A stretch of 33,105 nt of DNA from contig CALJOA010000082.1 in the NCBI GenBank assembly GCA_937981585.1, positions 1 through 33,105 of the forward strand, written 5' to 3'. A model generated the notes under the pieces. It made no database searches, had not been told where the DNA came from, and saw only the letters and a program-made list of their open reading frames with translations. Of the stretch, positions 1 through 33,105 are shown one piece after another. Every line of letters starts with the position of its first letter. The stretch's first letter is position 1. The position numbers were made by a program, and so were the translations under genes. The DNA is from an uncultured Pirellulaceae bacterium. Lineage in GTDB: Bacteria; Planctomycetota; Planctomycetia; Pirellulales; Pirellulaceae.

Positions 1-2
1 GA

Positions 3-27
3 GCAACTGCGTACAAGACGCAGTTGC
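3..27. other. Perfect 10-bp inverted repeat (hairpin)
   Basis: Arms GCAACTGCGT and ACGCAGTTGC flank a 5-nt loop. No T-run follows on the plus strand, and the window edge hides the other side. It may be the terminator or 3' stem of a gene outside the window. The remaining sequence to about 422 shows no gene I can support. Confidence 0.5.
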
Positions 28-422
28 CACGTGCTCGGCCCATCGGAATGAGCCGGCGACAAACCTTATCATACAATAAAAAAACAAATTTGGACGGAAT
101 TTGGATTCCTACTTGAAGAAAAACATCACCGTCGCTCTCCCGTTCCATTGATCATTGAACAATATAATCTTCTTGGCTGCCAATGATGAGGTGCCCCGCC
201 TGTCGAATTCGTTGAATTGCAAAATCGAGAGAAAGCCGTTCCAGAATCGTCGCTGAAACCGTGGCAGCTTACATTCGGCTTGAAGCTCGCAGGAAATACT
301 GATAATCATCGCAATATAGCACCAGTTTGACTTCCGATCCTCGCATGAAACTCGACAAACACCGCTCCAGTTGTTGAGCGTTTCCAGTCGGATGTGACCA
401 AAACTCAGAAGGTTGAATTCGA

Positions 423-872
423 ATGACATCCAAGCCCCTCAATTCGTGGATGCACGTCCTGCTGAAATTCGCAGGCGGCTACAACATCATTGCTGGAGCT
501 TCGATGATTTTGTTTTACCACGAAGGATTCAAGCTCCTTGGAATTCCCAAGCCGGAAATGAGTTTACCAATCCAACTGGTCGGTCTTCTGGTCGGCTTAT
601 TCGGCATTGGCTACCTGATGGTTGACAAATCGCCGGTCGAGAACCGCAACGTTCTGCTGCTCGGATTTCTGAGCAAGCTGCTTGGCCCACTGCTGGCGAT
701 CGGCTACGTAATCAAAGGCGATCTGCCTACCTCGATTCTTCCAGTGCTGTTCTTTGCCGATACGATTTACTTGATCCCATTTTGGATGATCTATCGTCGG
801 GCAAGCAATCTAGCACAGTCAGAACAAAACGATAACCAAACCGATCGAGCTGCGTCCAAGAAAGCCGCCTAG
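423..872 (+). CDS. Small four-helix membrane protein, unknown function
   Basis: A 149-residue protein I do not recognise. Four hydrophobic segments can be seen at about residues 12-32, 46-66, 77-97 and 103-124, followed by a short polar tail rich in Asn, Gln, Lys and Ala. This fits a compact polytopic inner-membrane protein. The ATG has an AGAAGG ribosome-binding site about 9 nt upstream, which decides the start over an earlier ATG in another frame at 413. No catalytic motif is visible. It stands alone, with a convergent gene downstream on the minus strand. The reading frame looks real (hydrophobic periodicity, good RBS), but the function is unknown. Confidence 0.75.
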   Translation: MTSKPLNSWMHVLLKFAGGYNIIAGASMILFYHEGFKLLGIPKPEMSLPIQLVGLLVGLFGIGYLMVDKSPVENRNVLLLGFLSKLLGPLLAIGYVIKGDLPTSILPVLFFADTIYLIPFWMIYRRASNLAQSEQNDNQTDRAASKKAA

Positions 873-875
873 CCG

Positions 876-916
876 GAATCCGAATCCAGTCGTAAGCTGC
901 TCACGTATTCGGGTTC
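876..916 (+). terminator. Weak stem-loop after the 149-aa membrane protein
   Basis: GAATCCGAAT at 876-885 can pair with ATTCGGGTTC at 907-916 (ten pairs including one G-U) around a 21-nt loop. It starts 3 nt after the stop codon but has no T-run, so a terminator role is only a suggestion. Confidence 0.25.
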
Positions 917-974
917 GCCTGCCGTGTCCTCGAGAAATACCTTGGCGGTTTTCAATTATCAGTAGTGGAAGAGG

Positions 975-1883
975 CTACGAATCCTTTGGCGGCTTTTTCG
1001 TTTGTTTAACCACCTGCCCAGCAGGAGCTACTGGCGCATCCTCAATGCCAGCAGTGTGAAGGATGGCAATCTTCTGCCAGATCTTTCCTGAGAGCCCGGT
1101 CGTCAAGCCTTCCAACTCCGACGCCGATGCCATCGCAACTCCGTCGTCAAATTCCTGGACATAAACGGCTGCGATCTTGCCAACCAACGAAAGCATTTCA
1201 CTGCAGTAATCGAGATACCTCCGCAACTGAAACTCCGTCATTTCGAGTTTAGGCGACAGGCCGGTGCTGGCGTACTTGGCATTCTTCATGATCCGGTGTG
1301 GATCCTTGGTCAACTGGTGCATGTCGATCACGTGGGCGATCGAACGCAGTTCATGAATCGCTTTCAACGCACGTTGTCGCTTGTACCGCGTTTCAAAGGA
1401 CAACAAAAAGAAGATCGCCGCCCCAATCAAAACCACGTCGTTAATCCCGGCCTCCATCAGCGTCACGATATCGACGATCCCGCTGCTGGAATCGAAATCA
1501 AAACCAGACAACTGAGCGTTTCCCGAAACAGTGTCGATTTGGTCGCCTTCGCCGATTTGGTAACTAAAGGTTCCCTTTGCTGGGCCTTCTTTGTCTGAGC
1601 CGAGAAAACAAAACGGGAGCAGGGCAACTACAATCACCAACGCACAAATCGTCCACACCAAAATGCGCAGCCAACGTACCGGTTGACCAATCCAAGCCGC
1701 CCTCGATTTCATGTTCTCGCCAATGACGCTCAGTTGTTGGCAAACCGATTGAAGACCCGAATTTGGAAACCGTTCACCAATTCGAAGCTGAAGCTTCTTT
1801 ATGGTTTTTACAAGTTGTTCAGGGTTTAAAGTGTCAACTCTCATAGTTCGCGCGATTGTTTGCTCAGAATGAACGATTTCCAT
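975..1883 (-). CDS. Two-helix membrane protein, unknown function
   Basis: A 302-residue protein. The N-terminal 60 residues are soluble and probably helical. The first membrane segment is at about 71-94. A polar loop of about 50 residues, rich in Gly, Asp and Ser, separates it from a second membrane segment at about 147-163. A long basic, helical cytoplasmic part follows, containing the phrase IDMHQLTKDP (186-195), and the tail is Lys/Pro rich. I believe this phrase recurs in uncharacterised planctomycete proteins, but I cannot name a family. The start ATG has an AGGAGA ribosome-binding site 11 nt upstream; that site can be sequestered in a hairpin (separate entry). It converges with the gene at 423-872. 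Confidence 0.8.
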   Translation of the reverse strand: MEIVHSEQTIARTMRVDTLNPEQLVKTIKKLQLRIGERFPNSGLQSVCQQLSVIGENMKSRAAWIGQPVRWLRILVWTICALVIVVALLPFCFLGSDKEGPAKGTFSYQIGEGDQIDTVSGNAQLSGFDFDSSSGIVDIVTLMEAGINDVVLIGAAIFFLLSFETRYKRQRALKAIHELRSIAHVIDMHQLTKDPHRIMKNAKYASTGLSPKLEMTEFQLRRYLDYCSEMLSLVGKIAAVYVQEFDDGVAMASASELEGLTTGLSGKIWQKIAILHTAGIEDAPVAPAGQVVKQTKKPPKDS

Positions 1884-1894
1884 TGGCCGGAAAG

Positions 1895-1915
1895 TCTCCT
1901 AACCTGACAAGGAGA
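1895..1915 (-). promoter_or_regulatory. Hairpin that can mask the ribosome-binding site of the 302-aa gene
   Basis: On the minus strand TCTCCT and AGGAGA pair around a 9-nt loop. The second arm is the Shine-Dalgarno sequence itself, 11 nt before the ATG at 1883. This could tune translation, but six pairs with a 9-nt loop is only a modest structure. Confidence 0.3.
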
Positions 1916-1943
1916 TTGCGGTAAACTCTTTACTGGCTATGAT
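1916..1943 (+). promoter_or_regulatory. Possible sigma70-type promoter for the 108-aa gene
   Basis: TTGCGG (1916-1921) and TATGAT (1938-1943) are separated by 16 nt, about 36 nt before the ATG at 1980. Agreement with consensus is partial, so this is a weak call. Confidence 0.25.
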
Positions 1944-1979
1944 ATAAGTGGGAGACGGCAGTATTTCGGGATCTTAAAG

Positions 1980-2306
1980 ATGAGAAAACGGCTAGTTTAT
2001 AGACTGGGCAGCCTTGGGCGCCTACCTCTTGATTTTGCGTCGGATTTAGGCCTTGCAATCCACGACGTATTCCTCGACACGGTTTTGGGGCCCACGCCAA
2101 TGGGATCTCGGCGCGAGATTCGTCGTTGGTCCAAAACCGTCAAACGAATCGACCGGCTGGAGCGGTCCATCGCTGGTTCTTCTTCCAAGAAGAATTCGGA
2201 ACAGTTGAGGTTCAGTATTGGCAAGGTCGCCAGTCACTTGCTGGAGATGAACAGGAAAGCGGGCAAAGCATCTCAAAGCAGAACAACTGCAGCTAGTGAA
2301 AACTGA
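1980..2306 (+). CDS. Small basic protein, unknown function
   Basis: A 108-residue protein I do not recognise. It is basic, with an amphipathic N-terminal part, a central helical Arg/Lys-rich segment (about 44-66) and a Ser/Ala/Lys-rich C-terminal tail. No membrane segment, signal peptide or metal motif is visible. The ATG lacks a clear Shine-Dalgarno sequence, but a promoter-like sequence lies just upstream. Two overlapping minus-strand reading frames cover the same DNA. I prefer the plus frame because it is longer and has a plausible upstream signal. It could still be a chance reading frame. Confidence 0.45.
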   Translation: MRKRLVYRLGSLGRLPLDFASDLGLAIHDVFLDTVLGPTPMGSRREIRRWSKTVKRIDRLERSIAGSSSKKNSEQLRFSIGKVASHLLEMNRKAGKASQSRTTAASEN

Positions 2307-2581
2307 ATTTCTGGTGAGTCCAATCTTTGTTGCCCGCGTCGCAGCAAATCGCAGACACTAACGGCGTGACGATGCTTGCAGGCGTTTTGCAGATGCTCAT
2401 AAGTTACCAAGCGGTAAAAGGCTTGGGGCTTGGCGCAACCCGAGACTGCAGTCTATTTCGCCGCTTTTCGAATTGTAGATATTACACGCCAGCGACTGCC
2501 TGATCGGTGTTGCAACTCCATTTACGAGATTCTAATCTTCGCCTTCCTCGTGGTGTTGCATCCCTCCTTAAGGTTGAACCA

Positions 2582-3352
2582 ATGAAGTCGCTTGTTTCCG
2601 TGTTCGTGTTTTTTCTTGTCGCGACAGTTACCTCTGCTGCTCTGGCCCAAATTGATTTCGGATTGGCCGAAGGCGTCGTTCAGGACGCTGCCGACCCAAC
2701 GCCGTGGTCCGGATCATTTGCCGCCGGTCTAAATGGAAAGACGGGTAACAGTCAAAACTTGGACATTAACATTACGATGATTGCCGATCGTGAGACTGAC
2801 TTCAACAAGACTTCATTGCTGGCCAGTTACTTTTACTCTGCCAACGACGTGGCCACGGTAACGGATCGCTTTTTTGGCCAAGCCCGTCGTGAACGAGACC
2901 TGGCCAATGACCGCTGGTGCGTATTTGCGCAAGCCCAATATGAATGGGACCGTTTCAAGTCGTTCGATTACCGACTCGCGTTGCACGGTGGTCTCTGTTT
3001 CAACGTCTTCGAGCTTGAAGATCGTTTTCTAAAGCTTCGTTTCGGTGGTGGTGCTTCAAGAGAATTCGGCTCTGTTGGAGCGGAGTGGCTTCCTGAACTC
3101 CAATTCGGTGGCGACTGGGAACGTCAAGTCAACGAAAACGTCAAGCTATACGCAACGACTGACTATTACCCAAACGTCTCTGATTTTTCTGACTACCGGC
3201 TGGTCACCAATGGCGGGCTCGAGTTTGTTCTAGATGCAGTGCGGAACATCAACTTTCGAATGTTTGCGCTTCATCGCTACGATAGTACACCAGTTGCGGG
3301 AGATCAGAATTCCGACCTTGATTATGGCATGGCGGTAGTCCTCGGATTCTAG
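2582..3352 (+). CDS. DUF481-like outer-membrane beta-barrel protein
   Basis: A 256-residue secreted protein. Residues 1-22 form a signal peptide ending in the cleavage-like SAALAQ. The rest is an alternation of short beta strands with many aromatic residues and ends in a Phe (VVLGF), typical of outer-membrane barrels. The WSGSFAAGLNGKTGNSQ start and the later strand pairs fit the DUF481 (YdiY-like, salt-induced outer-membrane protein) family as I know it. The ATG at 2582 is chosen over an in-frame GTG at 2507 because the signal peptide starts there. The function of the family is not established; an outer-membrane or structural role is inferred. Confidence 0.75.
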   Translation: MKSLVSVFVFFLVATVTSAALAQIDFGLAEGVVQDAADPTPWSGSFAAGLNGKTGNSQNLDINITMIADRETDFNKTSLLASYFYSANDVATVTDRFFGQARRERDLANDRWCVFAQAQYEWDRFKSFDYRLALHGGLCFNVFELEDRFLKLRFGGGASREFGSVGAEWLPELQFGGDWERQVNENVKLYATTDYYPNVSDFSDYRLVTNGGLEFVLDAVRNINFRMFALHRYDSTPVAGDQNSDLDYGMAVVLGF

Positions 3353-3426
3353 ATTTTCGATTTTAACCTCGGCAAGATCTCAAGATTTTTTTGGACCTCA
3401 AAATCGTTATAGATCGATCGTGGAGT

Positions 3427-3495
3427 GCTAATTTCCCCGATTAGCAACTGTTGACTCCCGGCAAATTGTTTTTAGTTGCTAATTCCGATCAGCAA
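3427..3495. repeat. Repeated GCTAAT/ATTAGC hairpins upstream of the HAMP-like gene
   Basis: Stem 1 pairs GCTAAT (3427-3432) with ATTAGC (3440-3445). Stem 2 pairs TTGCT (3476-3480) with AGCAA (3491-3495). Further GCTAA/TTAGC words occur at about 3499 and 3588. The spacing suggests a small repeated element or an operator array in the leader of the gene at 3610. No T-runs follow. Confidence 0.4.
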
Positions 3496-3609
3496 ATGGC
3501 TAACTCTAACCTAGGTTTAGATAACTTTTCAGTCTGACGCGTCTGCCTATTCTGGACAGGCCTGAATGACTACTCATCTACTCCTCTAATTAGCAAACGG
3601 GAGAATGCT

Positions 3610-4140
3610 ATGTCCCTCTCTACCTCTACGCACAAGCGCGAAAGGCTCTTCGTAAACCCAGATATTCAGGGCGGATTGATAATCCGAACGACTATTCACT
3701 GGGGCGTCTACATGGTTGCAGTTCTATTTACCGTCGCGATTTGGACGGCCTTTAGCAACCAACAAGCTTCAATCACTACACTGGCGCAGAACGTGTTTTC
3801 AAACTTCGCTCCAGCCCTAATTGCTGGCGTCGTTCTTCTGCCGCTGTTCCTCTACGACCAGCTAAAGTTCAGCAACCGAATGGTTGGGCCAATCTACCGC
3901 ATGCGACGAGAGATGCGAAAGCTCGCTCGGGGAGAAGGGGTGCAAAAACTCCGATTCCGCGATCGCGATCACTGGCCCGACCTAGCCGATGAGTTCAACC
4001 GTTTGGCGGAAGTCGTAATTCACACGCGTCGATCCCTTCGCACCACCGAAGAGAAGAGCGAAGAAATTGCGGCTAAGACTTTTGCGAACGCCAACCGAAA
4101 GCAGCTTCAACGCCACGAGATGAAGCTTCATCGCAGATAG
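3610..4140 (+). CDS. Two-helix membrane protein with HAMP-like domain and no output domain
   Basis: A 176-residue protein. Membrane segments are at about 31-48 and 67-84. A HAMP-like region follows at about 87-141: a Pro after the second helix (GPIYRMRREMRKLARGE), then a connector and a second helix with the pattern DLADEFNRLAEVV. HAMP domains normally pass a signal from a periplasmic sensor to a kinase or methyl-accepting domain. Here the periplasmic loop is only about 18 residues and no output domain follows, just a charged tail. It may act as a partner subunit. The start is supported by GGGAG 6 nt upstream. A striking hairpin terminator lies 38 nt downstream. Confidence 0.7.
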   Translation: MSLSTSTHKRERLFVNPDIQGGLIIRTTIHWGVYMVAVLFTVAIWTAFSNQQASITTLAQNVFSNFAPALIAGVVLLPLFLYDQLKFSNRMVGPIYRMRREMRKLARGEGVQKLRFRDRDHWPDLADEFNRLAEVVIHTRRSLRTTEEKSEEIAAKTFANANRKQLQRHEMKLHRR

Positions 4141-4177
4141 CTCAAAGACAACCTGGACAAAAAAGCATCGAAGCTAC

Positions 4178-4255
4178 TTTGGCAAGATCATCTACATCGC
4201 CGTCTGTTGAAATCACTTCAACTCCGCCGGCGGTGTAGACTTTGCCAAATTTTTT
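4178..4255 (+). terminator. Large three-tier hairpin ending in a T-run
   Basis: Three nested stems: TTTGGCAA (4178-4185) with TTGCCAAA (4242-4249); CTACATCGCCG (4192-4202) with CGGCGGTGTAG (4228-4238), eleven pairs with one G-U; and GTTGAA (4206-4211) with TTCAAC (4217-4222) around a 5-nt loop. Six Ts follow at 4250-4255. It is 38 nt after the HAMP-like gene's stop, so a terminator is the simplest role, but it is much more elaborate than one needs to be. Confidence 0.7.
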
Positions 4256-4275
4256 CGCTGATAACGCGTTTGAAA

Positions 4276-4383
4276 GCAGTACCGCTCCACTCCATGGTCC
4301 TGACTTTTACCCGCCCTACCTTGAACCAGTATTGATCAGCTCTTCTCCAAGATCGTTGGTTCTCAGAGCGGTATTGCCTTTTT
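4276..4383 (+). ncRNA. Second large tiered hairpin with T-run (possible structured RNA or terminator)
   Basis: GCAGTACCGCTC (4276-4287) pairs with GAGCGGTATTGC (4366-4377) in twelve pairs with one G-U. Inside, GAACCA (4323-4328) pairs with TGGTTC (4357-4362) and GATC with GATC. Five Ts follow at 4379-4383. It lies 20 nt after the first structure and needs a plus-strand transcript. I know no named RNA family with this shape; it may be a tandem terminator or a small RNA. Confidence 0.4.
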
Positions 4384-4442
4384 AAGCTGCGTCGTCTGGC
4401 GCTTTTTCAAAACCAAATAACAATCCTTGATGGTCTATCGGA

Positions 4443-5744
4443 TCACTCCGACGAAACACAGTAAAGGTGCGTCAAGCTGCGGAGTACGATTCGCTTGCCC
4501 GCAATAGCCGGCGAAGCCATAAATCCATCGCCGAGTTTAGATTTGCCCAAGAGCTTAAACTCATCGTCGGCCTTAAAGAACTTGATCAAACCGTCTTCGC
4601 TGATTGCCATGATCTTTTCACCATCGAAAACGGGCGATGCAGCATATTTTCCGCCGATACGCTCCCGCCAAATCGCTTCGCCATTCTCCTGATTCATACA
4701 TGTCGCAACGCCCTTGTCGCTGACCATGAACACCCGATCACCAACGATCAGCTGCGATGATTTTTTGGCAATCGCCTCGGCAGCCCGCCACTTGATATTC
4801 GATTTGGTGATATCTCCTTTGCCCCTGGGATCAACTGCAACCATTTTTCCCATCCCGTTGGTCAGCACCACGAGTCCATTTTTTGTCATCACCGGACGCG
4901 CAGAAGCGTTCATGCCAGCGTGGTAAGCCGTCCAAATCGGCTCGCCAGTTTTGGCTTCATAAGCAACCGTCGCCACAGCACTGGGGTAAACCAGGATCGG
5001 CCGGCCGCCAACTTCGAAAACCGAACCGGTACAGTAGGCTTTCATCAAGTCCCCGTTGTCGGTGCCATAGTCGATCTCTCGATCCGTTTTCCAGATCGTT
5101 TCACCGCTCTCTTTGTTGAGCGCGACAACGTACTGCTCATCGAATCCGTCGAACGCGACGATCAACATGTTCTCGTAAATGATTGGAGACGAACCCGGTC
5201 CTCGAAAATGGTCGCACTTAAAATCCAATCGTTGCCAAATCGTCTCACCCGTTTTGGTATTCAAGCAAGTCGTGCCATAACTTCCGAAGTGGATGTATAC
5301 GCGGCCTTCTTCAATTGCAGGAGTCGGGCTGGCGTAACTGTTGACAGGATGACAAAACGCAGGCTCTTCATTCTCATGGATCACCGAATCACGAAGCACC
5401 TCCCCAGATCTAAGATCAACACAAATCGCCGACATCTTTTTGCCGTCTTTGGTCGCGGTGGTTAGCCAAATTTGATCGCCCCAAATTACGGGTGACGACC
5501 AACCACGTCCGTGAATCGGAGTTTTCCATTTGATGTTTTTGTCTTCATCAATTTCGAGTGGAATTTTAGCGCCGATCGCATGCCCATGCTGCGCGCCTCG
5601 AAAAACAGGCCAGTTGGAGCTCGCTTGACTGTCTTGCGCAAACGAATCAGCGGCGACGCCAGTAATCGTTACACAGCAGACAACAACCAAGACACCTTGC
5701 AGGCAACTTCTAACAAGCGATGTTGGATTGAATTCGTAAAGCAT
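4443..5744 (-). CDS. Secreted PQQ-like beta-propeller protein
   Basis: A 433-residue protein with an N-terminal signal peptide (to about residue 36, ending in SFAQ). It then shows a run of about 40-residue beta-propeller repeats, recognisable by W-K/W-R after a short strand and by GE-x-IW turns (for example TGETIWQR, SGETIWKT, TGEPIWTA, NGEAIWRE). The opening WPVFRG phrase is typical of planctomycete proteins of this PQQ-binding-like/BamB-like group. Such proteins are periplasmic; substrate and cofactor are unknown here. GAGGG 6 nt before the ATG supports the start. It is the last gene of a minus-strand run after ppa and the TIM-barrel gene, with a 162-nt gap that could hold its own promoter. 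Confidence 0.85.
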   Translation of the reverse strand: MLYEFNPTSLVRSCLQGVLVVVCCVTITGVAADSFAQDSQASSNWPVFRGAQHGHAIGAKIPLEIDEDKNIKWKTPIHGRGWSSPVIWGDQIWLTTATKDGKKMSAICVDLRSGEVLRDSVIHENEEPAFCHPVNSYASPTPAIEEGRVYIHFGSYGTTCLNTKTGETIWQRLDFKCDHFRGPGSSPIIYENMLIVAFDGFDEQYVVALNKESGETIWKTDREIDYGTDNGDLMKAYCTGSVFEVGGRPILVYPSAVATVAYEAKTGEPIWTAYHAGMNASARPVMTKNGLVVLTNGMGKMVAVDPRGKGDITKSNIKWRAAEAIAKKSSQLIVGDRVFMVSDKGVATCMNQENGEAIWRERIGGKYAASPVFDGEKIMAISEDGLIKFFKADDEFKLLGKSKLGDGFMASPAIAGKRIVLRSLTHLYCVSSE

Positions 5745-5906
5745 TCAAACGCCCTCAAACGATTTTGGAATGCGCGAATATGTTTGGCCTTGGAACTGCG
5801 TATGCAATTCTGTGGAATAGAGCAAACCATCTTGTGCGCGACGATAACATTGGCAACCAACCGGAAGCAACTTCTGGCAGCATGAAGCAGCGCTCAACAA
5901 TTCCGT

Positions 5907-7019
5907 TTACCTCAAACCAAGCCCGAGTTCCCGCTTGCAATACTTGATGCTCCTGAGCAGCTCATCGATCTGATATTCTGCTTTGCCGCTTTCCCCTTTG
6001 GCAACTTCTTTTCCAGCTCGTGCCAGCTCAAGAAACCTCGCAAACTGGCTGGCCTTGGCGTCTGGATAGGCGTCCCAAAATACGGGCTTGTTGTACTCAA
6101 ATGCTTTGTTGAATCCGGAAATGATCTCCAACTGTAATGGCACGCCAGGACAAAGCTCGGCAAACCGCGTCGTGTACCGTTTCCAGTCGACTTGCCCCTC
6201 ACCTACGGCGTTCCAAGCGACTTTGCAACCCTCGGGAGTTTCCCAAACCGTCGAGTCACGAATCCCAGAGGAAACAGCGTAGGGGCCAAGTATCTCCAGG
6301 TTGACCAAAGGATGCTCAAGCGTCCACGTCGCGTTGCCACTGTCGATCGTTGCGCCTACAAAATCTTTGCCGGCGGCTTCGATCAAGCCAACCAACTCCC
6401 GCGCCTGCATATCACCGGCATGATTTTCAACGGCGATTTTCACGTTGGCATCGATGGCTTGTGACCGCACTTTCTTTAGAACTTCAACCGTCGAATCAAT
6501 GTGCCGGTCAATGCCGCCTTCTCCGAACCGGTCTGTTTGACTTCCGAGATAACATCGGAAAACTGGCGACCCAAGATCCTGTGCAATACGAATTCCCAGT
6601 CGCAAATGCTCTTCAGCGGTGCCCCATTTCTTTTGGTTGAACTTTGACGAAGTCGGGCAGATCCCCCCTGTTCCAGCGTGGATGATAATTCCAGCGTCAT
6701 CGAGTTTCGATTTAAGTCCTTTGAGGTACTTTGTCTCAAAGTTCTCATAGACTTCGAGGTCGGAGAGTAGAAGTGCGTCGACGTTCTGTTCAATCGCGTA
6801 CTCGATCAGCCTTTCGGCTTTCCATTTGTTGGCACGAATGGAAAAGTTGTCAAATCCCAATGGAATTTTGGCAGAACCAGATTCAGGTGTTACCTGAGCG
6901 CCAGCGGCTTGCTGGCCGCCCCCAACTCCCAACGCCCCCGCCAAGAGGGCAGAGCCCGTCACAAGATTAAATTCTCGCCGATCTAAACGCGGGCCTGATT
7001 TGCCTGGTTGATGATTCAT
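5907..7019 (-). CDS. Tat-exported sugar phosphate isomerase/epimerase-like TIM-barrel protein
   Basis: A 370-residue protein. The N-terminus has a twin-arginine motif (DRREFNLV) followed by an Ala/Gly-rich hydrophobic stretch, so folded export by the Tat pathway is likely. The rest resembles the AP-endonuclease-2/xylose-isomerase-like TIM barrel: the strand phrases VFRCYLG, VKIAVENHAG (with the metal-type E and H), GATIDSGNATW, and a late LQLEIISGF supply the usual acidic and His metal ligands. The substrate is unknown; planctomycete members often sit near carbohydrate genes. I chose the ATG at 7019 over a GTG two codons upstream because of its spacing from the GAGA sequence. It begins 50 nt after the ppa stop, so the two are probably co-transcribed. 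Confidence 0.8.
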   Translation of the reverse strand: MNHQPGKSGPRLDRREFNLVTGSALLAGALGVGGGQQAAGAQVTPESGSAKIPLGFDNFSIRANKWKAERLIEYAIEQNVDALLLSDLEVYENFETKYLKGLKSKLDDAGIIIHAGTGGICPTSSKFNQKKWGTAEEHLRLGIRIAQDLGSPVFRCYLGSQTDRFGEGGIDRHIDSTVEVLKKVRSQAIDANVKIAVENHAGDMQARELVGLIEAAGKDFVGATIDSGNATWTLEHPLVNLEILGPYAVSSGIRDSTVWETPEGCKVAWNAVGEGQVDWKRYTTRFAELCPGVPLQLEIISGFNKAFEYNKPVFWDAYPDAKASQFARFLELARAGKEVAKGESGKAEYQIDELLRSIKYCKRELGLGLR

Positions 7020-7069
7020 AGTCACAGATCTCAGTTAGTTCAATCGTTGGTACAAATGGAGGTCCGATG

Positions 7070-7603
7070 CTACTGTTTTCGCGCCCTGTCGATCGACTCC
7101 ATTATCATTTTCTTTGCAATCTCCTTTTCGGCGACTCTCTTGATTTTGACCCATTTGTCATCAGCCTCCAAATCCTTGTAGTGGGAAAAGAAGTGCTCGA
7201 CTTGGCGAATCGTAATCTCGGGCAAGTCCGAATAATTCTCGACGTTCTCGTATCGCCGTGTCAATTTTTCGGTTGGCACGGCAATAATTTTCTCGTCCGG
7301 ACCAGCGTCGTCCTGCATGATCAGAACGCCAATGGGTCGGCAGTTCATCACAGCTCCGGGCACGATCGGCCTAGTGCTACACACAAGCACATCGATCGGA
7401 TCACCATCAAGTGACAACGTATGAGGCACAAAACCGTAGTTTCCTGGGTAAACCATCGACGTATACAGAAATCTATCAACGAATAGAGTGCCAGATTCTT
7501 TATGCAGCTCATACTTGATCGGCAAACCACCGACCGGGATTTCGATGATTACATTGATATCCTCTGGAGGATTATCACCGATTGGAATCGCATCTATTCG
7601 CAT
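7070..7603 (-). CDS. ppa: Inorganic pyrophosphatase (family I)
   Basis: Hydrolyses pyrophosphate to two phosphates in the cytoplasm, pulling biosynthetic reactions forward. At 177 residues it has the normal length of a bacterial family I enzyme. The signature DGDPIDVLV is intact (D66, D68 and D71 are the metal-binding Asp residues). Other conserved parts are EIPVGG near the start, [11 protein letters not shown] (about 52-62), and the late [16 protein letters not shown] 6 nt before the ATG supports the start. The TIM-barrel gene follows at once on the same strand, probably sharing its transcript. Confidence 0.95.
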
Positions 7604-7782
7604 TGAACTTCCTGAATTTCCGTTTGAGGCTGAGCTTCTACTCCAGACTTCCTTGAGACTGGATCTCTCATTCTATTACCATCCACAGATCAGAAAACTG
7701 GCCGTTGGAAAATCGGTTCCACTACGACTGAATTTTCCAAGCGGTTTTACGCTGGTAACGAAGCAGAAATCGACAAAGGCGT

Positions 7783-7816
7783 AAAAAAAGGCGAAGCCCA
7801 AAAGCCTCGCCCTTTG
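7783..7816 (-). terminator. Rho-independent terminator of the 150-aa gene
   Basis: Read on the minus strand, an AAAGGGCGAGGC arm pairs with a GCTTCGCCTTT arm (one bulge) and runs into a stretch of seven Ts. It lies 24 nt after the stop codon of the gene at 7840-8292 and insulates it from ppa. Confidence 0.8.
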
Positions 7817-7839
7817 TAAAATCGTCTTGTCGTGGCCGA

Positions 7840-8292
7840 CTAAGTCGCTTTTTCTTTACAGATAATCTCTACTAGGCCGTCGGCGACTTGCTTGACGGCT
7901 TCTTGTACGGCTTCTTCACCCAAACGAAGAACCTTTACGGTTTCCCAGCCCTTGCCTTCTTTCCCGCTAAGTGCCTCGCGAAACGCTTCGTAAACGACAT
8001 CGACCTGGGCACGCTCTTCTTCATTGAGCCCAGCAACCTTTGGCTTCCATCGCCAGTTAAGCTGACACTGCCCTTTATAAACCTGAATGACCGAACACTG
8101 TGGGCCAGCAGTCGCGTGGAATGTAGCGTAGTCAGATTTACCTCGTGGAACGCTCTTGTAAGTGCAAGTCAAATCCGTGTTCTCTGTGATGAACTGTTCC
8201 AATTCAACATAGGCTTCATACGCCTGCGGACTGGGACAAAGTCGTTCAGTTTCTCGTTCCCATTGCTCGCGTGTGATTTCTATACCGGCCAT
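7840..8292 (-). CDS. Soluble protein of unknown function
   Basis: A 150-residue protein I do not recognise. It looks alpha/beta and soluble, with no signal peptide or membrane segment. The middle (TCTYKSVPRGKSDYATF) looks like strands and the C-terminal half is helical (about 87-145), ending in two acidic helices. I chose the ATG at 8292 rather than the upstream one at 8352 because AGAAGGG stands 5 nt before it, while the upstream ATG has no properly spaced site. A good terminator follows. It is monocistronic. Confidence 0.75.
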   Translation of the reverse strand: MAGIEITREQWERETERLCPSPQAYEAYVELEQFITENTDLTCTYKSVPRGKSDYATFHATAGPQCSVIQVYKGQCQLNWRWKPKVAGLNEEERAQVDVVYEAFREALSGKEGKGWETVKVLRLGEEAVQEAVKQVADGLVEIICKEKAT

Positions 8293-8594
8293 TTGATCCC
8301 TTCTAAACTTCACTTTAAAACCTTCTACCATCATAACGTTAATCTCGATCATCCCCGTCTACGATTGACCATTTTGGGCGATTTTCGCAACAAAAAACTT
8401 TATAAAAACTGCTGCTGAGGCTCAATCTAACCTTGTATGACGACGATTTGATATTCCATTACAGGTCCTTCGCGAGAGAGAATCAGTATTGATCTTTTTG
8501 TAATGAACGGAAAAACCGAGCTTCGAAGTTTTTTGGCTTGATAAGATAGAGCTAGACACTTCGTTTTTGATTGTTGCTTTGGAAATCCCATCAA

Positions 8595-9284
8595 ATGAAT
8601 TTACGTGCCAACGCCGAGAAGAAATTTCTCCTGAAGTATTTGATTATCGGACTCGCGTGTTTGGCGTTTGCCTGCTGGGCCACTTACGACGCATTCGTCA
8701 AATACCCCAGCCAAAAACCACGTGCCCAGGCTTGGGAGGATCTGGAAGCCCAAATCGCTGAATCCGAAATTCTTAAACCCGAAGATCTCAGCCCAATGTG
8801 GAAACAGATCTCTGAGGAAAATGATTGGGATAGCAAGCGGCCCACTGATGCCCATCCCGTGGCGGCACTCGAGAAGCTGATTCTCTGGCAATACGTATTC
8901 ATTGGAATCGGTTTGTTGGTTGGACTTCCGTGCGTCCTCTGGTATCTGCGGAACAAAGAAGCTTGGCTCGAGTCAACTGCCGACGGCTTGCGCAACAGCA
9001 GCGGCGACGAAATCAAAATCTCGCAGATTACAAAGTTCGACAAGGCTCGCTGGGAGAAGAAGGGGATTGGTGTCCTTCACTACGACGACAAGGGGGCCAA
9101 AGGAACGTTCATCGTCGACGATCTGAAGTACGATCGAAAAACAACTGACGAAATCGTTGCCTGGATCGAAACGCAGATCAAACCCGAGATGATCGTCAAT
9201 GGCCTAACCGAAGTCGAGTATCAGGAAATAGCCGCGGAAAAGAAACGGCTCAGAGATATCGCGTCTGGCAATATCGAAGAGTAG
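8595..9284 (+). CDS. Two-helix membrane protein with C-terminal strand-rich domain
   Basis: A 229-residue protein with no family I can name. Membrane segments lie at about 14-33 and 102-124, separated by an acidic, Trp-containing loop. After the second helix comes a soluble region of about 100 residues (LRNSSGDEIKISQITKFDKARW onward, in pieces) whose short strands and final helix (DEIVAWIETQI) recall a PH-like fold; this is only an impression. The ATG at 8595 is preferred to a TTG at 8571 because it lies directly before the charged segment and first helix. It converges with the DUF1552 gene, leaving 10 nt between stop codons. Confidence 0.75.
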   Translation: MNLRANAEKKFLLKYLIIGLACLAFACWATYDAFVKYPSQKPRAQAWEDLEAQIAESEILKPEDLSPMWKQISEENDWDSKRPTDAHPVAALEKLILWQYVFIGIGLLVGLPCVLWYLRNKEAWLESTADGLRNSSGDEIKISQITKFDKARWEKKGIGVLHYDDKGAKGTFIVDDLKYDRKTTDEIVAWIETQIKPEMIVNGLTEVEYQEIAAEKKRLRDIASGNIEE

Positions 9285-9294
9285 TGATTCGCTA

Positions 9295-10584
9295 TTACAT
9301 AAACCCTTGCAACCGATCGGTGCTGTCGGCAAACCGCTCCAGCTCAACGCCCATGTTGTCGGCGATGCTAAGCCATAAATTTGCCAGCGGCGTTCCTTTA
9401 CTGGCTTTCAAATGTCGACCGGTCTCATAGGCACCGCCGCCCGACCCAGCCACGATCAGTGGAAGCTGCTCATACGAATGCCTTGCACCGTTGCCGAGCC
9501 CAGAACCGAGAATGAAGCTGCAATTGTCCAGCAGCGATGATTCGCCTTCCTGAATCGATTTTAGTCTTCCGATCAGATAGGCGTATTGATCGACGTGAAA
9601 CTGATCGATCTTGGCGACCACATCGTCGTACTCAGGGTCATGCGTCAGAACGTGATGGCTGATCGGTTTCTCGAATACACCTTCGTATAGCTGTGGCGTT
9701 TGCCAGCGTTCAGGACCAACCATCATAGTCGCAATCCGGGTTTGATCGGTCTGCAAAGCCAAAACCATCAGGTCACCCATCAACCGTATGTACTCCCGCC
9801 GCCTGACGGGGACTTCATCGGGAACTTTGTAGTCCACCTTGCCGATTCGTCCCTTTGATTCAAACTGACGATGCATTCGATTTTCAACTGATCGAACCGA
9901 TGTCAAATACTCATCGAGCTTTCTTCGATCCTCAACGCCGAGTTTTTGATTGAACCGTTTCGCGTCACCAATCACTGTGTCGAGAACGGACTGTTTGATC
10001 GGCTGTGACTCGCCAAACAAACGCTTGAACAATTTATGTGGATCGTTGGTTGATTTTGCGTCGTATCCCGGACCGTACCAGGATATCGCATCAAAGATCT
10101 TGGGCTCCATGTTGTCAACAAAGGTGTTGCAACTGAGCTCAAGCGAATCAAACGCGGTCGAGCCTGTCAGTTTCCCTGCGATGACTTGATCGAGCGTCGT
10201 GTCGATCGCCGTCACGCCATCGGCACGCTCGTTGGGAAGCGCACTGGTCAACCAACACGAACCGGCTTGAGAATGCGGCTCTCCGGTTAGATATGTTCGG
10301 TTGAGCCCACTGACAACGGTGATGTCTTTTTTAAAATCGGCAAGCGGTTGAAGACTCTCCGGCAAATCAAATTCTTCACCGGTTTTCTCGGGAAACCACT
10401 TCGAGCCGATCACCCCATTGGGAATGTACATGAAGGCAAGCCGCTTTGGCGCAGCGGCAACACCTCCAGTCACCGAACTGGCAGCCGCGCCCATCGAAGC
10501 GGTCGCTGACATCGCCTCCAACCAAGGTAATGCGATCGACGCACCAATACCTCGGAGTACCGTTCGACGCGATATCTTTTTCAT
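9295..10584 (-). CDS. DUF1552 protein, Tat-exported
   Basis: A 429-residue protein with an N-terminal twin-arginine signal (SRRTVLRG followed by a hydrophobic Ala/Leu stretch). The body carries phrases typical of DUF1552: RLAFMYIPNGV, VVSGLNR, HSQAGSCWLTS, and a late GSGLGNGARHSYEQLP. The family is very common in Planctomycetes and almost always encoded beside a DUF1592-type cytochrome gene, as here. It resembles the alkaline-phosphatase-like DUF1501 proteins in context, but its function is not established. The upstream DUF1592 gene ends 103 nt before it; the two form an operon. Confidence 0.9.
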   Translation of the reverse strand: MKKISRRTVLRGIGASIALPWLEAMSATASMGAAASSVTGGVAAAPKRLAFMYIPNGVIGSKWFPEKTGEEFDLPESLQPLADFKKDITVVSGLNRTYLTGEPHSQAGSCWLTSALPNERADGVTAIDTTLDQVIAGKLTGSTAFDSLELSCNTFVDNMEPKIFDAISWYGPGYDAKSTNDPHKLFKRLFGESQPIKQSVLDTVIGDAKRFNQKLGVEDRRKLDEYLTSVRSVENRMHRQFESKGRIGKVDYKVPDEVPVRRREYIRLMGDLMVLALQTDQTRIATMMVGPERWQTPQLYEGVFEKPISHHVLTHDPEYDDVVAKIDQFHVDQYAYLIGRLKSIQEGESSLLDNCSFILGSGLGNGARHSYEQLPLIVAGSGGGAYETGRHLKASKGTPLANLWLSIADNMGVELERFADSTDRLQGFM

Positions 10585-10667
10585 GGCTCTACTACCTTAA
10601 ACCAGGCACTGTTTCTAAAGTGAGCGACAGCGCTAGACTGGCGTTTTATAAATTGATTCCCGCGAGG

Positions 10668-10688
10668 GCGAAGCAACCGTTGCCTCGC
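10668..10688. other. Short hairpin at the end of the DUF1592 gene
   Basis: GCGA-a-GCAA and TTGC-c-TCGC face each other around a 3-nt loop, overlapping the DUF1592 stop codon, in the 103-nt gap before the DUF1552 gene. No T-run follows. It may help stabilise the upstream part of the operon message. Confidence 0.3.
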
Positions 10689-12898
10689 TAACGGGTCGGG
10701 TTACTATCGGAACGAGTCTCGTTTGCAGTTTCGGTTTCGTCAAATCGTCGAAACATATCGCTCAAAACAACTTGCTTGACCACTGACAAAAACCGATGAT
10801 CCTCCTCGACTACGGCAGCAGCAACGCGGCGAATCTCTGGCTCGTCCGAATAGTGCAATTGCCGTCCGAGCGCATACTTCATTGTATGTTCGACAAACGC
10901 TTTCACAAATCTTGAATTCTCCCGAACGACGACGTTCTTGAACCGAGCGGGTCCGACAAACTCGGTGCCATCAATTTTTCCGCTGGCGTCAATTTCGTCA
11001 CCTGTCTCATACTTTTCACGCCACTTGCCAACGGCATCGAATGACTCAAGGGCAAACCCAAGCGGATCAATCCGTGCGTGACACGAAGCACAAGCCGGAT
11101 CAAGCCGGTGCTGTTCGAGCTTGTCTCTGACATTGAGCTCCTTGTGGACTTTGGTTCCGTTCTCCGGCTCCAGCGGTGGCACGTTGGCGGGCGCGGGAGG
11201 AGGAGGCGAATTGAAAATCACATCGAGAACCCATGCGCCGCGATAAACCGGGCTGGTCCGTGTCGTTGTCGAAGTCGCCAACAGAGTCGCTCCGGCAGAA
11301 ATTACACCTCCGCGATGACCATTGCCCCATTGAACCCGGTAGAAATCCTCGAACGACTCAAGCGGCGGAGTGTAACCAAGCGACTTTTTGATATCGACTT
11401 CGTACCAGTCCATCAACTGCCGGTTCAAATACCCAAAATCAGATTGAATGAACTCGAGAATACTTCGATTCTCAACCATGATCGTTTCAAAAAACAACAA
11501 CTGCTCAATCATCATTGAAAGAGCAGGGGGCGGGAGTTTGGCGGCGTTTTCGTAGTACTCTGGATAGATACTTTTGTCGGGAAGCGCCGAAGCAACTTTC
11601 GAGACCTTTAACCACTCCATTCCAAAGTTCGTCGATAACGACTTTACTCGACGGTCCTTGATCATCCGCTGGACTTGACGCTCAAGATCGACGGGCTCCG
11701 AAAGCCGCCCCTCTTTGGCGGCTTGGAACAACTGATCGTCAGGCATTGACCCCCAAAGAAAATACGATAGCCGAGATGCCATCGCGTAACTGCGGATTAA
11801 ATCCAATTCGGACGTCGAAATACCACTGGGATCCAACGGCATGAACTCGCTCCGAAACAGAAAACTGGGTGATACCAGAATCGCAGAAACTGCCGTTTTC
11901 ATTGCCTCGGTATATGAACCCGAGGCAGCAAATTCTTTGTCGAACAAATCCAGATAGACTTGCAGATCCGCCGCTGAGACTTCCCGGCGAAATGCCCGAG
12001 GAAGAAATATCTGAATCTGACGATGGGCCCGATTGGTTGACTCTGATTGGGTCGCCGAACCATCCGAAGCAAACATCGACTCCCACAAGCCGCTGATCTG
12101 AGCGAACTCGCGATTGTTAACTACCGAAGTCGCAAGCTCGAAATAGTTTTCCAGCAGTAGCGGAGAAAGCGACAAAGCTTCCTGGTCGTTTGCAAAACCA
12201 TGCTCCACCGGCGGATCGACGGGCAAATTGGAAACGCCCGGCAAATCCGAGTGCCGCCGATGAGCATTGTAAAAGTAACTCACAGCAAAAACTGATCGCG
12301 GCATGCGACCGGTTGCCGGTTGAAAGTAGTCAGTCGTCTGAACAATCCGTGACGAATTGCTAAAGCAGTCTCGAGAAAGCCGAAACAGATCGCGAATCGT
12401 ATTCTCATACTCGACTCGATTGAGCCGCCGCAATCTACCCAACGACGGTAACGAGTGTTTTGTGCTGGCAATCAACTCAAGAATTCGCCCGCCAACCCGA
12501 GCCCGGGCCTCGTCCTGCGGCTGATTGGCATCCGCGGGCGGCATTTCATTCCGCTCGATCGCCTTGAGGACGGCTGACCACAGCTCCAAATCTTCAGCAG
12601 CGTCGGCATGCGTTGAAAAACGGCTGAGGTCAACTCCGCCTTCCCCGTCTTCGCCATCATGGCAATCGTAACAGTAATTTTTGATGAAGGGACGAATTCG
12701 TTTTCCGAACAGATCTGTAGCAGGCTGTTTCTCCCCAGCATCCAACTGCCTGGCCTGCGGCGGGACTGAGGCAGTGTCCTGTGCCCCCAAATCGTTTTGT
12801 AATCCCGGAAATGCCAACCAAACGAGCGCTGTCAACAAAATGACTATCCGAAAATCCAATTCGGGCGCTGGAAATCGAATTGGAGAAAAGGATGACAA
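10688..12898 (-). CDS. Planctomycete cytochrome (PSCyt) protein with DUF1587/1595/1592/1588/1585 domains
   Basis: A 736-residue exported protein. After an N-terminal hydrophobic segment (about 18-32) comes a heme-c motif CYDCH (76-80), within the planctomycete cytochrome C region. The LGRLRRLNRVEYENTIRDLF phrase (in pieces, from about 152) marks DUF1587. DUF1595 and DUF1592 follow, with the SRLSYFLWGSMPDD phrase. DUF1588 carries PPPPAPANVPPL and a second CxxCH (CASCH) next to ARIDPLGFALE. DUF1585 closes the protein. Role: probably periplasmic electron transfer linked to polymer degradation, unproven. The best start is a TTG at 12898 with only a weak ribosome-binding site, so the exact start is uncertain. 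It is the first gene of the pair with DUF1552. Confidence 0.9.
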   Translation of the reverse strand: MSSFSPIRFPAPELDFRIVILLTALVWLAFPGLQNDLGAQDTASVPPQARQLDAGEKQPATDLFGKRIRPFIKNYCYDCHDGEDGEGGVDLSRFSTHADAAEDLELWSAVLKAIERNEMPPADANQPQDEARARVGGRILELIASTKHSLPSLGRLRRLNRVEYENTIRDLFRLSRDCFSNSSRIVQTTDYFQPATGRMPRSVFAVSYFYNAHRRHSDLPGVSNLPVDPPVEHGFANDQEALSLSPLLLENYFELATSVVNNREFAQISGLWESMFASDGSATQSESTNRAHRQIQIFLPRAFRREVSAADLQVYLDLFDKEFAASGSYTEAMKTAVSAILVSPSFLFRSEFMPLDPSGISTSELDLIRSYAMASRLSYFLWGSMPDDQLFQAAKEGRLSEPVDLERQVQRMIKDRRVKSLSTNFGMEWLKVSKVASALPDKSIYPEYYENAAKLPPPALSMMIEQLLFFETIMVENRSILEFIQSDFGYLNRQLMDWYEVDIKKSLGYTPPLESFEDFYRVQWGNGHRGGVISAGATLLATSTTTRTSPVYRGAWVLDVIFNSPPPPAPANVPPLEPENGTKVHKELNVRDKLEQHRLDPACASCHARIDPLGFALESFDAVGKWREKYETGDEIDASGKIDGTEFVGPARFKNVVVRENSRFVKAFVEHTMKYALGRQLHYSDEPEIRRVAAAVVEEDHRFLSVVKQVVLSDMFRRFDETETANETRSDSNPTR

Positions 12899-12923
12899 CG
12901 ATCTTGCTCGCTAAAGGTTCGGG

Positions 12924-13011
12924 TTACCAATTAGTCACTCCCGCGCAGGCGGGAAACGATTGAAGCATTAAAGGACTGGATTCCCACCTGCGCGGCAATG
13001 ACGGTTGGTAA
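12924..13011. repeat. REPIN-like element: two inverted REP-type palindromes
   Basis: The left half (12924-12956) contains TTACCAA, then GTCA and a CCCGCGCAGGCGGGAA palindrome. The right half (12980-13011) is its imperfect inverse: TTCCCACCTGCGCGG, CAATGAC, then TTGGTAA. The halves are separated by about 25 nt. Each half is itself palindromic, and the pair can fold into one long hairpin. That is the layout of REPINs (paired REP sequences mobilised by RAYT transposases). No RAYT gene is in the window. It sits between two minus-strand genes. Confidence 0.65.
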
Positions 13012-13045
13012 AAAATCACAAGCTCCTCCGGTTACTCTTCCACAT

Positions 13046-13816
13046 CTATCGTTTACGTTTTTTTTCTGCCTCAAGCTTCTTCGCCAAACGGCTTTCCTCA
13101 ATCACTTTTTGACGGTGCTCCTTTTGCTCGCGCGTCAAGATCCTATTGTAGATGAGACTTCGCAATCGGTTGGAGAGCTCAACAGTCTCAATTTTGATTT
13201 GACGAAGCTTTTCCGGAGTATCGTCACCGTCAAAAGCAGCACTGAGCGTCTCTTCACGCTTGCGAACCAGTCGCTGAAAATGATAGTCGTTCCGCAAAAG
13301 CAGCCTAAGGGCTTCGTCTTCTTGGTCAAGCGTTAGCTGGCCGCGAACGAATTTTATCAAATGGCGAGCTCGAACATCCGGTTGGTAGGCCAGCAATAAA
13401 GTCGTCAAGTTTTTGTGGAGCTGGGCGTCAGTGTATGTTTTGGTAGTCTCAGAACTTGAATCAGCTTGCTCTGAGTCATTGCCCTCCTGTGTTTCGCCTG
13501 GCTGGGCAGGGCTGCCGGCCTTGCCCGCTGGCGAGATGGAATCGGCATCTTCGGATTCAAGTTCCGGCTTTGATTCGGCGGCCAACTTTGTTGGCTTGGA
13601 AGACCGTTGCTCATCATCAACAGGCGACTTTTTTATCGCCGTTTCAGTTTCGAGTTGGATGTCAGCAGCATCCAGCTTGGCGGCAGAAGGCTCCAGTTTA
13701 GAAATCGGAACGGGCTCGGAATTGGATCCGCAACCGTTTATCAAAACCAAACTGAAACCGACACCTGCCAAAAGGCTCAGAACCGATCGCGTATTGTTAA
13801 AGAGTCGCTGAATCAT
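13046..13816 (-). CDS. Lipoprotein with charged helical C-terminus
   Basis: A 256-residue protein with a lipoprotein signal: a hydrophobic stretch followed by the lipobox LINGC, so Cys29 should be lipidated. Residues about 35-130 are low-complexity, rich in Ser, Glu, Pro, Ala and Lys, and probably disordered. From about 128 on, the sequence becomes helical and strongly charged, with a coiled-coil-like C-terminus ending in AEKKRKR. I see no catalytic motif. It is probably a periplasmic or envelope-attached structural or regulatory protein. The REPIN-like repeat lies just downstream of its stop. Confidence 0.75.
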   Translation of the reverse strand: MIQRLFNNTRSVLSLLAGVGFSLVLINGCGSNSEPVPISKLEPSAAKLDAADIQLETETAIKKSPVDDEQRSSKPTKLAAESKPELESEDADSISPAGKAGSPAQPGETQEGNDSEQADSSSETTKTYTDAQLHKNLTTLLLAYQPDVRARHLIKFVRGQLTLDQEDEALRLLLRNDYHFQRLVRKREETLSAAFDGDDTPEKLRQIKIETVELSNRLRSLIYNRILTREQKEHRQKVIEESRLAKKLEAEKKRKR

Positions 13817-13961
13817 CCCGACCTGATAGCAAAATGGCGTGGCTCAAACAATACGTTTGGGCAACACCAAAACTGCTATCAATTCAAAATCATTTTGTTC
13901 TCTGGTCCGAAACGCTGCGCAGACAGCAGCTACCCAATCCCCCAGCCGGAAAAAATATCAC

Positions 13962-14582
13962 CTACTCCATCAACTCAGTCATGATCCCGCGCAAGTGAGC
14001 CGCCGATAGATCCATCGCAGCACTCAGATCGCTCAAGAATTCAGATTCGGACTCGTCGAACACACCGTCTGCCATTGCGATTCGATAAGCCGCGCGGATC
14101 ACCTTTTCTTTGCCACTGTCGTTGAGATGCGGAGCCGCCTTGCTTACCATTTCGAGACACGAGGAACCGTCTCGTTCAACAATGTCGATCTCTTCCCTGA
14201 GATCCTCTTCGGTAACCTCAACACCGGCAAGCTCTTCAAAGATATCCTGCAGCTCTTTCACTTCCGCGTCGTCGATGACACCGTCAGCCAACAACATACC
14301 GATCATGACCTGCTTCATTGCGATCATGAACAGCGCCTGCATCTGTTGGCCTGCGTCAGACGGTTGGTAACTCAGCACGTTTTCATTGAACGTTCCCTGA
14401 CATTGCGCACACTCTACATACCGCCCCAGCGAATCGAGAGGAATGAGGGGGATGAAGTACAGCGTGAAAAATCGCCGAACCACCTTGAGTCTGTAATTCA
14501 TTGGACCGCAGGACGGGCAATTGAACTCACCTTGCTCTTTGGTAGAAGTAACTCCTCGCGTCCCAAAAATGATGAAAAACAT
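13962..14582 (-). CDS. Zinc-ribbon plus TerB-like domain protein
   Basis: A 206-residue protein. The N-terminal third is a zinc ribbon with two Cys pairs, C22/C25 and C58/C61, wrapped around a hydrophobic strand-rich stretch (RRFFTLYFIPLIPL). The C-terminal two thirds resembles a TerB-like helical domain: two internally similar units, LLADGVIDDAEVKELQDIF and IAMADGVFDESESEFLSDL, each with the xADGxxDxxE signature. TerB-like domains are found in tellurite-resistance and stress systems; their molecular role is not settled. AGGAG 6 nt before the ATG supports the start. It is on the same strand as its neighbours but well separated from them. Confidence 0.8.
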   Translation of the reverse strand: MFFIIFGTRGVTSTKEQGEFNCPSCGPMNYRLKVVRRFFTLYFIPLIPLDSLGRYVECAQCQGTFNENVLSYQPSDAGQQMQALFMIAMKQVMIGMLLADGVIDDAEVKELQDIFEELAGVEVTEEDLREEIDIVERDGSSCLEMVSKAAPHLNDSGKEKVIRAAYRIAMADGVFDESESEFLSDLSAAMDLSAAHLRGIMTELME

Positions 14583-14767
14583 CTTCGCTCCTGGTAGCTC
14601 GCAAAATCTAATTTTCTCAATACGGCAACATAGCCGGGAAACTAAGCAGTTTAACGAAAACGAGAATTCGGTAACAGGTAGGTCCGTGGTCCAGCACTGA
14701 TTGAAGCATCATGGGAACGCCTGTATTGAGGAGCGCCAAGCATTCTAACCAACAGTGCCTGAGCATT

Positions 14768-15013
14768 TCATTGATTAAGCGCCAACGGCATCACGTAATC
14801 CCAAGCCGGTTTGAGGGCGACATTGTCGCAGCGGTCCAATCGAAATTGGCGGGGCTCTTCGCGAGACAGACAAAGGGCAAGAAAACGGTCACCCCCAATG
14901 AATCGAATCGGACTGACCACCCGTTTTGACCTGATTCCCTTGGAGTCATGGTAGGTGAATTCGATCACCCAGTCGTCGTAACATTGCATTGATTTGTTGA
15001 TGATCTGCCGCAT
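14768..15013 (-). CDS. Stand-alone WYL-like domain protein
   Basis: An 81-residue protein that seems to be one small Sm-like beta barrel of the WYL type: IEFTYHDSKG, then RVVSPIRF, a GDRFLALCL strand, and the REEPRQFRLDRC end with the Arg/Phe/Arg pattern that lines the WYL ligand pocket. WYL domains usually follow a DNA-binding helix-turn-helix and sense ligands, often nucleotides or nucleic acid, in defence and stress regulators. Here it stands alone. I use the ATG at 15013 because AAAGGAAA stands just upstream; the in-frame ATG at 15049 has no suitable site. Confidence 0.65.
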   Translation of the reverse strand: MRQIINKSMQCYDDWVIEFTYHDSKGIRSKRVVSPIRFIGGDRFLALCLSREEPRQFRLDRCDNVALKPAWDYVMPLALNQ

Positions 15014-15255
15014 CGAGATTTCCTTTACGAAACATCCTGTTCCAAACATGCCCCTATTATCGGAGTGAGGATGACACGTTAGGTCAGCGGCTCAGAAAAT
15101 TCCAAGTTTGTGCGCTGAGAACGCGGATTCGCGAGGGTGAAAGCGTAAAACCACGGAACGAAGCCCAAAAACGGCTTGTTCAGACTCCGCACTAACAAGC
15201 CAACATCGTCGGCCTCAAGGTTCTCGCCGCCTTGAACTAGCGATCGATCGAGCGC

Positions 15256-15290
15256 AAACAAAAAGCCCGCCTGCACAACGCAAGCGAGCT
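15256..15290 (-). terminator. Rho-independent terminator after the candidate selenoprotein gene
   Basis: On the minus strand an 11-bp stem (AGCTCGCTTGC with GCAGGCGGGCT, two G-U pairs) closes a 5-nt loop and is followed by UUUUGUUU. It lies 51 nt beyond the TAA at 15341-15343, and about 250 nt beyond the UGA at 15539, so the transcript includes the region after the UGA. Confidence 0.85.
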
Positions 15291-15340
15291 GTTTTCTATC
15301 ATCCGAAGGTTCCGACTATTCGGTCGGTTCAACGACGAAT

Positions 15341-16096
15341 TTACTCGGCGGCTTCTTCACTCAGAGACCAGCCCTTGATGTGCCTGTTGCCTTCTTCGAC
15401 GATTTTATTAAGCGTCGCGGCAACGTCCATTCCCTCAGGAGCGTTGAATGAACAAGTGTTGTCGCCAAGGTTAGTTTTGATTTCAGCGATACCATCAACA
15501 GCGGTCAAAGCCGTTCGCACGGAACGGGCACAGCCACCTCAGGTCATGTTGGGAAGCTTCAAAGAAACAGCTTGAGCTGCTCCCTCGGCCTTCTTCATGT
15601 CTCCATCCATCTTTTTGCCCATCTTCGGCAGAGCAGCTTTCTGCTCGTCGGTCAGCAAGGCAGTGATTTCATTCATGATGGTTGCGGTGACACTGCCCAA
15701 TTTCTTCTTGCCTTCGTCGTACTTGGCCTTGTCTTCATCAGTTAGACCCATGGCGGCATATGTAGCGGCCATAGCTTCTGCGCCCTTCAATCCGTCTTCC
15801 TTGTTCTTCGCATAAGCAGCCTTCAGTTTTTCCATACGTTCAGCAGTCATAACTGAAGCCTGAGCTTTTCTGGCTTCCATCAATGCTGGCATGTGCTTTT
15901 CGACAATCGCTGCAGCTTTCGTCTTTTGATCTTCCGTGAGTTCCGCTTTTGCGAACGCTCTCATCATATTCGCTGTAGTTGTTTTGGTTGCTCTGTCGAG
16001 CATTTTCTTGGCTTGCATATCGACGTCTTGAGCGACAACGTTGGTTGCCGCAAGAAGAGCGATTGCCAAACCAAACAAGATTTTTCTTGTCAGCAT
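15341..16096 (-). CDS. Candidate selenoprotein: secreted LTxxQ-motif protein with C-terminal HMA domain, in-frame UGA as Sec186
   Basis: A 251-residue product if the UGA at codon 186 is read as selenocysteine, 185 if it stops there. Residues 1-22 form a signal peptide (cleavage after VVA). A helical, Lys/Ala-rich region follows with three LT-E/D-DQK-like motifs at about 53, 118 and 148, recalling the periplasmic Spy/CpxP LTxxQ proteins. From about 176 a heavy-metal-associated (HMA) domain begins: VSLKLPNMT, then UGA, then GGCARSVRTALTAVDGI. HMA domains bind soft metals through M-x-C-x-x-C; here the first Cys is the UGA and Cys189 remains. Translation after the UGA keeps the HMA strand/helix pattern to a TAA. 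AGGAG 8 nt before the ATG at 16096 fixes the start over an upstream in-frame ATG. Alternatives: a sequencing error or nonsense mutation in a Cys codon. Confidence 0.75.
15503..15538 (-). promoter_or_regulatory. Candidate bacterial SECIS element
   Basis: Immediately after the UGA, CCGUUC (15527-15522) pairs perfectly with GAACGG (15516-15511) around the loop CGUGC. The apical loop begins 18 nt after the UGA, and its second base is G. Both fit what is known of bacterial SECIS elements, which lie in the coding region next to the UGA and bind SelB. GGU at 15538-15536 can also pair with ACC at 15505-15503, closing a lower stem. Confidence 0.65.
15539..15541 (-). other. In-frame UGA, proposed selenocysteine codon
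   Basis: The codon takes the place of the first Cys in the HMA metal motif (M-T-U-G-G-C). TGA is one substitution from TGC or TGT, so mutation must be excluded. The 65 further open codons and their domain match argue for recoding. Confidence 0.7.
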
Positions 16097-16118
16097 TCTG
16101 GCTTCTCCTGAAGGGATG

Positions 16119-16144
16119 TAAAAAAGGCGTTTGGTCAAACGCCT
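16119..16144 (-). terminator. Intrinsic terminator-like hairpin in the leader of the selenoprotein gene
   Basis: On the minus strand AGGCGTTT and AAACGCCT pair perfectly around GACC and are followed by a T-run (six Ts counting the last stem base). The T-run ends 23 nt before the ATG at 16096, with only the ribosome-binding site in between. No promoter fits in that space, so transcription of the gene must pass this hairpin: an attenuator, or leaky termination of the upstream gene. I found no clear antiterminator. Confidence 0.65.
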
Positions 16145-16444
16145 GAGGATCTAAGCTTTGAAATCAAAACTATCTGCTGCCATTGGACTATCCCAGTGGG
16201 GAAGCTGTCAAACGGGAATTTGGGATTCGCCAAAATTTGACCGATACTGCAAGAATCAATTTTTTGCGGAACTTCTTTGGATAACGAGCTTTGAGTCAAT
16301 AGGTAAGTATCGCTCGAACAATTCTGTGATCTATAAAACAAATCCGGTCGGAAAAATCGTCAAAAGCGCGGGCTTCAAAGCGACCAACGCCAACCATCAA
16401 TATCCAGCTTGCTCGAACACTTAATCGATTCTGTCAATTCCGAC
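16145..16444 (-). other. 300-nt leader between TPR-redoxin gene and selenoprotein gene
   Basis: No gene is visible. On the minus strand it holds TTGACA-like boxes near 16438, 16366 and 16211, none with a convincing -10 at 17 nt, and the 9-nt word TGTTCGAGC twice (near 16415 and 16316). With the downstream hairpin it may be a regulatory leader. Confidence 0.3.
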
Positions 16445-19216
16445 TCAATCTATTCTGGCTTGGTCAGGGACTGATGGCTCAGCCGGTGAAGAGTCTAACA
16501 ATCGCTGTGACTCCTTGAGCAAAAACTCATGCTCCATGAAAGGCTCGTAACCAATGTCTTGCCAACGAACCTTGCCGTCGCCATCAATCAAAAACGTCCC
16601 GTGCAACGGCTGATCTTCGAAGTCATCGAACGCCCGAAATTTCTTGAACACTTCGTTGGAACTGTCAGCAGCTAACCTCATCGGTATCTCGCCAGAGAAA
16701 TCTTTGATTGACTGCAGCAAACCCTTCTGGTCATCGGTACTGATCGCAATCATCTTGATCCCAGCATCTTCGAAATCCTTCACCCGTGGAGCAAATGCTT
16801 GCAGCTGTTCGGCGCAGTGAAGGCAGCCGTGACCTAGATAAAAAATGATCAAGTGAGGTTGCCCCTGGTACTCCGACGAGGTGGCGGACTTCCCAGCCGA
16901 ATCCTTTAGAGACCACTTTGGAGCTGCCCACGGCGACCATCGAAACGGACCAAGCGAATCCAGTGGCGGCCGAAAACCAAGATCACTGGCCAGTTCGACA
17001 TTGGCCAACCAAGGAGAATCGTAGCCAAACTCCTTCGCAATCGGATCAAGCCGTGAGAACAATTCGACTTGCTGGTCCATTGAGCTCGATGTGGTGCGAA
17101 GTTTCTCAAATGTTTTTTTCGCCAGATCTATATCTCCATTTTGATATTGAAGAAAAACTTGCCGCGCCAACGGGATGACTTCTTGGGGTCGCCGTTTGAC
17201 TTGGTCGGCCAACTTTTTCAATCCGTCTTCGTGCTTACCGGACATGAACTGCAACTCGGCCAACAAACTGACGTCTTCGCCAGTGGCCTTCTCCAATTTT
17301 TTAAACGCAACTCCAAACTCCTGTTTCTGGTACGCCATGTAACCATCGATAGCGAGCTGCGATTTTTCTATCTGGTCGATCAACTGTTTTAGTTTTGCCA
17401 GTTTCGCTTTGGCCTCCTTCAGGTGGAGCTTTGCCTTCTTGCGATCTGGCTTCTTGATTTTACGCGGTCGGGGAGGGCGATCCGCCGACTTGTCGAGGGT
17501 CGCATCCAAACCAGCGATACGAAAACCGACCTCTTCGAATTCAGCGTTCTTATCAGACAAAAGCTGGCCAAGCTCAGACTTTATTTGGCCAACCAGATTC
17601 GATTCATCTAACATCGCCGCAGCACAGGCTCGCAACCGCAATAGCTTGACGTGCTCGGCCTCGATTTCTTTTTCCACCAAACCGGGAGAAGCCGTGATCT
17701 CGACGGCTTGCTCATACAGCTGAAACTCGCGGAGCACTTGCAACAACCGACGGCGACCATAGCTGGCGCTGCCTTTCTTTTTCACCAACATGTTGTACTT
17801 CGGATGGCGAGGAAGCTCGGTCATGTTCCTCGCCAGATCCAACGCGTCATTGGCTCGCCCAACAAAAACCAGATTTCGAATCAGCCATTCGTTGTTGTGA
17901 GCAAAATTATGAATCTGATCGGGCATCACTTGGTCACGCATCATGTGAGCATGATCGACGCGAGCAGCGGCCTCTTGTTGAAACACCGCATCTGTATAAC
18001 GCTTGAGTCGTGAATAGATATGGCCAGGCATGTGCCACATGTGAGCAATTCCTGGAGCCGCAACTCCGCATCTGGCCGCCGCGCGCAAGGCAGTCTCCGG
18101 ATTGCGAGTGTCCCACAAATGAATCGAGTAGTGATTAGCCGGATGAAGCGGCTCGGCGGCGTAAATCTGATCCAGCAACGCGTTGGTCGCTAGAAAACTA
18201 CTGACCGGAATGCCTTCGCGACTGTTATACCAAATTCGATGTGCGACAAACGCTTTGATCTCGATATCGTCGGGATACTTGAGCGAGATTGATTCGAGAT
18301 CTTTCAAGTAGGCTTGGGCCCGTTTCGATTTTCCCTTTTTGTCTTTCTTCTTTTCGTCCTTGAGATAGCGCTCAAGTGCTTCGATCAACAAACGCTCGCG
18401 CTCGGTCAACAGATCGTCCAACTCCTCCTTGAGCTCGACTGCTTTTGCGATAAATCCCTGGGACCGCTTACGCTTTGACGTCGTCGCCATTGCGGCGCCC
18501 CAATAGGCCATCGCACAACGCGGGTCGATTGCGGCGGCCTGCCGAAACGACCTTTCGGCTTCGAGGTACCAGAAACCGTGAAGCTGCCCAACGCCTTGAT
18601 TGATGAAGGCTTGTGCCTCTTTGGATTGGGTCGTAACCGGGAACTTCACATTTCCGGTACCACCCATCAAGTATGCGGATTGGCGAGGCCCCTCGTTGAA
18701 GGCGTCGCCATGAATCGAGTGGCCTTCCAGAATTTCCGCAAGCGCATCTCCAAGCTCGTCTTCGCTATTGGAGTCTTCGTCTGACGAGTCGGTTTTGTTG
18801 GCTGGGGCATCCTTGTTGGTCTTGGCCGCCTTGTCTTGCCAGCCGTATCCATTTTCGACAAACAGGAGCGATGCGACACTGAGAATCAACAGCTGAATCA
18901 AACCGACTCGCAACCATCCACAAAACAACTCACACTTTCGACCGGCTTTTCGGGCCGGTGAAAGAGTCTGGAACTTCGACTGTACGAACTTGTGGCCCAC
19001 CAGATGCGCCCTCTCAAAATGGATTGCCGGAAAATGCTCTGCCAACGATTGGCGATCACAATTTACCCAACCGGGCAGGGTGATTGATGGTTCATTGTAA
19101 TAACTGGCGTAGTTTGACAGAACTACCAGATCCAATGTTCTGGCTTTTCCTCCTCTATTTTTGACGAAGCGAGTCAAAATCGGCACAGAAGTAAGATCTA
19201 GTCGTGAACAAATCAC
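16445..19216 (-). CDS. TPR-repeat protein with C-terminal AhpC/TSA-type redoxin domain
   Basis: Up to 923 residues. A hydrophobic segment at about 102-120, followed by YGWQ, looks like an export signal. The 100 residues before it have no family look, so the true start may be an in-frame GTG or TTG near residues 75-105; no ATG lies between residue 1 and about 183. The middle holds tetratricopeptide-like helices (FWYLEAERSFRQAAAIDPRC and others, in pieces) and Lys-rich coiled segments. The C-terminus, from about 760, is a thioredoxin-fold peroxiredoxin-like domain with a GHGCLHC active site (Cys798 and Cys801) and the later MIAISTDD and GTFLIDGDGKVRW strands. Role: probably periplasmic thiol redox coupled to protein interaction (inferred). 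The candidate selenoprotein follows 348 nt downstream on the same strand. Confidence 0.8.
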   Translation of the reverse strand: MICSRLDLTSVPILTRFVKNRGGKARTLDLVVLSNYASYYNEPSITLPGWVNCDRQSLAEHFPAIHFERAHLVGHKFVQSKFQTLSPARKAGRKCELFCGWLRVGLIQLLILSVASLLFVENGYGWQDKAAKTNKDAPANKTDSSDEDSNSEDELGDALAEILEGHSIHGDAFNEGPRQSAYLMGGTGNVKFPVTTQSKEAQAFINQGVGQLHGFWYLEAERSFRQAAAIDPRCAMAYWGAAMATTSKRKRSQGFIAKAVELKEELDDLLTERERLLIEALERYLKDEKKKDKKGKSKRAQAYLKDLESISLKYPDDIEIKAFVAHRIWYNSREGIPVSSFLATNALLDQIYAAEPLHPANHYSIHLWDTRNPETALRAAARCGVAAPGIAHMWHMPGHIYSRLKRYTDAVFQQEAAARVDHAHMMRDQVMPDQIHNFAHNNEWLIRNLVFVGRANDALDLARNMTELPRHPKYNMLVKKKGSASYGRRRLLQVLREFQLYEQAVEITASPGLVEKEIEAEHVKLLRLRACAAAMLDESNLVGQIKSELGQLLSDKNAEFEEVGFRIAGLDATLDKSADRPPRPRKIKKPDRKKAKLHLKEAKAKLAKLKQLIDQIEKSQLAIDGYMAYQKQEFGVAFKKLEKATGEDVSLLAELQFMSGKHEDGLKKLADQVKRRPQEVIPLARQVFLQYQNGDIDLAKKTFEKLRTTSSSMDQQVELFSRLDPIAKEFGYDSPWLANVELASDLGFRPPLDSLGPFRWSPWAAPKWSLKDSAGKSATSSEYQGQPHLIIFYLGHGCLHCAEQLQAFAPRVKDFEDAGIKMIAISTDDQKGLLQSIKDFSGEIPMRLAADSSNEVFKKFRAFDDFEDQPLHGTFLIDGDGKVRWQDIGYEPFMEHEFLLKESQRLLDSSPAEPSVPDQARID

Positions 19217-19261
19217 GGCCAGACGATATCATGGAGTCGATGCCACTGCCGCTGTGGCTTT

Positions 19262-19281
19262 CTAACCGTGTATTCGGTTAG
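19262..19281. promoter_or_regulatory. Palindrome between divergent genes
   Basis: CTAACCG and CGGTTAG, a perfect 7-bp inverted repeat with a 6-nt spacer, lies midway between the start of the minus-strand TPR-redoxin gene and the GTG of the DAHP synthase gene. It may be an operator shared by divergent promoters, or simply a hairpin. Confidence 0.35.
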
Positions 19282-19346
19282 GACTTTAAGTTTAGCAACA
19301 TCAGTCTAGATGTCGTTGCCCAATTTGAAACGAACTGAATCAAACC

Positions 19347-20714
19347 GTGTCTAACTCATTGTCCAAGTCATTGCCTGTTTCATGGTCCCCCGACTCATGG
19401 CGAAAAAAGAACGTTAAACAACAACCAGCGTACCTGGACCAGGAACACTTGGATGAGACGCTTGGCCGATTGGCAAAGCTTCCTCCGCTGGTGACAAGTT
19501 GGGAAATTGAAAGTCTTAAATCCCAACTGGCTCAGGCCGCGCGAGGCGAAGCGTTCCTATTGCAAGGTGGCGACTGCTCCGAGAGCCTGGACGATTGCGA
19601 TTCCGATTCGATTGTCCGCAATCTCAAAGTCATCATGCAGATGAGTTTCGTTTTAATCTACGGCTCGATGAAGAAAGTCATCCGCGTTGGCCGTATCGCG
19701 GGACAGTACGCCAAACCACGATCCAACGACACCGAAACACGCGACGGTGTGACGCTTCCGGTCTATCGCGGAGATATCGTTAACCGATCCGGGTTCACAG
19801 AATCTGACCGAGCCGCGGATCCCGAGTTGTTGCTACGCGGTTACGAACGCGCCGCATTGACTTTGAATTTCATTCGCGGACTGAGCGTGGGTGGATTTGC
19901 CGACATGCATCATCCTGAAAACTGGAATATTGAATTCGCGAGCGATTCACCCAGAGCCCAGCAATACCAGGACATGATTAACTCGATCGCCAACTCGCTG
20001 AGCTTCATGGAAGCAGTCATGGATTCGTCGCTCAAGCAAAGCAAAACCGTCGAGTTCTTCACTTCGCACGAGGGACTTCATCTTAACTACGAACAAGCCC
20101 AAACTCGCCGCGTGCCTCGTCGCGAAGGCTGGTACAACATGAGTACTCACTTTCCGTGGATCGGCTACCGTACCCGCGAAGTCGACGGGGCACATGTTGA
20201 ATACTTCAAGGGAATCGAGAATCCGATCGGGATAAAAGTCGGCCCCAAGTTTCCGCCCGAAGAAGTTCTGGAGTTGGTCAAGACGCTCAATCCCGAAAAC
20301 GAAGAAGGGAGAATCACCTTGATTTGCCGATTCGGCGCTGAAGAAGTCGCCAATTGCTTGCCACCACTGATTGAAGCCGTTCAGAATTCCGAGCACGAAG
20401 TTTTGTTCTGCTCTGACCCGATGCATGGAAACACGTTTTCAACAAGCACCGGAATCAAGACGAGAAGCTTTGACAAGATTGCCAGTGAGCTTGAACAATC
20501 GTTTGAAATCCACAAGAAAGCCGGCTCAATTCTGGGCGGAGCTCATCTTGAGTTGACCGGCGATAACGTCACTGAATGTATCGGCGGTGCTGGAAAAATT
20601 TCCGAACCCGATTTAGAACGAGCTTATAAAAGCCAAGTCGATCCGCGTCTGAACTATGATCAAGCGATGGAGTTGGCGTTCATGATTGCGGACAACATGA
20701 AAGCAACCAAGTAA
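19347..20714 (+). CDS. 3-deoxy-7-phosphoheptulonate (DAHP) synthase, class II
   Basis: Catalyses the first step of the shikimate pathway, joining phosphoenolpyruvate and erythrose 4-phosphate. At 455 residues it has the usual length of the class II (plant/AroG-Mtb type) enzyme. The family motifs are intact: LLQGGDCSES (71-80, with the metal-binding Cys), RVGRIAGQYAKPRS (113-126), KVGPKFPPEE (about 296), CSDPMHGNTF (about 358), and GGAHLELTGDNVTEC (about 400). The N-terminal extension is short. The start is a GTG at 19347 without a clear Shine-Dalgarno sequence. It begins a plus-strand run with RNase III (40 nt downstream), so the two are probably co-transcribed. Confidence 0.93.
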   Translation: MSNSLSKSLPVSWSPDSWRKKNVKQQPAYLDQEHLDETLGRLAKLPPLVTSWEIESLKSQLAQAARGEAFLLQGGDCSESLDDCDSDSIVRNLKVIMQMSFVLIYGSMKKVIRVGRIAGQYAKPRSNDTETRDGVTLPVYRGDIVNRSGFTESDRAADPELLLRGYERAALTLNFIRGLSVGGFADMHHPENWNIEFASDSPRAQQYQDMINSIANSLSFMEAVMDSSLKQSKTVEFFTSHEGLHLNYEQAQTRRVPRREGWYNMSTHFPWIGYRTREVDGAHVEYFKGIENPIGIKVGPKFPPEEVLELVKTLNPENEEGRITLICRFGAEEVANCLPPLIEAVQNSEHEVLFCSDPMHGNTFSTSTGIKTRSFDKIASELEQSFEIHKKAGSILGGAHLELTGDNVTECIGGAGKISEPDLERAYKSQVDPRLNYDQAMELAFMIADNMKATK

Positions 20715-20754
20715 AACGTTGGCAAAAAGCGTAGATAAATAGGCGGACGCAGTT

Positions 20755-21501
20755 GTGGAATCGACTATCGAATTAAATTCTTCGCAACTTGACTCCGTCA
20801 GGCGCTGTGAAAAGTACCTGAACTACGAGTTCTCAAACAAGCAGCTTCTCTTTCACGCGATTACGCACGCTTCGATTGCACACTCGAGACTGCTTTCTTA
20901 CGAACGTTTAGAATTCCTTGGAGATTCCATTCTCGGATTCGTAGTTTGTGAGCTTCTGTTTCAGGAACACAGCCAATGGCTTGAAGGCGACTTGACCAAG
21001 ATCAAATCCAACGTCGTCAGTCGGCAATCCTGTGCCGAAATCGGCAAGCGTCTTAATCTCGACAAGTGCCTCGTGGTTGGGAAAGGTGTGGGTTCGCAGG
21101 GTTCGATTCCCAAATCGCTCTTGGCGAATGCTTTCGAATCAATCGTCGCGGCGATCTACCTTGACGGGGGAATGAAAGCCGCCAAATCGTTCCTGTTGCC
21201 GCTGATGGACGCTCAGGTTGCTGCCGCGATTCAGGGACATTTGGAGATCAACTACAAGTCGGAGTTGCAACAGTATTCCCAGAAACGATTCGGACAACCG
21301 CCGAGATATCAACTGCTCAGCGACCGCGGCCCCGACCATGATAAGTGGTTTGAAATCGCTGCCCAAATCGAGAAAAAGACATTCGAGCCTGCGTGGGGAC
21401 AGAACAAAAAGGAAGCCGAGCAACGGGCCGCCGCAAATGCTCTGGCAGCCATCCAAGGCAAAGAGCCAACCTTCACTGATGCTCCAGGCTACGAGATTTA
21501 G
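20755..21501 (+). CDS. rnc: Ribonuclease III
   Basis: Cleaves double-stranded RNA in rRNA and mRNA maturation, as a dimer needing Mg2+. The 248-residue protein has an RNase III domain (about 15-150) with the signature ERLEFLGDS (50-58, holding the catalytic Glu and Asp) and a second acidic site in NAFESIVAAIYLDGG (about 123-137). A double-stranded-RNA-binding domain follows (about 166-235; NYKSELQQYSQKR, then KKEAEQRAAANALAAI). It starts at a GTG at 20755 with AGGCGGA upstream. It follows DAHP synthase by 40 nt and is followed by a glycosyltransferase at 122 nt. Confidence 0.95.
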   Translation: MESTIELNSSQLDSVRRCEKYLNYEFSNKQLLFHAITHASIAHSRLLSYERLEFLGDSILGFVVCELLFQEHSQWLEGDLTKIKSNVVSRQSCAEIGKRLNLDKCLVVGKGVGSQGSIPKSLLANAFESIVAAIYLDGGMKAAKSFLLPLMDAQVAAAIQGHLEINYKSELQQYSQKRFGQPPRYQLLSDRGPDHDKWFEIAAQIEKKTFEPAWGQNKKEAEQRAAANALAAIQGKEPTFTDAPGYEI

Positions 21502-21623
21502 GTTTAAATGCGAACACAAGCCCAAAGAGCCGTGCCGCAGAGTCCAATATGGACCTGTCAAACGGTGCTGGAACCTATCAAACACTCACTCGCTCACTGA
21601 GCTCTATTGAAAGATAAACAGCG

Positions 21624-22637
21624 GTGCAGCCATCCCTTGAATTCCGGTTGTACATTCCAAAGTCTGAATCTGAGGGCGGAAACTTTACGACTGCCAGACG
21701 CTGGATTGAAATGCTCTGTTCGCTAGGACATCAAGCGGAAATTGGAGCCGAGGTTCCAGACTCTTTCACCGACACTCCCGACTCATCCCTCAACTCTTCT
21801 CCAGTGAGTATTTTTTTCAACGCCTACAAGTCGTCCAGCAAAATAAGACGGCTTGTTGAATCCGATCGCAAACAAGAGGTCACAATAGCTACCGTCATTA
21901 GCGGATCGAATCCAAACGATTCGAAATTTCAACGCCCTGATACCCAGTTTGCGATTCGTTCGAGCGACATTCTGATCGCTTATGAGGATTCGACGTTTGA
22001 ATTGCTTTCAAGCGATGGTCATCAAAATGTTGTACTGATTCCTCATTCCTGCCAGCCGACTGAGGAAACGAATTTTTCTTTTGACGATGGAGTGCACGTT
22101 GTCTCCGTATCACACATGCGACCGCGCAAGAATTTGTTGAATTACTTTAGATGTATCAAGCAACATTTTTCTGAACGAAAGGACCTGTTCTTTCATCACG
22201 TCGGAGGAGTTCATGATCTTGAGTACTCAAACACAATCGCTTCAATCTCCGACCAGATTCCAAACTTGAAACTCTATGGGGCAAAAAGCCGGCTCGATAC
22301 TATCGAAATCGTAAAAGCCACCGATCTACTTGTTCACCCCTCAACACTGGAGGGTTACCCGAACGTCGTGGCGGAAGCGATCACAAACTCGACGCCGGTT
22401 TTGCTTTCCAGAATTCCTGCCCACACCGCCAACTTGGCGAAATGGCAGCCGGGCTTCGACTACTTTTTTGATATCGCTTGCGGGATCGAACTTGTGAACC
22501 TGCTCGAGAGTTTTCTGGACGATTCTCAATTCAAAACCGAACTTGAGGAAGCTTGCTCGCGGATAAAGCCACATTTTTCAAGTGAACTTGAGATAGCGGG
22601 GCTGAAGAAGTTGGTAAAGACAATATCGGCTGTTTGA
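21624..22637 (+). CDS. GT4-like glycosyltransferase, resembles selenosugar synthase SenB
   Basis: A 337-residue protein with the GT-B fold. The C-terminal half has the nucleotide-sugar-binding phrase LVHPSTLEGYPNVVAEA followed by TPVLLSRIPAH, standard for GT4. The N-terminal half is less common: GGNFTTARRWIEMLCSLGH, then an AYKSSSKIRRLVE phrase. As I remember it, this matches the TIGR04348/SenB group (GN-x-x-TA-x-RW-x-x-x-L-x-x-LGH, then an HARRSA-type phrase), and later parts (HMRPRKN, HHVGG, SRIPAH, CSRIKPHF) also correspond. SenB makes a selenosugar from selenophosphate and UDP-GlcNAc in selenoneine synthesis. I could not align it, and no senA or senC/selD is in the window, so a general GT4 enzyme remains possible. 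It starts at a GTG with a poor ribosome-binding site. Confidence 0.7.
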   Translation: MQPSLEFRLYIPKSESEGGNFTTARRWIEMLCSLGHQAEIGAEVPDSFTDTPDSSLNSSPVSIFFNAYKSSSKIRRLVESDRKQEVTIATVISGSNPNDSKFQRPDTQFAIRSSDILIAYEDSTFELLSSDGHQNVVLIPHSCQPTEETNFSFDDGVHVVSVSHMRPRKNLLNYFRCIKQHFSERKDLFFHHVGGVHDLEYSNTIASISDQIPNLKLYGAKSRLDTIEIVKATDLLVHPSTLEGYPNVVAEAITNSTPVLLSRIPAHTANLAKWQPGFDYFFDIACGIELVNLLESFLDDSQFKTELEEACSRIKPHFSSELEIAGLKKLVKTISAV

Positions 22638-22645
22638 CCGACGGC

Positions 22646-24106
22646 TTAATGAGCATTCGACTCTTTAGAATCCGATTCCGCTTTAACTGGCGGTTGCCCT
22701 TCGGCGCTATCTTCATCTGCCAGCGTGAATCGAATTCGTTCCGCATGGTCATTTTTTACTTCGAGAATCTCTGCTTGCGCACCTTCGAAATCAACACGAT
22801 CACCAACGGCAGGTAGCTTTCCCGAGCGAGACATCAAGACACCAGCAACCGTGTCGACATCAAGATCATCCAAATTCAAACCGAGCGATTTTTCGACTTC
22901 GGAAATTGGAGTGTTGCCCAGAACGATGAACTGTTTTGAGTCGATTTGCGAAACTCCCCGTTCTTCTTCGGCGTCGAACTCGTCATCGACCGGACCAATT
23001 ATCCTTTCGAGCACGTTCTCTAGGGTAACCACACCAATGGTCGTTCCGTACTCGTCGATAACGAACGTCAGCAACTGATGCGTGTTTTGAATTCGTTTAA
23101 GAACCTGGCTGATCGGCATGTTCTCAGGCACCTTAACTGGCTCACGCATCACGGTTCGCAAATCAAAATCCTTGGCATTGGGATCAAGACCAAGCAGATC
23201 TATCATGTGCACGACGCCCAACAGGTTATCAAGCGACGAATCACATAGCGGATACCTGGTGTGGCGCGTCTTTTTCGCCAGCTTAAGCAATTCGGGAAAC
23301 GGCTGATTAATATCAAGGATTTGAACATCGCCTCGTGGCACCATCACCAATCGGCAAATTAGATCATCAAACTCAAAAACGTTGTTCAAGAGATTGTGCT
23401 CTGAACCACTCAAGTTGCCGTGAATGTGGGCTTCTCGAAGCAGTGCCCGAATCTCCTCTTCCGTGTGAGGTGCATCGTGCGAACCGCCACCGTGAAGCCC
23501 AAGCCAACCAAGGATTACTTCGGTTGCCCAGTTCAGCACCCACATGAAGGGGAACAGAAGGTAGTAGAAAAACTTCATCGGCAACGCACACCAGCGAACC
23601 ATCTGCTCGGGCCGACGAATCGCAAAAATCTTCGGCGCCTGCTCGCCGATCACCAAGTGCAACGATGTGATAACCGAGAACGAAATAATGAACGCGATGA
23701 TGTGAAGCAGATTGCTGTTCTCTTCAACACCCATCGCTTTGAAGATCGGTTCAATCAAATGCGCAAAAGCCGGCTCGCCGACATAACCCAACGCCAGCGA
23801 AGCCATCGTGATTCCGAGCTGACAGGCTGAAAGCGAATGGTCCAGACGCGTCGCCAGCCACTTCGCAGTCTTGGCGAACATCTTTTTGTCGGTCACCATC
23901 TTGTCGAGTTTGCTGACTCGAACTTTGACCAACGCAAATTCTGCGGCGACAAAGAAACCGTTGAGGATGACCAGAACGATGGCGATTGTCAGCATCCACC
24001 ACGGATGCCGCTGAACAAAACTCAGGTTATCTCCTGCGTGGGCGGCTTCACCGATCAAAAAAATCTGACCTAGCATCGTTTCGCCAAAGACGAAAACTCC
24101 ATTCAT
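22646..24106 (-). CDS. CNNM/CorC-type membrane protein (DUF21, CBS pair, CorC_HlyC)
   Basis: A 486-residue protein. The N-terminal DUF21/CNNM membrane domain has four likely helices (about 38-60, 94-112, 130-160 and 180-205), including the family phrase ILNGFFVAAEFALVKVR. Two CBS domains follow (about 250-370: MVPRGDVQILDINQPF, then TFVIDEYGTTIGVVTLEN). A CorC/HlyC domain ends the protein (about 385-465, with DVDTVAGVLM). Members transport or sense Mg2+ or similar divalent ions; some are annotated as hemolysin C. AGGAA stands 8 nt before the ATG. Its stop is 8 nt from that of the convergent glycosyltransferase. Confidence 0.92.
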   Translation of the reverse strand: MNGVFVFGETMLGQIFLIGEAAHAGDNLSFVQRHPWWMLTIAIVLVILNGFFVAAEFALVKVRVSKLDKMVTDKKMFAKTAKWLATRLDHSLSACQLGITMASLALGYVGEPAFAHLIEPIFKAMGVEENSNLLHIIAFIISFSVITSLHLVIGEQAPKIFAIRRPEQMVRWCALPMKFFYYLLFPFMWVLNWATEVILGWLGLHGGGSHDAPHTEEEIRALLREAHIHGNLSGSEHNLLNNVFEFDDLICRLVMVPRGDVQILDINQPFPELLKLAKKTRHTRYPLCDSSLDNLLGVVHMIDLLGLDPNAKDFDLRTVMREPVKVPENMPISQVLKRIQNTHQLLTFVIDEYGTTIGVVTLENVLERIIGPVDDEFDAEEERGVSQIDSKQFIVLGNTPISEVEKSLGLNLDDLDVDTVAGVLMSRSGKLPAVGDRVDFEGAQAEILEVKNDHAERIRFTLADEDSAEGQPPVKAESDSKESNAH

Positions 24107-24584
24107 ATCCGCTTTCCTGTTCCCTGAAAGTCTGACTCGTAGTTGAAATGTCTATTGTGAGGATCCATTTTGACCGGAATCCTCTCAACGAAAAAGGACA
24201 GTTAAACCAAGCCCTATCGTTACTTCGGCGTTTTAACCGATTTTTACTGGGCAAAAAGCCGCGAATTGGGACGATCTTTGCTCAAACTTGATAGATGAGC
24301 CGAAAAATTCGGTTGTCTCGCACGACAACTCGCACCCTAAATAAGCAGAAGCCATCGATTCGCGAGCCGACTTTGGGCACCCTGCGAAATCTCACGCGCG
24401 TAGCGAAGCCTGTACGGCTTTAAAATGCGTTCTAACGACATTGAACCAAGATTGCCGAAGAACTCATTTCCTTGACCAACGATACTTTCCAGAATTACAA
24501 TGCCGTTTCCAAACCAACACTAACAAAAATCAAGTTTCGAGTTCCTTCGAATTTATTGCAACCCAACGAACCCTAAGAACCGCA
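24107..24584. other. Intergenic region with two adjoining hairpins
   Basis: No gene is supported here. CCGAA/TTCGG (24300-24312) and GTTGTC/GACAAC (24312-24329) form two touching stem-loops between the divergent starts of the CNNM and Gfo/Idh/MocA genes. No T-run follows either, and I see no convincing promoter. Confidence 0.35.
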
Positions 24585-25991
24585 ATGCAACAGCAAAACG
24601 ACAACCGCCGTGGCTTTCTCAAAAAAACGGTCGTAGCCGGCACGGCAGCAGCGACAGTCCCTTACTATTTTTCTTCACCGAAAACGCTTGCCAGTGAAAC
24701 TCGTTCCAAGAACGATCGCATCCCGATCGGCCTGATTGGTGCTGGCGGTATGGGTATCGGCAACATGCGATCGGCGAAACAATGGCTTGATGTCGTTGCG
24801 ATTGCCGACGTAGACAAGGGGCGTTTGGAAAGCACCAACAAGTCACTTAGCGGTGGCAAGGCCGACACGTATACCGACTACCAAAAAATCCTCGAACGAG
24901 ACGACATCAAGCTGATTCACATCGCCACGCCTGACCACTGGCACACTAAGCCATTGATCGAGGCGATGCTGGCCGGCAAAGACGTTTACTGCGAAAAGCC
25001 ACTGACGCTGACGATCGACGAAGGCAAACTAATCCGCAAGGTTCAAAAAGAGACCGGCAGGATCGTGCAAGTCGGTACGCAACAGCGAAGCCAATTCAGA
25101 TTATTTACCAAGGCGATCGCGCTGGTGGCAGAGGGACGACTGGGGAAGATCACGAAAGTTTCCGTGGCTATCGGCGGTGCACCGCAAAGCCCAGAGATTC
25201 CTGTGGTGGATGTTCCTGAAAATCTTGACTGGGATCGCTGGCTAGGCCCGGCTCCAGCAGTCGACTATCGATTCCATCAGGCTAAGGACGAAGACGGCAA
25301 AAACAAAGGCCGAGCCATTACCAACTGCCACTTCCAATTCCGTTGGTGGTATGAGTATTCAGGCGGCAAGCTTACCGACTGGGGCGCCCATCACGTCGAT
25401 ATCGCCAACTGGGCGCTCAAAGCCAACGGCCAAACTGAGGGGCCGATCTCAATCGGTGGATCGGCTGAGCATCCCGTCGAATTCAAAGACGGATTCCCAG
25501 TCCAAAAGAATCAGTACAACACCGCCACCAAGTTCAAATTCAGCGTCAAGTATCCCAACGGCACTGAAATGGTCATACGTAACGACACCAGCAACGGTGT
25601 TCTGATCGAAGGCGATAAGGGAAGGATTTTTGTCAACCGAGGCAAATTGACGGGCAAGCCAGTTGAGGATCTCAAAACTAACCCGCTTCCCAAAGACGCA
25701 ATCAAGAAGGTCTACAAGGGACTGCCGATGGAACACGATGGAAGAAGAGCCCACTGGGCAAATTTCATTCATTGCCATCGCGAACAGGTTGAACCGATCT
25801 CAGATGTTCACTCGCACATGCAAATGCTTAACATCTGCCACCTAGCGGGTATTTCAGCGAGACTTGGACGGGACTTGAAATGGGACGACGAGAACGAGCA
25901 GATCGTTGGCGACGACCAAGCCAATTCGTTCCTTAAGCGTGACTACCGCAAAGGTTACGAAATCCAAATGCCAGAGCTTGCCAAGTCGTAA
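24585..25991 (+). CDS. Tat-exported Gfo/Idh/MocA family oxidoreductase
   Basis: A 468-residue NAD(P)-dependent oxidoreductase. The N-terminus is a twin-arginine signal (NRRGFLKK plus an Ala/Val/Thr-rich hydrophobic stretch), usual for planctomycete members. The Rossmann fold follows: GLIGAGGMGIGNM, with the Asp of AIADVD at the end of strand 2, and TPDHWHTKPLIEAM. The EKPLTLT motif carries the conserved Lys. The second domain has DWGAHHVDIANWAL, with the His pair usual in this family. The substrate is unknown, probably a sugar or inositol derivative. I use the ATG at 24585 rather than a TTG at 24441 because the signal starts there. A strong terminator follows at 26038. Confidence 0.9.
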   Translation: MQQQNDNRRGFLKKTVVAGTAAATVPYYFSSPKTLASETRSKNDRIPIGLIGAGGMGIGNMRSAKQWLDVVAIADVDKGRLESTNKSLSGGKADTYTDYQKILERDDIKLIHIATPDHWHTKPLIEAMLAGKDVYCEKPLTLTIDEGKLIRKVQKETGRIVQVGTQQRSQFRLFTKAIALVAEGRLGKITKVSVAIGGAPQSPEIPVVDVPENLDWDRWLGPAPAVDYRFHQAKDEDGKNKGRAITNCHFQFRWWYEYSGGKLTDWGAHHVDIANWALKANGQTEGPISIGGSAEHPVEFKDGFPVQKNQYNTATKFKFSVKYPNGTEMVIRNDTSNGVLIEGDKGRIFVNRGKLTGKPVEDLKTNPLPKDAIKKVYKGLPMEHDGRRAHWANFIHCHREQVEPISDVHSHMQMLNICHLAGISARLGRDLKWDDENEQIVGDDQANSFLKRDYRKGYEIQMPELAKS

Positions 25992-26037
25992 ACAGCTAAA
26001 AATTGCATTGGCTCTGTGCAGGCACAATTAAAAACTA

Positions 26038-26074
26038 AACAGGCGTCGAGAACTCACTCGTCGCCTGTTTTTTT
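26038..26074 (+). terminator. Strong rho-independent terminator of the Gfo/Idh/MocA gene
   Basis: AACAGGCG-t-CGAG pairs with CTCG-t-CGCCTGTT (12 pairs around one T-T mismatch, 6-nt loop), followed by a seven-T run ending at 26074. It lies 46 nt after the stop codon. Confidence 0.92.
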
Positions 26075-26130
26075 GTGCTCTCTGCCAGTTCATATCCATC
26101 GCTGGCGGCCCGGCGAGTTGGCTACGTCAG

Positions 26131-26182
26131 GCGTTTGGCGCTGGCCACGGCTAATGCATGTTCAACCGTGGCTAGTGCCAAA
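26131..26182. repeat. Long imperfect inverted repeat, with an outlying arm at 26302-26312
   Basis: TTTGGCGCTGGCCACGG (26134-26150) faces CCGTGGCTAGTGCCAAA (26166-26182): 15 of 17 positions match around a 15-nt spacer. The 11-nt word GCGTTTGGCGC (26131-26141) also occurs exactly, inverted, at 26302-26312. From memory, similar GCCGTGGC/GCCAAA palindromes are scattered in planctomycete intergenic regions. The element lies between a terminator and the J-domain gene. Confidence 0.6.
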
Positions 26183-26334
26183 ACGGCTCATCCTAAAATC
26201 AAGCTATAACAAAGCAGTGCATTTTCAATATTGCGGTTCAGGCAGCGGAACGGCGCGAGCCTTCCGTTAGAGCATCTATCGCTCGCAATAGCGTAGGTCT
26301 TGCGCCAAACGCTACAAATTTGGTGCAGTCCTTT

Positions 26335-26363
26335 TTGGCCAAACAGACCTTTTCGCTTATACT
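26335..26363 (+). promoter_or_regulatory. Sigma70-type promoter of the J-domain gene (leaderless)
   Basis: TTGGCC (26335-26340) and TATACT (26358-26363) are 17 nt apart. Transcription should start about 7 nt later, at or next to the GTG at 26371, so the mRNA would be leaderless; no Shine-Dalgarno sequence precedes the GTG. Confidence 0.55.
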
Positions 26364-26370
26364 TTTCGAC

Positions 26371-27015
26371 GTGAATCCAAAAAAGATATTAGGTGTCGAT
26401 GAGAACGCGACCCAAGCCGAAATCCAACAAGCCTATCGACGGCAAGCTCGCAAGCATCATCCCGATTTGGGCGGCGACGAGTGGGCTTTCCAACAAGTTC
26501 ACGATGCCTACCAATCGCTTACCGGCTCAACCTCCGACATTCCTAGATCCGTCCGGCCCGAAGCGCAAGAAACAAAGGGAAAGACTCCACCGGCTGAAGA
26601 AGCCTCTGGCAAGCGCGCATCTGTCAAAACGAATTCGGGCTCTCCGCAGAAGCATCCGTCCGCTCCAACAGATGATCAACGCCAATGGTGGCAGTTCTTT
26701 ACTGGAAAACTACCGCTTGAAAACGAAACCACCACGTTCATTCTGATCAACTGCCTAGATATCTTCATGACCTACACCCTGCTGCGCAGGGGAGCGATCG
26801 AAGCCAATCCAATTGCCAATTACTTCTATCAAAATTGGAATTTTAACGGGATGATTTTCTTCAAACTCGTGACCGTCGCTGCGGTTTGCGTTATCGCCCA
26901 AGTCGTGGCTTGGAAAAAGCCGCGCACTGCGAGGTTCTTATTGATCTTCGGCTCCCTGATCGTGGGGGCTGTCGTTATCTACAGCCTCTGGCTGGGTCTA
27001 ACCAAAGTGTTTTGA
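26371..27015 (+). CDS. J-domain (DnaJ-like) membrane protein with DUF5658-like C-terminus
   Basis: A 214-residue protein from a GTG at 26371. A J domain opens it (about 1-53): [20 protein letters not shown], the HPD motif within RKHHPDLGG, then a final helix. J domains stimulate DnaK-type ATPases. A disordered linker rich in Ser, Pro, Lys and Glu follows. The C-terminal part holds three or four membrane helices with [24 protein letters not shown], typical of the DUF5658 family of small membrane proteins. The GTG is chosen over a TTG at 26320 because the J domain normally starts at MNP and the promoter overlaps the upstream part. It may recruit DnaK to the membrane. Confidence 0.75.
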
Positions 27016-27191
27016 AGCGCTCCCATGGAACCAACGATATTTCTTCTTCGAGCCATTTCATGCGTCGATCTGATCAATTTCTTTTCTTGATCGCCCGCCA
27101 ATGTTATCCTGATCAGACACTCTGTCGCTCGAGCTAGGACAATTTGGCTCTGGCGCAGTTAATTTGACCAGACATTAAGGGTTAACAAGAA

Positions 27192-29969
27192 ATGAAACGC
27201 TCTTCTATGGCGAAATTCCAAGCGGGATTCTTGAACGTCATTGTTGTTTTGATTCTTTCGACAATCTCGATTCAGACGGGTCTCATTTACGGAGACGAGA
27301 ATTCGAATCCGATCGTCGAAGACACAACCCACTTCAACGAAGCCGACGGACTCGTTGCGGTGGAAGCCGAGCATTTCTTCAAACAGGAGCTTACTGACAA
27401 GCGAGCTTTCTATCACACCAGCTCCGGGCAGACTCCAACCTTCGACATGGACGGGGATCCGAGTCATGTTGGCGGTGCGAGCAATGGTGCTTATCTCGAA
27501 ATTCTTCCCGACACACGTCGCAACCATGGCGAGAAACTAATCGGCGGGACCAACTTCTCCAACCAACCGGGTAAGCTTGCCGTCGTCCACTACAAAGTCA
27601 ACATTACCAACCCCGGCCGCTACTACGTCTGGGTTCGCTGCCATTCAACCGGTAGCGAAGACAATGGCCTCCACGTTGGCCTCGATGGAGATTGGCCTGA
27701 CAGCGGCCGTCGAATGCAGTGGTGCGAAGGAAAAAATCAGTGGTTCTGGGAAAGCAAACAACGAACCGAAAAAGTTCATTGCGGCGTGCCGCACCAGATC
27801 TTCCTTGACATTGAGAAACCAGGCATCCACACCGTACACTTTTCGATGCGGGAGGACGGTTTCGAATTCGACAAGTGGCTAATGACCACTGATCGGGATT
27901 TCAAACGCCCCCAAGTCGCTGGACCAGTCTCGACGTCTAACGCCGCAAAGCTCCCGACATTTCCGCTTGTCCAAGCCCCGCCTCTGCCCGCAGTGCCTCA
28001 GCCCGTCGCCGATCCCGCTCACAAAAAGCAGGCCCCAGCTCAACCAACTGACCAATGGGAAAAAAAGAAACAGACCAATGCAGAACAAGACGATCGTGAT
28101 CGCTCGACCAGCCCGACTAAATCAGTTAGCAACCTACCGCTGATCGAGCCACGTCAGCCCGACGGGGATGGCTCGATCCGAGTCTCGGGCGAGAAAAAGC
28201 AGTGGCACAAGATCAGCTTGACCATGAACGGCCCCTTCGCCCACGAGCAAGACAATAAGCCCAACCCGTTTCTGGATATCAAAATGGAAACCAGGTTCGT
28301 CCATTCTGATGGAACTTCTTACGTAGTGCCCGGCTACTTTGCCGCCGATGGTAAAGCCAGCGAAACTTCAGCCGAGTCAGGCAACCAATGGCGTACCAAT
28401 TTTGCGCCAGACCGAACCGGCCAATGGAACTACGTGGTTTCGATTGTCAGCGGAGACAACGCCGCAATCGATCCGCAAGCCCAGACCAATCCGCTTTACC
28501 AAAGCTCGGGCAGCTTCACGGTTGCTGAGTCCAATAAGTCTGGTCGCGACTTGCGCGCCCACGGGCGACTCAAGTACGTCGGCAAGCACTACCTGCAGCA
28601 CATGGGCTCGGGCAAGTACTTCCTCAAAGCGGGAGCCGATGCCCCCGAGACTTTGTTTGGCTACGCGGATTTCGACGGAACCTTCGCCAACAAACCCAAG
28701 GTTCCCTTGAAAAGCTTTTCCGCACATTTGGGCGATTGGGCCCAAGGCGATCCGGTGTGGCAAGGCTCCAAAGGTAAAGGTCTGATCGGAGCGATCAGCT
28801 ATTTGTCGAGTAAGGGCTGCAACGCGTTTTCGTTTTTGACATACAACGCCGGCGGAGATGGCGACAATGTCTGGCCGTTTGTTGAGCGTAACGACAAACT
28901 TCATTACGACTGCAGCAAACTCGACCAGTGGGACATTGTCATGGATCACGCGACTGCCAAAGGGATGTATCTGCATTTCAAAATGCAAGAGACCGAAAAC
29001 GACGACCACCGCCGCGGTTCCAAGAAGTCCAATGCCTGGGTTCCGACCTGCCTCGATGGCGGAAACCTTGGCCAGCAACGAAAACTGTATATCCGAGAGT
29101 TGGTGGCGCGGTTTGGACACAATCTGGCGCTCAACTGGAACATTGGCGAAGAGAACACACAGTCGAATGAGCAACAGCTCGCAATGATCGATTACATTCG
29201 CCAGACCGATCCCTATGATCACCACGTCGTCATCCACACCTATCCCGATCAGCAGGACGCAATCTATGGCGGACTGGCCGGTGACAAGTCGTCGCTGACC
29301 GGGACGTCATTGCAGAATAGCAATATCAAGGACACTCACTGGCAAACCGTAAAATGGGTTCGTGTATCGGCCAAGGCAGGCAAGCCGTGGGTGGTCGCGT
29401 TTGACGAATCAGGTTCAGCAGCCCACGGCCAATGTCCCGATTGGGGTTATCGCGGATTCGATGGAAAAGACGGCGATGGCAAATACGTTTACGACCAACA
29501 TTCAGTCCGCAGGCAAACGCTTTGGGGAACGATCATGGGCGGAGGCGCTGGAGTGGAGTACTACTTCGGCTACAAGTTTGCCGAGAACGATCTGCTCTGC
29601 GAAGACTGGCGATCGCGCGATCAAAGCTGGGACTACTGCCGAATTTGCCTTGAGTTTTTCGCGAACAACAACATTCCGTTTCAAGACATGAAGCCAATGG
29701 ACGAGCTGGTCGGAAACGAGAAAATGGACAACAGCAAATACTGCTTTGCTAAACCCGGAGAGATCTATCTCGTCTACCTGGCCAAGTCCGGAACTTTTGA
29801 ACTTGATCTTTCTGAAGACTCAGGCGAGTTTTCCGTCGCCTGGTACAACCCGCGAACCGGAGGCGATCTGAGCGCATCTGCATCTAGCGTCTCTGGTGGT
29901 GGCAAAGTCCAAATCTCAACCGAGCAGACAGATGGAGAGGACTGGTTAGCAGTCATTCGCCGAAAATGA
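27192..29969 (+). CDS. Secreted multidomain glycoside hydrolase-like protein (DUF5060)
   Basis: A 925-residue exported protein with an N-terminal signal (about 1-35). Residues about 40-240 look like a carbohydrate-binding beta sandwich ([10 protein letters not shown] start, [12 protein letters not shown]). A low-complexity linker rich in Pro, Gln and Lys follows at about 250-320. A DUF5060 domain is next (about 330-450: [29 protein letters not shown]). The catalytic part is a TIM-barrel of the apiosidase/DUF4038-like kind (about 460-840), with [10 protein letters not shown] and VAFDESGSA as likely acid/base phrases. A short C-terminal sandwich follows ([13 protein letters not shown]). The substrate is unknown, probably a plant or algal polysaccharide. 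It starts at an ATG at 27192. Confidence 0.85.
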
Positions 29970-30011
29970 GTCAGCCGATCCAGCCGACTGCTTCACGACG
30001 GGACAACTCAA

Positions 30012-30761
30012 TCAGCGACGAGTTCGCTTTTTGGCCTTCTTTTTGGCCGGCTTCTTTTTCTTCGCTACCTTTTTCTTGGGCGATGCCTTCGCTTTCTTGG
30101 CTGACTTTTTCGTCTTCTTTTTTGTCTTCTTTTTTACTTTCTTTTTGGCCGGCTTTTTCTTCGCCTTCTTCTTGGTGACTTTCTTCTTCGTCACTTTCTT
30201 TTTGGTCTTCTTGGCGGTTTTCTTCTTTGCCTTCTTTTTCGATTTCTTCTCTACCTTCGTCTTGATCGCCTTGGGAGATGGAGCGGTCTTTACTTTCTTC
30301 TTTTTACGTTTCTCATACAGCTTCTCAACGCGCGAACGGTCACTGGATTCAAGTTCACGCGCCAAACAGGCAAGCTCCCACGCCTTTCTCTTTCCGTATT
30401 TTTTGAATGAAAAACTGAGCTTGCTTCGCCCGCCAGTGCCGGTCTTCCAGGACGCACAGTACGACGAGTACATTTCACCGTAGACGGATTCACAAACTGC
30501 TAAATGGACGCCCACCACACCAGTTCGGTTGCGGGCGGTCTTGATTCCCTTGGTCGTTTTAGGCGGAGGAAGCTTGGCCTTGAGTTTTTTGTAGCGTTTC
30601 CTCGCCGCTTCGAGAGCTTTTCGTTTGCCTCCGCTATTCTTATCCGAAAAGAACTCGTTAATGTGGTTGCCATTTCGCGAGATGCGCATCATGAAACCGT
30701 ACGTTCCTTGCTCTTCAATGTCGTAACGAGTGATTCCTCGTTCAACCAGCTTGGTGCCCAT
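30012..30761 (-). CDS. Two AP2-like domains with a lysine-rich histone-H1-like tail
   Basis: A 249-residue, very basic protein. Residues about 8-62 (GITRYD, then YGFMMRISRNG, then SGGKRKALEAAR) and about 80-137 (RTGVVGVHLAV, then YCASWKTG, then KYGKRKAWELACLA) both look like AP2/ERF-type DNA-binding folds: three strands then a helix. From about 150 on the sequence is a near-pure Lys/Ala/Pro/Thr repeat (KKAKKKPAKKK-type), as in histone H1 or the bacterial Hc1-type proteins. It probably binds DNA non-specifically and compacts it while the AP2-like domains add contacts. AGGA stands 7 nt before the ATG. It converges with the DUF5060 gene, leaving 42 nt. Confidence 0.75.
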   Translation of the reverse strand: MGTKLVERGITRYDIEEQGTYGFMMRISRNGNHINEFFSDKNSGGKRKALEAARKRYKKLKAKLPPPKTTKGIKTARNRTGVVGVHLAVCESVYGEMYSSYCASWKTGTGGRSKLSFSFKKYGKRKAWELACLARELESSDRSRVEKLYEKRKKKKVKTAPSPKAIKTKVEKKSKKKAKKKTAKKTKKKVTKKKVTKKKAKKKPAKKKVKKKTKKKTKKSAKKAKASPKKKVAKKKKPAKKKAKKRTRR

Positions 30762-30968
30762 GAGTTTTCCTGGTATTTAGTGAGAACGTTAGTTCGGTAG
30801 TTGGATCAGTCGCGCAACGAAAGCCGTATTGAAATCAATCAACGCTGAAGCGCTCGGAATTAGAATCAAGCCGCGAGGTGGGAAGTGAACAACTAGGCTT
30901 AGTTATTTAAAAGATAAGACTCAGCTACCTAACAATTAACTGAGGTAACCGAACAACCTGAACCAAGT

Positions 30969-31133
30969 TTACAGCATCTGATCAATCAGTTTATTCGAGG
31001 ATCCAGTTTTGATAACCAAAATCACATCAGTCATTTTCTTGTCCGCGTCTTTATCCCTAAGCGGCAGCTTTTGTTGCACAGATGAAACGAATCCGACAAA
31101 TCGAGAATTCGGCTCAGTCAGCAGTTCGGCCAC
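30969..31133 (-). CDS. Possible small protein or gene fragment, 54 aa
   Basis: A short open frame with a GTG start preceded 4 nt upstream by AAAGG. The product begins MAELLTEPNSRFVGF and ends TGSSNKLIDQML; it has a natural composition with amphipathic stretches but no motif I know. The frame is closed by a stop 15 nt before the GTG, so it may instead be the last piece of a decayed gene. It lies in the gene-poor gap 30762-31611. Confidence 0.35.
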   Translation of the reverse strand: MAELLTEPNSRFVGFVSSVQQKLPLRDKDADKKMTDVILVIKTGSSNKLIDQML

Positions 31134-31262
31134 CGAGCCTTTGTCTTAGTAAGACAGTGTCGTTTTTAATTATCCGACGACTAGGCAACTGTCTCCGCGG
31201 GCAGTTACGGCGACCCGAGGTCAAGACTTCCAATCTCAACGCACTCGCCCCTAAGAAGATCC

Positions 31263-31403
31263 GTGAATCGCTCAAGCGACATGCTGCCGACAATCAATCA
31301 CACGGTCATCATCCTTACCTCGGACAACGGGATTGTGTGTAGCGCACAGACGACTAAGTTTCGGAAGTCAATCCTTGCGAGGAGTCGACACGAGTTCAAC
31401 TGA
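31263..31403 (+). pseudogene. Sulfatase-like remnant
   Basis: Translation in this frame gives an HTVIILTSDNGIV segment, matching the NTVVIFTSDNGG strand that is nearly universal in planctomycete formylglycine-dependent sulfatases. The frame ends at a TGA 46 codons on, with no catalytic C-x-P-x-R and none of the rest of the about 450-residue enzyme. It is a decayed scrap at best; the match rests on one motif. The rest of the 31404-31611 stretch shows no gene, only a degenerate hairpin at 31566-31588. Confidence 0.4.
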
Positions 31404-31611
31404 ACATCTGAGCCGACTCATCCAAGCGCAGGGAACGAGATCGAAAAAAATGCAATCAATGATCACCACGAAAAACACAAAGACCTCACCGGCGTCAGCG
31501 GGATGAGATCTTGTTGATCATGCAAATCCTGTCTTCAACCTTCATTTCAATTCCGTAAAACTCGAGGCGGACAGGAGTGCCGACCTACAATCGCCCAATC
31601 TGGGCAACCAA

Positions 31612-32835
31612 CTACTTTTCGGCTTTTGCCTGCTTATCTTTCTCTAACAGCTCAATCTTTTTGACTTCGATCTTCACGTCCTCACCACCGTGAAGCTGAA
31701 GGGCAAACTGACCTTCTTTGGGCGACTCTGGGTCGACGAAATCACAAGCCAAAATATCTCCGACGTGAGTAACGATTCTGTCCCCGTGAACTGAAACAAC
31801 CATCGTTGACCACTCGCCAGCTTTGTGAGCCTTGCTCCATTGCTTTTGGCGTCCCTTCTGTCGGTCTTTGGAGAACGAGTCGAAATAGTGAAGCGGCTTG
31901 GCCAACCAAGCCCGTCCGCCGGTCTCGTAAAGTCCACCAATCGAGTCCGAATTTTCCAGCTCCGCTTGAATGCCCTTGATCCCAACGCCACTGTCATCAG
32001 GCGCGCTGCGAAAGTAGAAACCGCTGTTGCCGGTCGTCAAACGAAATGTGATCCGCGCCGTGAAATCAGAGTACGATTTTTCGCTGAGCAGCAAACCGTG
32101 CTTCTCCTCATCCGCCGAATTGGTACCTAACAGCACCCCATCAACCAGTTCCCATTTTCCACCGCCAGTCGCCTTCCATCCATCGAGACTAGTACCGTCA
32201 AAAATCGGATTCCAAACATGACGACCGTTGTCGACGACTTTGATATCGCGAAACCGATATACTTGATCCTTTTCACCGTGGTGTTGAAGCCCAATTTTCC
32301 CAGTCATGTCAACGGGATCATAGTAGTCGGTCGTCTTCTGTCCGTTGACAAAGAACTGAAGATGATCGCCTTCGCAAACGATCCGATACGTGTTCCACTC
32401 CGTCTTGTTGAACGCGTCCTGCACTTCTGGTTGATCAGCAAGCGGATTGAGCCACAACCGACGCCCTTCGTCGTAAAGACCTCCCGACCATTTTCGACTT
32501 GTTGGATCGGCTTCAGCTTGGTAACCGAAAACTTTATTCTTGGCCTCTTGCCCACGGGCCATAAAGCCAGAATTCGACCTCCCTTCGGGCAACCGGACCT
32601 GTGCTTCAAACTCGTAGTCACCATAAGTCTTGTCCGACATCAGAAAGAACTTCTTCTGCGCGACCAAGTGAATCTCGCCATCGACAACTTTTGTCTCGCC
32701 CCACTCAAACGGATTATGCCAACCGTCAAGCGTTTTACCGTCAAAAATTGGCGTCAACTCAGTGGCAGCGTCTTGGCCGAACAATCCTGATGAGTACAAA
32801 ATCGAGAAACAGGTAAGCAAGACAATTCGAAGCAT
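31612..32835 (-). CDS. Secreted protein with two tandem DUF1080 domains
   Basis: A 407-residue exported protein: signal peptide to about residue 20, then two copies of the DUF1080 (3-keto-disaccharide hydrolase, concanavalin-like) fold at about 27-200 and 208-395. Both open with the same phrase, PIFDGKTLDGWHNP and PIFDGTSLDGWKAT, and both share the NSGFMARG / NSGFYFRS strand and the GGLYDEGRRLWL / GGLYETGGRAWL turn. Many DUF1080 proteins have one copy; the duplication is visible here by eye. Some members cleave 3-keto sugars; the activity of this protein is unknown. GGAG stands 8 nt before the ATG. A small GCCCA/TGGGC hairpin at 31593-31605 lies just after its stop. Confidence 0.9.
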   Translation of the reverse strand: MLRIVLLTCFSILYSSGLFGQDAATELTPIFDGKTLDGWHNPFEWGETKVVDGEIHLVAQKKFFLMSDKTYGDYEFEAQVRLPEGRSNSGFMARGQEAKNKVFGYQAEADPTSRKWSGGLYDEGRRLWLNPLADQPEVQDAFNKTEWNTYRIVCEGDHLQFFVNGQKTTDYYDPVDMTGKIGLQHHGEKDQVYRFRDIKVVDNGRHVWNPIFDGTSLDGWKATGGGKWELVDGVLLGTNSADEEKHGLLLSEKSYSDFTARITFRLTTGNSGFYFRSAPDDSGVGIKGIQAELENSDSIGGLYETGGRAWLAKPLHYFDSFSKDRQKGRQKQWSKAHKAGEWSTMVVSVHGDRIVTHVGDILACDFVDPESPKEGQFALQLHGGEDVKIEVKKIELLEKDKQAKAEK

Positions 32836-33105
32836 TGGGCTTCTCCAGTTGGTGATCGAAAACTCTGATGCCTTTACTTTATCCCAAAGCCGTTTCTTTG
32901 GAAGAGACTAATGTTATTTCAACAGCCGCATTTGTCACTCGGAATTCGACCAACCAGGTGACTCCCAGCGCCCGGTCGCTCTCGGCTTGACGAGACCAAG
33001 ATCACATATCCGACGATCCGCACGCGCCATTGCCATCACAATATCAACCTCCCAACATTTCCATCAACATAGTGGACGCTGGACGCACAATGTTGTGAAC
33101 GACTG
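32836..33105. other. End of window, no gene supported
   Basis: I examined both strands in this stretch and see no convincing coding frame, hairpin or promoter. Short minus-strand open pieces run to the window edge but have no recognisable content. Confidence 0.3.

Follow-up and report, generated by a model that had tools for sequence, protein, structure and literature searches.

The gene at positions 15341 to 16096 of the window, by which we mean the whole stretch of 33,105 nucleotides analysed from an uncultured Pirellulaceae bacterium, very probably encodes an exported selenoprotein, in which an in-frame UGA is read as selenocysteine (Sec, U) and an HMA domain carries a U-x-x-C metal site. 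The initial annotation had proposed a real selenoprotein at this locus. Comparative sequence evidence supports that proposal, through a conserved UGA, coding constraint downstream of it, a covarying hairpin and the presence of Sec machinery in congeners. Sec insertion at the UGA appears strongly supported by comparison with relatives; for the organism itself we infer it. The gene and its parts are located as follows.

15341..16096, minus strand: putative selenoprotein gene, 251 residues with TGA as Sec; relatives share the TGA position
16105..16109, minus strand: candidate ribosome-binding site AGGAG ahead of the ATG at 16096, recognised from the sequence
16028..16096, minus strand: probable export signal, residues 1-23 (MLTRKILFGLAIALLAATNVVAQ), a reading by eye only
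15581..16027, minus strand: helical N-terminal part, residues 24-172; AlphaFold helices, LTXXQ-like below the Pfam cut-off
15344..15580, minus strand: HMA domain, residues 173-251, motif MT-U-GGC; Pfam PF00403, MerP-like model
15539..15541, minus strand: TGA, read as predicted Sec186 (codon 186), at the first Cys of the HMA CxxC; TGA in 40 of 48 domains
15511..15527, minus strand: SECIS-like hairpin, stem CCGUUC/GAACGG of 6 bp, loop CGUGC at 15517-15521
15341..15343, minus strand: TAA ending the full-length frame, from the frame translation

The reading frame described in the initial annotation was confirmed: from the ATG at 16096 it meets the TGA at 15539-15541, stays open for 65 further codons and ends at the TAA. 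These 65 codons had been assigned to an HMA domain whose first motif Cys is replaced by the putative Sec codon (LPNMT-U-GGC), and the assignment holds. Aligned alone to Pfam HMA, the 65 codons scored 24.9 bits, where the gathering threshold is 24.8. On the complete 251-residue protein, with C written for Sec, Pfam HMA (PF00403) matches across the site, at residues 179-234 (E 1.2e-9, 38.9 bits against 24.8). The N-terminal part scored 15.3 and 16.4 bits with Pfam LTXXQ (PF07813), under the gathering score of 24.3. The export signal read by eye at the N-terminus suggests that the protein is likely exported. A single-sequence AlphaFold model of modest confidence (pLDDT 68) has helices first and then an HMA-like part of beta-alpha-beta-beta-alpha topology, in which U lies in the loop behind the first strand. 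The top Foldseek matches of the model were MerP, CopP, Ccc2a and CopZ, and no match fell below an E-value of 0.001; MerP gave a TM-score of 0.76 by target and a Foldseek E-value of 9.3e-3.

Seven of the 24 window ORFs that were hand-picked as main genes end in TGA, and none of the extensions past the TGA in these seven resembles a conserved protein by eye. Rfam at gathering thresholds gave no matches over the window. Immediately upstream of the selenoprotein gene, positions 16445-19216 encode a protein that has an AhpC/TSA domain, a CLHC motif and weak matches to TPR. The genes of the window give it a planctomycete appearance, since it encodes a DUF1552 protein and a protein with 'Planctomycete cytochrome C' and the DUF1585/1587/1588/1592/1595 set. 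The protein encoded at 30012-30761 has a long tail rich in lysine and alanine (KKKAKKK repeats) and looks histone H1-like by eye.

The 251-residue protein was used as query against a family sample of 149 genomes, its own included, of which 91 were matched. Domains were taken from listed matches that extend to at least residue 208, and shorter matches, some of which reach slightly past the TGA position, were left out. In total, 48 distinct HMA domains were read, of which 40 (in 31 genomes) have TGA at the key codon and eight have TGC or TGT, though the genomes are related and counts across them are not independent. Homologues with Cys at position 186, which the initial annotation had proposed to look for, are present among the relatives. 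Three of the eight Cys domains (L109, L110 and L112) are distant, generic HMA domains, and one of the 40 TGA domains (L099) looks worn, with its second Cys also missing. In a phylum sample of 392 genomes, again including its own, the only other genome below E 1e-20 among the matches listed was G460, which belongs to the same class (1.2e-24, one TGA); a further thirteen listed matches with one TGA were all weak.

The bacterium's own genome assembly (3.5 Mb, 158 contigs, 80.2% complete) contains a second TGA gene (L002), which has the same MT-TGA-GGC site in a frame of 144 residues and is lipoprotein-like by eye. It adjoins the genes for S15 and PNPase, a neighbourhood that is shared by two congeners. 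Within the genus, TGA-bearing domains were found in three of the six sampled genomes. In the congener G144, the orthologue (L083:4386-5300) has kept its N-terminal part, its frame stops before the HMA domain and an interrupted HMA remnant lies beyond; this genome has tRNA-Sec, selA and selB despite the decayed HMA part. Unlike G144, both TGA genes of the own genome have an intact frame and retain the HMA residues after the TGA. In G067 and G134, the matches span the N-terminal part alone.

Coding constraint was evaluated over 53 gap-free codons after the UGA in 11 hand-chosen sequence pairs. A loss of constraint in relatives would have spoken against the initial annotation, and constraint was found: dN/dS was 0.03 to 0.37 in nine of the ten computable pairs and 0.54 in the tenth, which was the pair with the fewest changes. 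dS was not computable in one of the 11 pairs and near saturation in several others. Third codon positions were the most variable in all 11 pairs. The pattern of substitutions indicates that the post-TGA sequence is under purifying selection.

In the window, a hairpin begins 11 nt past the UGA, with its loop 17 nt after the UGA. By itself this hairpin gives weak support: its fold energy is -7.4 kcal/mol (z -1.28), and synonymous shuffles equal it in 5.3% of cases. With columns numbered from the T of the TGA, the stem is formed by columns 15-20 and 26-31, and the loop GU lies at columns 22-23. A gap-free alignment of 30 of the 40 TGA sequences served as covariation set, leaving out the four domains of L025 as well as L022, L084, L078, L023, L020 and L002, which have another register or loop length. 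In this set, 96.1% of the 180 cells were paired, a percentage raised by the omission of the ten off-register sequences, and two-sided changes occurred in all six pairs. None of 500 shuffles scored as high, and with the partner shifted by 1 to 3 columns 32 to 47% of the cells were paired. With the register fixed over all 40 TGA sequences, 84% of the cells were paired and 29 sequences had at least five of the six pairs; the corresponding values for the Cys forms were 19% of the cells and none of eight sequences.

When the register was left free, 38 of the 40 TGA sequences had a stem of at least 5 bp with a GU loop, where synonymous shuffles predict 10.6. No such stem was found among the eight Cys homologues, and there were six among 63 distinct control HMA domains with Cys, taken from other bacteria. 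These controls derive from a peptide-pattern scan that yielded 76 loci (63 distinct; 71 of the 76 proteobacterial), all of them Cys-type because the scan pattern read the key codon as Cys. The two TGA sequences without an uninterrupted 5-bp stem were L099 and L002, the latter with a mismatch in its predicted stem (-6.1 kcal/mol). Minimum free energy against synonymous shuffles gave no discrimination (mean z -0.36 for TGA, 0.25 for Cys). At the level of the family, the covariation in 30 of the 40 TGA sequences indicates that a GU-loop hairpin after the UGA has been kept by paired changes.

General constraints on bacterial SECIS elements, as given in the accessible part of the 2026 review PMC13188914, are a loop of 3-9 nt, a stem of 4-16 bp, G in loop positions 1-2, a spacing of 16-37 nt and a minimum free energy of -7.5 or lower. 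By these published values, the window hairpin lies within the limits for loop, stem, spacing (17 nt) and position of the G; its free energy agrees when 45 nt are folded (-14.5) and narrowly misses the limit for the short hairpin alone (-7.4). As a discriminating test these general criteria were dropped, because they are passed by 38 of the 40 TGA sequences and yet also by 29 of the 63 Cys controls (stem of at least 5 bp).

The sel genes, the absence of which from a complete genome would have told against the initial annotation, were recovered in part. In the own assembly, 80.2% complete, selD was found (261 bits, cut-off 125), whereas selA gave no match, selB nothing above its cut-off, and tRNA-Sec was not found. 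Nine tRNA-Sec-like hits in this genome lie below the cut-off, and the eight with loci are ordinary tRNAs according to ARAGORN. The selD sequence (L139; contig 25 of G000, frame 1662-3983) forms the C-terminal part of a 773-residue frame near a contig end, and a pyridine nucleotide-disulphide oxidoreductase domain lies ahead of it in the same frame. The missing selA, selB and tRNA-Sec are the main weakness of the selenoprotein reading. Among five sampled congeners, tRNA-Sec (tca anticodon) and selB were present in all five and selA was over the cut-off in four. In the congeners these genes sit on separate contigs, so their joint absence is unlikely to come from one gap; more than one gap would be needed. 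An HU/IHF-type gene adjoins selA at all four congener selA loci, and a CxxCxxCC-domain gene at two. Neither neighbour was matched in the own assembly, an empty answer that is weak evidence and favours an assembly gap at the selA locus.

In the family sample of 149 genomes, 29 of the 31 TGA-bearing genomes have a tRNA-Sec scoring 63 bits or more, versus 49 of the 118 others (Fisher p 9e-8, a guide figure since the genomes are related). The two TGA-bearing genomes without it are the own genome (80% complete) and G143 (77% complete), which has selA. Conversely, the Cys-form genomes G053 and G097 have no selB above the cut-off and no strong tRNA-Sec; a selA-like hit in G097 lies narrowly above the cut-off (297 against 267.9 bits), with the rest of the machinery missing. 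G029 has a Cys-form domain, yet has retained the Sec machinery.

Several other explanations of the in-frame TGA and of its function were weighed. Neither a sequencing error nor a genetic code in which TGA generally stands for an amino acid found any support, and their probability is close to nil; both were rejected, given that the same TGA is kept in 31 genomes and that TGA terminates seven of the 24 picked window ORFs. It is very unlikely that the UGA is a real stop, following a recent loss of selA, selB and tRNA-Sec, that leaves a 185-residue product and an HMA relic. Such a loss would account for the genes missing from the own assembly, selD can serve other selenium uses (according to the part of PMC9312934 available to us), and G144 offers an example of an HMA part decaying while the N-terminal part persists. 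Against it, the assembly is far from complete, the unmatched selA neighbours fit a gap, however weakly, selB and tRNA-Sec occur in every sampled congener, and both TGA genes of the genome itself continue past the TGA with frame and HMA residues intact. A selenium-dependent switch, in which the UGA would give rise to both a 185-residue helical form and a 251-residue HMA form, is compatible with the selenoprotein reading and in our judgement unlikely. Many genomes matched the N-terminal part but not the HMA part, so a short form could function alone; in six of 12 TGA-bearing frames, however, what precedes the HMA domain is little and lipoprotein-like by eye, and termination at the UGA would leave these without any domain.

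The main alternative to metal binding is a redox role, in which the protein is a selenoprotein and its U-x-x-C pair performs thiol/selenol chemistry. We regard this alternative as somewhat unlikely. It is in line with the expectation of PMC13188914, in its accessible part, that most uncharacterised selenoproteins have redox functions, and with the AhpC/TSA-domain protein encoded directly upstream. That neighbour, however, is absent from the locus of the G100 orthologue and was not common to at least three of the 24 loci compared, and the fold and the motif are of the metallochaperone type known from MerP and CopZ. That metal binding is the main role has about an even chance, judged by analogy with the family. 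Genomic context gives no function and indicates no metal: the groups of neighbours shared in at least three of the 24 loci were one resembling sulfatases, one resembling kinases (both by eye) and two made up of spurious ORFs that overlie the selenoprotein gene itself.

On the selenoprotein reading with a metal site, which we prefer, the ribosome would read the UGA at 15539-15541 as selenocysteine. The hairpin 11 nt past the UGA would direct the insertion, its GU loop being bound by SelB carrying Sec-tRNA. In the predicted product, the N-terminal part is helical and the HMA domain behind it has U-x-x-C in place of C-x-x-C; this protein would be exported and act outside the cytoplasm. There, the selenolate-thiolate pair may bind or hand on a soft metal ion, such as Cu(I), Hg(II) or similar.

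The TGA-bearing HMA domain occurs in several architectures. It follows a helical part in the window protein, L020 and L022, and a lipoprotein-like part (by eye) in L002, L038, L044, L078 and L084. In L098 (L098:1003-1896) it is joined to a YceI domain (Pfam YceI, E 2.8e-27). L093, L100, L101 and L107 have frames similar to that of L098, judged by eye or from their length and HMA sequence. On contig 92 of G076, L025:940-2289 encodes 450 residues in one lipoprotein-like frame, which contains a Cys-rich linker and four HMA domains in tandem. This frame has TGA at the metal motif of each of its four HMA domains and otherwise no stop, and it is, from its sequence, an apparent four-Sec bacterial protein. 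The inventory of PMC13188914, as far as accessible, gives at most 2-3 Sec residues for prokaryotic selenoproteins. With a Sec count above this, the G076 protein could serve to soak up metal by means of selenium or to store selenium in the bacterium. We tentatively suggest, with slightly less than an even chance of being right, that the lineage has an exported metal-binding family in which U-x-x-C is the rule and Cys the exception, with fusions to helical, YceI and lipoprotein-like parts, and with the four-UGA protein of G076 as a possible metal sponge or selenium store.

Gene prediction in which every UGA counts as a stop would lose the metal-binding half of such proteins. If the proposed reading is true, exported metal handling in these bacteria would be selenium-dependent. 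The sister domains with TGC and TGA would then offer a natural Cys/Sec comparison on why selenium is used for holding metal, given that the reason for selenium is a question mostly raised about redox enzymes.

The hairpin resembles the SECIS element of E. coli fdhF, which is also a GU-loop stem-loop at a nearly equal distance from the UGA, the fdhF GU lying one base further in the E. coli records. L022 and three of the four L025 domains have GGUCU between UGC and GCA, and fdhF has the same with one extra A. The fdhF stem sequence is unlike that of most family members, and recognition by SelB is putative here. Among protein families, the novelty implied by the initial annotation has to be set lower, as Sec in HMA-type metal-binding proteins was already known. 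The literature found on planctomycete, HMA and multi-Sec bacterial selenoproteins, which mostly did not cover subscription papers, contained no listed title or abstract opening that reports the present family, and the family with its four-Sec member is absent from the accessible inventory of PMC13188914. PF00403 was not found within the available text of that paper, which has a table of 119 families. Planctomycete selenoproteins have been reported from two Porphyra isolates (PMC4807772, accessible part).

The NCBIfam family NF041115, 'UxxU metal-binding (seleno)protein', likewise consists of a small domain of the HMA type whose metal motif contains Sec; its counterpart in Table 1 of PMC13188914, in the text available, is a 'putative mercuric reductase' with UxxU. 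This family has two Sec (UxxU), in contrast to the one Sec (UxxC) of the window protein, which is fused to other parts; with its profile the window protein scored 25.4 bits and the second copy 34.2, against a cut-off of 95, so that neither is a member. As far as the accessible part of the GOS survey goes (PMC2398784, Table 2), it includes a Sec-containing MerP (2 sequences, in a table without the motif) and a UxxC cation ATPase (1 sequence). MerP has the same fold as the HMA part of the window protein and is its first structural match, whereas the MerP profile (TIGR02052) gave 30.7 bits against a cut-off of 92.55, outside membership. The cation-transporting ATPase E1-E2 listed in Table 1 of PMC13188914, again in the accessible text, has UxxC in a metal-transport protein, as the window protein does, but it is a P-type ATPase, whereas the HMA domain of the window belongs to a protein without an ATPase. 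NF045683, the MerT/CopZ fusion-like heavy metal transport selenoprotein of NCBIfam (MerT_CopZ_Se), matches the window HMA with its CopZ-like part only, at 23.7 bits against 375, and the window protein is not a member. The metallochaperones MerP and CopZ have fold and motif in common with the HMA part of the window protein. Sec in HMA/MerP-like proteins is known in kind, and what appears new, against the inventory and listings covered, is the present family.
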